Position numbers and translations under genes: made by a program. Shown here piece after piece: positions 1 through 64,000 of a DNA stretch of 64,000 nucleotides. The notes under the pieces were generated by a model that was not told the DNA's origin, did not search any database, and saw nothing but the letters and a program-made list of their open reading frames with translations. Positions within the stretch are counted from its first letter, which is position 1. Each line of letters begins with the position of its first letter. The DNA is from Mesorhizobium sp. YIM 152430 (GTDB taxonomy: Bacteria; Pseudomonadota; Alphaproteobacteria; Rhizobiales; Rhizobiaceae), in NCBI RefSeq assembly GCF_029210365.1, contig NZ_JARGES010000025.1, forward strand, positions 1 to 64,000, given 5' to 3'.

Positions 1-440
1 GGCTCCAGTCGCGCTTTTTTTCGGTCTCGCGCTTGTCGTGCAGCTTCTTGCCGCGTGCCAGGCCGAAAAGCAGCTTCGCGCGGCCCTTTTCGTTGAAGTA
101 GATCTTCAACGGGACCATCGTCATGCCTTCGCGCTCGACGCCCTGCTTCAAGCGCGCCATCTCCTTCTTCTTCAGGAGAAGCTTTCGGCGGCGGCGCGGC
201 TCGTGGTTGAAGCGGTTGCCTTGCGTATATTCGGGAATGTACGAGTTGATCAGCCAGATCTCGCCGCCTTCGGCGGACGCATAGGATTCGCCGATATTCG
301 CCTGGCCCTCACGCAGCGATTTCACCTCCGTACCCGTCAGCGACAGGCCGGCCTCGTAGGTGTCGGTCACCTCGAAGGAAAACCGTGCCTTGCGGTTTTC
401 GGCGACCAGCTTGGAATTGTTGTCCTTGTCCTTGCTCATG
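1..440 (-). CDS. smpB: SsrA-binding protein SmpB (3' end cut by window edge)
   Basis: SmpB binds tmRNA and brings it to stalled ribosomes for trans-translation in the cytoplasm. The ATG at 440 opens a frame of 146 complete codons that runs off the left edge. SmpB is usually about 155-160 residues, so only the basic C-terminal tail is missing. Visible family signatures are the N-terminal [10 protein letters not shown] strand, the [11 protein letters not shown] loop, the basic stretch [10 protein letters not shown] and the conserved [13 protein letters not shown] segment. It lies 24 bp downstream of dapA on the same strand, the usual rhizobial dapA-smpB order, and is probably cotranscribed with it. 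Identification is secure; the C-terminus is not visible. Confidence 0.96.
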
Positions 441-464
441 AATCGGCAACGCAAAAAGCAGGCA

Positions 465-1346
465 TCAGTTCATCAGCCCGGCATGGATCATGGCCGCATC
501 GATCGCCTTCGCCGTCGATTCCTCGACGGTGACGAGCGGCATCCGCACGACATTTTGAACCCTGCCGAGACGCGACAGCGCGTATTTGGCGCCGGTGACG
601 CCGGCCTCGATGAAGATCGCCTTGTGCAGCGGCATCAGCCTGTCCTGCAATTCGATCGCGCGCTCGCGGTCGCCGGCGAGCGAGGCGCGCTGGAATTCGG
701 CGCAGAGACGCGGTGCGATGTTGGAGGTGACCGAGATCGCCCCCTGCCCGCCATGCGCGTTGAAACCAAGCGCGGATGCGTCCTCGCCGGAAAGCTGGAT
801 GAAATCCGGCCCGCAGGTGATGCGCTGCTCGGAGACACGCTCGATCTTCGCCGTCGCGTCCTTGACCCCGACGATGTTCGAAAAGTCCTTCGCCAGCCGT
901 CCCATCGTCTCGGGCGTCATGTCAATTACCGAGCGCGGCGGGATGTTGTAGATGATGACGGGCAGCTTCACCGCCTTCGCCACCTCGGCGAAATGGGCAT
1001 AGAGCCCGCGCTGGTTCGGCTTGTTGTAATAGGGCGTCACGACCAGCACGGCATCCGCGCCCGTCGTCTCGGCGAACTTCGCCAGTTCCACGGCCTCCGT
1101 GGTCGCGTTCGATCCCGCACCGGCGATCACCGGCACGCGGCCGGCCGCGACCTCGACGCAGATCTCGACGACCCGGCGATGTTCCTCATGGCTGAGCGTC
1201 GGTGATTCACCCGTCGTTCCGACCGGAACCAGCCCGTTCGTTCCCTCCGCAATCTGCCACTCTACCAAGCTGCGAAAGGCTTTCTCGTCCAGGGCGCCGT
1301 CCTTGGTGAACGGGGTCACGAGCGCGGTCATCGAACCTGTGAACAT
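465..1346 (-). CDS. dapA: 4-hydroxy-tetrahydrodipicolinate synthase DapA
   Basis: DapA condenses pyruvate with aspartate semialdehyde in the first committed step of the diaminopimelate/lysine pathway. The protein of 293 residues is a standard-length TIM barrel. The pyruvate-binding motif GTTGES lies at about residues 43-48, the catalytic Tyr is Y133 (YNIPPRS), Y107 supports it, and the Schiff-base lysine is K162 in GVKDA. The open frame extends further upstream to 1511, but that extension is unlike DapA; the ATG at 1346, giving [13 protein letters not shown], matches the family start. It is divergent from the lytic transglycosylase gene, leaving about 250 bp for promoters. It is upstream of smpB in a probable operon. 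Confidence 0.95.
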
Positions 1347-1597
1347 GATCTGGAAGCTCCTGGAAAGGCACGCGGCAAGCAGAAAACGGCTATTTAGCCC
1401 GCCTTCTAGACGATCATCGAAGGATGCACCATAGTCTTGAGACGGTCCGCGTCCCAATTTCGCCTCGCGGCGCGACAGAATGCGCGGCATTCGAACGATG
1501 ACGATAACCAATCGTTTACGTCGTCTTCACCCGCGGCCCCTAGCATGGATGTCTCGTTAACCTAACTGTCCATGAAGACCGACCCAGGACCGAAAGA

Positions 1598-3694
1598 ATG
1601 CAGGCAAAACTCAGGACCCGCGTCGCGCTTACCGGCTTGACCCTCGCCCTTGTTCCAGGGCTCGCGTTTGCCAATCCGGTACTGCCCTCCAATCCGCCGA
1701 TTCCCGGCCAGCGGCCCTATCAGGCAGCGGCCAGCGGCGTCGACAATGCCTTCACGACCGGCTCGGTCGTGGCGCAGTCGGCCGCGGCGATGGCGACCGA
1801 ACTCGTCGTGACCGGCGATGTTTCCAAGCTGAAAGCCGGTCTCGACGCCCTGCAATCGGGCAATATCTCCCGCGCGCGCCTGACGCGCGACAACCTGCCG
1901 TCGAATTCGCTGGACCGCCAGATTCTTGCCTGGGCGATCGCCACCAGCGGCGCGGACGGTGTGCCTTCGGGTGAAATCGCGCAGGCCGCATTCGCGCTCA
2001 AGGGCTGGCCCGGCATGTCGCGTCTGCGCGCCAATTCCGAGCGCGCGCTGCTGCGCGAAAATCCCGGCCCGCAAGGTGTCCTGCGTGCCTTCGGCGATAC
2101 GCAGCCCGAAACGCCCGAAGGCATCATCGCGCTGACCCGCGCGCATCTGGCGGTCGGCAATACGCAGGCCGCGAAAACCGTTCTTGCGCCCTATTGGCGC
2201 AACGAGCGCATCGAGCCGCGCGAAGAGGCGGCGATGGTGCGCGAATTCGGACGTCTGCTCACTGCGGCCGACCACTGGCACCGCATGGAACGGATGCTCC
2301 ACATCGACCGGATCACTTCGGCCGAGCGCGTTGCGGGGCTCGCAGGCGGCGAGGCGCTAACGCGTGCCTGGGCCGCCGTCATCCGCGGCGAATCCAGCGC
2401 CGGAAAACTTCTCGCCGCCGTGCCGCAGGCGCAGCGCAAGGCCGGATTCTACTTCGCGCAGGCACGCCATCTTCGCCGTGCCGAGCGCTACAAGGAAGCG
2501 GCGCAAGTCGTTCTTCAGGCGCCGAAGGACGCCGCTTCCCTCGTCAATGCCGATGCGTGGTGGATCGAGCGGCGCGTCCTGTCGCGAGAACTGATCGACA
2601 TCGGCGAGAACCGACTCGCCTATCAGGTCGCGGCCGCTCAGCCCGCCGAAAGCCCGGCCAATTCGGTGGACGCGGAATTCCATGCCGGCTGGTACGCGCT
2701 GCGCTTCCTCAACGACGCGGCAACGGCAAGCCGCCATTTTGCCCGTATCGTCCAGATCGCCGAAGGGCCGATCTCGCTGTCGCGCGGCCATTACTGGCTC
2801 GGCCGCGCCGCGGACGCCGGCGGTCCGGGCAATGCGCGCGACCACTACCAGCGTGCGGCGCGCTACGGCACCGCCTTCTACGGCCAGCTTGCCGCCGCGA
2901 AGCTCGGCGCGACGACGATCTCGGCCAGCTTCCCGTCTCCGACCGATGCCGACCGCCGCAATTTCGAGGGGCGCCAGGCGGTGCAGGCGATCCGCCGCCT
3001 CGAGCGCGCCGGCCACCAGGGCCGGGCGAACACGCTTTACCGCGATCTGGCGCTGCAACTCGACAGCATCGGAGAACTGGCCCTGCTCGCCGTCATGGCC
3101 GAGCGGCGCGGCGACCATCCGCTGGCGCTGCGCGTCGGCAAGTGGGCGGCCGGCCGCGGCCTCGACGTCGGCGCGCTCGCCCATCCGGTCGGCGCCATTC
3201 CGGGCAATGCCAACATCTCGGCCGCCGGAAAGGCGCTCGCCTATGCCATTGCCCGGCAGGAGAGCGAGTTCAACATTTCCGCCCGCTCCGGCGCAGGCGC
3301 GCTCGGCATCCTGCAATTGCTGCCCGGAACGGCCCGCGACATGGCGCGCAAGGTCGGCGTTTCCTACGATCAGGCGCGCCTGACCCGTGACGCCGGATAC
3401 AATGCCGCGCTCGGCGCCGCCTATCTCGGCGAACAACTCGACCGCTTCAATGGCTCCTATATCCTGACTTTCGCCGGATACAATGCCGGCCCGAACCGTG
3501 CCGCCCAGTGGGTCGGCCGCTATGGCGATCCGCGCGGCCAGAACATCGATGCCGTGGTGGACTGGATTGAGCGCATCCCGTTCCACGAGACGCGCTCCTA
3601 CGTGCAGCGGGTTATGGAAAATTATCAGGTCTACAAGATGCGCCTTTCGGGGCGAACCGACGTGGTTGCCGATCTGGTCGGCGGACGTCGCTGA
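1598..3694 (+). CDS. Soluble lytic murein transglycosylase (Slt70-like)
   Basis: This periplasmic enzyme cleaves the MurNAc-GlcNAc bond of peptidoglycan, leaving 1,6-anhydroMurNAc ends. The 698-residue protein starts with a Sec signal peptide, probably cleaved after LAFA (residue 25). A long alpha-helical superhelical region covers about residues 60-540, and a C-terminal SLT lysozyme-like domain covers about 545-690. The catalytic glutamate is E555 in ARQESEFN, followed by GALGILQLLPGTA and AGYNAGPNRA, both typical of family 1 transglycosylases. The ATG at 1598 follows a weak purine-rich site. A strong terminator begins 24 bp after the stop. It is divergent from dapA, a neighbourhood seen in many Rhizobiales. 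Confidence 0.93.
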   Translation: MQAKLRTRVALTGLTLALVPGLAFANPVLPSNPPIPGQRPYQAAASGVDNAFTTGSVVAQSAAAMATELVVTGDVSKLKAGLDALQSGNISRARLTRDNLPSNSLDRQILAWAIATSGADGVPSGEIAQAAFALKGWPGMSRLRANSERALLRENPGPQGVLRAFGDTQPETPEGIIALTRAHLAVGNTQAAKTVLAPYWRNERIEPREEAAMVREFGRLLTAADHWHRMERMLHIDRITSAERVAGLAGGEALTRAWAAVIRGESSAGKLLAAVPQAQRKAGFYFAQARHLRRAERYKEAAQVVLQAPKDAASLVNADAWWIERRVLSRELIDIGENRLAYQVAAAQPAESPANSVDAEFHAGWYALRFLNDAATASRHFARIVQIAEGPISLSRGHYWLGRAADAGGPGNARDHYQRAARYGTAFYGQLAAAKLGATTISASFPSPTDADRRNFEGRQAVQAIRRLERAGHQGRANTLYRDLALQLDSIGELALLAVMAERRGDHPLALRVGKWAAGRGLDVGALAHPVGAIPGNANISAAGKALAYAIARQESEFNISARSGAGALGILQLLPGTARDMARKVGVSYDQARLTRDAGYNAALGAAYLGEQLDRFNGSYILTFAGYNAGPNRAAQWVGRYGDPRGQNIDAVVDWIERIPFHETRSYVQRVMENYQVYKMRLSGRTDVVADLVGGRR

Positions 3695-3717
3695 CCATTT
3701 GACGAAGTGACGATCGC

Positions 3718-3747
3718 AAAGGGCGGGCCTTCGGGTCCGCCCTTTTT
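3718..3747 (+). terminator. Intrinsic terminator after the lytic transglycosylase gene
   Basis: A GGGCGG (3721-3726) / CCGCCC (3737-3742) stem is extended by G-T, C-G and C-G pairs, closed by a TTCG tetraloop and followed by five T residues. Flanking A3718-3720 can pair with T3743-3745. The A-run on the opposite side means it may also act weakly on the minus strand. Confidence 0.88.
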
Positions 3748-3944
3748 CTGTCGGGTCGGACGAAAGTGGAAGGCATATCCCCTCCCGACGCGACTTCACG
3801 CGCGACCCGACGCGTCGCGTTCGTGCCGTCCTGCGGAAATGCCCGTCTGCGGCAAGCGTCTTCGGTCCGGCAATCATCATCATCGGGCAAGTTCAATATT
3901 TCGAGATGCCCGCCGGCCTAAAGCGGATATCGCATGTCCGTCAC

Positions 3945-3979
3945 AAACGAAAAGAACCCGGCGGTTGCCCGCCGGGTTC
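3945..3979 (-). terminator. Intrinsic terminator after the porin gene
   Basis: A perfect 10-bp stem (3955-3964 with 3969-3978) with loop TTGC lies 28 bp past the porin stop. Read on the minus strand it is followed by the T-rich stretch TTCTTTTCGTTTG. The roughly 200 bp between this and the transglycosylase terminator holds no gene that I can support. Confidence 0.85.
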
Positions 3980-4006
3980 TCCATTCAAGCTTTGGAAAGC
4001 TCGGTC

Positions 4007-5125
4007 TTAGAACGAGCGCTGCAGACGCAGGAAGCCCGAGTTCGTCGAAGGACGCAGGTCGATGTCGGTGTAGACATACTCAGCGCGGACTTCGAAGTTC
4101 GTGACCGGGGTCCAGATCAGCGACGCTTCAGCCTGCCAGCCGTCGAGGCCGGTGTTGGTGCCGAGAGCAGGCGTGAAGTTGTGGATGTCGTTGAAGTACT
4201 GGGCGCCGACCGAAGCAGCGAAGGTCTGCGAGAACTGCTGACGGTAGGAGGCCAGGACCGACCATTCCGAGCCGACCGAGTAGGCATTCGCGTTGTCGGC
4301 ATAGTAGCCGATCAGGCGGAACGAGGAGCCCGGTGCGTTCGGGACGTTGAGCTGGATACCAGCCTGAGCAGCCCAGCCGCCATCGTTGACTTCGAGGTTG
4401 TTGAAGCCACGGTCTTCGTCATAGGCAGCCTTTGCCCAGACGCCGCCCCATGCCTGGTTGTACGACACGACGCCGACAACATCCGGGGTGTAGTTGCTGT
4501 TCGCATCGTCTTCGAGCGAGATCGTGGCTGCGAAGCCCGATGCGCCGCCGAAGGTGTACGAGACCAGCTGGCGCTGCTGGTAGCCATAGGAGAGGCCACC
4601 CCAGGAGTGCGAGCCGAACTGGGCAACGCCGGCGCCCTGCGAGGCAACCCAGGCCGATTCGGTGTAACCGGCGCGGAAGCCGCCGAGTTCGAGGAAGGCC
4701 TGATCGAAGCCGACATTGCCGCGGCCGTCCGACGAACCGGTGCGGCTGGTGAGCGGGCCATTCAGGTTCGAGAAGGCGTTGAAGTCAGCCTGAACGCGGA
4801 GGTAACCGCGCAGCGTGCCCCATTCGGTGTCCGAACGGGCGTCGAAGTTGACGCGAGCGCGGGTCGACTTGTTCCAGCGGTCGGCAGCGAAGCCGTGATA
4901 GTTGCCAGCTTCGTCGGTCGCACCCATCTGGTACCAGACGAGACCGGAAACCTGAAGGCAGGTCTCGGTGCCCGGGATGTAGAAGAAGCCGGCGCCGTAC
5001 ATGTCGCAAACGCGAACGTACTCGACGGGCTCCGGCTCGGCATAAACGATGGCGTCGGCAGCCTGGGCACCGGAAACGGCAACCAGTCCTGCGGCGGAGC
5101 CGAGAAGAAGGCTCTTAATGTTCAT
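4007..5125 (-). CDS. Outer-membrane porin (rhizobial Omp2b/RopA type)
   Basis: This is a general-diffusion porin of the alphaproteobacterial porin_2 family. The 372-residue product has a signal peptide ending at about residue 22 (VSGAQA/AD). The mature N-terminus carries the family hallmark pair of cysteines, C40 (VCDMYGAGFFYIPG) and C56 (TETC). Alternating beta strands fill the rest, and the protein ends in phenylalanine, as outer-membrane barrels do. A strong ribosome-binding site (GGAGGT on the minus strand, 5131-5136) precedes the ATG. It has its own long upstream region and its own terminator, so it is probably monocistronic and highly expressed. Substrate preference cannot be read from sequence. 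Confidence 0.93.
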   Translation of the reverse strand: MNIKSLLLGSAAGLVAVSGAQAADAIVYAEPEPVEYVRVCDMYGAGFFYIPGTETCLQVSGLVWYQMGATDEAGNYHGFAADRWNKSTRARVNFDARSDTEWGTLRGYLRVQADFNAFSNLNGPLTSRTGSSDGRGNVGFDQAFLELGGFRAGYTESAWVASQGAGVAQFGSHSWGGLSYGYQQRQLVSYTFGGASGFAATISLEDDANSNYTPDVVGVVSYNQAWGGVWAKAAYDEDRGFNNLEVNDGGWAAQAGIQLNVPNAPGSSFRLIGYYADNANAYSVGSEWSVLASYRQQFSQTFAASVGAQYFNDIHNFTPALGTNTGLDGWQAEASLIWTPVTNFEVRAEYVYTDIDLRPSTNSGFLRLQRSF

Positions 5126-5538
5126 TTCTGACCTCCAGTCAAAAGTTGTTTAGCGGGTCTGGGCTCTTTTTGCTGAAGGACAGCGTTTCCCTGCCCCATC
5201 CCCAATCTCAGAAAAAGGAAGCGTGTTTCGCCGCCCCTTCTTCGATCATGACAATACGCAGGACCGCTCCCCGATCAACCGCGTTTGCACCGTCGGGGAC
5301 GTTCATGCACCCCTATGGAATAGGCTTGTTGCACAAAAGCCACGTTTTACCCCATCGCCTTTACGCTCTATTAATAGCTGTGGCGCGAGCGCAGGCCCGA
5401 ACGTGCTCATAAACGCCTGCCGCGACGGATGGAATCGATCATGTCCGGGCGAATCGCCCGTTTCGAGTCGTTTTTCCGCGCTTCGAGGGATTGTCCGTAT
5501 TGATTGTGAGGACCGACTTCTTTATCGACCGGTTCACC
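5126..5538. other. 413-bp intergenic region upstream of the porin and tRNA-Ser
   Basis: I see no supportable gene here. The region contains the porin Shine-Dalgarno and an AT-richer stretch at about 5320-5380 that probably includes the porin promoter. I could not fix a -35/-10 pair with confidence. The short open frames in it have no family resemblance or ribosome-binding sites. Confidence 0.5.
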
Positions 5539-5628
5539 GGAGAGGTGGCCGAGTGGTCGAAGGCGCTCCCCTGCTAAGGGAGTAGACCCGGAAGGGTCTC
5601 GAGGGTTCGAATCCCTTCCTCTCCGCCA
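5539..5628 (+). tRNA. tRNA-Ser (anticodon GCT)
   Basis: The seven-base acceptor stem GGAGAGG (5539-5545) pairs with CCTCTCC (5618-5624), followed by discriminator G and an encoded CCA (5626-5628). The anticodon loop CTGCTAA gives GCT, which reads AGC and AGT serine codons. A long variable arm (about 5584-5600) and the T-loop GGTTCGAATCC are present, as expected for a class II tRNA-Ser. Confidence 0.97.
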
Positions 5629-5819
5629 TTTTCGGCGCTGCTTTATTTTTCCCGATCAGGACTGCCCTCCAGGCTCTCGCCCGGCATGGACAAGCCCGCC
5701 GCGTTGCCTACTTTGCGATTCTGTATGCAGGTGCGATCAGATTGCAGGGTCGGGGCGCTCGCGGCGGCGGTCGGCGAATCGGCGGGCGCTCGCGCGCAAG
5801 CGATATGGGAGAGGATGAT

Positions 5820-6596
5820 ATGGATCTCGGCATCACCGGACGTCATGTGCTCGTCACCGGAGGATCGAAGGGCATCGGGCTTGCCTGCGCCAGGGCGTTC
5901 CTGGACGAAGGCGCCAGGGTGACGATCGTCTCGCGCAGCCGCGAAAACCTTGAAAAGGCAGCTTCGATCCTCGGCGATGTCGGTCTCGTCGCGGCCGATC
6001 TTGCCCATGCCGCAGAGGCCGTGCGCGCGGTTATGGAGGCCGAGGCGGTCGGCGGGCCGGTCGACATACTCGTCAACAGTGCCGGCTCGGCGCGGCGCAC
6101 CCCGGCAGACGATCTTTCGCCGGACCATTACCGCGCCGCGATGGACGCCAAGTTCTTCAGCTACGTCAACGTCATCGACCCCGTCGTGAAGCGGATGGCA
6201 GAGCGCGGCGCCGGGGTCATCGTCAATGTCATCGGCAATGGCGGCAAGATCGCCTCGCCGATCCACATCGCCGGCGGTGCGGCCAATGCGGCGCTGATGC
6301 TCGCCACGGCGGGTCTTGCCAATGCCTATGCCGGACGCGGCGTTCGGGTGCTCGCCGTCAATCCGGGCCTGACCGAGACCGATCGCGTCGCGGAGGGGCT
6401 TGCCGCCGACGCGGCAGCGCAGGGCATCACGGTCGAAGAAGCACGCCGGCGCGGGGTGTCGCGGATCGCGCTCGGCCGTTATGCGCGGCCTGAAGAAATC
6501 GCCGATGCGGTGGTTTTCCTCGCCTCGGGCCGGGCGAGCTACGTTTCCGGCGTATCGATCACGATGGACGGCGTCGCGGTGCCGACGATCATCTAG
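5820..6596 (+). CDS. SDR-family protein lacking the catalytic Tyr and Lys
   Basis: This 258-residue protein has the classical short-chain dehydrogenase fold: the cofactor loop TGGSKGIG (residues 13-20), the NSAG motif (86-89) and the NPGLTETD segment (181-188). The active site is abnormal. Where family members have Y-x-x-x-K, this one reads GGAAN (G152...N156), and the upstream Ser position reads IGN. It may therefore bind NAD(P) without normal reductase chemistry, or use a different mechanism. The ATG at 5820 was chosen because GGGAGAGG lies just upstream; the frame is open further 5'. It starts about 190 bp after tRNA-Ser, and its 3' end overlaps the convergent gene by 8 bp. Substrate unknown. 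Confidence 0.85.
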   Translation: MDLGITGRHVLVTGGSKGIGLACARAFLDEGARVTIVSRSRENLEKAASILGDVGLVAADLAHAAEAVRAVMEAEAVGGPVDILVNSAGSARRTPADDLSPDHYRAAMDAKFFSYVNVIDPVVKRMAERGAGVIVNVIGNGGKIASPIHIAGGAANAALMLATAGLANAYAGRGVRVLAVNPGLTETDRVAEGLAADAAAQGITVEEARRRGVSRIALGRYARPEEIADAVVFLASGRASYVSGVSITMDGVAVPTII

Positions 6597-7296
6597 GCTC
6601 GTCGAGGCTGCTCACCATCCGGCGGAGTCTTTCGAGCGTCTGCTGGATGGGATCGAGGTCGGTCCGACCGGGCTCCGTCTGACCGCTTATTCCTTCGCGA
6701 AGACCGCGCAGGCGGGCGAGCTTCAGCTCCTCGTCGCGAATCAGCCCTCGCGCCTGTTCGAGCGCGGCATTGCATCTGGCGATTTCCTCGGCCAGCCACC
6801 CGGCCTTCGACAGAGCCAGCGTCAGGCGCTTTTCGGCGTCGTGCAGGTCGACTGCCGACGCATGAGACTCGGGCCGGTCCATCTGCCGGCGAATGTCCTC
6901 GAAAGCCTCTTGGTCGATCGCGGCGTCTTCCCGCTCACCCGCCGCGCCTTCCCCTGTCAAACGGGCGATCCAGCCGCCGAGGCGCGCTGTGCGCAATGTG
7001 GCGCGGCTGCGTGACGGAGACGCCGCCAGAATGGTGTCGTCGTCCTTGCCTGCCGAACCCAGCCCAAATCTCTTTTTCGGCTGCATGTCTTCGCCGGCCA
7101 ACCGGCGCAGGAGTGGAGGTCGCGTGGCGCCTGGCGCTTCGGGTGCCGGCTTCGGCGTCGTTTCGACGACTTGCGGAAAGGGCTCCGTCTCGATCTCCGG
7201 TTCGACCGAGAGAAGCGATGCGGGGGCGCGCGGCGCCGAGCTATCGGGTGCCGGTTCCCTGCGCCGAAACCTGTCCGCAAATCGCGCCATTGCCAT
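6589..7296 (-). CDS. Hypothetical protein with C-terminal coiled coil
   Basis: I do not recognise this 235-residue protein. The N-terminal half is proline-, arginine- and alanine-rich and looks disordered (about residues 1-100). The C-terminal 110 residues are charged and helical, with heptad-like patterning (about 125-230), which suggests a coiled coil. There is no signal peptide or membrane segment. The ATG at 7296 may be followed by a second in-frame start two codons later. Its stop overlaps the end of the convergent SDR gene. The upstream region faces the exopolysaccharide cluster, so the two may share a divergent promoter region. Function unknown. Confidence 0.7.
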   Translation of the reverse strand: MAMARFADRFRRREPAPDSSAPRAPASLLSVEPEIETEPFPQVVETTPKPAPEAPGATRPPLLRRLAGEDMQPKKRFGLGSAGKDDDTILAASPSRSRATLRTARLGGWIARLTGEGAAGEREDAAIDQEAFEDIRRQMDRPESHASAVDLHDAEKRLTLALSKAGWLAEEIARCNAALEQARGLIRDEELKLARLRGLREGISGQTEPGRTDLDPIQQTLERLRRMVSSLDEPR

Positions 7297-7484
7297 GCTC
7301 TGTCCGTCCTCGAACCGGCAGACGCGCGTCTGCGGCCATCAGAACCTAAATCCACATGGGTAATGAAGGGTTAACGCTTCGAATTGTGCGGTCCGTCATG
7401 GTGAACATCTTCTTAAGGAGTGTCCCTTAGCCTTGCGCGCACGGAACTGACGGCGCATCGCGCCCTATCGACGAGCGAGGCAGG

Positions 7485-9506
7485 ATGAGCGACGTGGCAT
7501 TCGGTGGCGCCGGCCAGCCGCAAGGCATTCACGACGACGGCAAGGTCACTATCTTCGATTTCGCCGCACTGCTGCGCACGCTGCGTCGCCGGCTCTTGTG
7601 GATCGCCGTTCCGACGGTCGCCTTTCCGGTTCTCGCCGCAGCGGTGTCGCTTGCGATTCCCAACTATTACTGGGCGAGCGCGCAGGTGCTCGTCGACCCG
7701 GAAGGTATGCAGGTTCTGGAAGGCGAACTCGCCACCAACGGTCGCTCGGAGCAGACCGCTCTCATCTACGCGCAGAACCAAGCCTACATCATGGGCTCGA
7801 ACCGGGTTCTGATGGAAGTCATCGAGCGCGAAGGACTGGCGCGCGACGAGGAATTCGGCGTTCCGCCTCCCGGCTTTCTTGCGTCGTTCTTCCCGGCTTC
7901 GTCCAGCGCCGTGCCGCCGGAGCGGATCGCGCTTCGCGCATTGCAGCGCAATTTCAACGTGACGCTCAACGAGGCGAGCTTCGTCGTGGAAGCATCCGTA
8001 AAGTCGAAAGACCCGCAAAAAGCAGCCCGCCTCGCCAACGCGATTGCCCAGACCTATGTCGAGCGACGCGCCGACACGCGCGCGGAAGCGGTGGGCCGTG
8101 CGGCGGATGGCCTCTCGGCCCAGCTCGACCGGCTGCGCGAGCGCGTGGAAGACGGCGAACGCGCCGTTCAGGCCTACAAGGTCGCCAACAACATCATCGA
8201 TGCCGATGGCCGGCGCATCGGCGAGCAGCGACTGGCGGACATCACGACCGAGATCACACGCGTCGGAGCGCGGATCGCCGAGGACGAGGCTCTGGCGGCG
8301 GAGGTCGCGCGGCTGCGCGCGGATTCAAGTTCGTTCGGTTCGGTCGCCGAAACCAATCTGACGCCCGCGATCGTGACGCTTCGCGCGCGTTTGACCGAGG
8401 CGCGGGAGGAGGAGGAAACGCTCGCCTCGTCGCTCGGCGCGCGCCATCCCTCCTACCAGCTTGCCCGCACGCGTTCCCAGTCGGTCAGCCGTCAACTCGA
8501 TGCGGAACTCGACCGCTTCGCTCAATCCGTCGGCCAGCGGCTCGCCCGCTCGCGCGCCAATCTCGCCAGCCTCGAAGCCCAGCTTGCAGCGGCCGGCGCA
8601 ACGGTCACGGCCGAAAACCAGTCGAGCGTCGAGTTGCGCCAGCTCGAACGCACCGCCGCCAGCGACCGGCTCGTCTACGAGGCGTTCCTGCTGCGTACGC
8701 GCCAGCTTTCCGAACAGGAACAGGCGGTCAATCCGGAAAACCCGCAGATCATCGCCGCAGCGCTCGCACCGCTCGAAAAGGCCGGTCCACCGCGCACCAT
8801 GATGACAGGCGGCGCGCTCGCCTTCGGTTTCCTCTTCGGGGTCGGCCTCGCCATGCTGCGCGAACAGTTCGACCAGACAGGAGCCACGACCGTCCAGCGC
8901 CGCTCCCCTTCCCGCGCGGCAGCGCCGCCCGTCTTCCGTCTCGCCCGCCCGACCCGGACGGATGACGAGATGGCGCTTCTTGCGACGCGCGGCCAGGCGC
9001 CGGCCTTCTTCGAGATCGCCGGGCTGATCGGCCGTGTGCCCACCGCCGGCCCCGTCGCCTGTATCGCCATCACCGGCAAGGACGCGGACGACCGCGCATT
9101 CGCCGCGCTGAACACCACGATCGCCGCCGCCAAGACCGGCCGCAAAGTGCTGCTGGTCGATGCGTCCCGATCGGACAACCCGCTGACCGCCGCCTTCGGG
9201 CTCGAACGTCATCCCGGATTGAACGACGTCCGTTCGTTGCGCCGCTTCGAGCCCGAATTTGCGCTGGCCGTCGATGCGGCCGGCTTCTCCTTCCTGCCAC
9301 GTGGGCTCAACGCCATCGGCGCCAGCGACACGCAAAGCGATCTCGATATTGCCGGCTGGGTCGGCACATCCGGCCAGGCTTTCGATCTCGTGATCGTCGA
9401 CACGGCACCGGGCGAAGCGATCCGTCACGACGGGGCGATCGCCATAGGCGACAACGCCACTCCCGTCGGCCCGGCACCGCTCCTCGCCAGGATCGTGCGG
9501 GGCTGA
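7485..9506 (+). CDS. Wzz/ExoP-like polysaccharide co-polymerase with degenerate tyrosine-kinase domain
   Basis: This 673-residue inner-membrane protein probably controls chain length in exopolysaccharide assembly. It has a Wzz domain with a first membrane segment at about residues 38-58, a long periplasmic coiled-coil and GNVR-like region (about 190-430), a second membrane segment at about 438-458, and a cytoplasmic BY-kinase-like domain (about 520-673). The cytoplasmic domain keeps a Walker A'-like VLLVDASR and a Walker B-like LVIVDTAPG. Its P-loop reads TGKDADDRAF instead of the usual GxGKS/T form, and the C-terminus has no tyrosine cluster. It is therefore probably not an active kinase. 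It opens the cluster; the next gene starts 4 bp later. Confidence 0.88.
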   Translation: MSDVAFGGAGQPQGIHDDGKVTIFDFAALLRTLRRRLLWIAVPTVAFPVLAAAVSLAIPNYYWASAQVLVDPEGMQVLEGELATNGRSEQTALIYAQNQAYIMGSNRVLMEVIEREGLARDEEFGVPPPGFLASFFPASSSAVPPERIALRALQRNFNVTLNEASFVVEASVKSKDPQKAARLANAIAQTYVERRADTRAEAVGRAADGLSAQLDRLRERVEDGERAVQAYKVANNIIDADGRRIGEQRLADITTEITRVGARIAEDEALAAEVARLRADSSSFGSVAETNLTPAIVTLRARLTEAREEEETLASSLGARHPSYQLARTRSQSVSRQLDAELDRFAQSVGQRLARSRANLASLEAQLAAAGATVTAENQSSVELRQLERTAASDRLVYEAFLLRTRQLSEQEQAVNPENPQIIAAALAPLEKAGPPRTMMTGGALAFGFLFGVGLAMLREQFDQTGATTVQRRSPSRAAAPPVFRLARPTRTDDEMALLATRGQAPAFFEIAGLIGRVPTAGPVACIAITGKDADDRAFAALNTTIAAAKTGRKVLLVDASRSDNPLTAAFGLERHPGLNDVRSLRRFEPEFALAVDAAGFSFLPRGLNAIGASDTQSDLDIAGWVGTSGQAFDLVIVDTAPGEAIRHDGAIAIGDNATPVGPAPLLARIVRG

Positions 9507-9510
9507 GCGG

Positions 9511-10755
9511 ATGAGCGACGCGGCCATCTCCGGTGCGTTCGGACGCGAACGCGACAGGTCGCTATGGCTGTTCCTGTTCGCCGTGATCATCGGCGCGATC
9601 TCGCTTCGTGTGCTCATCACCAACCCGCTGATGAACGAGTTCGTCGAATACACGACCGAGAAGGGCGCGATCTACGAGAAGATCCATTTCGGCACCTATG
9701 CGCTATTGGCCATTGCCGCGCTCGTCCCGCTGTTCCGCCCGATCCGCCTCGAATTGTGGGAAGTCGCGCCGTTTCGCGCCCTCATCTCCTTCGGGTTCTG
9801 GGTTCTGGCCATCGCGCTTTGCCTCGTCGCCATCGGACGCGGCGGCTCGGCCGGATATCTGATCGATTCCTATGTCGCGGCCGCCGCAGCGGGCCTCCTC
9901 CTCTTCATGCTGCCGCTCGCCATGCGCCGGATCGCCGGCCAGTGGATGCTGATCGTTCTTCTGGCGAGCGCCGTGATCGGAATTCTCGAGGTCGGATCGG
10001 GAACGCGTTTTCTCCCCTATGATGTCGGCGAGTTGCAGTTTCGCCCGACCGGGCTGATGGGCCACCCGCTCAATCAGGGACTGATGCTCGCAACCGGCAT
10101 CGGCTTTCTGGTCGCCAGCCCTTTCGGGCTTGCGTTCAAGCTGTTCGGCGCGCTGCTGCTGCTCGTCGGGACGGCTGCGGCCGGTGCGCGCACCGCAACG
10201 ATCATGGCCGCCCTCGCCATTTTCGCCTGCCTCATGCTGACACGGTGGCTGCATGTCGACGCTGCCCGGCAGGCGTCGATGAAACTGATGGTCTTCGCCT
10301 TTGCGGTCATCGCGACACTGCCGGTCATCGGCCTTCTGGTCGGCGCCGGATTTCTCGACCGCTTCGAAGGCGGTCTGATCGACGAAAGCGCCATGGCGCG
10401 TCTCGATGTCTACCGCGTATTCACCTATGTCTCATGGGGCGACATTCTCGGCGGAACCGACATCGCCCACATCCAGAACATCGTCGAGACGCGGCTCGAT
10501 CTTGCCTATATCGAGAGCACGCCCGTCATCCTGACGTTCCAGCTCGGGCTTCCCGGCGCGCTCTTGTTCACCGCGCTTATCGTCGTTCTCTTCGCCCATC
10601 TCCTGCGGCTCAACGGGCGCGCGGCCGCCATCGCAACCGCGATCTTCTTCCTCGTCGCGCTGTCCAACAACCATTTGTCCACCAAGATGCCGACCGTCAC
10701 GATGGTCGTCGTCATGCTGGTCGCCTTCATGCAGCGGCCTGCCGCCCGGCGCTGA
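9511..10755 (+). CDS. VpsF/Wzy-like polysaccharide polymerase
   Basis: This integral membrane protein of 414 residues has about ten to eleven hydrophobic segments. One long polar loop (about residues 275-335) lies before the final pair of helices, a topology typical of O-antigen polymerases and ligases and of VpsF-type exopolysaccharide proteins. The TGLMGHPLNQGLML segment resembles the conserved region preceding the large loop in Wzy/WaaL-like proteins. It begins 4 bp after the co-polymerase stop, so the two are probably cotranslated. The likely job is polymerisation of lipid-linked repeat units at the periplasmic face. Ligase and polymerase activities cannot be separated from sequence alone. 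Confidence 0.8.
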   Translation: MSDAAISGAFGRERDRSLWLFLFAVIIGAISLRVLITNPLMNEFVEYTTEKGAIYEKIHFGTYALLAIAALVPLFRPIRLELWEVAPFRALISFGFWVLAIALCLVAIGRGGSAGYLIDSYVAAAAAGLLLFMLPLAMRRIAGQWMLIVLLASAVIGILEVGSGTRFLPYDVGELQFRPTGLMGHPLNQGLMLATGIGFLVASPFGLAFKLFGALLLLVGTAAAGARTATIMAALAIFACLMLTRWLHVDAARQASMKLMVFAFAVIATLPVIGLLVGAGFLDRFEGGLIDESAMARLDVYRVFTYVSWGDILGGTDIAHIQNIVETRLDLAYIESTPVILTFQLGLPGALLFTALIVVLFAHLLRLNGRAAAIATAIFFLVALSNNHLSTKMPTVTMVVVMLVAFMQRPAARR

Positions 10756-10820
10756 CTTCAACCTTCCTTAAGCCGATCCCTGTATTCCCGATCCAAGGAT
10801 TCATCACGGCGGAGAAGAGC

Positions 10821-12206
10821 GTGCGCCTTCTGGACATTGCGCGCAGTGCCTATGTCAGCAGTCCGGTCGGTTTGCGCCGGTCGATCGCGCCGTTCATGGC
10901 GATGGTCCCGACGTCACTGAAATATGGCAGCGCCTACCGCACATGGCGCGGCAACATCGCCCGCAGCGTCCACGATCCCGGCTTTGCCGATGCCGAGCGC
11001 CGGCGCGCCTTTGCCGAACTCCTCGCCATCGCCTCGAAAAGCCCGTTCTACGCCAAGATCATCGGCAGCGATGTCCGGCTTGAACCACAGGACATTTCCC
11101 GCCTGCCCGTCCTGACGAAGGATGACCTGATGCAGGCGGGGACAAGCGCGCTCGCCGTGCCGAAAGCAACGCTCGACGCCGGCAACACCAGCGGATCAAA
11201 CGGCGAAGCGCCGTTCGGCTTCTATCTCGACCGCGACCGCTCGGTGCGCGAGATCGCATTCATCCACCATGTCTGGAGCCGGTGCGGCTTTCAGGCGGGC
11301 GAGCCGCGCGCCATGCTGCGCGATGCCTATCTCTACGACCGCAAGGGCTTCATCCACGAATGGGAAGCCGCGCTTGGCGAGTTGCGCCTGTCGGTCTTCC
11401 CGATGACGCCGCAGGACATGGACCTTTATCTCGACCTGATCGACCGGCGCCACATCCGCTACCTGCACGGCTTCCCCTCGGCGATGGAAATGCTCGCGCG
11501 CCACATGCTTGCATCGGGACGCCGGCTCGACCTGCCGCTCAAGGGCGTGTTTCCGATCTCCGAGCCGATCTTCGCCCATCAGCGCGAGACGATCCGCGCC
11601 GCCTTCGGCGATGCCGCGATCCTGCCCTTCTACGGCATGAGCGAAAAGGCGATCTTCGCCGGCGAGATCGAGAGCGAGCCGGGCACCTACGAGTGCGAAC
11701 CGCTCTACGGCATCGCCGAACTCGTCGACGATACGGGCGCCCCGATCACGGAACCCGGTCGCGAGGGACGCCTCGTCGGCACCTCGTTCATCACGCGCGG
11801 AATGCCGTTCATCCGCTACGACACGGAAGACCGCGCGAAGCTGGTGCGGCCCGCCATGCGCGAGAACGGCTGGCGGATGCGCGTGGCGCAGATCACGCCG
11901 CGGCGCAAACCCGCCTGGCTCGTCGACCACGAAGGCCGGCGCGTCGTCTCGACCGACTTCACGCCTTCCGACCCGGCCTTCTTCGAGGGCATCCGCGAAT
12001 TCCAGTTCTATCAGGACACGCCTGGCGTCTGCGTGATGAAATACGTACTGAGCGAAAGCGGCACGACGGAACAGGCGGAGGGCATCGCCGCCACCCTTCA
12101 GCACAAGGCCGGCAGGGCCATCCAGTTCCGGCTGGAAAAGGTACGCACGCTGATGGCGAGCAAGAACGGCAAGCGTCCGTTCATCGACCAGCGCCTGAAG
12201 GTCTAG
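10821..12206 (+). CDS. PaaK/CapK-like adenylate-forming enzyme, copy 1
   Basis: This 461-residue protein belongs to the phenylacetate-CoA ligase-like (CapK) branch of adenylate-forming enzymes, often found in capsule and exopolysaccharide loci. Visible signatures are the nucleotide-binding loop TSGSNGEAPF (about residues 123-132), PFYGMSEKAIF and RYDTEDRAKLV. The GTG at 10821, preceded by GGAG, was chosen because its N-terminus RLLDIARSAYV matches the start of the second copy at 20352. A role in activating an acyl or amino-acid substituent for polymer decoration is inference. Its stop overlaps the stop of the convergent glycosyltransferase at CTAG (12203-12206). Confidence 0.82.
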   Translation: MRLLDIARSAYVSSPVGLRRSIAPFMAMVPTSLKYGSAYRTWRGNIARSVHDPGFADAERRRAFAELLAIASKSPFYAKIIGSDVRLEPQDISRLPVLTKDDLMQAGTSALAVPKATLDAGNTSGSNGEAPFGFYLDRDRSVREIAFIHHVWSRCGFQAGEPRAMLRDAYLYDRKGFIHEWEAALGELRLSVFPMTPQDMDLYLDLIDRRHIRYLHGFPSAMEMLARHMLASGRRLDLPLKGVFPISEPIFAHQRETIRAAFGDAAILPFYGMSEKAIFAGEIESEPGTYECEPLYGIAELVDDTGAPITEPGREGRLVGTSFITRGMPFIRYDTEDRAKLVRPAMRENGWRMRVAQITPRRKPAWLVDHEGRRVVSTDFTPSDPAFFEGIREFQFYQDTPGVCVMKYVLSESGTTEQAEGIAATLQHKAGRAIQFRLEKVRTLMASKNGKRPFIDQRLKV

Positions 12207-13306
12207 GCGGCCTTTCGCGCGCCTTCCATCAAGTCGCGATAGCGCTCGATCAATCCTGGAACGACCGTCTCGGCCGTGTAGTTCTGCGCGATGCGCATGG
12301 CTGCCCGGCGCGACAGGTCGGACCACTCACCGCTCGCAACGATTTCGCGCACGGCCTGCGCATAGGCCTCGCCACCGTCCTGTTTCTCGAATATCCGGCC
12401 GCACTGGGCGACGATCGACCGGTTGAAGCCATTGTCGGCGCAAAGCGGCACGAGCCCTTCCGCCATCGCCTCGGTCAGGGCGTTGGAGTGACCTTCCCCG
12501 TCATGGCGTGTCGGGAAGATGAAGAAATGCGCGCCCCGGATCGTCCGGCGCACATCCTCGGCCTTGATCGCGCCGCGGAACGTCACCGGCAATCCGTCCG
12601 CGAGCGCATCGAGGCGCCTGGCATAGTCGGGCGATGCCCCGCCCAGCACGTCGAGCGTGGCGTCATGTCCCGTCGCGACGAGCGAACGCACCGCCTCGAT
12701 TGCGGTCTCGATGCCCTTTTCCGGCACGATCCGCGCCAGGAAAACGAGCCGGACCGGACCGACCGGCGCGCCGGGCTCGAGACCTCCCGGTCCCTGCGAT
12801 ACGTAGTTCGGCAGATAGTGGACGGGCGCATCGGTGAAGCGTCCTGCGAACTCCACATATTCGAGCCCCTCCACCGTCACCAGATCGGCGCGGCGCAGAA
12901 GCTGGGCCTCCGCGCGCGCGCGCATGGCTCCGGGCCGTGACATCTCGCGCATGAAGCAGCCGGCACGGATGTCAACCACGATCTTTCGGCCACGCGCCTT
13001 CGCATTCATGCAGATCACCGCCTCGGGCAGGATGAAGTGCCGGCGCAGCGGTGTGATGTGGAGAATGTCGAATCGTCCCGCTTCGGCCAGCACCCGCGCT
13101 GCCGTTCCGGCGAAGTTCGAGGCATAGGCGAGCGCCTTGCCGGCAGGCGTAAGCCGCTCGGGCGCATAGGGATATTCGATCACCGCGAGCCCATGGCCGC
13201 GCAGGTCGTCGATCAGCCGCCGATTGGCCGATTCATATCCGCCCCGCGCCGGTTCGCCCGGTCGGGCGATCGGTCCGCAATAGGCAATGCGTGGCGGAAC
13301 GTTCAT
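12203..13306 (-). CDS. Glycosyltransferase, GT4-like
   Basis: This 367-residue GT-B fold glycosyltransferase is the only minus-strand gene inside the forward exopolysaccharide block. The C-terminal donor-binding domain has VFLARIVPEKGIETAIEA, and an EX7E motif in EGHSNALTEAMAEG typical of retaining GT4 enzymes. The N-terminal acceptor domain begins with IAYCGPIARPGEPARGG, the usual glycine-rich loop. The ATG at 13306 was chosen over an in-frame start at 13345 because AGGAG sits just upstream. It probably transfers one sugar of the lipid-linked repeat unit. Donor and linkage are unknown. Confidence 0.87.
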   Translation of the reverse strand: MNVPPRIAYCGPIARPGEPARGGYESANRRLIDDLRGHGLAVIEYPYAPERLTPAGKALAYASNFAGTAARVLAEAGRFDILHITPLRRHFILPEAVICMNAKARGRKIVVDIRAGCFMREMSRPGAMRARAEAQLLRRADLVTVEGLEYVEFAGRFTDAPVHYLPNYVSQGPGGLEPGAPVGPVRLVFLARIVPEKGIETAIEAVRSLVATGHDATLDVLGGASPDYARRLDALADGLPVTFRGAIKAEDVRRTIRGAHFFIFPTRHDGEGHSNALTEAMAEGLVPLCADNGFNRSIVAQCGRIFEKQDGGEAYAQAVREIVASGEWSDLSRRAAMRIAQNYTAETVVPGLIERYRDLMEGARKAA

Positions 13307-13496
13307 GGCCGGCTCCTGCAGAGATCGGATGGACCCTAACGCCAAACGATTTGCAGACCGCTAACGACATCGTCGCGCCTTGCCGTCACCGGTCAACGGC
13401 TTGGTAACCCAACTCGCCGAAAGCCGGCGTCGTTCACCATTACTTGGCTGATCTCCCGTAACGTGCAGCCGAAATCGAACAGGCGCGCGCATCCTC

Positions 13497-14930
13497 ATGC
13501 TGATCCGATCCACGATCATCTATCTGCCGGCAATCCTTTTGCCGCGCATCTCGGCGATCCTGCTTCTGATCGTCACGACGCGGCTCGTCAGCCAGACGGA
13601 ATATGGCCTTCTTGCGCTCGTCGTTGCGATCGGCGAGATGACGGATGCGGCCGTGTCGAACTGGCTGCGCATCGCGCTTCTGCGCCTCGGCGGCACCGGC
13701 ACCATTGCATCCGGCAGCCTCAAACGCGCGACGACCGTTCTCATCGGCACTTCCGCCGCCGCCATCCTCGTCGCGATCTTCGCCTCCATGCTGATCGTCC
13801 CGGAGCGCGCTGGCGAATTCGCCCTTGCCGTATCCGCCTACATCGTCGCCGGCAGCGTCTCGCGCCATGCGCTTTGCATTCTCCAGATGCAGCAGAGACG
13901 CGTCACCTATACGATGATGGAATTCGCGCGCTCGATCTGCGTCATCGTCCTGCCGATCACGGCGATCATCTTTGTCGAGCCGACCTTCCTCGCCGCCTCG
14001 CTCGCCACCAGCCTGGGCACGCTTACCTGCGGGATCGTCGGCCTGCGCATCGCCTACAGACAGGTCGAACGCGGTCCGGCACGCTTTTCCTATGGCGAAC
14101 TCTTCTCGCTCGGCGTGCCCCTGATCGTTCTGGCACTGATCAGCTTCGGGCTCGACGCCATCGAACGGCCGCTCCTGAAACTGTTCCACGACGCAGGCGT
14201 CGTCGCGGTCTATGCCGCCGCCTACGCGCTCGCGCGCCAACCGATCGACATTCTCGGCAATGCCATCAATCAGGGCGCATTTCCCGAAATGGTTTCGATC
14301 TTCGACACGCGGGGACCGGCGGCAGCGGGCGCGTTCATCGTCCAGCAGCTCAATTTGATCGCCATGCTGATCCTCCCGGCGGCCGCCTTCCTGATCGTGC
14401 TCGGCCCCGACATCGTCGGCCTGATTCTGCCCGAGAACTACCATGCCGACGCTTCTGCCGTGTTCCCGGTCGTCGTCGTTTCGGTCGTGCTCTTCAACTT
14501 CAAGGTCTTCGTATTCGACAATGTCTTCCACGCCCACAAGCACAATTGGCTGCAATCCGCCTCACTGCTGCCCGGCGCCGTGATCGGCATCGCGCTCAGT
14601 CTCTACCTGATCCCGACATATGCGGCGCTCGGCGCGGCATGGGGGTATCTGGCGGCCTGCGGCATCGGACTTTTGACCAGCATCGCCATGTCGTCGAGCC
14701 TGCTCAGACTGCCGATCGCACTCGGTGATCTCGCCCGCGCGCTCGCCGTCGCTCTCGGCGTTTTCGTCGCCACCGCAATCGTCCGGCAGTGGGCGGCCGA
14801 CGAATGGGTGCTCGTCCGTCTCGTCCTAGCAGGCGCTGCCGGCGGCATAGCCTTTCTGGCGCTCGTCGCCCTTCTCCATCGGCAGGAGGCGCGGATGCTG
14901 ATGACCAATTTGCGGCTGAGGCGGGCATAG
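13497..14930 (+). CDS. Wzx-like polysaccharide flippase
   Basis: This 477-residue membrane protein has about twelve to fourteen predicted helices and no large soluble domain, matching MATE-like oligosaccharide flippases. The N-terminus (LPRISAILLLIVTTRLVSQTEYGLLALVVA) has the typical first-helix pattern and the xYGxxA motif of polysaccharide biosynthesis proteins. It would move the undecaprenyl-linked repeat unit across the inner membrane for the VpsF/Wzy-like polymerase. The ATG at 13497 has only a weak ribosome-binding site. Two bases separate its stop from the next glycosyltransferase start, so they probably form one operon. Confidence 0.88.
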   Translation: MLIRSTIIYLPAILLPRISAILLLIVTTRLVSQTEYGLLALVVAIGEMTDAAVSNWLRIALLRLGGTGTIASGSLKRATTVLIGTSAAAILVAIFASMLIVPERAGEFALAVSAYIVAGSVSRHALCILQMQQRRVTYTMMEFARSICVIVLPITAIIFVEPTFLAASLATSLGTLTCGIVGLRIAYRQVERGPARFSYGELFSLGVPLIVLALISFGLDAIERPLLKLFHDAGVVAVYAAAYALARQPIDILGNAINQGAFPEMVSIFDTRGPAAAGAFIVQQLNLIAMLILPAAAFLIVLGPDIVGLILPENYHADASAVFPVVVVSVVLFNFKVFVFDNVFHAHKHNWLQSASLLPGAVIGIALSLYLIPTYAALGAAWGYLAACGIGLLTSIAMSSSLLRLPIALGDLARALAVALGVFVATAIVRQWAADEWVLVRLVLAGAAGGIAFLALVALLHRQEARMLMTNLRLRRA

Positions 14931-14932
14931 GG

Positions 14933-16060
14933 ATGCGCATCGGGCTTTATCTTCCAAGCCTCGAAGGCGGCGGCATCGAACGGCTCCATCTCGGCCTCGC
15001 GCGCGAGTGGATCTCGCACGGCCATCTGGTCGAGCTCGCGCTCAACGAGCGGCGCGGCGAACTCCTTCGCGACGTTCCCGAAGGCTTGCGCATCGTCGAT
15101 CTCGGCATTCGCCGACAGGCGGCCTCGGTTCCCGCCCTCATCCGATATCTGCGCGCGTCGCGACCGGATGTCGTCATGGCCGGTCACGACCACAACAACA
15201 TCATGCTGTGCGCGGCCGGCTTCGCGCGCCCGGCGAAGACCCGCATCGTCGTCAGCCAGCACAACACGCTGTCGGCCAACGACACGCGCGGCGTCAAGTT
15301 CGGCCCGGTTCCGATCCTCTACCGCGCCCTGTTCGGCCAGGCGGACGCCATCGTCGCGGTCTCGTCCGGCGTCGCCGACGATCTGGCCGGGATGTGTCAT
15401 CTGCCGCGCGGCCGGATCGACGTGATCCATAACGGCATCATCCCGGACGACCTCGCGCACCGTATGGCCGCTCCGGTCGACGCATCGCTTTATTCCGAAG
15501 GCAGCCCCACCATCCTGGCCATGGGCCGCATGGTCGAGCAGAAGGATTTCGCGACGCTGCTGACGGCGTTCGCGCAAATCCGGCAGTCGCGGCCGGCGCG
15601 GCTCGTCATTCTCGGCGACGGTCCGCTACGGCCCGCGCTCCAGGCGCAGGCCGAGGCGTCGGGCATTGCAGGCGACGTCGCCATGCCGGGTTTCGTCGAC
15701 GCGCCCTTCGCGCATCTCGCGCGGGCCGCTCTCTTCGTCCTGTCCTCGCGTCACGAAGGCTTCGGCAACGTCGTCGCCGAGGCGCTGGCCTGCGGCACGC
15801 CGGTCGTTTCGACCGACTGCAAGCACGGTCCCGCCGAAATTCTCGACGGCGGCCGCTACGGCGCGCTGGTGCCGGTAGGCGCCCCGGCTGTCATGGCCTT
15901 GGCCATCCGCAATGCGCTCGACCGCACCTGGGACCGCGAAGCCCTGCGCGCACGCGGGGCCACATTTTCCGAAGCCGCCTGCGCGGCCCGCTATCTCGAA
16001 CTCTTCCGGCGCATCGCCCCACGGGGTCTTGCCGAACAGACCCGCAAGGAGGTCGCATGA
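14933..16060 (+). CDS. Glycosyltransferase, GT4 family
   Basis: This 375-residue GT-B glycosyltransferase starts with MRIGLYLPSLEGGGIER, the typical glycine-rich acceptor-domain loop. The donor domain carries AMGRMVEQKDF, the nucleotide-sugar-binding ILGDGPLRP and the EX7E motif in EGFGNVVAEALACG. The frame is open further upstream, but the ATG at 14933 lies 2 bp after the flippase stop and gives the normal N-terminus. Its own stop overlaps the next gene in an ATGA. It is predicted to add one sugar of the repeat unit at the cytoplasmic face of the membrane. Donor and linkage are not determinable. Confidence 0.9.
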   Translation: MRIGLYLPSLEGGGIERLHLGLAREWISHGHLVELALNERRGELLRDVPEGLRIVDLGIRRQAASVPALIRYLRASRPDVVMAGHDHNNIMLCAAGFARPAKTRIVVSQHNTLSANDTRGVKFGPVPILYRALFGQADAIVAVSSGVADDLAGMCHLPRGRIDVIHNGIIPDDLAHRMAAPVDASLYSEGSPTILAMGRMVEQKDFATLLTAFAQIRQSRPARLVILGDGPLRPALQAQAEASGIAGDVAMPGFVDAPFAHLARAALFVLSSRHEGFGNVVAEALACGTPVVSTDCKHGPAEILDGGRYGALVPVGAPAVMALAIRNALDRTWDREALRARGATFSEAACAARYLELFRRIAPRGLAEQTRKEVA

Positions 16061-17361
16061 CCGCTCTTCCCAGACACGACCGATCGACGAAAGTCGTCGC
16101 CCAACCGACGCCGTCCGCACGCAGCGCGGCCGAAGCGCGCGAACGCGCCGATTCAATTCTGGCGGCCAAGCCCTTGTCGGGAAAAGGCATTCTCATCATC
16201 GTCGAGAACCTGCCGGTGCCCTTCGACCGCCGCGTCTGGCAGGAAGCGACGACCTTGCGGAAGGCGGGCGCGACCGTCAGCGTCATCTGCCCGACCGGAA
16301 AGGGCTTCGACGCGCTCCACGAGACGATCGACGGCATTCATGTCTATCGCCACAAGCTGCCGCTCGACGCCCACGGCGCGCTCGGTTATCTCGCGGAATA
16401 TTCGGTCGCGCTCTTCTGGGAAACCGTGCTCGCCTTCCGCGTCCTTCGCCGTCATGGCTTCGATGCCATCCACGCGTGCAATCCGCCGGATTTGATCTTC
16501 CTCGTCGCCGCGCTCTTCAAGCCCTTCGGCAAGAAGTTCATGTTCGACCATCACGACATCAATCCCGAACTCTACGAGGCGAAGTTCGGCAGGCGCGGCT
16601 TCTTCTGGCAGCTGATGGTACTCGCCGAGCGGATGACATTCGGCCTTGCCGACGTATCCATCGCGACCAACAATTCCTATCGCGACATTGCCATCGCGCG
16701 CGGCAGGATGGCTCCCGAAAACGTCTTTGTCGTGCGCTCGGGTCCCAATCTCGACAAGCTGAAGCGCGTGCCCGCAAACCCCGACTGGAAAAAGGGCCGC
16801 CAGCATCTCGTCGGCTATGTCGGCGTCATGGGCCAGCAGGAGGGCATCGACCTGCTGCTCGAATCCGTCTCGCATCTCGTCCACGACAAGGGCCGCACGG
16901 ACATCCAGTTCTGCCTCGTCGGCGGCGGTCCCGCGCTGGACGAACTGAAGGCGCAATCCAGCGCCATGGGACTCGACGATTTCGTCACCTTCACCGGGCG
17001 AGCCAGCGACGCGACCTTGTTTGAGGTGCTGTCGACGTCGGATGTCTGCGTGAACCCCGACCGGGTGAACCCGATGAACGACAAGTCGACCATGAACAAG
17101 ATCCTCGAATACATGGCGTTCGAAAAGCCGATCGTTCAGTTCGAAGTGGTCGAGGGCCGCTATTCGGCGCAGAGCGCATCTGCCTATGCGCGGCCCAACG
17201 ACCCTGTCCACATGGCCGAGCAGATCGAGCTTCTGCTTGCCGATCCCGAGCGCCGTGCCGAGATGGGGCGCGTCGGCCGCGCGCGCGTCGAGAACCAGTT
17301 CAGTTGGGACCATCAGGTGCCCGCACTGATTGCGGCCTATCGCAAGATTTTCAGGCTCTGA
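16057..17361 (+). CDS. Glycosyltransferase, GT4 (WbuB-like)
   Basis: This 434-residue glycosyltransferase has an N-terminal extension of about 45 polar residues. The acceptor domain follows (ILIIVENLPVPFDRRVWQEA, then FDHHDINPELYEAKFG), and then the donor domain with GYVGVMGQQEGIDLLLE and NKILEYMAFEKPIV. The EX7E-like region here is replaced by the NKILEYMAFEKP form common in WbuB-type enzymes. The start overlaps the previous stop (ATGA at 16057-16060), indicating translational coupling. The following heparinase-family gene starts 7 bp after its stop. Sugar specificity is unknown. Confidence 0.88.
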   Translation: MTALPRHDRSTKVVAQPTPSARSAAEARERADSILAAKPLSGKGILIIVENLPVPFDRRVWQEATTLRKAGATVSVICPTGKGFDALHETIDGIHVYRHKLPLDAHGALGYLAEYSVALFWETVLAFRVLRRHGFDAIHACNPPDLIFLVAALFKPFGKKFMFDHHDINPELYEAKFGRRGFFWQLMVLAERMTFGLADVSIATNNSYRDIAIARGRMAPENVFVVRSGPNLDKLKRVPANPDWKKGRQHLVGYVGVMGQQEGIDLLLESVSHLVHDKGRTDIQFCLVGGGPALDELKAQSSAMGLDDFVTFTGRASDATLFEVLSTSDVCVNPDRVNPMNDKSTMNKILEYMAFEKPIVQFEVVEGRYSAQSASAYARPNDPVHMAEQIELLLADPERRAEMGRVGRARVENQFSWDHQVPALIAAYRKIFRL

Positions 17362-17368
17362 GGCAACG

Positions 17369-19309
17369 ATGTCGCTCGGCTGGTACGTCAACCGCCTGCG
17401 CAATATGGGCCCCGCCGAGGTTGCGCATCGTGTCGTCGAGAAGAGCCGCAAGCTTTCCTCGAAGGGTCGGCACGAGGGTTGGGCACGCTTCGGCCAACAA
17501 GGTGACGTCGTTCCGCGCGTTCCGGGGCTGGAAGATGCCGTGTTGCACGCCTCGCCGCCCGTCCGTGAGGCGCTCGACCGGACCTGCGCCGCGCTCCTTG
17601 ACGGCCGCTTCTCTGCCCTCGGCGTCGACTGGCCGAAACGCTCGGCCGATACGCTGTTTCCAGTCGACATCTGGCGGCTCGATCCTGTTTCCGGCCTTTC
17701 CTGGCCTGGCGCCGACGCCTATTGCTTCGATATCGGCTACCGCCACGAAACACGTTTCGGCGACGTCAAATATGTCTGGGAGTTCAACCGCCTCCAGTTT
17801 CTCCAGCCGCTCGCCGCCAAGCTCGCGCTCGACGACGACACAGACGCGCGCCGCGTCATCGAGTCCGTCATCGAGAGCTGGCACCGCGCGCACCCGCCCT
17901 TTCGCGGGCTCGTCTGGAATTCCGGCATCGAGCTTGCCCTGCGCGCGATCTCGCTCCTCGTCGTCTCCAGCATCTGCGGTTCGCATCTGTCGCCCGACAC
18001 GATCCGCCGCATCCGCGAAATCCTCGCTGCGCACGCCTTCTGGCTGACGCGCTTTCCCTCGCGCTTCTCGTCGGCCAACAACCACCTCATCGCCGAGGCC
18101 GCAGGCGAATATCTGATCGGCATCGCCCTGCCCGACCTTGCCGGCGCCGGCGTTATGGCGGCAAAGGCGAGAAAGGTTCTCGAAAAGGAAATCGAAAAGC
18201 AGATCCTTCCCGACGGCGTCCCGGCCGAACAATCGCCGACCTATGGCGCGTTCTCGATCGAATTCGCGCTTCTGGCCGCCCTCGCCGCACGCCATCAGGG
18301 CGATCCGTTCGGACCGAACTTCGAGTCTCGACTGGACCACTTCGCCGGCTGGGTCGCCGCCATTTCGTCGAATTGCGCAGCCCCGGCGATCTGCGACGAC
18401 GACGAGGGCCGCGTCATCGCGATGTGCGAACCGGAGCCGCGCTATCCGGCGGCAATCGCCAATGCCGCCATGGCCTTTCTCGGCCGCCCCTCACCCGTTG
18501 CCGCCCCCGCACCGCATCTGCGTGATGCCATTTTCGGCGAGGCCGCGCAGGCAGAGCCGCGCGCGCATTCGGGCATCATCGCCTTTCGCGAGGGCGGATA
18601 CAGCGTTCTCGACGCCGAAATCTGTGGCCGACATGCCAGATTGATCATGGATCACGGCCCGCTCGGCTATTTGTCGATCGCCGCCCACGGTCATGCCGAT
18701 GCGCTTTCCATATTGCTCTGCGTCGACGGCGAACCGATCCTCGTCGACCCCGGCACCTATCTCTATCATTCGGGCGGCGCATGGCGCGACTGGTTCCGCT
18801 CGACCCGCGCCCACAACACGCTGACGATCGCCGGCACCGACCAGAGCATCATGTCCGGTGCGTTCAACTGGTCGCACAAGGCGAATGCACGGCTGGTCGA
18901 AGCATCCGATACCGCGATCCTTGCCGAGCATGACGGCTATTCCGCGCGCTACGGGGCGACGCATCGCCGGCAGGTGTGCCTCGCCGAAGAGGGTTTGCGC
19001 ATCGAGGACGAGGTTTCGGGCAAACCGCAGCCCGTCGAGATCTCCTTCCAGTTCGCGCCCGGTCTCGATGTGCGCATCGTCAGCGCCGTCGCCAGCGTCT
19101 CCAAAGACGAAATCCCGATTGCCACCTTCACCCTTCCCGGCGACCGGCTCGAAGTCGCCTCCGGCGGAGACGGTTTCGATGGCGGATGGATCTCACCATC
19201 CTTCGGCGTCAAGATTCCCGCACCACGCCTGTCGTGGCGTGGGCAGTCCGGCGTCAGTCCGCTCGTCACGGAAATCCGTCTCATCCAACGCCCAGGAAGC
19301 CGCCCATGA
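17369..19309 (+). CDS. Heparinase II/III-family (alginate lyase-like) protein
   Basis: This 646-residue protein has an alpha/alpha-toroid N-terminal region (about residues 60-400) with NNHLIAEAAGEYLIG and the GVPAEQSPTYGAFSIEFA segment. A C-terminal beta-sandwich heparinase II/III domain begins near residue 430 with HGHADALSILL and DPGTYLYHSGG. The Tyr and His residues in these motifs correspond to lyase active-site positions in the family. No signal peptide is evident, so it may act in the cytoplasm or be exported by other means. With a GDP-mannose 6-dehydrogenase nearby, a uronic-acid polymer is a plausible substrate; this is inference. The next gene overlaps its stop (ATGA). Confidence 0.87.
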   Translation: MSLGWYVNRLRNMGPAEVAHRVVEKSRKLSSKGRHEGWARFGQQGDVVPRVPGLEDAVLHASPPVREALDRTCAALLDGRFSALGVDWPKRSADTLFPVDIWRLDPVSGLSWPGADAYCFDIGYRHETRFGDVKYVWEFNRLQFLQPLAAKLALDDDTDARRVIESVIESWHRAHPPFRGLVWNSGIELALRAISLLVVSSICGSHLSPDTIRRIREILAAHAFWLTRFPSRFSSANNHLIAEAAGEYLIGIALPDLAGAGVMAAKARKVLEKEIEKQILPDGVPAEQSPTYGAFSIEFALLAALAARHQGDPFGPNFESRLDHFAGWVAAISSNCAAPAICDDDEGRVIAMCEPEPRYPAAIANAAMAFLGRPSPVAAPAPHLRDAIFGEAAQAEPRAHSGIIAFREGGYSVLDAEICGRHARLIMDHGPLGYLSIAAHGHADALSILLCVDGEPILVDPGTYLYHSGGAWRDWFRSTRAHNTLTIAGTDQSIMSGAFNWSHKANARLVEASDTAILAEHDGYSARYGATHRRQVCLAEEGLRIEDEVSGKPQPVEISFQFAPGLDVRIVSAVASVSKDEIPIATFTLPGDRLEVASGGDGFDGGWISPSFGVKIPAPRLSWRGQSGVSPLVTEIRLIQRPGSRP

Positions 19310-20289
19310 CCGACATCGTCGCCTCCGGCCGCCTCGCCTCCGCATCTCAATCCGGCACCATTGCCGTCCGGCCGATCGTGTCGCTCGCGGAATGGCAAGA
19401 CCTCATCGCCGGCGTTCCAGCCCCGCATCTGACCCAGGCCCATGCCTATGGCGAGGCGCGGCGCACCAATGGCTGGACGCCGACGCGCGTCGCGTTCGAA
19501 GCCGATGGCCGGCCGGTCGCGATCTGCCAGATCCTCGAAAAGCGCATCGCCGGGATCCGGCTCCTGTCGCGCGTCAGCCGCGGTCCGCTCTTCCTCGACG
19601 CTGTGCCGTCGCACGAAACCATTCTTGCGGTCTACCAGGCGCTGAAGCGCGGCTGGGGGCGGCTCGGCAAGGGCGCGCTCGTCGTCGCGCCGTCGCTCGA
19701 AAGCACACCGGACCGCCTCGAACTGATGCGCGCCGCAGGCTATCGCGTTCTTGGCGAGACCGGCTGGGTTTCCGCACAGGTCGACCTCACGCGCAGCGAG
19801 GATGAGATCATCGGCTCCTTCCAGCCGAACTTCCGCAACAAGCTGCGCAAATGCGACAAGCTCGACATCACCCTTCGCGTCGGCAACGAGCCGGAACTGG
19901 TCGAGTGGATGATCGCGCGGCATGAGGAGAACAAGCGCGACAAGGCGTTTTCCGCGGTCGACGATCGCTTCCTGCGCGTGCTTCGCGATGCGTCGGGCGA
20001 AGATTTCACCATCCTTCAGGCAATCCATCAGGACCAGGCAGTCGCGGGCATTTCCGTCATCCGCTACGGGCTCGGCGCGGAATATTTCGTCGCCTGGTTC
20101 GGACCTGACGGGCGCGCCGTCAATGCCGGCAACTACCTTCTGTGGCAGGCGATCCGGCACATGAAGTCGCAGGGCGTCGCCACTCTCGACCTTGGCGGCC
20201 TCGATCCGAACACCGGCTACTCCACCTTCAAACGGGGCCTGCGCCCGCGTGAATACACGCTGATCGGCGAGTGTCTGACCCTTCTTTAG
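19306..20289 (+). CDS. FemAB/GNAT-like aminoacyl- or acyltransferase
   Basis: This 327-residue protein belongs to the FemAB/BioF2-like group of the GNAT superfamily. Visible features are the N-terminal substrate-recognition segment ending in HLTQAHAYGEARR, the central NFRNKLRK motif and the C-terminal NYLLWQAIRHMKSQG helix followed by LDLGGLDPNTGYSTFKRG. The last is diagnostic of FemAB-like proteins in exopolysaccharide clusters. The ATG at 19306 overlaps the heparinase-family stop. Known relatives add amino acids or acetyl groups to peptidoglycan or polysaccharide precursors. The adjacent CapK-like ligase could supply an activated substituent, but that link is inference. Confidence 0.82.
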   Translation: MTDIVASGRLASASQSGTIAVRPIVSLAEWQDLIAGVPAPHLTQAHAYGEARRTNGWTPTRVAFEADGRPVAICQILEKRIAGIRLLSRVSRGPLFLDAVPSHETILAVYQALKRGWGRLGKGALVVAPSLESTPDRLELMRAAGYRVLGETGWVSAQVDLTRSEDEIIGSFQPNFRNKLRKCDKLDITLRVGNEPELVEWMIARHEENKRDKAFSAVDDRFLRVLRDASGEDFTILQAIHQDQAVAGISVIRYGLGAEYFVAWFGPDGRAVNAGNYLLWQAIRHMKSQGVATLDLGGLDPNTGYSTFKRGLRPREYTLIGECLTLL

Positions 20290-20351
20290 CTTTGCAGAAT
20301 GTTAAGCGCGCGATGACAGATTGGTGATCGCATTCTTCAGGGGGACCGGCC

Positions 20352-21764
20352 TTGCGGCTGCTCGACATCGCGCGCAGCGCCTATGTGAAAAGCCCGCCCG
20401 GCCTGCGCCGGTCGGTCGCGCCGCTCATTTCGCTGATGCCGCTCTCGCTGCGCTATGGCGCGGTCTATGAACGCTGGCGACGCGACATCGCATATGCGCG
20501 AACCGATCCCGACTTTTCCACCGCGGCGACGACGGCGGCCCTGCGCACGCTGGCAAGCACGGCAACCCATGCGAGCCCCTTTCACCACGCTCGCTTCGCG
20601 TCGGCCCTCGGTCCGGCTTTCGATGCGCGGCGCATCGAGGTGGAAGACCTCGGCCGCCTGCCGATCCTGACCAAGGCCGACCTGCGCGCAGCCGGCGAAG
20701 CTGCCCTCACCCGCCCCGCGAAAAGCCTCGTGCGCAACTGCACCAGCGGCTCTAACGGCGAAGAGCCGTTCGCGTTCTTCGTCGACCGCGACCGCTCGGT
20801 GCGGGAATTCGCCTTCGTCAACGATGCCTGGACGCGCGCGGGTTACACGAGGTCCGACACGCGCTGCGTTCTCAAGGGATTTCGGATGAAAGGCGCGGAG
20901 GATCGCCTGTTCGAATGGGAGCCGGCGCTGAACGAGCTTCGGCTATGCGTCTTTCCGATGAGCCGGGCCGATGTGGCGCTCTATATCGACCTGATCGACG
21001 CGCGCGGGATCAGGTTCCTGCATGGCTATCCTTCGGCCATCGAAGTGTTCTGCCGGCACATGCTGGCACTTGGCCGCAGCTTCAAGCTTCCGATCAAGGG
21101 CATTTTGCCGATTTCTGAACCGCTTTACAACCACCAGCGAGCCGTCATTCGCGAGGCGCTGGGCGACGTCGCTTTCGCGCCATTCTACGGCCTCAGCGAA
21201 AAGGCGCTCTTTGCCCGTGAAATCTCCAACGACGTCTATGAATTCGAGCCGCTTTACGGCATTGCCGAACTCGTCGACGATGCCGGAGCGCCGGTCGTCA
21301 CGCCCGGTATGGAGGGCCGCCTCGTCGGCACTGGCCTCATCAGTTCGGGAATGCCGTTCATCCGCTACGACACCGAGGACCGCGCGACGCTCGTCGAACC
21401 AGGCACGCGCGCCAATGGCTGGCGCATGAAAGTCGAGGCCATCTCGCCGCGTCGCAAGCCGGGCTTCTTCATCGGCAAAACGGGCAACCGCATCATCGCC
21501 ACCAATTTTCCGCCGCAAGACCCTTTATTCTTTCGCGGCATCGGTGAATTCCAGTTCGTCCAGTCGGAGCCCGGCAAAGCGGTGATCCGCTACGTTGCGG
21601 CGGAGGGCGGCAGCGAAGGCGATGCAGAACGTATCCGGGTGGCGCTCGAAGCCAAGGCGGACGGTCATATGGCCTTCACGCTGGAACGCGCCGAATGTCT
21701 TGCCAGCGGCACCCAGGGCAAGCGCGCCTTCATCGACCAGCGGCTCGATCTGGCGCGGTATTGA
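20352..21764 (+). CDS. PaaK/CapK-like adenylate-forming enzyme, copy 2
   Basis: This 470-residue paralogue of the gene at 10821 shares the N-terminal RLLDIARSAYV, the nucleotide loop TSGSNGEEPF (from about residue 131), PFYGLSEKALF and RYDTEDRATLV. About half the residues look identical by eye over the whole length. The start is a TTG at 20352 preceded by AGGGGG; this gives the same N-terminus as copy 1. It follows the FemAB-like gene by 62 bp and may have its own weak promoter. It probably activates a carboxylic or amino acid as an adenylate. Whether a CoA thioester forms is not evident. Confidence 0.82.
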   Translation: MRLLDIARSAYVKSPPGLRRSVAPLISLMPLSLRYGAVYERWRRDIAYARTDPDFSTAATTAALRTLASTATHASPFHHARFASALGPAFDARRIEVEDLGRLPILTKADLRAAGEAALTRPAKSLVRNCTSGSNGEEPFAFFVDRDRSVREFAFVNDAWTRAGYTRSDTRCVLKGFRMKGAEDRLFEWEPALNELRLCVFPMSRADVALYIDLIDARGIRFLHGYPSAIEVFCRHMLALGRSFKLPIKGILPISEPLYNHQRAVIREALGDVAFAPFYGLSEKALFAREISNDVYEFEPLYGIAELVDDAGAPVVTPGMEGRLVGTGLISSGMPFIRYDTEDRATLVEPGTRANGWRMKVEAISPRRKPGFFIGKTGNRIIATNFPPQDPLFFRGIGEFQFVQSEPGKAVIRYVAAEGGSEGDAERIRVALEAKADGHMAFTLERAECLASGTQGKRAFIDQRLDLARY

Positions 21765-21785
21765 GGCCCCCTCTCCGTCGTTGCC

Positions 21786-23099
21786 CTACCAGTTGATTCC
21801 GTCCACCCGGCCCGTCGCGGCGGCGACGTTGGGCAAACGCGCCATGTCGAGCAGAACCTGATCGGGGCGCATCGCGGTCACGATGGGCTCGTATTCGGGC
21901 GCGCGGTTCGTGGCGACGATGATTTCCGAATGCGCGACGATCTCGTCGAGCGAGGACACCATCAACTGCGTCACGTGCGGGATCGCGTTCATCAGATAGG
22001 CCTTGTTGGCGCCGACGAGGCGGGCCACCGACACGTTCTTGTCGAAGACGCGCACGTCGCAGCCCTTGCCGATCAGCCGCTCGATCAGTTCCAGGTAGGG
22101 GCTTTCGCGCAGATCGTCCGTGCCGGCCTTGAACGAGAAGCCGAGGAAACCGACCTTCTTCTTTCCCTGCCGCAGAACCCAGTCGAGCGCGCGTTCGACC
22201 TGCTGCTTGTTGGACGGGATCAGCGAGCGAAGGAGCGGCGCCTCGACGTCTTTTTCCACCGCGAATGCGTTGATGGCGCGCACGTCCTTCGGGAGGCACG
22301 AGCCGCCGAAGGCGAAGCCGGGCAGGAGATAGGCGTTCGAGATGTTCAGCTTGTCGTCGGCGAAGAATATCTGCATCAGTTCGTGGCTGTCGACGCCGGC
22401 CGCCTTGCACACATTGCCGATCTCGTTGCCGAAGGCGACCTTCAGCGCGTGCCAGGTGTTGTCGGTATATTTGACGAGTTCGGCGACGCGCGGGTCGGTG
22501 AGGATCAATTTGCCCGGCAGGCCCTCATAGAGCGCCTTCAACCGGTCTCGGGTCTCCGCGTCGCTGGCGCCGATCACCGTCTTGGCCGGGTTGTCGAAAT
22601 CGGCAACGGCCGAACCTTCGCGCATGAATTCGGGGTTGGAGGCGACGCCGAAACCTTGCCCGTTGATTTTGCCGGACGAACGCTCGAGCGCCGGGACGGC
22701 AAGCGTCTCCAACGTGCCCGGCAGGACGGTCGAGCGCATGACGACGGAGTGGAAGCCGCTTTTTTCTTTCAACGCCGCGCCGATCTGCTCGCAGACCGCC
22801 TCGACATGGCCGAGATCAAGCGAGCCGTTCTGCTTGGACGGCGTGCCGACGCAGAGCAGCGAAATGTCCGAGTTCGCGATGGCCTCGGCTGTCGACAAGG
22901 TGGCACGCAGGCGCCCGGCCGCGACGTTCGACGCGACCAGTTCGCCGACATCCCTCTCGATGATCGGGCTCTGGCCCGCATTGACGAGATCGACCTTCGT
23001 CTCGTTGACGTCGCAGCCGATCACCTCATGGCCGCGTTCGGCAAGGCAGGCCGCGCAGACTGTGCCGACATAGCCAAGCCCGAATACCGAAATCTTCAT
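21786..23099 (-). CDS. GDP-mannose 6-dehydrogenase (AlgD-like)
   Basis: This cytoplasmic enzyme oxidises GDP-mannose to GDP-mannuronate with two NAD+. The 437-residue product is the same length as Pseudomonas AlgD to within one residue and aligns to it almost without gaps from memory. It has the NAD-binding FGLGYVG (residues 6-12), VGTPSKQNG, STVLPGT, SNPEFMREG and the catalytic FGGSCLPKD, with the nucleophile at C268, exactly the AlgD position. The C-terminal GINW resembles the GICW end of AlgD. The ATG at 23099 was chosen over 23126 because MKISVFGLGYVG is the family start. It closes the cluster on the opposite strand. A UDP-glucose dehydrogenase is less likely given the AlgD-specific motifs. 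Confidence 0.88.
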   Translation of the reverse strand: MKISVFGLGYVGTVCAACLAERGHEVIGCDVNETKVDLVNAGQSPIIERDVGELVASNVAAGRLRATLSTAEAIANSDISLLCVGTPSKQNGSLDLGHVEAVCEQIGAALKEKSGFHSVVMRSTVLPGTLETLAVPALERSSGKINGQGFGVASNPEFMREGSAVADFDNPAKTVIGASDAETRDRLKALYEGLPGKLILTDPRVAELVKYTDNTWHALKVAFGNEIGNVCKAAGVDSHELMQIFFADDKLNISNAYLLPGFAFGGSCLPKDVRAINAFAVEKDVEAPLLRSLIPSNKQQVERALDWVLRQGKKKVGFLGFSFKAGTDDLRESPYLELIERLIGKGCDVRVFDKNVSVARLVGANKAYLMNAIPHVTQLMVSSLDEIVAHSEIIVATNRAPEYEPIVTAMRPDQVLLDMARLPNVAAATGRVDGINW

Positions 23100-23301
23100 C
23101 GCACCACCCCGTCCGAGTCCAACCATGTCCTCGACAGCATGAATGCGCGGGGACTTGCGTGCACCGTAACTACCAGCGTCAGGTAAAGGTCACCTTAGCG
23201 CAGTGGTGAAAAGCCGATCTTGCGGGCTGGACCAACGGCAGACGACTTGACTGGGCGCGCCCGAACCGCATCTGAAAAGGGAACAAAACGATGGAGGCAC
23301 C

Positions 23302-24480
23302 ATGACGATCGAACAGGTTTCCCGCCACGAAGTCACTCTCGCCAATTGGCGCGAACATCCGTTCAGCACGCTCAGTTTCCAGTCGGTCAGCGAGTTCGTC
23401 CCCGTCGCGACGATGACGTGCGCCCGCGAACGTTCGCGTGAGGCGGTCGGCAGCGCGGCCATCCAGGGAATCGCGCTCGACGTCGCCGGGCAGCCGACAT
23501 CGCTTAACGACTATCTCCGCGCCTCGTGGACCGACGCGCTTGTGGTGCTGCGCGACGGCAAGGTCGTCGCCGACTGGAATGCACCCCATGCCGATCCCGC
23601 GCGGCCGCACGTCATCTTCTCGATTTCGAAATCCGTCACCGGGCTGCTCGCCGGCATCGCCGTCGACGACGGGCTTCTCGATCCCGACGCGCCCATTACC
23701 GACCATGTCGCCATGCCGCCGGCGAGCGCCTATGGCAGCGCCCGCATCCGCGACCTTCTCGACATGACCGTCGACCTCGATTTCGACGAGGAGTATACCG
23801 ACAAGGACAGCGCCTTCGATCGCTATCGCCGCGCGATGCTCTGGAACCCCGAGCGGGCCGACACCACTGCCCAGACGATGGAGGAATTTCTTGCCACCCT
23901 GCCGCCGCGGCGATCCGGCGAGCACGGCAGACGCTTCTACTACGCCTCCCCCAATACCGACCTGCTCGGGCTCGTCGTCGAGCGCGCAGTCGGCCGACGC
24001 TATCATGACTATCTTGCCGAACGGCTCCTGAAGCCGATGGGAATGACCGGTGCATCCTATGTCACCGTCGACCGCGTCGGCACCGCGCGGGCGGCGGGCG
24101 GCATCTGCATCACGGTCGAAGACCTTGCGCGTCTGGGCGATCTCGTTCGCATGGGCGGGCGCAACGCGGCCGATCAGCAGATCGTCCCGGCGGCCTGGAT
24201 CGAGGACCTGCACGCCAATGGCAACCGCCAGGCCTGGGTCGACGGCAATTTCGCCGACATGTTCGCCGAAGGCCGCTACCGGTCCTGCTGGTATCAGGTC
24301 GGCGATACGCGCGGTTCATTCTGCGGCGTGGGCATACACGGACAATGGGTCTGGGTCGACCCGGTCAGCCGAATCACCATCGCAAAGACCTCGTCGCGCC
24401 CCGATGCCAGCGACGATGCGGGAACAGCGCGCGAGATATCGGTCCTCACGCAGATCGCCCGCCATCTCGAAACTGCCTAA
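23302..24480 (+). CDS. Serine hydrolase of the beta-lactamase / NylB-like family
   Basis: This 392-residue protein has the penicillin-binding fold signature SxxK at S107-K110 (FSISKSVTG) and a YAS-type second motif in YYASPNTDLLG, where the Tyr acts as general base in class C-like esterases. The C-terminal GVGIHGQWVWVDP segment is the third beta-strand motif. No signal peptide is visible, so it is probably cytoplasmic. Relatives include 6-aminohexanoate-dimer hydrolases and various esterases; substrate cannot be assigned. The ATG at 23302 is preceded by a weak GGAGG-like site. It stands alone between the exopolysaccharide cluster and an outer-membrane protein. Confidence 0.83.
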   Translation: MTIEQVSRHEVTLANWREHPFSTLSFQSVSEFVPVATMTCARERSREAVGSAAIQGIALDVAGQPTSLNDYLRASWTDALVVLRDGKVVADWNAPHADPARPHVIFSISKSVTGLLAGIAVDDGLLDPDAPITDHVAMPPASAYGSARIRDLLDMTVDLDFDEEYTDKDSAFDRYRRAMLWNPERADTTAQTMEEFLATLPPRRSGEHGRRFYYASPNTDLLGLVVERAVGRRYHDYLAERLLKPMGMTGASYVTVDRVGTARAAGGICITVEDLARLGDLVRMGGRNAADQQIVPAAWIEDLHANGNRQAWVDGNFADMFAEGRYRSCWYQVGDTRGSFCGVGIHGQWVWVDPVSRITIAKTSSRPDASDDAGTAREISVLTQIARHLETA

Positions 24481-24704
24481 AGGCGCGGCAAATCGGTTAA
24501 CGAAACCCTTTTCGCCGACGCCGTTGCGCATTGTCTGTGCATTTTTCGTTGCAACGACGCAACAGTTTTCCGCAACGCATCATAGGCCGCGTCTTCCCAA
24601 TTGCGCCGACGAATATTTCCCGCACATTTTCCTCAGCGACATGGCGCAGACGACCGGAGGGGTTGGCGAGCGCAGTGTCTTCGAGACATCTTTCTGGGGG
24701 TCCA

Positions 24705-25439
24705 ATGAACCTGATCCGTACCTCGGCAGCCGCTTTCGCAATCGCCGCCGTTTCCGCTCTTCCCGCGTTCGCAGCCGATGCCGTCGTCTATGAGGCGCCC
24801 GTCGTCCTTCAGGAGGATGTCGCCTCCGCGATCGACATCGCCTTCGGCGCCACCTTCACCTCGCGCTACGTCTCGCGCGGCGTCGCGCAGTCGGACGGCC
24901 CGACGCTTCAGGGCTATGTCGAGGCGTCCTATGACTGGGCCTATATCGGCGTTTGGGCCTCCGGTGTCGACATCGATCCCGACAAGGTCGAGATCGACGT
25001 CTATGGCGGCATCCGCCCGACCTTCGGCAACCTCACGGTCGATATCGGCTACGCGCACTATTTCTACGACGAGACCGGAAGCTGCTGCGGCGAATTCTAC
25101 GTCAAGCCGAGCTACCAGTTCACGGAAGAGTTCTCAGCGGGCCTCGAACTCTATCACGACTTCAAATTCGACGCGACCTACGGTGTCGCGACGGCAGCTC
25201 TCGCCCTGCCCTACGACTTCACTGTTTCGGGTGGTGTCGGCACCAGGTTCACCGGCGGAGACGACATCGACTGGAATGTCGGTCTTTCCTATACCTATGC
25301 CGATTTGATCACGCTCGACCTGCGTTATCACGACTCCAATTTCGACCGCGAATACTTCGTCGCCTCGATCTCCTTCGACACCTCGTTCAACTCGGTTCGC
25401 GAGATGTTCGCCGGCGGACAGTTCGGCGGCGGCCGCTGA
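24705..25439 (+). CDS. TorF-family putative outer-membrane porin
   Basis: This 244-residue protein has a clear Sec signal peptide (cleavage after about residue 23, LPAFA/AD). Its mature part is built of alternating amphipathic beta strands, with the TSRYVSRGVAQSDGPTLQGYVE block that marks the TorF / TIGR02001 family of outer-membrane proteins of unknown function. It ends in a short glycine-rich tail rather than a terminal aromatic. The ATG at 24705 was chosen over upstream in-frame codons because GGGGG precedes it and it begins the signal peptide. About 220 bp of upstream non-coding DNA and a terminator 27 bp downstream suggest a monocistronic gene. Confidence 0.86.
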   Translation: MNLIRTSAAAFAIAAVSALPAFAADAVVYEAPVVLQEDVASAIDIAFGATFTSRYVSRGVAQSDGPTLQGYVEASYDWAYIGVWASGVDIDPDKVEIDVYGGIRPTFGNLTVDIGYAHYFYDETGSCCGEFYVKPSYQFTEEFSAGLELYHDFKFDATYGVATAALALPYDFTVSGGVGTRFTGGDDIDWNVGLSYTYADLITLDLRYHDSNFDREYFVASISFDTSFNSVREMFAGGQFGGGR

Positions 25440-25465
25440 TTTCTTAGCCTGCACCTCCCAGACCT

Positions 25466-25498
25466 GGCCCGTCGAGACATCTCGGCGGGCCTTTTTTG
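25466..25498 (+). terminator. Intrinsic terminator after the TorF-like gene
   Basis: An 11-bp stem (about 25466-25476 with 25481-25491, including one G-T pair) with loop ACAT is followed by a run of T residues. Confidence 0.9.
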
Positions 25499-25504
25499 TT
25501 GTCA

Positions 25505-25518
25505 TTCAACATGTTGAA
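25505..25518. promoter_or_regulatory. 14-bp perfect palindrome, candidate operator
   Basis: TTCAACATGTTGAA is perfectly palindromic and sits 37 bp upstream of the aminotransferase ATG, just past a terminator. Its length and symmetry suit a dimeric winged-helix regulator such as a MarR-type protein. No regulator gene is nearby, so this is a candidate only. Confidence 0.45.
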
Positions 25519-25554
25519 AGGTAGTGCGACGGTAGAGATTCAGGAGCCCGCCGC

Positions 25555-26661
25555 ATGATCCGTCCTCGCCTCACCGCCCTTGCCGAAACGCTGCCGGCAA
25601 CCGTGCCCTTCGTCGGGCCGGAAGCACAGGAGCGCGCGCGCGGAAAAGCCTTCAGGGCGCGGATCGGCGCCAATGAAAGCGGGTTCGGTCCATCACCCGA
25701 AGTTCAGGCCGCGATCGCCGCGGCGGCGGGCACAGTGTGGATGTATGGCGACGCGGAAAGCGCCGAATTGCGTGAAAAGCTGGCTGAAAAGCACCAGGTT
25801 TCGGCCCGAAACATCGTCATCGGCGAGGGAATTGACGGGCTTTTGGGCCTGATCGTGCGACTTTGGGCCGAAAAAAACGCCGCCGTCGTCACCTCACTCG
25901 GCGCCTATCCGACCTTCAACTACCATGTCGCAGGGTTCGGCGCGCGGCTCGTCACCGTTCCCTACGAGGCCGATCGCGAGAGCCTTCCCAGCCTGCTCGA
26001 CGCGATCAAACGCGAGAACGCGCCGCTGGTCTATCTCGCCAATCCCGACAATCCGATGGGCACGTGGTGGCCGGCCGTCGAGATTCAACGCTTCATCGAC
26101 GCGCTGCCGGAAACGACCATGCTGGTTCTGGACGAAGCCTATGGCGAGACGGCGCCGGAGGGAACCTTGCCGCCGCTCGACGTGACGCGGCCCAACGTTC
26201 TGCGAATGCGCACGTTTTCAAAAGCTTACGGACTTGCCGGCCTGCGCTGCGGCTATGCGATCGGCGAGGCGACGACGATCAACGCTTTCGAAAAGGTGCG
26301 CAACCATTTCGGCATGACGCGCATCGCTCAGATCGCGGCATCGGCGGCGCTCGACGATGAAAAATATCTGCAAAGCGTCGTCGCGCAGGTTGCTTTGTGC
26401 CGCGAGCGGCTGGCGAAGATTGCAACCGACAATGGCCTGACGTCGATCCCATCCGCCACCAATTTCGTCGCGATCGATTGCGGCGACAACGGCGTGTTTG
26501 CGCTGAAGGTCATGCAGGCATTGATCGCGCGCGACGTCTTCGTGCGCAAGCCGATGGCGCCGGGGCTCGACCGCTGCATCCGCGTCTCGGTCGGACCGGC
26601 GGCCGAGATCGATATCTTCGAACGCGAGCTGCCAGAGGCGCTGGCGGAGGCGCGGAGCTGA
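25555..26661 (+). CDS. PLP-dependent aminotransferase, HisC-like
   Basis: This 368-residue fold-type I aminotransferase resembles histidinol-phosphate aminotransferase. It has the substrate-loop ANESGFGPSP, the YLANPDNPMGTWW segment, LDEAYGE, and the PLP lysine K223 in TFSKAYGLAGLRCGY. The C-terminal arginine motif CIRVSVG binds the substrate carboxylate. Its real substrate is uncertain, since rhizobia carry several HisC-like paralogues and there are no his genes here. It converges on the betaine-type oxygenase operon, and its stop shares the palindrome TGATCA with the 77-aa gene. A possible operator lies upstream. Confidence 0.85.
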   Translation: MIRPRLTALAETLPATVPFVGPEAQERARGKAFRARIGANESGFGPSPEVQAAIAAAAGTVWMYGDAESAELREKLAEKHQVSARNIVIGEGIDGLLGLIVRLWAEKNAAVVTSLGAYPTFNYHVAGFGARLVTVPYEADRESLPSLLDAIKRENAPLVYLANPDNPMGTWWPAVEIQRFIDALPETTMLVLDEAYGETAPEGTLPPLDVTRPNVLRMRTFSKAYGLAGLRCGYAIGEATTINAFEKVRNHFGMTRIAQIAASAALDDEKYLQSVVAQVALCRERLAKIATDNGLTSIPSATNFVAIDCGDNGVFALKVMQALIARDVFVRKPMAPGLDRCIRVSVGPAAEIDIFERELPEALAEARS

Positions 26662-26895
26662 TCAGTTGGTGGCGAGATCGGCGAAAAGGGCGCGAAGCCT
26701 CGCCGGCCCCTCGCCTTTCGCTTCGCTGGCATCGATTCGGCTGACCTCCCGCGCGGCGGCTTGCTGCCGGTCTGCTTCTGCCGGGAGCCACATGAGCCAG
26801 GCGAGAAACACTTCCTCGGGCTCGGGTTGGCGCGGCTTGAAGAGCGCCGGACGTGAGGGTGCCGGCGTCAGGCCGTATTGACGTGCCTGTCCCAT
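26662..26895 (-). CDS. Small hypothetical protein at the end of the gbcA-gbcB-like operon
   Basis: This 77-residue protein is not recognised. It starts with ATG at 26895, one base after the reductase stop, which suggests translational coupling. Visible features are PSRPALFKPRQPEPEEVFLA, a short hydrophobic patch (FLAWLMWLP) and a charged helical tail. There is no signal peptide or cysteine motif. Its stop shares the six-base palindrome TGATCA with the convergent aminotransferase. That tight fit at both ends supports a real gene. It may be an accessory to the oxygenase/reductase pair; this is inference. Confidence 0.6.
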   Translation of the reverse strand: MGQARQYGLTPAPSRPALFKPRQPEPEEVFLAWLMWLPAEADRQQAAAREVSRIDASEAKGEGPARLRALFADLATN

Positions 26896-26896
26896 C

Positions 26897-27985
26897 CTAC
26901 GCCTCCACCGTGACGGGGCCGAGCGGGCGCGAGCAGCAGGCAAGGATGTAGCCTTCCTCGATTTCGTGGTCGAGAATGCCGCCATTGTGGCTCATATCCA
27001 CCTTGCCGGAAGTCTTCATGGTCTTGCAGGTGCCGCAAAGGCCGAACTCGCAGGCTGCGGGTATGCGGATGCCGGCCGCGCGGGCGGTCTGGAGTACGGT
27101 CTGGCCCGGAAGACACAGCGCCTCGACATCGGAGAGCGCAAAGCGCACCGGCTGGGCGTCTGCCGGCGGTTCGGCGGCGATTTCTTCCTCGAACGGTGCC
27201 TGAATGCGCTCGATCGCCGGCGCGCCGAAGCTTTCCTGATGGTAATGCGCCATGTCGAATCCGGCCGATTCCAGCATCTCCCGCACCGCGCGCATGAAGG
27301 GGTCGGGACCGCAGCAGAAGATCTCACGCTCGCGGAAATCAGGTGCCAGCAGCGGAAGTCGCACCGCGTCGATGCGGCCCATATGGCCGAACCAGCTCTC
27401 CCGGCTCGACCGTTCCTCGATCAGGAAGCCGAGCGACAGGCCGGGCATGTGGGCGCCCAGGAGTTCGAGTTCCTTTCGGAAGATGATCTCTTCCGGCCGG
27501 CGCGCGCAGTTGACGAAGGCGACATCGGTCTGCGGCGTGAAATCGTTCAGCCAGCGCAGCATCGACATCATCGGCGTGATGCCCGAACCGGCGGAGATGA
27601 AGAGATATTTCGCTGCCGGGTGGTTGTGCAGCGAGAAGGTGCCGGAGGGGCCAAAGGCGCGGATGTGGTCGCCGGGCTTGAGATTGTCGAACATCCAGCG
27701 CGTGCCGAGGGAATCCTTCTGCGCCTTGACCGTGACGGCGATGGAAAAGGGTCGCGAGGGGCTGGAGGACAAAGTGTAGGTGCGCATCAGCGGGTCGGGT
27801 GTGGCCGGCAGTTCCAGTGTGATGAACTGGCCGGGCTGGTAGCGGAACCAGGTCTGGCTGTCGGAGCGGAAGGTGAAGGTCTTGACGTCGGGGGCTTCGT
27901 CGACGACCCGCAGGCATTCGAGCACCTGAAGCCGGTCGTCCCAGGGAGTCATTTCGTCGAGATATTTGTAGAGGTGGGCGGTCAT
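26897..27985 (-). CDS. GbcB-like flavin/2Fe-2S reductase of a Rieske monooxygenase
   Basis: This 362-residue reductase passes electrons from NAD(P)H to a Rieske oxygenase. It has a flavin-binding domain with the RTYTLSSSP motif, an NAD-binding domain with SAGSGITPMMSMLR and FCCGPDPFMRAV, and a C-terminal plant-type 2Fe-2S ferredoxin domain with CEFGLCGTCK and a fourth cysteine in ILACCSRP. This hybrid order matches GbcB of glycine betaine demethylation. The ATG at 27985 was chosen over the upstream in-frame start because it begins the flavin domain. The gbcA-like gene lies upstream across a 148-bp repeat. It probably serves the Rieske subunit and may act on other quaternary amines. Confidence 0.88.
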   Translation of the reverse strand: MTAHLYKYLDEMTPWDDRLQVLECLRVVDEAPDVKTFTFRSDSQTWFRYQPGQFITLELPATPDPLMRTYTLSSSPSRPFSIAVTVKAQKDSLGTRWMFDNLKPGDHIRAFGPSGTFSLHNHPAAKYLFISAGSGITPMMSMLRWLNDFTPQTDVAFVNCARRPEEIIFRKELELLGAHMPGLSLGFLIEERSSRESWFGHMGRIDAVRLPLLAPDFREREIFCCGPDPFMRAVREMLESAGFDMAHYHQESFGAPAIERIQAPFEEEIAAEPPADAQPVRFALSDVEALCLPGQTVLQTARAAGIRIPAACEFGLCGTCKTMKTSGKVDMSHNGGILDHEIEEGYILACCSRPLGPVTVEA

Positions 27986-28018
27986 TGACGTTGATCCTGG
28001 AGGTCGAGTCTTGACGAG

Positions 28019-28166
28019 CCCCCCTCTGTCCTGCCGGACATCTCCCCCGCGCGGGAGGAGATCACGCGGTGTCGATGACGAGAATAATCTCCCCACTTGC
28101 GGGGGGTCCGAAGGACGGGCCGAGACCCGCGGCTCGGGTCAGAGCGGGCGGCAGCCCAGAGGGGGG
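28019..28166. repeat. Intergenic palindromic repeat between the oxygenase and reductase genes
   Basis: This 148-bp element is bounded by a perfect 10-bp inverted repeat, CCCCCCTCTG at 28019-28028 and CAGAGGGGGG at 28157-28166. Inside are further self-complementary stretches, including GTCC-TGCC-GGAC and a GC-rich hairpin near 28110-28140. Its style matches the C-rich intergenic repeats common in Mesorhizobium-like genomes. It could fold into a long structured RNA and alter expression of the downstream reductase gene. I see no second full copy in this window. Confidence 0.7.
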
Positions 28167-28190
28167 CAACATAGAGCATGGTCGTATCCC

Positions 28191-29438
28191 TCAAGCCACC
28201 GACCGCAGCGCCGGCTTGGCGTCGCCTGTCAGCCGTTCCTCGGCAAACCGGCAGTACCAGTCCACGAACTGCATGACGCCGCCTTCGTGCTCTTCAGAAT
28301 ACGGCCCAGGCTGGTAGGCAGGCGAGGCGATGCCGAAGGCGTTTTCCTCGACGATGCGGCGGTCCTGGTCGTTGGTTTCGGTCCAGACATGGGTCAGTTC
28401 CGCAAGGTCGTAGTCGACGCCCTCGACGGCATCCTTGTGGACGAGCCATTTGGTCGTCACCGCCGTCTGCGTCGCGCTGATCGGCAGGACACGGAAGGTG
28501 ACGGCGTGGTCGCCGAGAACGTGGTTCCAGGTCGTCGGATAGTGGAAAAGCAGGAGCGAGCCGATGCGGTCGGTGGTGACGGTGTCGGACAGGTTCTTCT
28601 TCACCGCGCGCTTGCCCGTCATCGTGTAGCTGACGGCATCACGCAGGAGCGGCACGCGGGTGACCCGGTGCTGGCCGGTCTCGGCGAGCTCAAAGCGGGA
28701 CGGCAGGCCCGCCGCTGCGCACTTCTGCCAATGCGCGACTATCTCCGGGTCGCTCTCGGCGGCCTGGACGCCGGTGACGGTCGGCGCTTCGGGGAAGGTC
28801 TTGCAAAGCTCGGGATGGTTGCCCGCGCAGTGATAGCACTCGCGGTTGTTTTCCCAGACGAGTTTCCAGTTGCCCTTTTCGACGATGGTCGATTCGAAGG
28901 CGACCTTCGTTTCCGTCAGCCGGTGTGGCGCGAGATAGGGCTCGACCTGCGCGCGGAAGGGGGCGAAATCGGCGGGCGCGTCGGCAAGGCAGATGAAGAG
29001 GTAGCCGGCGACGCTTTCGCAGGCTACGGGCTTCAGGCCGAACTGCGAGGCATCGAAATCCGCACCCATCTGGCGGGCGAAGACGAGACGGCCGTCGAGA
29101 TCGTAGGTCCACTGGTGATACGGGCAGACGAGTTTGGCCGCCGTTCCCTTAGCGGCCGTGCAGACCCGCGAGCCGCGATGGCGGCAGGTGTTGTGGAAGG
29201 CGCGGATCGCGCCCTTGGCGTCGCGCACCACGACGACGGGATAGTCGCCGATCTGCACGGTGAAATAGCTGCCGGGCTTCGGCAATTCGCAGTCATGGCC
29301 GATGAAAAGCCAGTCGCGATACCAGATCAGGTCGAGATCGAGCCGGTAGAACTGCGGGTCGATGTAGAACACTTGGTCGAGGCTGTAGCCGGGTTTGCGG
29401 CGCTGGAGCCGGGCCAGCATTTCGTTGCGCGCATCCAT
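28191..29438 (-). CDS. GbcA-like Rieske oxygenase (glycine betaine monooxygenase-type)
   Basis: This 415-residue alpha subunit of a Rieske non-heme iron oxygenase has the 2Fe-2S ligands C85, H87 (CRHRG), C105 and H108 (CPYHQW). The mononuclear iron histidines H203 and H208 lie in NNRECYHCAGNHPE; this NNRECYHC form is typical of GbcA/Stc2-type N-demethylases. The paired GbcB-like reductase downstream supports demethylation of glycine betaine or a related quaternary amine such as stachydrine or carnitine, giving formaldehyde and the demethylated product. The ATG at 29438 was chosen because GGCAGGACAGGAC precedes it; an ATG at 29456 is possible. A cobalamin riboswitch lies about 127 bp upstream on the same strand. 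Confidence 0.88.
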   Translation of the reverse strand: MDARNEMLARLQRRKPGYSLDQVFYIDPQFYRLDLDLIWYRDWLFIGHDCELPKPGSYFTVQIGDYPVVVVRDAKGAIRAFHNTCRHRGSRVCTAAKGTAAKLVCPYHQWTYDLDGRLVFARQMGADFDASQFGLKPVACESVAGYLFICLADAPADFAPFRAQVEPYLAPHRLTETKVAFESTIVEKGNWKLVWENNRECYHCAGNHPELCKTFPEAPTVTGVQAAESDPEIVAHWQKCAAAGLPSRFELAETGQHRVTRVPLLRDAVSYTMTGKRAVKKNLSDTVTTDRIGSLLLFHYPTTWNHVLGDHAVTFRVLPISATQTAVTTKWLVHKDAVEGVDYDLAELTHVWTETNDQDRRIVEENAFGIASPAYQPGPYSEEHEGGVMQFVDWYCRFAEERLTGDAKPALRSVA

Positions 29439-29564
29439 GTCCTGTCCTGCCTTCATGCAAGGACTGAACTGGTGGAGATTTCGAAGGAGAAGGCCGCGAC
29501 GGCAAAATGACCGCGCGCGCATCCGCCCCTTGACCGCCCACCGCGATCAGTCGGTTTGTCGAGA

Positions 29565-29749
29565 TTCAGGCTGGTTTCCGGGCTCAAGAGCCGGTCTTCG
29601 GATCGCTCCATCGACCTGTCGCAACACCTTCCCAGGCACAATGCCCAGTGGCTCCCGTTGCGACCTCACTCCATTTACCGTTGCGGGGGCAGCGCCGGCT
29701 TTTCACCGGCTTCCCAATTCTCCGCCTCGATCAGAAGGCGGCACCTGAA
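29565..29749 (-). promoter_or_regulatory. Cobalamin (AdoCbl) riboswitch
   Basis: Read on the minus strand, this 185-nt element has the whole conserved core. It begins with a P1 half TTCAGG (29744-29749 on plus) that pairs with CCTGAA at its end. Then come GGGAAGCCGGTG, GCTGCCCCCGCAACGGTAA, GCCACTGGGC, GCCTGGGAAGGTG and CCGAAGACCGGC. The B12 box AGCCCGGAAACCAGCCTG is at 29567-29584. It lies between the end of purD and the start of the Rieske oxygenase gene and reads toward the latter. About 125 nt separate it from the ATG. I see no clear intrinsic terminator there, so control may be at translation. The rest of this 399-bp gap holds no gene. Confidence 0.95.
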
Positions 29750-29837
29750 CTGACTGCATTCAAGCATTCGCGCGAGGCTTCTGGAAGCTGGAATGCGACA
29801 TGGGATGAGCATGGGGCGACGCGCTGAAAAATCGACG

Positions 29838-31109
29838 TCAGCGCGCTTCGCGCTCGACCTCGCGCCAGCCGATGTCACGGCGGCAGAAACCTTGCGGCCA
29901 GTCGATCCGGTCGATGGCGGCATAGACCTTTTCGCGCGCTTCACCGACGGTTTTGGCCGTCGCGGTGACATTCAGGACGCGGCCGCCATTGGCGACGATG
30001 TCCTCGCCGTTCTTTGCCGTGCCGGCGTGGAAAATCTCGACTTCGTCGCCGACCCTGTCGAGGCCGGGGATGACGCTGCCCTTCTTCGGCTTACCCGGAT
30101 AACCTTCGGCGGCGAGCACCACGGTGAGCGCGACCTCGTCGCGCCAGCGCGCCGACATGTGCGCCAACTGGCCGTCGGCGGCGGCGTTGAGCAGGATCAG
30201 GAGGTCTTCCTTCAGCCGCATCATCAGGACCTGGCATTCGGGATCGCCGAAGCGGGTGTTGTATTCGATGAGCTTCGGGCCGTCCCCGGTCAGCATCAGG
30301 CCGGCATAGAGCACGCCCGAGAACGGCGCGCCCATCTCGGCCATGCCCTTCATGGTCGGCTCGATGATGGTTTGCATGACCTCGTCGACGAGCGCCTGCG
30401 TCAGGATGGGAGCAGGCGAATAGGCTCCCATGCCGCCGGTGTTCGGCCCGGTGTCTCCGTCGCCGACACGCTTGTGGTCTTGCGCGGTGCCGAAGGGAAG
30501 CGCGGTCCTGCCGTCGCAGAGGCAGAAGAACGATGCCTCCTCACCTTCGAGGAATTCCTCGACGACGACTTCGGCCCCCGCCTCGCCGAACCCGCCCTCG
30601 AAGCAATCATCGATGGCGGCGAGCGCCTCCTCCAACGTCATTGCCACCGTGACGCCCTTGCCTGCGGCAAGACCGTCGGCCTTGATGACGATCGGCGCGC
30701 CGGTCTGGCGGAGGTAGGCTTTCGCCTTCGGGGCGTTGTTGAAGCGCTGATAGGCGGCGGTGGGGATGTCGTAGCGAGCGCAGAGGTCCTTGGTGAAGCC
30801 CTTCGAGCCTTCGAGGCGCGCCGCGGCGGCGGACGGGCCGAAAACGCGGATGCCGCGTCCTGCGAGCACGTCGGCAAGGCCGGCGACGAGCGGCGCTTCC
30901 GGGCCGACGACGACGAGATCGATCGCCATCAGCTTGCAGAATGTGGCGATGCTCTGATGGTCATCGAGGTCGAGCGTCACGCATTCGGCATGTTCGGCGA
31001 TGCCGGGATTGCCGGGTGCAGCGTAAAGCCTCGAGAGCATCGGCGAAGCGGCGATCTTCCAGGCCAGCGCGTGCTCGCGTCCGCCCGAACCGATGAGAAG
31101 AATGTTCAT
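29838..31109 (-). CDS. purD: Phosphoribosylamine--glycine ligase PurD
   Basis: PurD is the second enzyme of de novo purine synthesis; it joins phosphoribosylamine and glycine with ATP to give GAR. The 423-residue protein is the standard length. It has the N-terminal [18 protein letters not shown], the [12 protein letters not shown] loop, the ATP-grasp segment [11 protein letters not shown] and the GARS signature RFGDPECQ. The ATG at 31109 is preceded by a GAGGG site that lies inside a strong hairpin. Downstream, on the same strand, is the cobalamin riboswitch. Upstream is the yoeB toxin gene. It is probably transcribed on its own. Confidence 0.96.
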
Positions 31110-31112
31110 GAC

Positions 31113-31138
31113 CGCCCTCGCTCTGTCTTGCGAGGGCG
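31113..31138 (-). promoter_or_regulatory. Hairpin that sequesters the purD ribosome-binding site
   Basis: A perfect 9-bp stem (31113-31121 with 31130-31138) with an 8-nt loop lies between the yoeB stop and the purD start. The purD Shine-Dalgarno GAGGG (31115-31119, minus strand) is inside the stem, 5 nt from the ATG. There is no T-run, so it is not a clear terminator. Confidence 0.6.
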
Positions 31139-31165
31139 ATAGGGGCTGACGGTAGCAAGGTCAAG

Positions 31166-31438
31166 TCAACGGCCATAATGGAAGCGGCAGGCTGCGATCT
31201 CGAGTGCCTGTGCATCGCCCTTCCCGGTAACGCGGTAGACGAGGCGATGCTCCTGGGTGAGGCGGCGCGACCACCAGCCGGCCATGTCATTGCGTAGAGG
31301 TTCCGGCTTGCCCAATCCGCGAAAAGGGCTGCGACGCGTGTCCTTGATCATCACATTGATCTTGGCGATCATGTCGACATCGTTCAACTGCCAATAGAGA
31401 TAGTCGTCCCAGCCCTGCTCAGTCCATTGAAGCTTCAC
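31166..31438 (-). CDS. yoeB: YoeB-family toxin (Txe/YoeB)
   Basis: This 90-residue toxin of a type II system is a ribosome-dependent mRNA interferase in characterised homologues. It starts with MKLQWTEQGWDDYLYWQ and has the conserved RSPFRGLGKPEPL, the catalytic-arginine region LTQEHRLVYRV and the C-terminal CRFHYGR with the catalytic His, all close to E. coli YoeB (84 residues). The start codon is GTG, overlapping the antitoxin stop in a GTGA, so the toxin is translated after YefM. Length and motifs are intact, so it is probably functional. Confidence 0.94.
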   Translation of the reverse strand: MKLQWTEQGWDDYLYWQLNDVDMIAKINVMIKDTRRSPFRGLGKPEPLRNDMAGWWSRRLTQEHRLVYRVTGKGDAQALEIAACRFHYGR

Positions 31439-31689
31439 GGCTCGATCAGCTCGCGTTCAATCAAACGGCCTGCCTCAGCTTCCGCCATGGAGGCGCGTAG
31501 GCGCTCGGCATTGGCGGGCGAGGACAGGAGATGCAAAGTTTCCTGCATTCCCTCCCATTCCGACAGGGGCATGACGACGACCGGCTCGCGGTTGCGACGG
31601 GTGACGATGAGCTTGTCGCGATCGTCCAGAACTTTTTCAATGTATCGGGCCATGTTGGCGCGGAATTCGCTGAGATTGGCGACGATCAT
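31435..31689 (-). CDS. yefM: YefM-family antitoxin
   Basis: This 84-residue antitoxin of the Phd/YefM family neutralises the YoeB toxin and represses its own operon in known systems. It has the N-terminal DNA-binding fold MIVANLSEFRANMARYIEKV and VTRRNREPVVVMPLSEWEGM, then the toxin-binding C-terminus with ETLHLLSSPANAERLRASM, which is typical of YefM. The ATG at 31689 is preceded by GGAGG. The frame is open far upstream to 32169 on the same strand, but that extension has no family resemblance and lies antisense to ubiA, so it is excluded. A matching promoter and operator lie directly upstream. Confidence 0.94.
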   Translation of the reverse strand: MIVANLSEFRANMARYIEKVLDDRDKLIVTRRNREPVVVMPLSEWEGMQETLHLLSSPANAERLRASMAEAEAGRLIERELIEP

Positions 31690-31710
31690 GGTGGCGGCCT
31701 CCGATGGAAG

Positions 31711-31743
31711 TGTACATATAGCCGTACAATGACGGTTGCGCAA
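31711..31743 (-). promoter_or_regulatory. yefM-yoeB promoter and YefM operator
   Basis: On the minus strand, -35 TTGCGC (31738-31743) and -10 TATATG (31715-31720) are separated by exactly 17 nt. An inverted repeat TGTAC (31711-31715) / GTACA (31724-31728) overlaps the -10 and spacer. TGTACA is the core known to be bound by YefM in E. coli, so autoregulation of the same type is expected. Confidence 0.72.
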
Positions 31744-31787
31744 ACCGATCGCTTGACGGTGCCGCCCCGCCCTGCCAATCCGTGGCG

Positions 31788-32762
31788 ATGGAAACGATCC
31801 AATCCAAGGGCGCGCGCGGGCGCGTCGCCGATGCGCCATCCGGGCATTGGGTCTATCGCGCGCTGCCGCAAGGGGTGTGGCCCTATGCGCAGCTCGCGCG
31901 GTGGGACCGGCCGATCGGCTGGTGGCTCCTGCTCTGGCCGTGCTGGTGGTCGGCGGCGCTGGCCGGGGCCGCATTTTTCGACGCGGGCGACGGGGTCGCC
32001 GCGCAACTGCCGTCGGTCTGGCATCTGGCGCTGTTCCTGATCGGCGCGATCGCGATGCGGGGGGCGGGATGCACCTATAACGACATCGTCGACGAGGACA
32101 TCGACGCGATGGTGGCGCGCACGCGCTCGCGGCCGCTGCCATCCGGCCAGGTTTCGCGCCGGCAGGCATGGGCGTTCCTTTTCGGGCAGTGCCTCGTCGG
32201 GCTGGTCGTTCTGTTGCAGTTCAACTGGTTCGCGGTGGGGATGGGCATCGCTTCGCTCGGCACGGTGGCGATCTACCCGTTCATGAAGCGCTATACGGAC
32301 TGGCCGCAACTCTTTCTCGGCTTCGCGTTTTCGTGGGGCGCGTGGATGGGTTGGGCGGCGTATTTCGGTTCCGTCTCGCTGGCGCCGGCGGTGCTTTATC
32401 TCGGATCGATCCTGTGGGTGATCGGCTATGACACGCTCTATGCGCATCAGGACCGCGAGGACGACGCGCTGGTCGGCGTGCGTTCGACGGCACGGCTTTT
32501 CGGCACGAACACAAAGCCGTGGCTGGTGGCGCTCTATTCGGGCGCGCTGGCGCTGTTTGCAGCCGCCTTTGCCGTCGCCGAGGTCGCTTGGCCTGCCTAT
32601 CTCGGCCTTGCGGCAGCGGCCGCGCATATGGCGCGGCAGATCGTGGTCGCCGACATCGATGACGGCGACCAGTGCCTCAGGCTGTTCAAGTCGAACTCGA
32701 CCGTGGGCTGGCTGATCTTCGGCGGGCTGATGCTGGGGAGCGTGGCGGCGGCGCTCGCCTGA
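31788..32762 (+). CDS. ubiA: 4-hydroxybenzoate polyprenyltransferase UbiA
   Basis: UbiA is an inner-membrane enzyme that prenylates 4-hydroxybenzoate in ubiquinone synthesis. The 324-residue protein has about eight or nine membrane helices and the two aspartate-rich motifs that bind Mg-diphosphate, NDIVDEDID and YDTLYAHQDREDD. The ATG at 31788 was chosen; an in-frame GTG two codons earlier is possible and neither has a clear ribosome-binding site. It is divergent from yefM-yoeB. Its stop shares the palindrome TGATCA with the convergent DUF6101 gene. The polyprenyl diphosphate synthase at 45.5-46.5 kb may supply the side chain. Confidence 0.94.
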   Translation: METIQSKGARGRVADAPSGHWVYRALPQGVWPYAQLARWDRPIGWWLLLWPCWWSAALAGAAFFDAGDGVAAQLPSVWHLALFLIGAIAMRGAGCTYNDIVDEDIDAMVARTRSRPLPSGQVSRRQAWAFLFGQCLVGLVVLLQFNWFAVGMGIASLGTVAIYPFMKRYTDWPQLFLGFAFSWGAWMGWAAYFGSVSLAPAVLYLGSILWVIGYDTLYAHQDREDDALVGVRSTARLFGTNTKPWLVALYSGALALFAAAFAVAEVAWPAYLGLAAAAAHMARQIVVADIDDGDQCLRLFKSNSTVGWLIFGGLMLGSVAAALA

Positions 32763-33326
32763 TCAGCGACGTGCGATGATTTCCTCGCCGCCGACGACGA
32801 GGCGCATCCCCAGATTGCCGAATTTGCGGCGAGCCAGAAAGCGCGGGCGGCGGTTTTGGGACACGCGCCGCTTGCGGCGTTCCTTGAACGGGGCCGTCTT
32901 CACGCCGCCGAGCGATTCTTCCAGCGAACGGGCGACGCCGTCGGCCTCGAAGAGCAGCATGGGAAGCTGGTAGGCATCCGCCCAGGCGCGCCAGTCTGCC
33001 GCAACGTCGTCGAGGTCATGAGCGACGAGAAGCGGAACGGAGAGCATCGGATCGCTGTGCATCAGTTCCAGCGTGACCGTGACGGCACCCTCGCCGTCCT
33101 CGATCGCGCGGGCTGCCACGCCCTTGAAGGCGTTGGCCGGCAGAACGACCGTCACCGGAAGCTGGCTCTTCTCCAGAAGGCGGCGGATGGTGACGCGGCG
33201 GCGATCGATCTCGAAGGAAACGTCGCCGAATGCGTCCTGCGTCGCATAGGTGGTAGCTTGCGGCAGCCTGAAGGGGTCGAGCCGCATGTCGCGGCCCGCC
33301 CAGGCGGGTTTCAGCCCGGTGTTCAT
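32763..33326 (-). CDS. DUF6101-family protein
   Basis: This 187-residue protein resembles the DUF6101 family, known from Hyphomicrobiales and without a known function. The N-terminal two thirds looks like a beta-rich fold (FGDVSFEIDRRRVTIRRLLEK). The C-terminal part is very basic (KERRKRRVSQNRRPRFLARRK), which might bind nucleic acid or acidic phospholipid; this is inference. No signal peptide is seen. It converges with ubiA, sharing stop palindrome TGATCA, and has its own 200-bp upstream region. The ATG at 33326 gives the expected start. Confidence 0.75.
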   Translation of the reverse strand: MNTGLKPAWAGRDMRLDPFRLPQATTYATQDAFGDVSFEIDRRRVTIRRLLEKSQLPVTVVLPANAFKGVAARAIEDGEGAVTVTLELMHSDPMLSVPLLVAHDLDDVAADWRAWADAYQLPMLLFEADGVARSLEESLGGVKTAPFKERRKRRVSQNRRPRFLARRKFGNLGMRLVVGGEEIIARR

Positions 33327-33496
33327 GTTTCGCCTTCCTGTCTCTCCTGAGAGCCGCCTTCGGCGGTTTCTCGCGGGCGGTTTTCCGCCTCGTTGGATTG
33401 GAGACTAGGCGCGGGCTGTTACCGTCGGCCTTAGATTTTCGGTTAAATTTGTCTGGATGCGCCGGATGGTTATCGCTTTCCAACCCGCTGAAAGGA

Positions 33497-33518
33497 TTGG
33501 GAAAGCTCCCTTTCCAAC
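33497..33518 (-). terminator. Weak hairpin after the FAD oxidase gene
   Basis: GAAAG and CTTTC arms, extended by a bulged TTGG/CAA, can form a short stem just past the oxidase stop. A run of T residues is missing, so it may only stabilise the mRNA end or do nothing. Two CTTTCCAACCCG direct repeats flank it. Confidence 0.3.
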
Positions 33519-33527
33519 CCGTTAGGA

Positions 33528-34955
33528 TCAGATGATCTTGCCCGGATTCATGATGCCGGCGGGATCGAAGGTGGACTTGATGCGTCGCATCAGGTCGATC
33601 GCAAGCGGGGGTGCGGTGGCGATGAGTTCGTCGCGCTTCATCCGGCCGATGCCGTGCTCGGCGGAAATCGAGCCGTGCATCGCGCGGACGACAGCGTGGA
33701 CGGCGTCGTTCATCTCGCGATAGCGGGCGAGGAACGCGTCCCTGTCGCCGCCTTCCGGCTGGGTGACGTTGAAGTGGAGATTGCCGTCGCCCATGTGGCC
33801 GAAGCAGACGAGGCGGACATCGGGGACGACCGAACGTACGGCCGCCTCGCCTTCGGCGATGAAGGCGGGGATTGCGGCGACGGGGACGGAGATGTCGTGC
33901 TTGATAGAGCCGCCTTCGGGCCCCTGCGCCCAAGACATGGATTCGCGCAACTTCCAAAAGGCATTGCCCTGCGCGAGGTTCATCGCGAGCGTCGCGTCCG
34001 CGACGAGGCCCGCCTCAAGCCCCTCGCCGACGATCTCCTCGATCAGCGTGCGCGCATCCTCGGCCGAGCGGCCGGAGGAGATTTCCATCAGCACATGCCA
34101 GGGCTGCGGGGTAGAAAGCGGATCGAGCGTGTCGGGGATGTGTTTCAGGGTGAAGTCGAGCGCGCGCTTCTGGATGAGTTCAAAGGCGGTGAGGCCCGCA
34201 CCGGCGCGGTCGGACGCGATGGCGAAGAGGTCGAGCGCGGCCCTAGGGCTTTCGAGGCCGATCCATGCGACTTCGCGGCCCTTCGGCTTCGGGACGAGCC
34301 TGACCACGGCGGCGGTGATGACGCCGAGCGTGCCTTCGGCGCCGACGAAGAGGTTCTTCAAGTCGTAGCCGGTGTTGTCCTTCTTCAACTTGCGCAGATC
34401 GTCGAGCACCTCGCCGGTGGGCAGGACGACTTCGACGCCGAGGCAGAGTTCGCGCGCGTTGCCATAAGCAAGGACGCCGGTGCCGCCGGCATTGGACGAG
34501 AGATTGCCGCCGATCTGGCAGGTGCCCTGTGAGCCGAGGGACAGAGGAAAGAGCCGGCCGTTTTCGTCGGCCATTTCCTGGATGGTCTGGAGGATGACGC
34601 CAGCCTCGACAATCATCGTGTTCGACTGAAGGTCGATTTCGCGAATGCGGTTGAGGCGACCGAGGGACAGGACGATCTCGCGGCCGGTGCCGTCCGGCAT
34701 CTGGCCGCCGACGAGCCCCGTATTGCCGCCCTGCGGAACGATGGGCGTGCAGGTCTCGGTGGCGAGTTTCAAGATCGCCGACACTTCCTCGACGCTGCCG
34801 GGACGCAGGATGAGCGGGGACGCGCCGCCATAGCGGCCGCGCGGCTCGACGAGATAGGGCGCGAGCGCATCGGAATCGGTGATGGCGTATTTCTCGCCGA
34901 CGATGGCGGCGAATCTGGAAAGAAGGGCGGAATCGAGAGGCGGCGTGGTCAGCAT
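33528..34955 (-). CDS. FAD-binding oxidase, GlcD / D-2-hydroxyacid dehydrogenase type
   Basis: This 475-residue flavoprotein of the VAO family oxidises a 2-hydroxyacid. It has the PCMH FAD domain with PQGGNTGLVGGQ and SLGSQGTCQIGGNLSSNAGG (about residues 75-155), the VGAEGTLGVIT segment, and the C-terminal HMGDGNLHFNV and SAEHGIGRMK metal- and substrate-binding motifs. D-lactate, D-2-hydroxyglutarate and glycolate dehydrogenases share these motifs, so the substrate is open. Its start is 9 bp past the tsaC stop on the same strand, implying an operon. Confidence 0.9.
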   Translation of the reverse strand: MLTTPPLDSALLSRFAAIVGEKYAITDSDALAPYLVEPRGRYGGASPLILRPGSVEEVSAILKLATETCTPIVPQGGNTGLVGGQMPDGTGREIVLSLGRLNRIREIDLQSNTMIVEAGVILQTIQEMADENGRLFPLSLGSQGTCQIGGNLSSNAGGTGVLAYGNARELCLGVEVVLPTGEVLDDLRKLKKDNTGYDLKNLFVGAEGTLGVITAAVVRLVPKPKGREVAWIGLESPRAALDLFAIASDRAGAGLTAFELIQKRALDFTLKHIPDTLDPLSTPQPWHVLMEISSGRSAEDARTLIEEIVGEGLEAGLVADATLAMNLAQGNAFWKLRESMSWAQGPEGGSIKHDISVPVAAIPAFIAEGEAAVRSVVPDVRLVCFGHMGDGNLHFNVTQPEGGDRDAFLARYREMNDAVHAVVRAMHGSISAEHGIGRMKRDELIATAPPLAIDLMRRIKSTFDPAGIMNPGKII

Positions 34956-34964
34956 GGCCGGAGC

Positions 34965-35951
34965 CTATTTGGCGACGGCCGGATTGTCACGCGGGGCTGC
35001 GGCGCGGGCGAGCCGGTCGTTGATCGCCTCGCCAAGGCCATGTTTCGGGATCGGCGTTACGGCGATGGTGGAGGCGCCGGAAGCGTCGAGTTCGGCCAGA
35101 TGGGAGAAAAGGTTCGCTGCCGCCTCGCGCAGATCGCCGGAGGGCGACAGGTTGCGCGTAGCGAGCGGGCTGCCGGAGATGGAGAAGGAACCGAAGGCGA
35201 GCAGCGCTTCGCCGGGCATCAGCGCGGCCGCGTCGAGCCGGACCGAGGCGGCGGGCGCGTAGTGGGAGGCAAGCATTCCGGGCGCTTCGATCTTTTCGGA
35301 CAGACCGCGCAGGAGCGGCGTGTTGACGACCGCCTCGATATCCTCGGCCGAGACGCCGCCGGGGCGCAGGAGGCGCACCATGCCGTCCTCGATCTTGACG
35401 ATGGTCGATTCGACGCCGACGGAAGTCGGTCCGCCGTCGAGGATGAGGGGGATTTTCGACCCGAGATCGGCTTCGACAGCGGCGGCGTTCGTCGCGCTGA
35501 TGCGGCCGGAGGAATTGGCGCTGGGGGCGGCGAGCGGCCTGTCGAGACGGCTGATCACCTCATGCGCCGGCCCGTCCGGCATTCGCAGGCCAACGGTATC
35601 GAGCCCCGCGAAGACCAGCGGATGAACCGTGTGGCCGATGCGGAGCGGCAGGACGATGGTGAGCGGGCCCGGCCAGAAGGCGGCGGCGAGCTTGCGCGAC
35701 AGGCTGTCAAAGATCGCGATGTCGGCCGCCATCTTCATGTCGGCGACGTGGACGATCAGCGGATTGAAGCGCGGGCGGCCCTTGGCTTCGAAAATCCTTG
35801 CGACGGCCTCGCCATTGGTGGCGTCGGCGGCAAGGCCATAGACGGTCTCGGTCGGCAGCGCGACCGCCTCGCCTGCCGCCAGAAGCTCCACCGCGCGGGA
35901 AAGCCCCGCCTGCCCTGTCACGATGTCCGCCAAATCGATCTTCCGATTCAT
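34965..35951 (-). CDS. tsaC: L-threonylcarbamoyladenylate synthase (Sua5-type TsaC)
   Basis: This enzyme makes threonylcarbamoyl-AMP from threonine, bicarbonate and ATP for the t6A37 modification of tRNA. The 328-residue protein is the long Sua5 form. The N-terminal YrdC domain (about residues 15-205) carries LPTETVYGLAADA, KGRPRFNPLIVHV, FWPGPLTIVLP and APSANSSGRIS; a C-terminal Sua5 domain follows an ASHYAP-containing linker. The ATG at 35951 opens the operon with the FAD oxidase 9 bp downstream. The two products have no known functional link. Confidence 0.93.
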   Translation of the reverse strand: MNRKIDLADIVTGQAGLSRAVELLAAGEAVALPTETVYGLAADATNGEAVARIFEAKGRPRFNPLIVHVADMKMAADIAIFDSLSRKLAAAFWPGPLTIVLPLRIGHTVHPLVFAGLDTVGLRMPDGPAHEVISRLDRPLAAPSANSSGRISATNAAAVEADLGSKIPLILDGGPTSVGVESTIVKIEDGMVRLLRPGGVSAEDIEAVVNTPLLRGLSEKIEAPGMLASHYAPAASVRLDAAALMPGEALLAFGSFSISGSPLATRNLSPSGDLREAAANLFSHLAELDASGASTIAVTPIPKHGLGEAINDRLARAAAPRDNPAVAK

Positions 35952-36099
35952 CTCTCCCGGCCAAGTCGTTGATCCGGGATTCCTTTTCGGCCCGGATTAA
36001 CGCCGTGAAATTGATGCCGCAAGGCAAAGCTGATCCGAAATGTTAAGGAATTGATGCCGTCATGCGAGGCTCGATCAGTTCGATTGTTCCGGGAAGCCC

Positions 36100-36402
36100 A
36101 TGTCACGCGTTCTTCTTGCCACGTCCCTCATTGCCGCCCTGCCCCTTGCGGCCCAGGCCGGGTCGATCAGCGTCCTTCAGGAACTCAAGGGTCCGGCACC
36201 GTCGATCATCGCGCGCGGAACGCCGGCGGAGCCGAAGGTCGAGGCCGTGGTCCCGACCAAGGCCGAAACCAGGCGCGTCGTCACGCCGATGGTCATGCGT
36301 GGTGGAATTTCCGATGGAACCGCGCCGGTGCTGGCGTCCCGCGATGCAGACGCGCCGGAGGCCGAGTCCGACGCCGAGACGAATGGCGGCGGACTCGAGT
36401 AA
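36100..36402 (+). CDS. Small exported hypothetical protein
   Basis: This 100-residue protein has a Sec signal peptide (MSRVLLATSLIAALPLAAQA, cleavage near residue 20). A low-complexity mature part follows, rich in Ala, Pro, Glu and Asp, ending in an acidic Gly-rich tail. No domain is recognised. It is the only forward gene between tsaC and glyS, whose end lies 3 bp beyond its stop. A short region of about 150 bp upstream must hold its promoter. Function unknown; it is probably periplasmic. Confidence 0.6.
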   Translation: MSRVLLATSLIAALPLAAQAGSISVLQELKGPAPSIIARGTPAEPKVEAVVPTKAETRRVVTPMVMRGGISDGTAPVLASRDADAPEAESDAETNGGGLE

Positions 36403-36405
36403 GGT

Positions 36406-38712
36406 TCAACCAGCAATCTTCGAGAAATCGGCAACAGCGCCGGTCGCCGCGCGGATGCGGGCGAGCAGTGCGAGGCGATTGGCGCGCACGGCCTGATCTT
36501 CGTCATTGACCAGCACCGCCTCGAAGAAGGCGTCGACCGGCGCGCGCAGCACCGACAGCGCCAGCATGGCGGCGGAAAAGTCCTGCGTTTGAATCGCTTG
36601 GCCCGCGTTTTTCTCGGCCTGGTTCACCGCGTCGAAGAGCGCGCCTTCCTCCGGCTGGCGGAAGAGCGACGGATCGACGGATGGGGCGATGGCGGTGCCC
36701 TTCTTTTCCTCGGCGGCGAGGATGTTCGCGGCGCGCTTGGTGCCGGCGAGGAGGTTCCTGCCGTCTTCGGAATCGAGGAAGATGCCGAGGGCGGCGACGC
36801 GGGAGGTGATGAGAAGGAGGTCGTCTGTTTCAGGCGAGATGACCGCGTCGATCAGGTCGTGGCGCGCGCCCTTGTCGCGCATGTAGACCTTGAGGCGGTC
36901 ATGGAAGAAGGAGAGGAGATCACGCTCGATGCCATTGATGCGTTCAACATCTTGTTCCAAATTGAACGATGCGTCGTCCGCAAACGCTTCAGCTACTCGG
37001 TCACGGAGATCATCTTTTGTGGCATCATCGAAATGCGCACCAAGGCTAGAAGCGGACAGAAAAGCGGGTTCGTACTCCAGCTTTCTAATGTCCAGAAGCA
37101 GCCTGACAAAGGCGTTGTGCCATTGATTTTGAAGCCCCAATCGCACCCCATTCTCCACCACGATCCTGATCACACCCAGCGCCGCCCTGCGCAGCGCATA
37201 GGGGTCCTTCGAGCCGGTGGGCTTCTCGTCGATGGCCCAGAAGCCGACCAGCGTGTCGAGTTTGTCGGCGAGCGCGACGGCAATCGCGACGGGATCGGTC
37301 GGCACGGTGTCGGACGGGCCTTGGGGCTTGTAGTGGTCTTCGAGGGCGGCGGCGACTGACGCGTCTTCGTCTTGGAGGAGCGCATATTTGCGGCCCATCG
37401 CGCCCTGGAGTTCGGGAAATTCGCCGACGATTTCGGTCGTCAAGTCCGCCTTCGCGAGCACGGCGGCGCGGGCGGCGAGGTCGGGATCGGCGCCGACGAT
37501 GGGAGCAAGTTCGCGCGCGAGTTTCGCGATGCGCGCGACGCGCTCGCCTTGCGTGCCGAGCTTGGCGTGGAAGGTGACGCCGAGATGGTCGAGCCGGGCC
37601 ATGCGCTGGTCGAGCGGTTTCTTGAGATCGAGGTCGAATTTTTCGGCCGACGCGGTGAGTTGCTTGAGATCCGGCAGATCGGCCTGGTCGGTCTTCCAGA
37701 AATGGACGGCGTCGGAGAGGCGCGCGCGCACGACCTTGCCGTTGCCATGAACGATCTCCTTGCCGCCATCGGTAGCATCGATGTTGGCGGTCAGCAAGAA
37801 GCGGTTGGCCAGACCGTCCGCATCGCCTTGCGGCCGGACGACGAAGCATTTCTGGTTGGCGCGGATGGTGAGGCGGATCACTTCCGGCGGGATGGCCAGA
37901 TAGTCTTCCTCGAACGCGCCCATCAGCACGACCGGCCACTCGACGAGGCCGGAGACTTCTTCCAGAAGCCCCTCGTCCTCGACCAGTTCGAGGCCAGAGG
38001 CGAAGGCGAGGTTCCTGGCGTCGTCGAGGATGATGCGCTTGCGCCGTTCGGCGTCGAGCACGACCCTGGTGGCTTCCAGCTTCGAGACATAATCGTCGAA
38101 GCGGCGCACGGTGATCGCGTCCGGCGCATGGAAGCGATGGCCATAGGTGATATTGCCCGAGCGGATGCCGTCGATCTCGAAATCGACGACGACCGGCTCT
38201 TCGGTTTCGGGGCCGAAGGTGCAGACGATGGATTGCAGCGGGCGCACCCAGCGCATCGAGCCGGGTTTGGCCGACGCAGTGCCCCAGCGCATCGATTTCG
38301 GCCAGGGGAAGGCGCGCACCACGGCGGGCACGATTTCGGCGATGATCTCCTCGGCAGCACGGCCGGGCTTGAGCAAATGGGCGACGTAGAAATCACCCTT
38401 CTTCGGGTCGGTGTGCGTGTGGGCTTCGGAAACGTCCGACAGGCCCGCCTTGCGCAGGAAGCCTTGGATCGCCTGTTCGGGGGCCTTGGTGGACGGACCC
38501 TTGATCTCCTCGCGCACATCCTTCGACCGTGCGGTGAGGCCGCGAATGTCGAGCGTCAGGCGGCGCGGCGTCCAGTATTCGGTGGCGGCCTCATAGGTCA
38601 GGCCAGCCTCGACCAGACCATCCGTGACCATCTTCTTCAGATCGCCCGCCGCCTTGCGCTGCATACGGGCGGGGATTTCCTCGGAGCGGAGTTCTAGGAG
38701 AAGGTCGGGCAT
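36406..38712 (-). CDS. glyS: Glycyl-tRNA synthetase beta subunit GlyS
   Basis: GlyS is the beta subunit of the alpha2beta2 glycyl-tRNA synthetase; it binds tRNA-Gly. The 768-residue protein has the N-terminal [17 protein letters not shown] signature, the HD-like central part with [33 protein letters not shown], and the C-terminal anticodon-binding domain with [18 protein letters not shown]. The ATG at 38712 was chosen because it starts that signature. Between about 36961 and 37140 the GC content falls to about 50 percent, against about 65 percent or more on both sides. This encodes a segment after the [10 protein letters not shown] helix. glyQ lies upstream, separated by three genes. Confidence 0.95.
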
Positions 38713-38793
38713 AGGATCGGTCACGATGCTGGTGTGCGAGTGGAACGCTGCCTCTAGCAAGAGGACGGCCGGTTGTCATGCCGGATGGAAAAA

Positions 38794-40731
38794 TTACCAG
38801 CCGCCGCCTCCACCACCACCGCCACCGCCGCCGGAAAAGCCGCCGCCACCCGACATGCCTCCGCCGCCGAAGCCGGAGGATGAGGATTGCGGTGCGGGCA
38901 GCGAGGCGGTGAAACTGTCCGAAAGCTGGCCGGCGAGCCCGCCCATGGTCGCACCGATGGAGCCGCCGTCGAAGCCGCGTCCGTGATACCACATCGGAGC
39001 GACATAGCCCGCGGCGGCGCCCGTCGCGGCGGCAGTCGCCAGCCACGAATCGAAAGCGCGCGACCACGGCTTTTCGACGCCGAGCGCGACGGCATAGGGA
39101 AGCAGGGTTTCGAAATGGCGCGGCGACATCTGCGGCGCGCCCTGCATGTTCATGCGCTCTTTTTCGGCGACCGTCAGATACTGCCTGAGGCCGGCGATCT
39201 CATCCATCGACTTGCGGCCGAGCGGCGTCGGCGCGCCCATCAGGAAGAGGAAGATGACATTGACCATTACGATGCCGAGGATGGCGGCGATCGGCATGAC
39301 GTCGGCGGGATCGAGGATGACGGAGAGGATGGTAGTGCTGAGGCCGGAAAAGACGACGAAGCCGGCAAAGCCCATCATCACGACCGCCATCAGACGGCCG
39401 CCGAGCGAGGTGGCGCTGCGCATCCGGCGGCCGAAATTGACGGCGAAGACGGAGAGCACGATGGCCGGAATGGCGGCGGCGAACATCAGGCCGAGAAGGC
39501 CCTCGCTGAGCCCGCCAAAGGCGATGAAGGCGACCAGCGTCAGCACCGAAAGGGCAATGCCGGCAAAGACATAAAGCCTGTTGTGGCGGTAGAAGCGGTT
39601 GCGATGCTCCTTTTCCATCGCCGAGCGGAAGGACGAGCCGACCGCGATGACGCGCGTGCCGTTCGCCTTGTCGACGGTGAGCGTATCGCCCGCCTGCGGC
39701 AGATGGGCGAGGATCGCGGCTTCGCCGACGGGAAGGTCCGCGGCAGGCTTTGCGGTGCGGCGGATGGTCAGGTTGCCGTCGAGATCGTCGAGTTCGGTAT
39801 AGCCCTTGACCGCGAGGTTGATCGTCGCGGCGGAGAGCGCGTCCCAGCCCTGCCCGCGAAATCCGCGCTTGTCGATGTAGTTGGTCAGCGCCGGCGATAT
39901 GCCCTGCGGCGGCTCCCAGCGCGGCACGACGACGCCGGCCGGCGGATCGCGGCCGACGCGGCTCCAAGCCCACAGGTAGTAGGCAAGGACGACGGCAAGG
40001 CCGAGCGCGCCAATGAGAAGCGCGCGGTTGTCGCGCAGCCACCATTCGCGCTCCTGCGCGGCGGTGGGCGGCGCGATCGAACCCTTGGGCATGGATATTG
40101 AGACGGTCAGACCCTCGCGCGGCGCCAAAGCCGCGTCTGCTTCCACGACGATGCGGTTGCCCCCGTCGAGCGTTTGTGTAGCGGCGTCTTGTGCGGTCGA
40201 GCCGAACGGACCGGTGTAGAAGGTGACGTCGTCGGCCGAGACGCCTTGCGGCAGGCGGATGTCGGCGACCGCGTCGCGGATCGGGAAATCCCAGCCATTG
40301 CCGGTGACGTTCCAGTAGAACTCGTCATGGGTGTCGAAGAAGCGCATCTGCCGGCCGGTCGCGTAGGTGATCTCGTAGGTGTGGAGGCCGGGGGCTAGGA
40401 GTGTGTCGGCGTCGCCGATGCGGATGCGCACGATGCCCGAGCCGCGCTCGGTGGCGTAAGGCTCGGCATCGCCGTCGCGGGTGATGGAGAGGATGTCGAA
40501 ATCGATCTCGCGCAGGCGGCCGTCCGCATCCTCGAAGCGCAGCGGAAAGTCGCGGAAGATGCCGCGTCTTATCCGGTCGCCTTCGGCGTTGACGGTGATG
40601 GTCTCGGTGACCGCGATCGTGCCGCCTGCTGCGAGGTCGATGTCGGCGCGGAAGGCGGTGATCTCTTCTTGCGCCAGCGCGCCGGAGACGAGCGCCAGGA
40701 GGACGAGGAGCGAGGCGAGGATGCGCGTCAT
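38794..40731 (-). CDS. DUF2207-family membrane protein
   Basis: This 645-residue protein has a signal peptide (about residues 1-20). An N-terminal beta-rich DUF2207 domain follows, with DIDLAAGGTIAVTETITVNAEG and RRGIFRDFPLRF, then several membrane segments (near residues 230-250, 395-440 and 465-520). It ends in an extreme glycine-rich tail with a run of eleven Gly before a final Trp, which is usual for the family. The ATG at 40731 starts the signal peptide; the open frame runs much further upstream but overlaps lemA. LemA lies 8 bp upstream, a pairing conserved across bacteria. Function is not established. Confidence 0.88.
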   Translation of the reverse strand: MTRILASLLVLLALVSGALAQEEITAFRADIDLAAGGTIAVTETITVNAEGDRIRRGIFRDFPLRFEDADGRLREIDFDILSITRDGDAEPYATERGSGIVRIRIGDADTLLAPGLHTYEITYATGRQMRFFDTHDEFYWNVTGNGWDFPIRDAVADIRLPQGVSADDVTFYTGPFGSTAQDAATQTLDGGNRIVVEADAALAPREGLTVSISMPKGSIAPPTAAQEREWWLRDNRALLIGALGLAVVLAYYLWAWSRVGRDPPAGVVVPRWEPPQGISPALTNYIDKRGFRGQGWDALSAATINLAVKGYTELDDLDGNLTIRRTAKPAADLPVGEAAILAHLPQAGDTLTVDKANGTRVIAVGSSFRSAMEKEHRNRFYRHNRLYVFAGIALSVLTLVAFIAFGGLSEGLLGLMFAAAIPAIVLSVFAVNFGRRMRSATSLGGRLMAVVMMGFAGFVVFSGLSTTILSVILDPADVMPIAAILGIVMVNVIFLFLMGAPTPLGRKSMDEIAGLRQYLTVAEKERMNMQGAPQMSPRHFETLLPYAVALGVEKPWSRAFDSWLATAAATGAAAGYVAPMWYHGRGFDGGSIGATMGGLAGQLSDSFTASLPAPQSSSSGFGGGGMSGGGGFSGGGGGGGGGGGW

Positions 40732-40739
40732 GCGAAGGC

Positions 40740-41309
40740 TCAGGAGAAGGAGACCTGGGGCACGACGCGATCCTGCGGGTTCTCGATCTCGAAATAGTCG
40801 GCTTTTTCGAAGCTGAAGGCGCCGGCGACGAGGTTGGACGGGAAACTCTCGACCTTGATGTTCAGATCGCGGGCGGCGCCGTTGTAGTAGCGGCGGGACA
40901 TCTGGATTTCGCCTTCGAGCGTTTCCAGCGTCGTCTGGAGTTGCATGAAGTTCTGGTTGGCCTTCAGGTCCGGATAGGCTTCGGCGACGGCGAGCAGGCG
41001 GCCAAGCGCCTGGGAGAGCATTCCTTCGACCTGCGCACGGCCGGCGACGTCGCCGGCGGGAAGGCTCTGGGCGCGGGCGCGCAGTTCCGTCACCTCCTCG
41101 AAAGTGCCGCGCTCGTGGGTAGCGTAGCCCTTCACCGTCTCGATCAGGTTCGGGATCAGATCGGCGCGGCGCTTCAACTGGACGTCGATGCCGCTCCACG
41201 CCTCGCGCACCAACTGGCGGGCACGCACGAGGCCGTTATAAGTGACGACCGCGTAGCCGGCGACCAGCACCAGAAGAATGATGAGAATGGTGCCGATGCC
41301 GAAATCCAT
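40740..41309 (-). CDS. LemA-family protein
   Basis: This 189-residue inner-membrane protein has one N-terminal hydrophobic segment (GTILIILLVLVAGYAVVTYNG). A cytoplasmic or periplasmic helical domain follows, with the LemA motifs QLKRRADLIPNLIETVKGYA, AYPDLKANQNFMQLQ and RRYYNGAARDLN. The ATG at 41309 was preferred to an in-frame start at 41339 because it begins the family N-terminus. It precedes DUF2207, its usual partner, and follows the isochorismatase-like gene by 66 bp. Its role is not established; membrane-associated signalling or proteolysis has been proposed for relatives. Confidence 0.93.
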   Translation of the reverse strand: MDFGIGTILIILLVLVAGYAVVTYNGLVRARQLVREAWSGIDVQLKRRADLIPNLIETVKGYATHERGTFEEVTELRARAQSLPAGDVAGRAQVEGMLSQALGRLLAVAEAYPDLKANQNFMQLQTTLETLEGEIQMSRRYYNGAARDLNIKVESFPSNLVAGAFSFEKADYFEIENPQDRVVPQVSFS

Positions 41310-41375
41310 GATGCGCGTCCCGTTTGATGAGGACCGCAAGCTAGCCTTTCCCTCAAAACAAGGGAAGCGGCCGGA

Positions 41376-41972
41376 TCACGCAGCGAGTTGGTCCGTGGTG
41401 CAGACGATGGCGAAGCGGTCGGCGAGCATGGCGAGTTCGGCGCGGTGGAGATCGCCGGCGGTCAGCACCTCGCCGTCGTCGCCGGGAACCGGCAGATCGC
41501 GGGTGCCAGAGGCGTCGGAGACGACGACGGTCTGGAAGCCGAGGTCGAGCGCGGCGCGGGCCGTCGAGGAAACGCACATATGCGTCATGAAGCCGGCGAG
41601 GACGAGGCGCTTGCGGCCGGTGGCGTCGAGAACGTCTTTCAGATTCGTGCCGGCGAAGGCGTTGGGCAGGCCCTTTTCGACGACGGATTCGCCGTCTTTC
41701 GCCGCAGCCTGATCGGCGAGCGCGAAGGAGGTCGTTGCGGGATCGAAGAGGCCGCCGGCCTTGCCCTTGTGCTGGACATGGATGACGGGCGCGCCGGCCG
41801 CGCGGGCCTTTTCCAGCAGACGGGCGATGTTGGCGAGCGCGATTGCTGCGCCCGGCAAAGGCAGTTTGCCGTCGACATATTCGCGCTGCGCGTCGATGAC
41901 GACGAGCGCGGTATCGGACAGGGCGGGCGGCGTTAGATCGGCGCCGGCGAGTTCGAGCAGTGTCTTTGCCAT
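41376..41972 (-). CDS. Isochorismatase-family cysteine hydrolase
   Basis: This 198-residue cytosolic hydrolase has the catalytic triad of the family: D27 (VVIDAQREY), K100 (VVEKGLPNAF) and C133 (GFMTHMCVSSTARAA). The non-proline cis-peptide region sits before C133. Members include nicotinamidases, carbamoylsarcosine amidohydrolases and many orphan hydrolases, so the substrate is open. It begins directly after the glyQ stop, with no spacing, and precedes lemA. It is therefore cotranscribed with glyQ. No functional link with tRNA charging is known. Confidence 0.9.
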   Translation of the reverse strand: MAKTLLELAGADLTPPALSDTALVVIDAQREYVDGKLPLPGAAIALANIARLLEKARAAGAPVIHVQHKGKAGGLFDPATTSFALADQAAAKDGESVVEKGLPNAFAGTNLKDVLDATGRKRLVLAGFMTHMCVSSTARAALDLGFQTVVVSDASGTRDLPVPGDDGEVLTAGDLHRAELAMLADRFAIVCTTDQLAA

Positions 41973-42923
41973 CTATGCGGTTTCCAACTTGAGATTGGCG
42001 CCACCGGCGTCGGTCAGGAGAAACGCTTCGCCGCAGGCTTTGGCCAGATTGCGCACGCGCAGGATGTAGCTCTGGCGCTCGGTGACGGAGATCACGCCGC
42101 GCGCATCGAGAAGATTGAAGACGTGGGATGCCTTGATGGCCTGATCATAGGCCGGCAGGACCATCTTGTGGAGCGTCGCATTGTCGCCTGCCTTCGGCGC
42201 GCCGGCATCGAGCAAAGCCCGACATTCGGCTTCCGCATCCTCGAAATGCCTGAACAGCATCGCCGTATTGGCATGTTCGAAATTGTGGCGTGAATATTCC
42301 TGCTCGGCTTGCAGGAAAACGTCGCCATAGGTGACTTTTTCCGCGCCATCGCGGCCGTTGAAGTTCAGGTCGTAGACGTTGTCGACGCCCTGCACATACA
42401 TGGCGAGACGCTCGAGACCGTAGGTCAGTTCGCCTGAAACCGGCGCGCATTCGATGCCGCAGACCTGCTGGAAATAGGTGAACTGCGAGACTTCCATACC
42501 GTCGCACCAGCATTCCCAGCCGAGGCCCCAGGCACCGAGCGTCGGGCTTTCCCAGTCGTCCTCGACGAAGCGGATGTCGTGGACCAGCGGATCGAGGCCG
42601 ATGGCCTTCAGCGAGCCCAGATAGAGTTCCTGGAGGTTGGGAGGATTCGGCTTCAGGATCACCTGATATTGATAATAGTGCTGCAACCGGTTCGGATTCT
42701 CGCCGTAGCGGCCATCCTTGGGCCGGCGCGAAGGCTGGACATAGGCCGCATTCCAGGGCCTGGGACCCAGCGAGCGCAAGGTGGTGGCGGGATGGAACGT
42801 ACCCGCGCCGACCTCCATGTCATAGGGTTGCAGGACCACGCAGCCATAGTCGGCCCAGTAGTCGTGCAGTGCCAGGATGAGCCCCTGGAAGGAGCGCGAG
42901 GGATGCATGTGGGGCGCTGTCAT
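41973..42923 (-). CDS. glyQ: Glycyl-tRNA synthetase alpha subunit GlyQ
   Basis: GlyQ is the catalytic alpha subunit of bacterial glycyl-tRNA synthetase. The 316-residue protein has [21 protein letters not shown], the class II motifs in [20 protein letters not shown] and [21 protein letters not shown], and [10 protein letters not shown]. The length matches the family (about 300). The ATG at 42923 may be followed by a second in-frame Met at residue 6. It leads a minus-strand row of glyQ, hydrolase, lemA, DUF2207 and glyS, so the two subunit genes are separated by three other genes. Confidence 0.96.
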
Positions 42924-43058
42924 GAAACTCTTCGTGTTCGCCTCTCGTCATTGCGGGAGGTCTACAGCATCGAGGCGCCGTGCGTCCAGTTGGCTTGCGA
43001 TGGCGCTTGCAAGTTGCGGCCGGCGCGCCAGATTGACGAGACAGACAGGAGGCATTCC

Positions 43059-43346
43059 ATGAAGACGACATTTCTTGCGACCTTCGCCGCCGCTATTCTC
43101 ATCGGTGGCGCAGCACTGGCGCAGAACTTTCCGACCGGCGGCAGCGACGGCTATCAGAACGATCCGGTGACCGGCTATCTTTGCGTGACTCCCGCCTGCG
43201 ACGTGGTGCGCTTGCCGGAGACGAATTGCGTGTGCTCGAAGACCAATCCCGCGGCGCGCAACCTGTCCGAAACACGGCTTCAATGCTCGATCCGCGAGAA
43301 CGGGCAGTGGGTGCAGTGCCCGGTTACGCCGCGATATGGCGGGTAG
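43059..43346 (+). CDS. Small exported cysteine-rich hypothetical protein
   Basis: This 95-residue protein has a signal peptide (cleavage after about residue 21, GAALA/QN). The mature part of about 74 residues contains six cysteines (YLCVTPACDVV, NCVCSK, LQCSI, VQCPV), which could form three disulfides in the periplasm. A strong AGGAGG precedes the ATG at 43059. No family is recognised. The gene is divergent from glyQ and converges with the TPR-LysM gene 21 bp away. Function unknown. Confidence 0.72.
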   Translation: MKTTFLATFAAAILIGGAALAQNFPTGGSDGYQNDPVTGYLCVTPACDVVRLPETNCVCSKTNPAARNLSETRLQCSIRENGQWVQCPVTPRYGG

Positions 43347-43367
43347 GACCGGCGCGTGGGCTCGGCC

Positions 43368-45371
43368 TCAATTCTGCGGGAGTATAAGCGTCTGGCCGGG
43401 CCGTAGCAGATTGGGATTCCCGCTCAGGTCCGGGTTCAGGTCGAGGATTTCGCGGTAGCGGTTTCCGTCGCCGAGGCGCTCGCGGGCGATGTCCCAGAGC
43501 GACTGGCCGGGTCCGACCGCGTGGGTCGCCTCGGGCAAGGCCGTGGCGGCGGGCGCGCTGGCCGCGACCTGCGCGGCGGGTGCTTCGGGGGCGGCGGATA
43601 TCTCGGCCTCGGTTGCGAGGCTGGCGAAGTCCTGCTCGTCTTCCGGCTCGGCGGCAGCCTCGACCAGACCTTCGCGCAGCTTGCGATTGATGTCCTCGAG
43701 CAGGTCATCCTCGGGCTCGAGATCGCGCGCGTGGCTCCATTGGAACGTCGCTTCGAGACGGCGGCCGACCTGCCAGTAGGCATCGCCAAGATGATCGTTC
43801 AGGATCGGGTCGCTGGGCAGCAGATTGACGGCGCGTTCGAGTTCGGTCACCGCTTCCTCGTATCGTCCCAAGCGGTAATAGGCCCAGCCCAGCGAATCGA
43901 CGATGTGGCCGTCGCTCGGGCGCAGTTCGACAGCTTTTTGAATGAGCGCCAGCCCCTCCTCAAGGTTCATGTTCATGTCGACCCACGAATAGCCGAGATA
44001 ATTGAGAACCTGCGGATGGTCGGGATAAAGTTCGAGCGCCTGATTGAAATTCGGCTCAGCCTTGTCCCACTGCTTGATGCGCTCATAGGCGATGCCGCGC
44101 TGGTAGTAGAGGTTCCAGTCCGCTTCGACGGGCGTTTCGATGCGTGCTATCGCGCGATCGTATACCTCGGCTGCTTCCGCGAATTTCTGCTGCGAGGCGT
44201 AGACGCCGCCAAGCGCCAGATAGGCGCGGCGGTCGTCGGGCGCAGCTTCGAGAAGCGGTTCGAGATGCTCGACCGCCTCGTCATGGCGGTCGAGATCTGC
44301 AAGGTTGAGACCGACCTGCAATTCGGAGACCTGACGGATCGGCGAATCCTCGGGAATGCGGCCGTAGATCTCGATCGCCTCTTCGGCGTTGCGTTGCATT
44401 TCTGCGATGCCGCCGAGTTGAAGAAGCACGGCGTCGCTCGAAGGCTGGAGTGCCAGCGCATAGCGAAGATAAAGCCGCACGAACGCCTCGCCGCCGCCCC
44501 GATTGAGCGCGGTGGAAAGATTGAGCAGGATTTCGGCGGCGCCCGCCTCGGTTCCGGCAACGAGCGGCGCGATTTCCCCACCCGCCTCGATGGTCTCGCG
44601 AAGAGCGACGACGGTCACGCGGTCCGGGGCGAGTTCGTCCGCCTTCGCAAGGATGTCGAGCGCGGTGTCCGTATCGCCGTTTCCGGCACGGAAACGGGCA
44701 TAGGCTTCATGCGCACGCAAGAACACTTCAGGCGCAGCGCCGCCAGCCTCGATGCTGATGGTCGTCGCGGAAAACGCCTGCTCGGCGACATCGTTGCGGC
44801 CAGCATCGGCTGCAATGAGCGCACGGTGGTAATTGACGAAGAGCGCGTACCAGGGCGGCCCCTCGACGGCGTCGAGCCGCGCTAAAGCGGCATCGACCTC
44901 ACCCGATCCGGCCTCCACCCAGGCGCGCATGATCGACGTTATGAGCCGGTCGAGATCGGATGCCTGCGAAAATTCGAGAAGTTCGAGCGCCTCGTCACTC
45001 CGATCCGAACGTATCGCATCGACAGCCAGCGCGAGCCTTGAAAAACGCTCGATGTCGGGCGTGTCGCGCAGATCCTCCGCGAGCGTCAGCGCCTCGTCGA
45101 AATCCCCGCGCGAAATCAGAAGCATCATCAGGCTCTGCTGGATCGCCTCGTCGGTCGGGCTGAAGGCCAGCGCCCGCTGATAGTAGGCGATGGCTCGGTT
45201 CACATCATTGTCGACCTCGGCCGCGCGGGCGGCGAGATAGGCGCCTGAGAAGGAGTTGACGCTGATTCGGTCCTGCCCGGCGGCGCCATCCTGCGCGAAT
45301 GCGGGGATGGCGGTCGTCAGCCCGAACGCAAGTGCAAGGGCTGCAAGGACTTTATCGGTGGAGCGCGGCAT
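43368..45371 (-). CDS. Exported TPR protein with C-terminal LysM domain
   Basis: This 667-residue protein has a Sec signal peptide (cleavage near residue 26, AIPAFA/QD). About twelve tetratricopeptide-like repeats cover about residues 40-560; typical examples are YYQRALAFSPTDEAI and LGWAYYRLGRYEEAVTELERAVNLLP. An Ala/Pro/Glu linker (about 575-620) leads to a C-terminal LysM module, GPGQSLWDIARERLGDGNRYREILDLNP...LRPGQTLILP. LysM binds peptidoglycan, so it is probably a periplasmic scaffold attached to the wall. The TPR part alone is common near the polyprenyl synthase in Rhizobiales; the LysM fusion is less usual to my knowledge. No partner is evident. Confidence 0.88.
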   Translation of the reverse strand: MPRSTDKVLAALALAFGLTTAIPAFAQDGAAGQDRISVNSFSGAYLAARAAEVDNDVNRAIAYYQRALAFSPTDEAIQQSLMMLLISRGDFDEALTLAEDLRDTPDIERFSRLALAVDAIRSDRSDEALELLEFSQASDLDRLITSIMRAWVEAGSGEVDAALARLDAVEGPPWYALFVNYHRALIAADAGRNDVAEQAFSATTISIEAGGAAPEVFLRAHEAYARFRAGNGDTDTALDILAKADELAPDRVTVVALRETIEAGGEIAPLVAGTEAGAAEILLNLSTALNRGGGEAFVRLYLRYALALQPSSDAVLLQLGGIAEMQRNAEEAIEIYGRIPEDSPIRQVSELQVGLNLADLDRHDEAVEHLEPLLEAAPDDRRAYLALGGVYASQQKFAEAAEVYDRAIARIETPVEADWNLYYQRGIAYERIKQWDKAEPNFNQALELYPDHPQVLNYLGYSWVDMNMNLEEGLALIQKAVELRPSDGHIVDSLGWAYYRLGRYEEAVTELERAVNLLPSDPILNDHLGDAYWQVGRRLEATFQWSHARDLEPEDDLLEDINRKLREGLVEAAAEPEDEQDFASLATEAEISAAPEAPAAQVAASAPAATALPEATHAVGPGQSLWDIARERLGDGNRYREILDLNPDLSGNPNLLRPGQTLILPQN

Positions 45372-45495
45372 CGCTTCCCTTCCTGATCGGGTTGCCCGGT
45401 TCGAGGGCTAGGCGTTCATGCAAAGCATGGCCTTTTTGGGGTCGCGCTTCAATCGCCCCTCTTTCACGTTCCGGTCACCCGCACACGAAACACGC

Positions 45496-46512
45496 CTACG
45501 ACACGCGGCTGATGCAGAAATCGATGACGTCGACGAGCGCGTGCTTGTGGCCGCTGTCAGGCAGCGGAGCCAGCGCATCGCGCGCGATGGCGCCGAAATG
45601 GCGGGCGCGGGCAATGGTGTCGTTGATCGCACCGTATTTGACCATCAGGCCGCGCGCCTTTTCGAGGGCGGCGTCGTCGCTCTCGGCGTTCTCGATGGCG
45701 CTCTTCCAGAAGGCGCGCTCGTCCGGCGTACCGCGTCGGAAGCTCAAGATGACGGGCAGCGTCACCTTGCCTTCGCGGAAGTCGTCGCCGACATTCTTGC
45801 CCAGATCCTTGGCGTTGCCGCCATAGTCGAGCGCATCGTCGACGAGTTGGAAGGCAAGACCGAGATTGACGCCGTAGGAACGCAGCGCAGCCCTTTCAGA
45901 CTTCGAGGCTCCGGCGATAATCGGGCCAACTTCGGCGGCGGCGGAAAAGAGCGCGGCGGTCTTCGCCTTGATGACAGCCAGATAGTCGTCCTCGGTGGTC
46001 TCGAGATTCTTGGCGACGCCGAGCTGCATCACCTCGCCCTCGGCGATGACCGAGGCGGCGGAGGACAGGACGTCGAGCGCGTCGAGCGAACCGACATCGA
46101 CCATGACACGGAAGGCCTGCCCGAGCAGGTAGTCGCCGACCAGAACGCTCGCCTGGTTTCCCCAGATCATGCGCGCGGTGCTCTTGCCGCGGCGAAGCGC
46201 GCTCTCGTCGACGACGTCGTCATGGAGCAGCGTCGCGGTGTGCATGAACTCGACCGCCATGGCGAGCTTGACATGGCCGTCGCCGGAATAGCCGAACATC
46301 TGCGCGGCTGCGAGCGTCATCATCGGCCGCAGGCGCTTGCCACCCGACGAAATGAGGTGATTGGCGATCTGCGGGATCATCTCGACATTGGAGCCGGCCT
46401 TGGCGAGGATCAGTTCGTTCACCTTGGCCATATCGGCGCGCGTGATGTCCAACAGCGCATCGATCGATGCCGTGTCCTCGCGCGTGCTGCCGATATTCAC
46501 TACTACGCTCAA
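45496..46512 (-). CDS. Polyprenyl diphosphate synthase (IspB-like)
   Basis: This cytosolic trans-prenyltransferase extends farnesyl diphosphate with IPP to the C40-C50 side chain of ubiquinone. The 338-residue product has both aspartate-rich motifs, LLHDDVVDES (first) and LVDDALDYGG (second), with GKRLRPMM and FREGKVTLPVIL. The start is TTG at 46512, with GGGAG 8 nt upstream. Alphaproteobacteria usually make ubiquinone-10, so a decaprenyl product is likely but cannot be read from sequence. It is divergent from the DUF2007 gene and lies 124 bp upstream of the TPR-LysM gene on the same strand. Confidence 0.92.
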   Translation of the reverse strand: MSVVVNIGSTREDTASIDALLDITRADMAKVNELILAKAGSNVEMIPQIANHLISSGGKRLRPMMTLAAAQMFGYSGDGHVKLAMAVEFMHTATLLHDDVVDESALRRGKSTARMIWGNQASVLVGDYLLGQAFRVMVDVGSLDALDVLSSAASVIAEGEVMQLGVAKNLETTEDDYLAVIKAKTAALFSAAAEVGPIIAGASKSERAALRSYGVNLGLAFQLVDDALDYGGNAKDLGKNVGDDFREGKVTLPVILSFRRGTPDERAFWKSAIENAESDDAALEKARGLMVKYGAINDTIARARHFGAIARDALAPLPDSGHKHALVDVIDFCISRVS

Positions 46513-46656
46513 AATCGTCTCCCAAGGGCTCTGCCGGGTTCGGCGCGGACCTTATGGCGGCGCCTTATTGCGGGCAAGAGGCGAATTGGCGCAAGACCGG
46601 GGTTTCAGGCCATCCGGCGGCTCGCTACAAGGAAGGAAAGCAAGCGAAGGGAAGCC

Positions 46657-46878
46657 ATGAAGGAACTGATGCGCACCAACGATATCGTTCTCATCTCCTT
46701 CGTGGAGAGCCTTCTGCGGGACGCCGATATCGATTTCTTCGTCGCGGACCAGAATATGAGCATTCTCGAAGGCTCACTCGGCATCCTGCCGCGCAGGGTG
46801 ATGGTCGTCGACGACGATCACGCGCAGGCGCGGCGCGTCCTCACGGATGCCGGTATCGTCGACGAACTCAAGCCGTGA
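46657..46878 (+). CDS. DUF2007-family small protein
   Basis: This 73-residue cytosolic protein matches the DUF2007 (putative signal-transducing) family: MKELMRTNDIVLISFVESLLRDADI, then FVADQNMSILEGSLGILPRRVMV and DDDHAQARRVL. It is similar in fold to an ACT-like or PII-like small domain. A purine-rich GAAGGGAAG precedes the ATG. Its stop overlaps the GTG start of the methyltransferase gene (GTGA at 46875-46878), so they are cotranslated. Function is not established. Confidence 0.85.
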   Translation: MKELMRTNDIVLISFVESLLRDADIDFFVADQNMSILEGSLGILPRRVMVVDDDHAQARRVLTDAGIVDELKP

Positions 46879-47642
46879 CATCGAAGACGATCGATGCGTT
46901 TCACCGGGGACGGTTTCATCTCGTCCAGCCGGCCGGCCGCGGGCATCGCGCAGGGCTCGACGCCATGCTGCTGGCGGCAGCCGTGCCGGACGGATTTGAA
47001 GGCCGGGTCGCCGATCTCGGCGCCGGCGCGGGCGCGGCCGGGTTCGCGGTGCTTTCACGCTGTCGCAAGGCCGTCGCCCTGCTCGTCGAGCGCGAGGCGG
47101 ACATGGCGTCATTTGCGCGCGCGACGCTGGCGCTTCCCGAGAACATTGCGATGGGCAATCGGGCAAGCGTGATCGAGACCGATGTGACCTTGCGCGGAAA
47201 GGCGCGGATGGCGGCAGGACTCGGCGACAATTGCTGCGACTTCGCCATCATGAATCCGCCCTATAACGATGCCGTCGACCGTTCGTCACCCGACGCGCTG
47301 CGCAGGGCCGCGCATGTCATGACGGACGGGTTGTTCGAGGACTGGGTTCGCACGGCCACTGCAATCGTGAGGCCGCGCGGCGGGCTGGCGATCATCGCCC
47401 GCCCCGGCTCGATCGGAGACATGCTGGCGGCGATCGAGGGTCGCTTCGGCAGCGCCGAACTGATGCCAATACACCCGCGCCCCGGCAAAGCGGCGATCCG
47501 CATCGTGTTGCGCGCATGGCGCGGACAGCGCGGCGCCCTCTCGATCGGGCCGCCGCTCACGCTGCATGGCGAAACCGGCAACGCGTTCACGCCCGAGGCG
47601 GATGCGGCGGTCAATGGCGAGCGCGCGCTTTATCCGCAATAG
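46875..47642 (+). CDS. SAM-dependent N6-adenine methyltransferase, TrmN6-like
   Basis: This 255-residue class I methyltransferase has the SAM-binding motif VADLGAGAGAAGFAVL (motif I) and the catalytic NPPY in MNPPYNDAVDR, which marks N6-adenine or N5-glutamine methylation. By overall resemblance it is closest to the tRNA1(Val) A37 N6-methyltransferase (TrmN6/YfiC) group. The start is GTG at 46875, overlapping the DUF2007 stop. The following S49 peptidase gene starts 64 bp later. Substrate is inferred from the family only. Confidence 0.85.
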   Translation: MTSKTIDAFHRGRFHLVQPAGRGHRAGLDAMLLAAAVPDGFEGRVADLGAGAGAAGFAVLSRCRKAVALLVEREADMASFARATLALPENIAMGNRASVIETDVTLRGKARMAAGLGDNCCDFAIMNPPYNDAVDRSSPDALRRAAHVMTDGLFEDWVRTATAIVRPRGGLAIIARPGSIGDMLAAIEGRFGSAELMPIHPRPGKAAIRIVLRAWRGQRGALSIGPPLTLHGETGNAFTPEADAAVNGERALYPQ

Positions 47643-47706
47643 GCAGGCGCATTGCGGAAGGCCGCACGAGCCCTACATGGAGAGGGCAACAGGAGACCGA
47701 CCGAAC

Positions 47707-48561
47707 GTGCGACGCCTCGTCAACAAGATCCTCCCGAAATCGCTGCGCTCCACCGCCGTCACCATTCCGGTGATCCGGCTGCATGGCGCGATCATGTCGG
47801 GCGCAAGCCCGCTCCGGCAGAGCCTTTCGCTCGCGACGACGGCCGGGCTGATCGAAAAGGCTTTCGCCGTTCCCGATGCACCGGCCGTCGCGATCTCGCT
47901 CAACTCGCCCGGCGGATCGCCCGTCCAGTCGCGACTGATCTACAAGCGCATCCGCGACCTTGCCGAGGAAAAGAAGAAGACCGTGCTGGTCTTCGTCGAG
48001 GATGTGGCGGCCTCGGGCGGGTACATGATCGCCTGCGCCGGCGACGAGATCATCTCCGACCCCTCCTCCATCGTCGGCTCGATCGGCGTCGTCTCGGCCT
48101 CCTTCGGCTTCCAGGATCTGATCAAGAAGATCGGCGTCGAACGACGGGTGCATACGGCCGGGCAGAACAAGTCGGTGCTCGACCCGTTCAAACCGGAACG
48201 GCCGGAGGACATCGAAAAGCTGAAGGCACTTCAACTCGAGGTTCACGAGACCTTCATCGAGCTCGTGCGCGAGCGGCGCGGTGTCAAGCTCACTGAGCAT
48301 CCCGACCTTTTCACGGGTCTTTTCTGGAGCGGACGCAAGGGGCTGGAACTCGGCCTCGTCGATCATCTGGGAGACATGCGGCAGGTCCTGAAGGATCGCT
48401 TCGGTGACAAGACGCGGATGCAGCTCATCACCATGCCGCGCGGCCTTTTCGGACGAAAACTCGGAATTGGCGGGCTGAGCCAGGAAATCGCGCATTCGGC
48501 CGCGCAGGGCATTGTCGACACGGCGAGCGAACGGGCGCTTTGGAGCCGTTACGGGCTTTGA
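47707..48561 (+). CDS. S49-family signal peptide peptidase-like protease
   Basis: This 284-residue protein is a short SppA/SohB-like protease of family S49. It has NSPGGSPVQSRLIYKRIR, the nucleophile region DVAASGGYMIACAGDEI and SIVGSIGVVSASFGFQDLIKKIG, which supplies the general-base lysine. The N-terminus is short and basic with a mildly hydrophobic stretch; a clear membrane anchor is not visible. GTG at 47707 was chosen because AGGAG is 11 nt upstream and the N-terminus RRLVNKILPKSLRS resembles rhizobial relatives; ATG at 47677 is an alternative. It probably degrades cleaved signal peptides or misfolded membrane proteins. Confidence 0.9.
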   Translation: MRRLVNKILPKSLRSTAVTIPVIRLHGAIMSGASPLRQSLSLATTAGLIEKAFAVPDAPAVAISLNSPGGSPVQSRLIYKRIRDLAEEKKKTVLVFVEDVAASGGYMIACAGDEIISDPSSIVGSIGVVSASFGFQDLIKKIGVERRVHTAGQNKSVLDPFKPERPEDIEKLKALQLEVHETFIELVRERRGVKLTEHPDLFTGLFWSGRKGLELGLVDHLGDMRQVLKDRFGDKTRMQLITMPRGLFGRKLGIGGLSQEIAHSAAQGIVDTASERALWSRYGL

Positions 48562-48624
48562 TAGCGATCACGAAAATGCCTAGTATATGTTCTGTCATGC
48601 CCGTCGCGTGATGATCGGGAGCGG

Positions 48625-48819
48625 ATGATCGCAATGCCCCAGCTACTTTTCTTCGCGGCCGTCGGCGCCGCAGCAGTGCTCGGCTACCGGCGCTTCATTC
48701 GCGAAGCCGAGAAGATCACGGCGCGCGCGCGCCGCAACGAGAGCGAAGCGCGCACAGGCGCGATCGGTACGCTCGTCAAGGATCCGGCGACCGGCGAGTA
48801 CCGGGTTGCCAAGGACTGA
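48625..48819 (+). CDS. Small membrane-anchored hypothetical protein
   Basis: This 64-residue protein has a single N-terminal hydrophobic segment (MPQLLFFAAVGAAAVLGYRRF), then a charged helix (REAEKITARARRNESEAR) and a short tail, GTLVKDPATGEYRVAKD. It resembles small conserved proteins seen next to ispE in Rhizobiales. ATG at 48625 has GGGAGC upstream; an ATG at 48634 is an alternative start. It ends 16 bp before the ispE start. It probably sits in the inner membrane; function unknown. Confidence 0.7.
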   Translation: MIAMPQLLFFAAVGAAAVLGYRRFIREAEKITARARRNESEARTGAIGTLVKDPATGEYRVAKD

Positions 48820-48835
48820 ATCGGGCACGGCCGGC

Positions 48836-49696
48836 GTGATCGAGCGGCTGCGCCTGCGCGCGCCGGCAAAGATCAATATCGCGCTGCATGTGACCGGCAA
48901 GCGCGCGGACGGCTATCACCTGCTCGATTCGCTCGTCGTGTTCACGCAGTTCGGCGACGAGTTGGAGATCGCGCCCGCCAAGGGCGACAGTTTCGAGGCG
49001 ATCGGACCGTTTGCCGTAGGCGTGCCGACCGATGGACGCAATCTCGTCCTCAAGGCCCGCGATGCGCTGCGCCTGACGCATGGAGCGGGCGAGCCGCTGG
49101 CGGTGCGTCTGACCAAGAATTTGCCGCCGGCTTCCGGTATCGGCGGGGGATCGAGCGACGCTGCGGCATTTCTGGCCGGGATGGCGGGGGCGGATGACGA
49201 CCTGACCGGGATCGCACTGAAACTCGGCGCCGACCTGCCGATGTGCCTTGCGGCCGAGCCGTTGCGGGCACGAGGGGTCGGCGAAGAAATCGATCTCGTG
49301 CCGGATTTTCCGGCGCTGGCGCTGGTTCTGGCCAATCCCGGCGTCGATGTGCCGACACCGGAAATCTTCCGCCGTCTGCCCTCGTCCGACAATGCGCCGC
49401 TGGCAGGATTGCCGGGTGACGATGTGATCGACTGGCTGCGTGAAACGCGCAACGACCTTCAGGCGCCGGCCATCGCCTATGCGCCGCAGATCGGCCAATG
49501 CCTCGACTTGCTGGAAGGTTCGGGCGCGCTTTTTGCGCGGATGTCGGGGTCGGGCGCGACGTGCTTCGGCGTATTCGCAGATATTGACGAGGCAGAACGG
49601 GCGGCGGAACGAATGCGGACCGAGAAGGGTTCGTGGTTCGTGGTCGCAACGAAAAGCCATGCCTCGAGAAGCTTCAGGAGACGGATCGAACCATGA
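48836..49696 (+). CDS. ispE: 4-diphosphocytidyl-2-C-methyl-D-erythritol kinase IspE
   Basis: IspE phosphorylates CDP-ME in the non-mevalonate (MEP) isoprenoid pathway. The 286-residue GHMP kinase has APAKINIALHVTGKRADGYHLLDSLV at the start, the ATP-binding PPASGIGGGSSDAAA and the C-terminal ARMSGSGATCFGVF. GTG at 48836 was chosen because it gives the family N-terminus; a TTG at 48806 lies inside the previous gene. The stop overlaps the moaB start in ATGA (49693-49696). The pathway product feeds the polyprenyl synthase encoded nearby. Confidence 0.94.
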   Translation: MIERLRLRAPAKINIALHVTGKRADGYHLLDSLVVFTQFGDELEIAPAKGDSFEAIGPFAVGVPTDGRNLVLKARDALRLTHGAGEPLAVRLTKNLPPASGIGGGSSDAAAFLAGMAGADDDLTGIALKLGADLPMCLAAEPLRARGVGEEIDLVPDFPALALVLANPGVDVPTPEIFRRLPSSDNAPLAGLPGDDVIDWLRETRNDLQAPAIAYAPQIGQCLDLLEGSGALFARMSGSGATCFGVFADIDEAERAAERMRTEKGSWFVVATKSHASRSFRRRIEP

Positions 49697-50238
49697 GCGA
49701 ACGCCCCTTCATACCCGTCACTTTCGCCGTGCTGACCATATCGGACACACGCGATCTCGATGAGGACAAGTCCGGCGCGACGCTTGTCGAGCGAATCCGG
49801 GCTGCCGGACATGCGCTCGGCGCGCGCGAAATCGTCAAGGACGACATCGCCGCGATCCGCGCCAAGGTCAACTCGTGGGCCCGAGACGAGACGATCGACG
49901 CGATCATCACCACAGGCGGCACCGGCTTTACCGGGCGCGACGTGACGCCCGAAGCGCTCGAACCGCTGTTCGAGAAGCGCATGGAGGGGTTCTCGGTGCT
50001 GTTCCACAAGATCTCGGCCGACAAGATCGGGACCTCGACAATCCAGAGCCGGGCGACGGCCGGGCTCTTGAACCAGACCTTCGTCTTCGTCCTGCCGGGC
50101 TCGCCGGGCGCCTGCCGCGACGCCTGGGACGGCATCCTGAAGGACCAGTTCGACTATCGGCACATGCCGTGCAATTTCGTGGAAATCATGCCGCGGCTCG
50201 ACGAGCACCTGAAGCGCGGAGCCGGCCAGATCGTCTGA
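49693..50238 (+). CDS. moaB: Molybdenum cofactor biosynthesis protein MoaB
   Basis: MoaB-family proteins adenylate molybdopterin in molybdenum cofactor synthesis, or resemble those that do. The 181-residue protein has the family motifs VLTISDTRDLDEDKSG, IITTGGTGFTGRDVTPEA and FVLPGSPGACRDAW. The standard length is about 170-180. ATG at 49693 overlaps the ispE stop, giving translational coupling without a known functional link. Its stop shares TGATCA with the convergent glycosyltransferase gene. Confidence 0.93.
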   Translation: MSERPFIPVTFAVLTISDTRDLDEDKSGATLVERIRAAGHALGAREIVKDDIAAIRAKVNSWARDETIDAIITTGGTGFTGRDVTPEALEPLFEKRMEGFSVLFHKISADKIGTSTIQSRATAGLLNQTFVFVLPGSPGACRDAWDGILKDQFDYRHMPCNFVEIMPRLDEHLKRGAGQIV

Positions 50239-50694
50239 TCAGACCGCGTGGATTTCGGCGCGCAGGCGAAGCGGCCTGACCTTCATCGAAGACGTCCTGC
50301 GCATCAGAAGGCCCTCGGCGAAGCGTTCGCGCCGCTTCAGCCATTTCGACCAGAACGGCAGTTCCGACTGGCGCGAGCGGGAGAAGATGGCCGGACTCTC
50401 GGCGGCCGCGACATGCTCGCGCGCCGCTTCCACCCAGCCGGGAGCGAGACGCGCACCGGGCTTCAGCATCAACACCCATTCGCTTCGCGCCCCGGCCACC
50501 GCTTCCTCGCAGCGTGTTCCCGCAAGGAAGATGCAACCCGCATGTTCGGCCACCGTTTCCGTGCCATCGGACGAGCCAAGATCGCAGACGATGACCTCCC
50601 GCACCAGCCCTTCGACGGCACCGGACACGAGCGAGGCCAGCGTCTTTGCCAGCCCTTCCTCGTCGTCTTTCGTCTCGATCAGAACCGAAATCAT
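50239..50694 (-). CDS. Short GT2-like glycosyltransferase
   Basis: This 151-residue protein looks like the N-terminal nucleotide-binding half of a GT-A family 2 glycosyltransferase: ISVLIETKDDEEGLAKTLASL, then VIVCDLGSSDGT, where DxSxDGT is the usual UDP-binding motif, and WVLMLKPGARLAPGW in the DxD position. The acidic DxD is not evident (KPGA replaces it), so activity is doubtful. A C-terminal catalytic base segment is missing compared with full GT2 enzymes of about 250 or more residues. ATG at 50694 starts the fold. It converges with moaB. Function uncertain. Confidence 0.7.
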   Translation of the reverse strand: MISVLIETKDDEEGLAKTLASLVSGAVEGLVREVIVCDLGSSDGTETVAEHAGCIFLAGTRCEEAVAGARSEWVLMLKPGARLAPGWVEAAREHVAAAESPAIFSRSRQSELPFWSKWLKRRERFAEGLLMRRTSSMKVRPLRLRAEIHAV

Positions 50695-50840
50695 GCCCTT
50701 CAATAGCGCAGTCGGAATGAGGTGGCCAGACACCGGTCGGACGAAGAAAGTTCTTGCTTTGTTCTTTTTCGCCGAATAGGAATTGTTTCATCGAAAAGCC
50801 GATTCCCGACCCGCCGGCAAAGCGGCGCCAGGAGAGCGAC

Positions 50841-51995
50841 ATGGAACAGATCAGACGAGCCGACGTTGCCGCTTTCACAAGCGGAGATGCGCATATGGCC
50901 AATGCGATGATCGAGGAAAGCGGCCTGCGCGTGGTGCCGGACAGGCGGCGCGGGCGCGGTGCCGGCGTCAATCCCAGCGTGCGGTTCGAGAAGTTCGAAC
51001 GTCACGTCTTCGACGATGGCTGGAACTCGTTCGAGGAACTGCCGCCGTTCAAGACCGACGTGCAGATCGAGAAGCCGCGCACGATCATCACCCGGAACGA
51101 TTCGCCCGACATTTCCTTTGATCGCTCGATCAACCCCTATCGCGGATGCGAGCATGGCTGCGTTTACTGCTTCGCGCGGCCGACGCACAGCTATATGGGG
51201 CTGTCGGCCGGGCTCGACTTCGAATCGAAACTCTTCGCCAAGCCGGACGCGCCGCGCCTTCTGGAAAAGGAACTGTCCAAGGACGGCTACCTGCCGAAGA
51301 CGATCGCGATCGGCACCAACACCGACCCCTACCAACCGATCGAAAGAGAATGGCGCATCATGCGCGAGTTGCTGGAAGTGCTCGAACGGCACAACCATCC
51401 GGTCGGTATCGTCACCAAGTCGGCGCTCGTCATGCGCGACATCGACATCCTGTCGCGCATGGCCGAAAAAGGCCTAGCCAAGGTCGCGCTGTCGGTGACG
51501 ACGCTCGACCGGAAGCTTGCGCGGGCGATGGAACCGCGTGCAGCGACGCCGCCGCGCAGGCTCGAAGCTGTCCGAGCGCTCTCGGAAGCGGGCATCCCGA
51601 CCTCGGTGATGATCGGTCCGGTCATTCCCGGCCTCAACGATGCCGAGATGGAGCGCATTCTGGATTCGGCCGCCGCTGCCGGGGCCAAGGAAGCCGGCTA
51701 CGTCATCCTGCGCCTGCCGCTCGAGGTCAGCTCGATCTTCAAGGACTGGCTGCTACAGCATTATCCGGACCGCTATCGACATGTGATGTCGCTGGTACGC
51801 TCGATGCGCGGCGGCAAGGACTATGATGCCGAATTCGGCAAGCGGATGAAGGGGGCAGGTCCCTATGCCTGGCAGATCGGTCGGCGGTTCGAACTCGCCG
51901 CCAAGCGGCTCGGCCTCAATACGCAAAGGCTGAAGCTGCGGACCGACCTTTTCGTCGCTCCTCTCAAGCAAGGAGAGCAGTTGACGCTGCTTTAG
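50841..51995 (+). CDS. PA0069-family radical SAM protein
   Basis: This 384-residue protein of the PA0069/Rv2578c family has the radical-SAM cluster motif CxxxCxxC in [14 protein letters not shown]. An N-terminal extension precedes it (about residues 1-100), and [11 protein letters not shown], characteristic of this group (related to spore photoproduct lyase), follows. AGGAGAG precedes the ATG at 50841. No substrate is known for the family; a role in nucleic-acid repair or modification has been suggested only from relatedness. It is divergent from the short glycosyltransferase gene and 131 bp before rnhB. Confidence 0.9.
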
Positions 51996-52126
51996 CCGCT
52001 TCTCTCGTCATTTTCCGTCTCCGTCCGGCTTGTCCCCAATCATTGCCCGACGGTGCCCTTCCCGCCCCGCCCCACGGACGGGAAGGACTTGCGGAGAATC
52101 GGACGCAATGCGAGCATTGCCGCAAC

Positions 52127-52789
52127 ATGGCTCGCCCGCGCTCCGATTCTCCGCTTCTCTTCGACCTGCCCGTCCGTCCGGATTTCCGGATGGAACGCGC
52201 CGCCGAACGGGAAGGACTGTGGCCCGTCTGCGGAACCGACGAGGCCGGACGTGGACCGCTTGCCGGACCCGTCGTCGCGGCTGCCGTGGTCCTCGATCCG
52301 AAACGCATTCCGAAAGGTCTCGACGATTCCAAGCGCATGACGCATGGCGAGCGCGAGGCGCTGTTCGACGAGATCCTGAAGAAGGCGTTGGCGGTGTCGG
52401 TCGCATCGGTGTCGGCCGCTTCCATCGATTGCAGCGATATCCGCAAGGCGAGCCTCGAAGCCATGTGCCGGGCGGTGACGCTTTTGGCGGTTGAGCCGAA
52501 GCTGGTGCTTGCGGATGGGCGGGACATACCGCCGGGCCTGAAATGCGACGGCAAGGCGGTGGTCAAGGGTGACCAGCGTTCGCAGTCGATCGCGGCGGCG
52601 TCGATCATCGCCAAGGTGACGCGCGACCGGATGATGTCGCGGACGGCGACGATCCATGTGTCATACGGGTTCGAGGTGCATATGGGCTATGCGACCGTGC
52701 GCCATCGCACGGCGATCGAGGCGCATGGGCCGCTGACGCGGCTGCACCGATTGTCGTTTGCGCCGTTTCGGCTGGACGCGGCGGAGTAG
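52127..52789 (+). CDS. rnhB: Ribonuclease HII
   Basis: RNase HII removes ribonucleotides from DNA and RNA-DNA hybrids. The 220-residue protein has the catalytic [14 protein letters not shown], with D38 and E39, then LDDSKRMT, the [10 protein letters not shown] region and [22 protein letters not shown], which supplies the other acidic ligands. The frame is open upstream to 52043; ATG at 52127 matches the rhizobial start [12 protein letters not shown]. It follows the radical SAM gene on the same strand. A short repeat and the terminator of the atp genes lie downstream. Confidence 0.95.
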
Positions 52790-52828
52790 GACCGCTTTCG
52801 TTCAAAGCCGCAGACTTCATTTTCGGCT

Positions 52829-52858
52829 GCCCCCTCTCCGTCTCGGGCTTCGCCCGAG
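52829..52858. repeat. Short REP-like intergenic element
   Basis: CCCCCTCTCCGTC at 52830-52842 is followed by a perfect 7-bp hairpin (52842-52848 with 52852-52858, loop TTC). The same 13-mer occurs at 21767-21779 in another convergent junction. It resembles the C-rich intergenic repeats of rhizobia and may help end rnhB transcription. Confidence 0.5.
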
Positions 52859-52908
52859 CCACCTCTCTCCAATTGCATGGGGGCGAGGAAACGCCCTCAT
52901 CAATGAAA

Positions 52909-52932
52909 CAAAAAAACCCCGCCGGGCGGGGT
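52909..52932 (-). terminator. Intrinsic terminator after the F0 gene cluster
   Basis: A 7-bp GC-rich stem (52916-52922 with 52926-52932, loop CGG) is followed on the minus strand by seven T residues. It lies 26 bp past the atpF stop. Confidence 0.9.
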
Positions 52933-52958
52933 CTTTCGAAAGTCGATTCCGACAATTG

Positions 52959-53438
52959 TCAGTTCATGCGGGCCTTCACGTCGTCGAGGGACGATTTGAA
53001 GAGTTGCGCCTTGACGTCGGCATCGGCGCGTTCGTCAAGCAGTCGGGCTGCGGCGGCGACGGCGATGTCGACAGCATTGGAGCGGACGGCGTTGACGGCG
53101 TCGCGTTCGGCCTGGGCGATCTTCTGCTCGGCGAGAGCGGTGCGACGGGCGACATATTCCTGCGTCCGCGCCTTGGCTTCCTCGACAAGGTGGTTCGCCT
53201 CACGCTTGGCGGCGGCGACGATGTCGCCCGCTTCCTGCTCGGCTTCCTTGCGCTTGCGTTGATACTCGGCGAGGAGCTGCTGCGCTTCTTCGCGCAGGCG
53301 GCGAGCCTCTTCGAGTTCGTTGCGGATGCGCTCGGCGCGCTGATCGAGCGCTCCGGCGATCTTGCCCGGCACCTTGAGATAGACGATCAACCCGAGGAAG
53401 ATGACGAGGGCGACTGTGGCCCAGAATGTTGCGTCCAT
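52959..53438 (-). CDS. atpF: F0F1 ATP synthase subunit b
   Basis: This 159-residue peripheral-stalk subunit has one N-terminal membrane helix (FWATVALVIFLGLIVYLKVPG). A long charged coiled coil follows (about residues 30-130, RAERIRNELEEARRLREEAQQLL) with a short C-terminal domain. It is the last gene of the F0 cluster, followed by a strong terminator, and lies 9 bp after atpG. Alphaproteobacteria encode two b-type subunits, b and b', which form a heterodimer; this is the shorter, b. Confidence 0.93.
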   Translation of the reverse strand: MDATFWATVALVIFLGLIVYLKVPGKIAGALDQRAERIRNELEEARRLREEAQQLLAEYQRKRKEAEQEAGDIVAAAKREANHLVEEAKARTQEYVARRTALAEQKIAQAERDAVNAVRSNAVDIAVAAAARLLDERADADVKAQLFKSSLDDVKARMN

Positions 53439-53447
53439 GGCTGGCTC

Positions 53448-54023
53448 CTATCGAACCTGGCTGACCGCCGCGGCAACCGCCGCGTCGTCGGGCTTGCGAT
53501 CGATGAGCGCCTCGACGATGGCGCCGGCGGTATCCTCGGCGATCGTGCCCACATCCTTCATGGCCGTCTCGCGCACGGTTGCGATGCGACGCTCGGCCTC
53601 GACCAGTTTCTGCTCGAGATCGGCCTCGACCGATTTGCGCTCGGCTTCGGCATCGGCCTTGGCGGCGTCCTGCGCCTCCTGGGCGATACCGTGCGCCTTG
53701 ACGCGGGCGTCGGCCAGTTCCTGCTCGTAGGCGGCGACCGCCGCGTCGGCTTCTTCCTTGTTGCGCGCCGCCTGATCGAGATCATGAGCAATGCGGTCGC
53801 GGCGCACCTCGAGGATGTTGCCGATCCTCGGGAGCACGACCTTCTGCAAGAAGAGGTAGAACAGGCCGAATGTGATCGCCAGCCAAAGAAGCTGGGACGG
53901 GTAGGTCGACGTGTCGAAAGGGGGGAAACCCGCTTCGCCGTGACCTTCGTCCTGCACGATCTCGGTCTGCAATTCGCCTTCGGCGGGAGCTGTCTCCTGC
54001 GCGTATCCAGGCGTTACGAACAT
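53448..54023 (-). CDS. atpG: F0F1 ATP synthase subunit b'
   Basis: This 191-residue b' subunit has an acidic N-terminal extension (about residues 1-45). One membrane helix follows ([23 protein letters not shown], then [20 protein letters not shown]), then a long coiled coil. ATG at 54023 was chosen because AGGGG lies 6 nt upstream; an ATG two codons earlier overlaps that site. It pairs with AtpF to make the peripheral stalk. The gene name atpG here follows alphaproteobacterial use for b', not the F1 gamma subunit. Confidence 0.9.
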
Positions 54024-54130
54024 GTGCATCCCCTGCTCATGTTGCCGGTCAATGAAATGACCGGTAGGTCTCGGCACTCGCAAATGACGGCGCGAGCGGG
54101 CGCGGATGCGCCCGCCGGCCGGGCCTCATC

Positions 54131-54355
54131 TTACGTGAAGAGGAGGAGCAGAGCGATGAGGAGCGAGAAGATGCCCAGAGCTTCCGTCACGGCGAAGCCG
54201 AAGATCAGGCGGCCGAACTGGCCGTCGGCTGCCGACGGGTTGCGCAGCGCGCCCGAGAGGTAGCTGCCGAAGATGTTGCCGAGACCGAGCGCGGTGCCGG
54301 CCATGCCGAGGCAGGCGATGCCTGCGCCGAGAGCGCGTGCTGCTTCTACTTCCAT
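54131..54355 (-). CDS. atpE: F0F1 ATP synthase subunit c
   Basis: This 74-residue proteolipid forms the rotor ring. Two membrane helices flank the polar loop RNPSAADGQFG, and the proton-carrying carboxylate is the glutamate in FAVTEALGIFSLLIALLLLF. The first helix has the glycine-rich GAGIACLGMAGTALGLGNIFG. ATG at 54355 has AGGAG upstream. An in-frame ATG at 54394 would give a longer, unusual N-terminus and is rejected. It sits between atpB and atpG with normal spacing. Confidence 0.96.
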   Translation of the reverse strand: MEVEAARALGAGIACLGMAGTALGLGNIFGSYLSGALRNPSAADGQFGRLIFGFAVTEALGIFSLLIALLLLFT

Positions 54356-54446
54356 TTTGAAACTCCTTTTTGGATTCGCTTTGGCATCATTCATGCCGGT
54401 TGGAAGATGTTCGGCCCAGGGGCCGGTGATGGCTAACCCCGTCCGA

Positions 54447-55196
54447 TCAATGCTCGGGATGGACGGCGTCGTTCAGATACATGCAGGTCAGGACCGCGAA
54501 GACGTAAGCCTGCAGGAACGAGACGAGGAATTCGAGACCGGTGATCGCGATGGTCAAAAGCAGCGGCAGCACAGCGCCGATGACGCCGAACGCGCCAAGG
54601 CCGCTCAAGGTGGTGACGAAGCCCGCGAAGACCTTCAGCGTGATGTGGCCGGCCAGCATGTTGGCGAACAGACGAACCGAAAGGCTGATCGGGCGCGACA
54701 GGAACGAGATGACCTCGATCGAGGCGACGAGCGGCACCAGCACTCCTGGCACGCCATGCGGCACGAACAGCTTGAAGAAACGCGCGCCGTGCGTCTTGAG
54801 GCCGTAGCCGACCAGCGTCAGCATGACGATCATGGCAAGCGCGAAGGTGACGATCAGATGGCTCGTCACCGTGAAGAAATACGGAATCATGCCGTACATG
54901 TTCGCCACGAGGATGAACATGAAGAGCGAGAAGACGAGCGGAAAGAAGCGCATCCCTTGCGGCCCGGTCGCGTCGCGCAGCATGTTGGCGACGAATTCAT
55001 AGGACATTTCAGACACCGACTGGCTGCGGCTCGGCACGAGGCCGCGGCTCGACGTCGTCAGGTAGAGGAATGCACCGGTGGTCACGACGGTGGCGACCAT
55101 GAAGAGCGCGGAATTGGTGAAGGAGAAGTCGAGCCCACCGATCTCGATCGGAATCAATCTGGAGATCTGAAACTGGTGGATCGGATCTTCGGCCAT
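54447..55196 (-). CDS. atpB: F0F1 ATP synthase subunit a
   Basis: This 249-residue membrane subunit forms the proton half-channels. It has about five or six helices and the essential arginine in [39 protein letters not shown] is the conserved final helix pair. ATG at 55196 starts MAEDPIHQF; the frame is open further upstream, but that part is unlike AtpB. It follows atpI by 46 bp and is probably cotranscribed with it. Confidence 0.95.
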
Positions 55197-55242
55197 CAGG
55201 CGCCCCTCGATACAAATGTCGGCGCAGGCGCGCCGGATAAAA

Positions 55243-55638
55243 CTACGTTTCGTCTCGGCCCCGGCCGCCTTCCGGCGGCTCGACCCCGCGCTCCGCGACA
55301 ACACCGGCGGAACGAAGGACGTTCAGGACCCCGGCGGCAAATCCGAGCAGAAGAAATACGACGAGACCCCAGGGGGTCGTGCCCGCCGCCGTGTCGATGA
55401 ACCATCCGATGGCCGCCCCGACCACGATGCCGGCGATGAACTCGCTCGACAGCCGCAGGGCCTTGCCCATACCGGCCATTCCGCCGGTTTTCGAACCGTC
55501 CACCTCGACAGCCTTCGCCGGTCGCTTCAACGCCAGCCTGGCGTCGAGCTCGCGGCGGCGACGCTCGAGATCGTCTCCGCTGCCATCCGGCTCCGGGCCT
55601 GTCCGGCCGGTTTCGCCTGGCCCGTTCATGTCGGCCAC
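55243..55638 (-). CDS. atpI: AtpI/AtpZ-family F0 assembly protein
   Basis: This 131-residue protein has a charged N-terminal half (about residues 1-65). Two membrane helices follow ([20 protein letters not shown] and [20 protein letters not shown]), as in AtpI/AtpZ proteins. These help c-ring assembly or ion supply in other bacteria. GTG at 55638 was chosen because AGGAGG is 5 nt upstream; an ATG three codons in is possible. It is the first gene of the F0 operon. Confidence 0.86.
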
Positions 55639-55850
55639 CGCAACCTCCTGACCCGCCTGGCATCCATCTTGGCTTGCCGCTTCAAAGTCGCGCGCAACAT
55701 ATTCAGGGCACCCGCGCCAGTCAAGCCACGGCTCCGGATTGAATCGGACAGGATTTCACCAGGAAAATCATACAATTAGCAGACTGCGACAATGCGCGCA
55801 GGCGCCTGCGCCGAGAATCGCCCCGCCAGACCGCGCAAGCGGGCCTGCAA

Positions 55851-57023
55851 TCAGCTCCAGCCGCCGCCCTTGGTGCGATAGAAGATGTGGAGCCCGATCT
55901 TCTTCACCTTGTCCATGGTACGCGCCCAGCGTGGGCTGACATAGGTGGCATGATAATGGGTGGAGGAGCCGACCTCGGGCAAGAAGATCTTCCCGGCGGT
56001 GACCGCCATCGCAACATCGGAGGCGAGCTTGTAGTGCGGCGCACTGGTCACGCGCGGCTTGGTGCCGTCGCAGGCGAAAGAGAACTGGCAGCGGTTGCGC
56101 CAGGTGCGGTTCTGGTAGACGACGCCGCAGATCGTGTTGGGATAGGCCGGGGCACGCACGCGGTTGAGAATGACCTGGGCGACGGCCGCCTGTCCCTTCA
56201 CCTCCTCGCCGCGTGCCTCGAAATAGATGCCCTCGGCCAGGCACTTCTGCTCCTTGTCGGAAAAGACATGGGGCGGAAGCGGCATCTTCATCCAGGCATG
56301 ATCGCCCGGTGCCATAGGCGGAATGAAACGGCCATCGGATGGGTCCTCGCCTTTCAAGAGGCTCGCGAATGGCGATGCCGTCGCATAATTGGGCGCAGCC
56401 GGCGCATAGGCGGTGGCGAGGATATCGGCCTTCTCGTTGGTGACCAGCGAGGCGAGCACGATCGGCATGTCGTTCTCGATCGGCCGGTGAGTGGGATGGA
56501 AGGCGAGCGCGATGTCGAGTTCCTTGCCCTCGATCTCCGGCTTGACGAAGGCCATCGCAAACTCAGGCTCGACATCGTGCAGCGAGGAGGTGCGCTCGAG
56601 GATCGAGCCGGCATTGAAGAATTTCGGCGGAGAGACAGGTGCGATCTTCAACAGTCGGCCCTGCTTGCCCGTGCGGTTGACGCGATCCTCGTCGGGCCGG
56701 ATGTTCTTTTCGCCATCCTGCGAGCGAAGCGCGACCGTGCCGAGGCCGGGAACCTTGAAGCCCGCACCTGCGATCGCGCCGGTCACGGTCGCATCGACGA
56801 AGGGAAGCTCCGCCTGCTGGATCGAGCCGGCCTGCGCCTGCTCGACCACCGCGCCCCAGCGACCTGACCCGGTTTCAAGACCCGAGACGAAACTCGTCAT
56901 GTCCTGGAAAGCGGCGGCGGTGGGAAAGGCCAGCCAGATGCCGATGCCGAAAAGCGCAGGGGTCATCGCAGACCTGCCTTCGAATACGCTTCTCAAGCGA
57001 CGCGACAAACGCCTTACCTGCAA
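55851..57023 (-). CDS. SleB-like cell wall hydrolase
   Basis: This 390-residue protein has an N-terminal signal or membrane anchor (about residues 20-38). A long linker region of no recognised fold follows, with a C-terminal Hydrolase_2 (SleB) domain from about residue 268, CLAEGIYFEARGEEVKGQAAVAQVILNRV, including the catalytic-type glutamate in YFEARGE. It probably cleaves peptidoglycan glycan strands in the periplasm. A TTG at 57023 with GGAG upstream is the chosen start; an ATG at 56966 is an alternative. The upstream region holds an inverted repeat with TTAACC half-sites. Confidence 0.87.
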   Translation of the reverse strand: MQVRRLSRRLRSVFEGRSAMTPALFGIGIWLAFPTAAAFQDMTSFVSGLETGSGRWGAVVEQAQAGSIQQAELPFVDATVTGAIAGAGFKVPGLGTVALRSQDGEKNIRPDEDRVNRTGKQGRLLKIAPVSPPKFFNAGSILERTSSLHDVEPEFAMAFVKPEIEGKELDIALAFHPTHRPIENDMPIVLASLVTNEKADILATAYAPAAPNYATASPFASLLKGEDPSDGRFIPPMAPGDHAWMKMPLPPHVFSDKEQKCLAEGIYFEARGEEVKGQAAVAQVILNRVRAPAYPNTICGVVYQNRTWRNRCQFSFACDGTKPRVTSAPHYKLASDVAMAVTAGKIFLPEVGSSTHYHATYVSPRWARTMDKVKKIGLHIFYRTKGGGWS

Positions 57024-57073
57024 TGATCCCGCTCCATACGCATCTGAAAGCCAACACCGGCAAAAAATGATCG

Positions 57074-57096
57074 ATTAACCTTTATGGGCGGTTAAT
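57074..57096. promoter_or_regulatory. Inverted repeat with TTAACC arms upstream of the SleB-like gene
   Basis: ATTAACC (57074-57080) and GGTTAAT (57090-57096) form a perfect 7-bp inverted repeat with a 9-bp spacer, about 50 bp upstream of the SleB-like start. TTAACC resembles half of the alphaproteobacterial CtrA site, but the spacing of the two TTAA parts (13 nt) does not fit the usual 7 nt. The remaining gap to der shows no gene. Confidence 0.4.
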
Positions 57097-57249
57097 GACG
57101 CTGGGACAGCGCCAGTGGCCCGATCATGTCCCGGTGATGACCGACGGTCGCCCGTCCCCTCAAATCACTCAAGAGACGGCGTTTCGCCAAGGAGTAAGGC
57201 GTGAATGTGACTTAGCGGCAATTGAACGGCCGAATGGCCGACATATCCG

Positions 57250-58683
57250 TCATGTTCTCTTTCTGGCCCGACCGGCGAACGGATTTTCCGACGCGCGCAG
57301 CATCATGCGGATCGGCACGCCCGGCATCTCGAAGTCCTTGCGAAGCTCGTTCGTCAGATAACGGATATAGCTTTGCGGCACGGCCTCAGGGCGCGTGCAG
57401 GAGAGCACGAATCCGGGCGGGCGAGTCTTGATCTGGGTGATGTACTTGATCTTCAACCGCCGACCGGCGACGGCCGGCGGCGGATGATGCGCCGTGACGC
57501 CTTCCAGCCATCGATTGAGACGACCGGTCGAAATGCGCGTGTTCCAGACACGATGCGTCGTTTCGATCGCCTGCATCAGCTTGTCGAGACCGCGCTCGGT
57601 TTCGGCCGAGATGGTGACGGCCTGAAGCCCGCGCACCTGCGGCAGGAGCCGCGTCGTCTTCTCACGCAATTCCGCCAGAAGTTCCTGACGATTTTCGATG
57701 AGATCCCATTTGTTGAAGGCCAGCACCGGCGCCCTGCCCTCGCGAATGATCAGGTCCGCTATGGTCAGATCCTGCTTTTCGAACGGGATCGTCGCATCGA
57801 AGACGATGACGACGACCTCGGCGAAGCGGATGGCGCGCAGACCATCGGCGACCGACAGTTTCTCCAGCTTTTCCTGCACACGCGACTTGCGGCGCATTCC
57901 CGCGGTGTCGAACAATTTGATCTTGCGGCCGTTCCAGTCCCAATCGACCGAGATCGAATCGCGCGTGATGCCCGCCTCCGGGCCGGTCAGGAGACGCTCC
58001 TCGCCGACGAGTGCATTGATCAGGGTCGACTTGCCGGCATTCGGACGCCCGACGACGGCGATACGCAGCGGCTTCGTCGCGTCATAGGCGGGAATCGCCT
58101 CCTCGTCCTCGTCGGAGACGTCTTCGCCGATCAAGGGCTGATCGGCGACTCTGTCGTCCTCGTCTTCCTCGCCCCCGAAGGCCCTTTCCTCGCCAATCGC
58201 GGCGACGATGGCGTCGCGCAGGTCGACCATGCCCTCGCCGTGTTCGGCCGAAATGCCGACCGGTTCGCCGAGGCCGAGTTCCCAGGCCTCGAGGAATCCG
58301 CCCTGGGCGCCGCGCGCTTCCGCCTTGTTGGCGGCGAGGACGACCGGCTTGCCGAAGCGGCGGACGATGTCGGCGAAGGCGCGATCGTCCGGCATCAGGC
58401 CGGTCTTGGCGTCGACGACGAAGCAGACGACATCCGCCTCGTCGATGGCAATCTCCGTCTGCTGGCGCATACGTCCGGCAAGGCTTGCCGCCTCTGCGGT
58501 CTCGAGGCCCGCCGTGTCGATCACCTCGAATTCGAGATCGTAGAGCCTGGCCGTATGGGCACGGCGGTCGCGCGTCACGCCGGGCGTATCGTCGACGAGC
58601 GCGAGCTTGCGGCCGGCCAGCCGGTTGAACAGCGTCGACTTGCCGACATTCGGGCGGCCGATGATGGCGAGTTTGAAGCTCAC
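57250..58683 (-). CDS. der: GTPase Der (EngA)
   Basis: Der is an essential 50S ribosome-assembly GTPase with two tandem G domains. The 477-residue protein has the first P-loop GRPNVGKST (residues 9-17) with DTAGLE and NKAEA, and the second P-loop GRPNAGKST (about 213-221) with [11 protein letters not shown] and NKWDL. A C-terminal KH-like domain ends the protein. An acidic linker of about 30 residues joins the G domains. The start is GTG at 58683, overlapping the stop of the YfgM-like gene in GTGA. Confidence 0.95.
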
Positions 58684-59345
58684 GAAGGTTCCTGTGTGCC
58701 GCGGATGAGTTCGACCATCATCTGCGCGCGCTGGCGCATATTGGCGGAAACGCGCTCGTCGCCGACGATCAGATCGAAGAGTCGCAAAGCCTCGTCCGAC
58801 TGACCGTCCTTCCAGGCGGCGAGCGCAAGCGCCTCGCGGGCGGAGTGACGCATCGCATTGTCGTCCGACGTCATCGCCTCGAGGCGGGCGGCGACGTCGT
58901 CATAGGAACCATGATCGACCAGAAGATATCCGGCGCGCAACCGCGCCGTGTCGCGGATCGCCTGCGGAATGGCGTTGTCGCTGGCGACGGCATCGAAAGA
59001 CGCGATGGCGGCTGCATGATCGCCGGCGTCGGCCTGGACGGTGGCGGTGCGGAAGCGGGCCAGCACCGGATAGGCGCCGAAGCCGTCTTCCTGAAGCGCG
59101 GAAAGTTCGGCGAGAGCCTGTTCGCTCTGCCCCTCATTGGCCAGCGTCAACGCCTGCGAGAAGCGGTCACCGGAGGCATTGGCCTGGCGTGTCGTCCACC
59201 AGTCCCACGCGACATAGAGCATCGTGGCGGCCACGACGACCGCGGCGACACCGAGCGCTGCGAGACCGTAGCGATCCCAGATCTGACGCGCGCGATCCTG
59301 TCGAAGCTCCTCATTGACCTCGCGGATGAAACTGTCGTCGGACAT
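58680..59345 (-). CDS. YfgM-like TPR membrane protein
   Basis: This 221-residue inner-membrane protein has an N-terminal cytosolic part ([26 protein letters not shown]), one membrane helix ([20 protein letters not shown]) and a periplasmic TPR-like domain (about residues 60-215). The overall shape matches YfgM (TPR_21), which lies next to der in many Proteobacteria and links the Sec translocon with periplasmic chaperones in E. coli. ATG at 59345 was chosen; an in-frame codon three residues earlier is possible. Its stop overlaps the der start. Confidence 0.85.
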
Positions 59346-59436
59346 CAGGCACAACCATCGTTCGGGGATCAGGGCGCGCCAGGCGCCCGCATTGGCGAGC
59401 GTTTTAGCCGAAATTCGCCGTCATGGAAGGGTAAAT

Positions 59437-59456
59437 CCCCGCGCGGCGCGGCGGGG
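59437..59456 (-). terminator. Weak GC-rich hairpin after the NnrU-like gene
   Basis: CCCCGC (59437-59442) pairs with GCGGGG (59451-59456); the downstream minus-strand bases are ATTTACC, so the T-run is poor. It may end transcription of the NnrU-like gene. Confidence 0.4.
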
Positions 59457-59464
59457 CGGCAAAA

Positions 59465-60034
59465 TCACGCGATGACAGGCACGCCGATCAGCCATTCGTG
59501 GAGAACGAAGGCGAAGAGCACATAGGCGACAAGGCCGACGACGATCGCTGCCACATCCCATTTGACCGGCCCCGGCGTCGGCCCGTCATCACCCCGTCGG
59601 TTGACCGAAATGCGGTCGAGCACCGCCCATGCGAGGAAAGTGCCAAACAGCAGCAACGCCGCCAGATCGCCATTGGCGAGAAGATGGCCGAGCGCCCAGA
59701 CTTTCACGGCAACCAGCATCGGATGCTTCAATGCCGCCTTGATCCGGCCTGCTGGCAATTGGGACGCCGCCAGCGCGATGAATGCGAAGACCATCAGGAG
59801 AAGATTGAGATGGCGCGTCCAGACCGACGGTTCGTAGAGGATTGGCGCCGTCTGCCGCGCGAGACCATAGCCCCAGACGATCAGCACGAGGCCGGCAAGG
59901 GCGACAATCGAATAGAGCCCCCTCCATGCTCCCCGGCCACGCGCGGCGATCTGCGCATCGCGCAGCTCCGGCGCGATGATCCTTACCGAGTGAATACCGA
60001 GAAAGAGGATGAGTCCGAAAATGAGAATCAGCAT
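59465..60034 (-). CDS. NnrU-family membrane protein
   Basis: This 189-residue inner-membrane protein has about five or six helices, starting MLILIFGLILFLGIHSVRI. The conserved HPMLVAVKVWALGHLLANGD segment marks the NnrU family, first seen next to nitric oxide reductase genes in denitrifiers. No denitrification genes lie nearby, so that role is not indicated here; the fold resembles isoprenylcysteine methyltransferase-like membrane proteins. It follows the MFS gene on the same strand by 51 bp. Confidence 0.87.
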   Translation of the reverse strand: MLILIFGLILFLGIHSVRIIAPELRDAQIAARGRGAWRGLYSIVALAGLVLIVWGYGLARQTAPILYEPSVWTRHLNLLLMVFAFIALAASQLPAGRIKAALKHPMLVAVKVWALGHLLANGDLAALLLFGTFLAWAVLDRISVNRRGDDGPTPGPVKWDVAAIVVGLVAYVLFAFVLHEWLIGVPVIA

Positions 60035-60085
60035 TGCACGCCCCTTTGCTGACCATTCTAATATGTCGACTGCGCCAGCGACAGG

Positions 60086-61255
60086 TCAGGAACGCGTCGC
60101 CGTCTTCGATGACAGGGCCAGCCAGGCGGAGATGGCCAAAGCCAGCGCGGCAAGGACGGACGGCCAGAAAAAGCCGCCGGTCCAATCCGCGACGATGCCG
60201 GCCACGACCGGGCCGACGATCTGGCCGAGACCGAAGGCGGCGGTCATGACCGAAAGCACCTTGCGCGGCGACGGGCCGGCAAGGTTTCGGCCGATCTGGA
60301 TGCCGAGCGCCGTAATGGCGACGAAAGTGTTGCCGAGCAGGATACCGCCGAGGAGCGGGCCGGTCATGCCGCCAAGCGCGACGCTCGCCATGACGCCGGC
60401 AGCCTCGACGCCGCATCCGACCGCGAAGACCGGCCGCAAACCCCACCGCCGCGCGGCCAGCGCCCACAGGTATACCGACGGGATGACGGCAAGGCCGGTG
60501 ACGAGCCAAACCAAGGCTTCGAGCACCGCGCCGCTTTCGTTGCCACGGACGATGGCGATGAGAAAGGTGGCCGTCACGACATAGCCGAAGCCGAAAATGC
60601 CATAGGCCCAGACGATCCGTTTCAGCGCGGGCGAGAAGACGAGCGCCGGCTCCTTGACGTCCGAACCGCCCTGCCCGCCTGCGCGCGGCAGGAGCAGCCA
60701 GATCACGACCAAGGCCGCCAGCGACAGGGCGGCCGCGCCGACCCAGTTCGCCCGCCAGCCGAATTGACCGAAGGCGAGCAGCGCGACCATCGACGACGAC
60801 AGGGCGATGCCGACGCCGACGCCACCGAAATGCATCCAGTGCAGATCGCCACGATCGAGCCTGCCAAGCCCGGCAAAGACGATGCTCGACAGGAAGACCA
60901 TGACGAAGGCGCTGGCAACGCCGGCTGCAAAGCGGATCGCGAGGAACGCGGCCAGATCGTCGGTCAGCGCCATGGCGAGACAAAGCGCGGTGCTGAGCGC
61001 GAGGCTTGCCAGCGACAGCGCCCGCTCCCAGCCATGCGCCCAGCCGCCGCCGGCGATCAGCGCGCCGACGAGATAGCCGGTGTAGTTGGACGCGGCAATG
61101 AAGCCCGCTTCGGACGTGGTCTGGCCGAGGGCGGCCATCATACCCGGCAGGATCGGCGTATAGACGAAGCGGCCGACGCCCATGGCAACGGCCATGGAGA
61201 GCATACCGGCAACAGCCAATCTGAACGGAGAAACGGAGAGGGCGGGTGCGTGCAT
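60086..61255 (-). CDS. YbfB/YjiJ-family MFS transporter
   Basis: This 389-residue major-facilitator transporter has about twelve membrane helices. The YbfB/YjiJ family features visible are MGVGRFVYTPILPGMM at the first helix, EAGFIAASNYTGYLVGA, and the TGPLLGGILLGNTFVAIT segment in the second half. Proton-coupled efflux or uptake of a small molecule is expected; no substrate can be assigned. The ATG at 61255 is the likely start. It lies between an ArsC-like gene and the NnrU-like gene, all on the minus strand. Confidence 0.86.
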   Translation of the reverse strand: MHAPALSVSPFRLAVAGMLSMAVAMGVGRFVYTPILPGMMAALGQTTSEAGFIAASNYTGYLVGALIAGGGWAHGWERALSLASLALSTALCLAMALTDDLAAFLAIRFAAGVASAFVMVFLSSIVFAGLGRLDRGDLHWMHFGGVGVGIALSSSMVALLAFGQFGWRANWVGAAALSLAALVVIWLLLPRAGGQGGSDVKEPALVFSPALKRIVWAYGIFGFGYVVTATFLIAIVRGNESGAVLEALVWLVTGLAVIPSVYLWALAARRWGLRPVFAVGCGVEAAGVMASVALGGMTGPLLGGILLGNTFVAITALGIQIGRNLAGPSPRKVLSVMTAAFGLGQIVGPVVAGIVADWTGGFFWPSVLAALALAISAWLALSSKTATRS

Positions 61256-61335
61256 TCTGCGACGAGATTAACGAGAGGCGATCGCGGTGCAATGCAAAAA
61301 CTTCGCGCAAGCCGGCTTTGGCGCGCGCAGTTCGT

Positions 61336-61686
61336 TCAGCGCCCGAAAAGCTGGGCGTAAAGATTGGGCTTGAAGCCGATCTCGATCGTCTCGCCGGTAT
61401 CGAGCACCGGACGCTTGATCATGGTCGGTTCGCCGGCCATCAGGGCAATCGCCTTGTCTTCGTCGAGATCGTCGCGCGTTTCGGCTGGCAGCGCCCGAAA
61501 GGTGCGACTCGCCTTGTTCAAGACCTTCTCCCAGCCGGCGGCTTCGCACCAGCGGGAAATGTCGTCCTTACCGATGCCGCCGACGCGGTAGTCATGAAAG
61601 GCATAGGCGACGCCATTGGCGTCGAGCCAGGCGAACGCCTTCTTCATCGTGTCGCAATTGCGGATGCCGTAGATCGCGACGGTCAA
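61336..61686 (-). CDS. ArsC/Spx-family reductase (YffB-like)
   Basis: This 116-residue thioredoxin-fold protein has the YGIRNCDTMKKA motif with a single conserved cysteine (C11), and KRPVLDTG with the arginine typical of the ArsC/YffB group. Glutathione-dependent reduction is known for YffB-like proteins; a link to arsenate is doubtful because no other ars genes are nearby. The start is TTG at 61686, 4 bp after the guaA stop, so it is probably translationally coupled to guaA. Confidence 0.85.
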   Translation of the reverse strand: MTVAIYGIRNCDTMKKAFAWLDANGVAYAFHDYRVGGIGKDDISRWCEAAGWEKVLNKASRTFRALPAETRDDLDEDKAIALMAGEPTMIKRPVLDTGETIEIGFKPNLYAQLFGR

Positions 61687-61690
61687 CGAC

Positions 61691-63253
61691 TCATTCCCAC
61701 TCGATCGTGCCGGGGGGCTTGGAGGTGACGTCGTAGACGACGCGGTTGACGCCCTTGACCTCGTTGATGATGCGGGTGGCGGCGCGGCCGAGGAATTCCA
61801 TGTCGTAATGGTAGAAGTCGGCCGTCATACCGTCGACCGAGGTGACGGCTCGCAGGGCGCAGACGAATTCATAGGTGCGCCCGTCACCCATCACGCCGAC
61901 CGTCTGGACGGGAAGCAGCACGGCGAAGGCCTGCCAGATGGCGTCGTAGAGGCCGGCCTTGCGAATCTCGTCGAGATAGATTGCGTCGGCCTCGCGCAGG
62001 ATTTCGAGCTTCTCGCGGGTGATGCCGCCGGGGCAGCGGATCGCAAGGCCAGGCCCGGGGAACGGATGGCGGCCGATGAAGTGCTCTGGCAGGCCGAGTT
62101 CCTTGCCGAGGACGCGCACTTCGTCCTTGAAGAGCTCGCGCAGCGGCTCGACGAGCTTCATGTTCATGCGCTCGGGCAGGCCGCCTACATTGTGGTGCGA
62201 CTTGATCGTGACCGACGGGCCGCCGGTGAAGGAAACGCTTTCGATGACGTCGGGATAGAGCGTGCCCTGCGCCAGAAAGTCCGCGCCGCCCAACTTCTTC
62301 GCCTCTTCCTCGAAGACCTCGATGAAGAGACGGCCGATGGTCTTGCGCTTCTTCTCCGGATCGCTTTCGCCTTCGAGCGCACCGATGAAGCGGTCCTGCG
62401 CATTCACGAGTATCAGCGGCAGATTGTAGTGCTCGCGGAACATGGCGACGACGTCGGCCGCCTCGTTCTTTCGCATCAGGCCGTGGTCGACGAGGATGCA
62501 GGTCAACTGGTCACCGACCGCCTCGTGGATCAGCAGCGCGGCGACGGAGGAATCGACGCCGCCAGAGAGTGCGCAGATGACCTTTCCGTCGCCGACCTGA
62601 TCGCGGATCGCCTGCACGGCCTGCTCGCGGTAGGCGGCCATCGTCCAGTCGCCGGCAAGACCCGCGATCTTGTGGACGAAATTCGACAGGAGCTTCGCAC
62701 CGTCCGGTGTGTGGACGACTTCTGGGTGGAACTGGACGGCATAGAATTTGCGCTTCTCGTCGGCGATTGCCGCGAAGGGGGCGCCGGTCGAGGTGCCGAC
62801 GACGCGAAAGCCTTCGGGAATGGCGGTGACGCGGTCGCCATGGCTCATCCAGACCTGATGGCGAGTTCCCTTGGCCCAGACGCCGGTGAAGAGCGCGCAT
62901 TCGTCCTCGATGTCGAGGAAGGCGCGGCCGAATTCGCGGTGATGCCCGCCCTCGACCCTGCCGCCGAGCTGTGCGCACATGGTCTGCTCGCCATAGCAGA
63001 TCCCGAGGACCGGGATGCCTGCCTCGAACACGATTTGTGGCGCGCGTGGGCTGCCCATTTCCGTCGTCGAGGCGGGGCCGCCCGACAGGATGACGGTCTT
63101 GGGGCCGATACGGCGGAAGGCTTCTTCGGCGAGCTGGAAGGGAACGATCTCGGAATAGACGCCCGCTTCGCGCACGCGGCGCGCGATGAGCTGCGTGACC
63201 TGGGAGCCGAAATCGATGATGAGGACGGTGTCTGGATGGGCTTCGTTCGTCAT
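61691..63253 (-). CDS. guaA: GMP synthase (glutamine-hydrolysing)
   Basis: GuaA converts XMP to GMP using glutamine-derived ammonia and ATP. The 520-residue protein has the class I glutaminase domain with nucleophile C86 in GICYGEQ and the His-Glu pair in [10 protein letters not shown]. The ATP-pyrophosphatase P-loop LSGGVDSSV follows, and the dimerisation domain has [15 protein letters not shown] and the C-terminal KPPGTIEWE. Length is standard. ATG at 63253 is the start. The ArsC-like gene follows 4 bp after the stop. Confidence 0.97.
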
Positions 63254-63305
63254 GACGGGCCTTTAGAGAAAAGCGACTGCGAGCGCAATGGGCGCGGCCG
63301 CCCGA

Positions 63306-63764
63306 TCACCCGCGAATGCCGGCGCGGCCGGAGACGACCATGATCGTCGCCGTCATGGTTGCGACGAGCTTGGGATTGCGGTCGCCATCGATCGCATAGG
63401 CCTGACCGTCGGCGACGATGATGGTGCGGCCCGGCTTGGTGACGGAGCCGCGGAAAAGGAAGCGGTCACCCTTGCCAGGCGAAAGGAGATTGACCTTGAA
63501 CTCGATCGTCAGCACGGCGGCGTCGGCCGGCATCAGCGAATAGGCCGCGTAGCCGCAGGCAGAATCGAGCGCGGTGGAAATCATGCCGGCATGGAGATAG
63601 CCGTGCTGCTGGGTCAACGATGTCTGATAACCCATTTCGATCTCGACGATACCTGGCGTTACGCTGGTCAGGGAAGCGCCGATCGTGCGCATCACCTCCT
63701 GGCGCGCGAAGCTCTCGCGTACGCGTTCCTCGAAATCGCCATCCGGCTTCAAGAGATCGGTCAT
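63306..63764 (-). CDS. PaaI-family hotdog thioesterase
   Basis: This 152-residue hotdog-fold protein has the HGYLHAGMISTALDSACGYAA helix typical of the PaaI/4HBT group, where an Asp, as in ALDSA, takes part in catalysis. LTIEFKVNLLSPGKGD is the following strand segment. It probably hydrolyses an acyl-CoA thioester; the acyl group is unknown. The ATG at 63764 opens the gene. guaA begins 52 bp beyond its stop on the same strand. Confidence 0.9.
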   Translation of the reverse strand: MTDLLKPDGDFEERVRESFARQEVMRTIGASLTSVTPGIVEIEMGYQTSLTQQHGYLHAGMISTALDSACGYAAYSLMPADAAVLTIEFKVNLLSPGKGDRFLFRGSVTKPGRTIIVADGQAYAIDGDRNPKLVATMTATIMVVSGRAGIRG

Positions 63765-63883
63765 GGGTCACCTTCATGCTGTGATGCGCTTATTGCAGAG
63801 CAGCATGACGGTGGCAATCGGGCTTCCGCAAGGCTTCTACGCCTGTATCATGCCAGCCGTTCGAATGACGGGAGGGCTGAGCC

Positions 63884-64000
63884 ATGGACGGGGTTACCGG
63901 AGGCTGCGTGTGCGGCAAGCTGAGGATCGTTGCAACGGCGCGGCCATACCGGGTCGGTCTTTGCCACTGCCTGACATGCCGCAAGCATCACGGGGCATTG
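63884..64000 (+). CDS. GFA-family (CENP-V/GFA domain) protein, 5' part
   Basis: The ATG at 63884, with GGGAGGG about 8 nt upstream, opens a frame that runs off the right edge after 39 codons. It has GGCVCGKLRIV and CHCLTCRKHHGAL, the zinc-binding cysteine pairs (CxC, then CxCxxC) of the GFA / CENP-V domain. Members were linked to glutathione-dependent formaldehyde activation, but most have no proven activity. The rest of the gene is outside the window. It is divergent from the PaaI-like gene. Confidence 0.8.
   Translation, partial: MDGVTGGCVCGKLRIVATARPYRVGLCHCLTCRKHHGAL

Follow-up and report, generated by a model that had tools for sequence, protein, structure and literature searches.

A cobalamin riboswitch upstream of GbcAB-type Rieske demethylase genes: a probable B12-independent backup for corrinoid-dependent betaine demethylation

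Why should a cobalamin riboswitch stand in front of an operon for a Rieske N-demethylase? PMC3766115 and PMC2211319 name B12-independent isozymes among the known targets of this riboswitch, and their portions available to us mention no pair of a Rieske demethylase and a corrinoid methyltransferase; no published description of a riboswitch before gbcAB was found in the literature searched. The window analysed here, a stretch of 64,000 nucleotides from Mesorhizobium sp. YIM 152430, holds such an arrangement, with the following features:

29552..29763, minus strand: cobalamin riboswitch aptamer (RF00174), Rfam 115.4 bits, full length
28191..29438, minus strand: GbcA-like Rieske oxygenase, 415 aa, from NCBIfam and Pfam domains
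26897..27985, minus strand: GbcB-like ferredoxin/flavin reductase, 362 aa, NCBIfam GbcB 375 bits (cut-off 500)
26662..26895, minus strand: 77-aa conserved small protein, third gene of the operon, from homologues in relatives

The riboswitch and its operon

As cobalamin riboswitches go, the element is ordinary; it is the target operon that is unusual. A sequence-only reading of the window had placed a complete riboswitch at 29565-29749 on the minus strand and proposed an Rfam scan, which bears it out with a match far above the gathering cut-off of 31.5 bits (E 3.2e-28, model positions 1-189 covered). Our own model R1, built from 14 sequences with the window riboswitch among them, scores 148.1 bits at 29564-29749 (minus strand). 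The invariant core GCCACTG...GGGAAGG is found in the aptamer, and positions 29567-29584 (minus strand), where the earlier reading put the B12 box, read AGCCCGGAAACCAGCCTG, which we take to match the B12-box consensus. The riboswitch reads toward the oxygenase, whose start, ATG 29438, lies 127 nt from 29565, in agreement with the gap of about 127 bp described before. This start is conserved, since alignments with close relatives begin at residue 1 of the 415-aa frame, and a longer frame up to 29522 is unnecessary.

Frames and domains agree with the gene order first described, an oxygenase followed by a reductase and a 77-aa protein. The oxygenase has a Rieske domain and Ring_hydroxyl_A, the mononuclear-iron catalytic domain, and its paired reductase, with FAD_binding_6, NAD_binding_1 and Fer2 domains, starts at ATG 27985, 205 nt past the oxygenase stop. 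The 77-aa protein has no Pfam or NCBIfam match; homologues sit behind gbcB in some relatives, and one of these (L097) has a cobalamin riboswitch of its own.

The names GbcA and GbcB from the sequence-only reading hold at the family level and are otherwise approximate. The oxygenase is 59% identical over 395 aa to a pSymA protein of S. meliloti 1021 (PDB 3vca, 4qup), which we take to be Stc2, the stachydrine demethylase; the two share domain architecture and fall in the same broad clade, but Stc2 is on a different branch and its locus (L153) has no riboswitch. With the GbcAB glycine betaine monooxygenase of Pseudomonas and Chromohalobacter (cited in the available portion of PMC12478193), the window proteins share domain order, a reductase partner and their best NCBIfam match, although the scores (538 bits to NF058607 for the oxygenase, 375 for the reductase) are under the equivalog cut-offs of 670 and 500, and the loci that pass the GbcA cut-off (L119-L127) form a separate clade in which no riboswitch was seen. 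Since the oxygenase scores below the NCBI GbcA cut-off and Stc2 is nested in the wider clade, the substrate could be another betaine; glycine betaine is the most likely one. Residues that discriminate between Stc2 and GbcA are GbcA-like at 12 sites of the oxygenase and Stc2-like at 14, a split that points clearly to neither substrate. Betaine transporters and fdhA accompany gbcAB in relatives, including those with 72% and 63% identity, which adjoin fdhA and BCCT or glycine betaine ABC transporter genes.

The leader between aptamer and start codon

Two hairpins stand out in the leader:

29531..29549, minus strand: hairpin right after the aptamer, stem TGATCGC/GCGGTCA around the loop GGTGG, from a motif-led search of leaders
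29440..29470, minus strand: hairpin pairing the Shine-Dalgarno AGGAC(A) with an upstream GTCCT, from folding prediction

The first is presumably the P13/L13 regulatory hairpin: of the 94 leaders in this motif-led search, 89 have the canonical GGNGG or GGGNG loop, and all 94 together show 28 distinct stems. The second is the probable expression platform. In the window, the predicted probability that the Shine-Dalgarno is paired is 0.83, and 0.59 once the upstream part is shuffled. Predicted pairing is 0.72 against 0.56 for shuffled sequence over 96 leaders with a riboswitch and 0.41 against 0.43 over 92 leaders without one, kinship being ignored in both, so that a Shine-Dalgarno-covering hairpin is predicted to be enriched solely in riboswitch-bearing leaders. 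This comparison took in 188 of 197 leaders; those dropped had fewer than three Shine-Dalgarno bases in a run, contained an N or were too short. L072 and L169, which have no clear aptamer end, were excluded from one of the Shine-Dalgarno folding analyses and from the loop-hairpin search. An upstream scan of L254 and L255 found no riboswitch, and their riboswitch-less label stands both here and in the tree described below.

Taken as a whole, the leader has a fold no stronger than that of shuffled sequence (z 0.26). The P4 loop and the leader are no more complementary than after shuffling (4.19 against 4.20); with swapped leaders as the reference the values are 3.74 against 3.56, the swaps reaching at most 3.82, and a scan for sigma-70 promoters returned 0 sites. 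The earlier proposal that the operon is raised when B12 is low would be expected from a riboswitch coupled to the predicted Shine-Dalgarno-covering hairpin, if the aptamer binds cobalamin and the hairpin closes in response.

Distribution of the riboswitch and its partner

The survey of relatives that the sequence-only reading had called for found the element conserved: among the 80 best named loci, it precedes gbcA in 59, is decayed in one and is absent from 20. Eleven of these 20 have no gbcB match, so some may have changed function. The window genome has two further riboswitches, which sit before a class I nrdA and a gene of the btuB type. In L037 and L065, riboswitch-gbcAB is flanked by riboswitch-nrdAB and riboswitch-metE, side by side, and metH or metE lies near gbcAB in these two and in L035, L036, L097 and L154. 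The neighbours in the window, purD and a HisC-like gene, were found in none of the other 95 loci examined, 15 of which span only about 4.2 kb, and a link to either is rejected.

The riboswitch goes with PF06253, the superfamily of the cobalamin-dependent betaine demethylase (MtgB/MttB). Across the 157 genomes in which both were scored, the gbcA riboswitch and PF06253 occur together in 90; none has the riboswitch only, 26 have PF06253 only and 41 have neither. The first set comprised 39 genomes chosen for their riboswitch status, and PF06253 is present in 24/24 of those with the riboswitch and 0/15 without an intact one; in the second (54 genomes, from the remaining named loci and 15 further genomes), the figures are 41/41 and 0/13. 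The third set took in 62 genomes from a second order and 3 others. In that order, PF06253 is present in all 23 riboswitch-bearing genomes and the riboswitch in 0/13 genomes lacking PF06253, while 26 have PF06253 and a GbcA-like gene with no riboswitch. The rule is thus one-way: a riboswitch before gbcA implies PF06253, while the converse fails. In this scoring, L169 (49.6 bits) counted as riboswitch-bearing and the decayed L092 as riboswitch-less, L129 and L057, with identical proteins and matching PF06253 coordinates, counted as one genome, and L256 (G544), whose gene is cut by the contig end and has no riboswitch upstream, was placed among the 26.

A tree of GbcA proteins, which is not a species tree, offers only a small number of phylogenetically independent contrasts: roughly 5-6 independent pairs are concordant and 0 discordant. 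Depending on the trait that defines the pairs, the second trait is the same on both sides in 3.7 pairs out of 9 or 6.5 out of 12, with a median sign-test p of 0.06 or 0.03. Within the close clade, 4/4 pairs agree, too few to reach 0.05, and the remaining 71 rows alone give 1.6 of 5 pairs agreeing and no support from the sign test. The tree left out L256 and L059, L088 and L183 (copies of L005, L010 and L135), and 35 rows without PF06253 data were excluded from the counts. Such few changes, the spread of the pairing over related genera and the presence of riboswitch-bearing neighbours would suit a passenger riboswitch, one that came with the operon or derives from a nearby nrdA or btuB riboswitch and has no specific tie to betaine demethylation. 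We consider this very unlikely, as the riboswitch is kept in changing neighbourhoods (shown by the window's purD and HisC-like gene, found in none of the other loci), is intact in none of the 41 genomes lacking PF06253 and has decayed where PF06253 is gone: L092, whose genome has no PF06253, retains 57.9 bits to Rfam and 84 bits to R1, its sister L081 lacks both riboswitch and PF06253, and its near relatives L080, L083, L086 and L087 have both intact.

The 15 first-set genomes without an intact gbcA riboswitch each have 2-7 RF00174 copies, and all 15 have MetH, two of them in pieces. Since RF00174 copies and MetH persist where PF06253 is absent, the gbcA riboswitch tracks PF06253, the cobalamin-dependent betaine demethylase, and not B12 use in general. 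In G178, the decayed gbcA riboswitch may be one of the three RF00174 copies.

Alphaproteobacteria build 5-aminolevulinate from glycine, and the sequence-only reading had proposed that low B12 induces GbcAB to supply glycine for new corrinoid synthesis. Corrinoid synthesis is often under cobalamin riboswitches (PMC3766115, available portion), but the element is missing wherever PF06253 is missing, even in genomes that keep RF00174 and MetH, and the neighbouring nrdAB and metE are isozyme genes, not corrinoid genes. The distribution therefore speaks against this rationale, which we regard as highly improbable.

A second alternative is that low B12 induces GbcAB for methionine or one-carbon metabolism, with formaldehyde or formate passed to the folate pool or betaine removed as MtgBCDE stalls. 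The window's own genome gives this some footing. Full-length MetH and canonical MetE were not found there, and MtgBCDE is the only type of methionine synthase found: one of five PF06253 proteins, among which MtgB candidates lie, adjoins MtgC-, DUF1638-, MtgD- and RACo-type proteins, and an MtgE-type protein is encoded elsewhere. The presence of metH or metE near gbcAB in several relatives points the same way. However, MetH is above its cut-off in 37 of 40 genomes searched, so that most are independent of MtgBCDE for methionine, and canonical MetE (about 500 bits) is present in 8/24 genomes with the riboswitch and 3/15 without an intact one, which rejects it as the partner deciding riboswitch presence. 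This alternative is unlikely, though the link to methionine synthesis drawn earlier came nearer than the glycine rationale, since MtgCDE doubles as a methionine synthase (PMC12478193, available portion); a B12-independent isozyme is simpler.

A B12-independent backup for betaine demethylation

We favour, with a probability of roughly 0.78, the reading that gbcAB is a B12-independent isozyme, or backup, of MtgBCD that is translationally repressed by B12. Of the usual target categories that the sequence-only reading had listed, the one that fits best is the B12-independent isozyme, a category which that reading did not invoke for this operon. The counterpart family is co-encoded in every scored genome with riboswitch-gbcA, and the window's genome has the MtgBCDE-type proteins described above; both enzyme families, Rieske and PF06253, demethylate quaternary amines. 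A 2025 study (PMC12478193, available portion) reported that betaine demethylation can be cobalamin-dependent in aerobic bacteria: MtgBCD acts on glycine betaine in Ruegeria pomeroyi, and the same role is inferred for others, including Hyphomicrobiales. GbcAB is proposed for the same first step, betaine to dimethylglycine, on a substrate that it would share with MtgB; unlike GbcAB, MtgBCDE needs cobalamin, yields methyl-tetrahydrofolate and releases no formaldehyde (PMC12478193).

Under this backup model, plentiful cobalamin would be bound by the riboswitch and the hairpin would cover the gbcA ribosome-binding site, while MtgB, MtgC and MtgD would strip methyl groups from betaine onto tetrahydrofolate and, via MtgE, to methionine. 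Once cobalamin is scarce, MtgB/MtgC/MtgD would stall and the riboswitch would open, and GbcAB would then demethylate betaine with O2 and NAD(P)H, releasing formaldehyde. In this scheme gbcAB would be to MtgBCD what metE is to metH and nrdAB to nrdJ. Like riboswitch-controlled metE and nrdAB, which it adjoins in L037 and L065, gbcAB has RF00174 in the leader of an enzyme with a B12-dependent counterpart. It differs in that the pair, a Rieske demethylase and a corrinoid methyltransferase, is catabolic, and in that the two chemistries are unrelated, oxidation to formaldehyde on one side and methyl transfer on the other.

More broadly, and with less assurance, we lean toward the view that cobalamin, acting through this riboswitch, decides what becomes of betaine methyl groups across Hyphomicrobiales and Rhodobacterales. 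When B12 is present, MtgBCDE would conserve them as methyl-tetrahydrofolate and methionine; in its absence, GbcAB would burn them to formaldehyde, and the riboswitch would be selected only while the cobalamin-dependent system exists. How cells with cobalamin-dependent betaine demethylation respond once B12 runs out is a natural question after PMC12478193, and the backup model proposes an answer with an on/off test. If true, the catalogue of B12-dependent and B12-independent isozymes would gain a catabolic enzyme pair, and the riboswitch would serve as a marker: where it precedes a Rieske demethylase, the genome would be predicted to encode an MttB-type enzyme as well. The model would also bear on the use of plant and algal betaines by rhizobia and marine roseobacters when B12 is limiting.

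Riboswitch, operon and leader in the window

The sequence-only reading had placed a cobalamin riboswitch before a GbcA/GbcB-type operon, and the Rfam scan bore this out, with a match that reads into the oxygenase gene.

Features of the operon in the window
29552-29763, minus strand: cobalamin riboswitch RF00174 (cmscan, 115.4 bits, full length)
Start ATG 29438, minus strand: Rieske oxygenase, 415 aa, with Rieske and Ring_hydroxyl_A domains, downstream of the riboswitch
Second in the operon, after the oxygenase, minus strand: GbcB-like reductase (NCBIfam match)
26662-26895, minus strand: 77-aa frame, third in the operon, after the reductase

The top NCBIfam matches of the oxygenase and reductase are GbcA (538 bits, below the curated cut-off of 670) and GbcB (375 bits, below the cut-off of 500). 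The oxygenase shares 59% identity over 395 aa with the protein of a pSymA locus of S. meliloti 1021 (L153), and its nearest solved structures are 3vca and 4qup, both of which we take to be the stachydrine demethylase Stc2. Between gbcA and gbcB lie 205 nt (27986-28190), a spacing that is shorter in many relatives; this stretch contains G+C-rich palindromes (CCCCGCAAGTGGGG and similar ones) resembling, by eye, an intergenic repeat.

The 77-aa protein carries a motif around PEEVFLAWLMWLP..AD. In roughly a dozen relatives a homologue follows gbcB; in L070 (Labrys) one lies behind fdhA, and in locus L036 (711-875) one comes directly after an nrdB match, distant from gbcA. At L097 a homologue stands alone (8378-8749) under its own strong cobalamin riboswitch (8772-8954, minus strand), downstream of metH. 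This appears to be a small, B12-regulated protein.

A hairpin 3' of the aptamer, with a GGNGG or GGGNG loop, was found in 89 of 94 leaders by a motif-led search with no shuffled control; its stems vary, with 28 kinds across all 94 leaders, and it is probably the P13/L13 hairpin that pairs with the CCCCCGC loop of the aptamer. Predicted pairing of the Shine-Dalgarno sequence with upstream bases averaged 0.72 in leaders with the riboswitch, compared with 0.56 when shuffled (77/96 above their shuffles), and 0.41 compared with 0.43 in leaders lacking it (43/92 above), statistics that ignore the kinship of the leaders. Because pairing exceeds the shuffles in the former and not in the latter, the gbcA riboswitch likely acts as a translational OFF switch.

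Conservation of the element before gbcA

GTDB genome contigs were scanned for gbcA-like loci and the best 80 named of at least 593 were retained. A covariance model (R1), built from 14 gbcA leaders including that of the window, placed a riboswitch directly before gbcA in 59 of these 80, a weak copy in one (L092) and none in 20; the element first noticed in the window is thus conserved in relatives. A re-search at E 10 recovered nothing before gbcA at 19 of the 20 riboswitch-less loci or at seven loci from 150 genomes sampled evenly across the window's order, Hyphomicrobiales. One of these seven, L010, is the gene also represented by L088, the twentieth riboswitch-less locus, where a separate scan likewise found no riboswitch. 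Within this order sample, the element precedes gbcA at L005, L006, L007, L009, L011, L012, L013 and L016, and is absent before gbcA at L008, L010, L014, L015, L017, L018 and L019 and at the 14 more distant loci L020-L033. Plasmid records also carry it, namely those of Phaeobacter gallaeciensis (L152), Cereibacter azotoformans (L154), S. meliloti (pSymB; L150, L157) and Shinella (L156). The purD and HisC-like genes that adjoin the window's operon were found at 0 of 95 other loci, so the conserved unit is the operon with its leader and not the neighbourhood. On the GbcA tree, the named Phaeobacter and Cereibacter sequences are placed among proteins of the second order sampled (that of genome G348), which we therefore infer to be Rhodobacterales.

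Several loci hold additional riboswitches. At L012, a second copy (813-1017, minus strand) points away from gbcA to a 113-aa frame (ORF 380-721, minus strand) with no Pfam match, and the next frame is LysR-like by eye only. The riboswitch-gbcA unit of L223 is flanked by two more cobalamin riboswitches (322-488, minus strand; 3363-3538, plus strand), and L176 and L177 carry a divergent second copy. On the Cereibacter plasmid pORIO2, typed as conjugative, riboswitch-gbcAB adjoins metH and a homocysteine S-methyltransferase gene, with cbiQ further away.

Co-occurrence with the cobalamin-dependent Mtg system

According to the available text of a 2025 paper, Ruegeria pomeroyi demethylates glycine betaine by a cobalamin-dependent system of PF06253-type MtgB, MtgC and MtgD; the same core also serves methionine synthesis, the system was inferred for further aerobes, S. 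meliloti and Hyphomicrobiales among them, and GbcAB is named as an alternative route (PMC12478193). In that text the word riboswitch has a single match, in a reference title. If gbcAB is a B12-independent spare for MtgBCD, the riboswitch is expected only where PF06253 occurs.

In a first set (40 named loci chosen by riboswitch status, 39 genomes), PF06253 was present in 24/24 genomes with the riboswitch and in 0/15 without an intact one, the decayed L092 among them. The second set of 54 genomes comprised the 39 remaining named loci apart from L059 (G069) and 15 order-sample genomes including G069 (G023, the genome of L088, had been counted in the first set); PF06253 was found in 41, exactly those with the riboswitch, and in 0 of the 13 others. 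The third set took 62 of 244 second-order genomes, whose GbcA-like gene scored E <= 1e-90, and in addition G321, G336 and G409. Among the second-order genomes, all 23 with the riboswitch had PF06253, 26 had PF06253 without the riboswitch, and none of the 13 lacking PF06253 had the riboswitch; G336 and G409 had both and G321 neither. With duplicates removed and the window's genome included, the 157 genomes divide into 90 with both, 0 with the riboswitch only, 26 with PF06253 only and 41 with neither.

The window's genome (99.8% complete) encodes five PF06253 proteins, one adjoining DUF1638, MtgC-like and pterin-binding MtgD-like proteins as well as a corrinoid activase of the RACo type; an MtgE-like protein, which scores 559 bits against the NCBIfam betaine-homocysteine methyltransferase, lies on a separate contig. 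This genome yielded no full-length MetH and, for MetE, just one 46-bit match to the C-terminal domain. Of its two other cobalamin riboswitches, one precedes a class I nrdA and the other a gene for a btuB-type receptor, each gene being covered in part. An Rfam PYLIS_3 match (56 bits) in one PF06253 gene region (L118, 1863-1962, minus strand) probably reflects mere mttB similarity and not pyrrolysine decoding, since no stop codon interrupts the PF06253 frame.

RF00174 copies were present in all 39 first-set genomes (2-11 each), including the 15 without an intact gbcA riboswitch (2-7 each; in G178, the genome of L092, the decayed copy may count among its three), and MetH was found in 15/15 of the latter, in pieces in two. 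MetE presence did not track the riboswitch. Separate MtgC-like pieces occurred in 24/24 first-set genomes with the riboswitch (split in two in G159) and MtgD- and MtgE-like pieces in most; in the 15 others, nothing besides MetH exceeded 52 bits among the matches listed. Since RF00174 and MetH persist and MetE does not track, absence of the riboswitch tracks a missing Mtg system rather than missing B12 use.

At L092 (Rhizobium sp. Leaf371) much of the aptamer's front half survives, but the CCACTG...GGGAAGG core is gone, as are several invariant bases; the copy scores 57.9 bits with Rfam and 84 with R1 (116-175 for the 59 riboswitches among the best 80 named loci of at least 593). PF06253 is absent from its genome; its tree sister L081 lacks both traits, and the neighbours L080, L083, L086 and L087 have both. 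On the tree of 196 GbcA-like proteins, with both traits scored in 161 rows, the minimum is 15 changes for the riboswitch and 16 for PF06253. Independent pairs on well-supported branches numbered 9 with the riboswitch as first trait (mean 5.3 agree, 0 disagree, 3.7 alike in PF06253; median p 0.06) and 12 with PF06253 first (mean 5.5 concordant, 0 discordant, 6.5 alike in the riboswitch; median p 0.03). The clade nearest the window, whose 90 rows comprise 67 with both traits and 23 with neither, gave 4/4 agreeing pairs, too few for 0.05, and the remaining 71 rows gave no support by themselves (1.6/5, median p 0.5). The association is exceptionless in one direction, and few independent events stand behind it.

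Known riboswitch targets, gene neighbourhoods and substrate

Isozymes of B12-dependent enzymes are a cobalamin-riboswitch target class (PMC3766115, PMC2211319); the words Rieske, dioxygenase and betaine are absent from the main text of both papers. Three cobalamin riboswitches are listed for S. meliloti in the available text of PMC2573895, none before a gene named Rieske, dioxygenase or betaine. In the literature library searched, we found no description of a riboswitch-gbcA link; the enzyme pair therefore appears to be new, while the regulatory kind, a riboswitch before a B12-independent isozyme, is already known.

In Mesorhizobium sp. J18 (L037, nearest to the window at 84%) and L065, riboswitch-nrdA-nrdB and riboswitch-gbcA-gbcB are followed by riboswitch-metE in facing orientation: three B12-independent enzymes, one riboswitch apiece. 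Within the best 80 named loci of at least 593, mostly 13 kb long, at least one nrdA, nrdB, metE, metH or btuB-like gene occurs in 9/59 with the riboswitch (L035, L036, L037, L061, L065, L067, L070, L071, L097) and 0/21 others. The Labrys operon runs on into fdhA, which encodes a glutathione-independent formaldehyde dehydrogenase (714 bits). Among riboswitch-less loci, those of Paracoccus (L149, L155) lie near a GlxA-type regulator, fdhA, a BCCT transporter, ETF and folD, that of Agrobacterium 1D1609 (L151) near fdhA and a glycine betaine ABC transporter, and that of Sphingomonas (L077) near folD and an FAD-GcvT dehydrogenase; L093, L095 and L099 gave no betaine-catabolic hint among the 4, 2 and 3 neighbour proteins examined. 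The Paracoccus, Agrobacterium and Sphingomonas loci are thus part of betaine-catabolic clusters. Because such neighbours surround some riboswitch-less relatives, the neighbourhoods support glycine betaine as the putative substrate and suggest that some riboswitch-less copies may instead be under substrate-responsive regulators.
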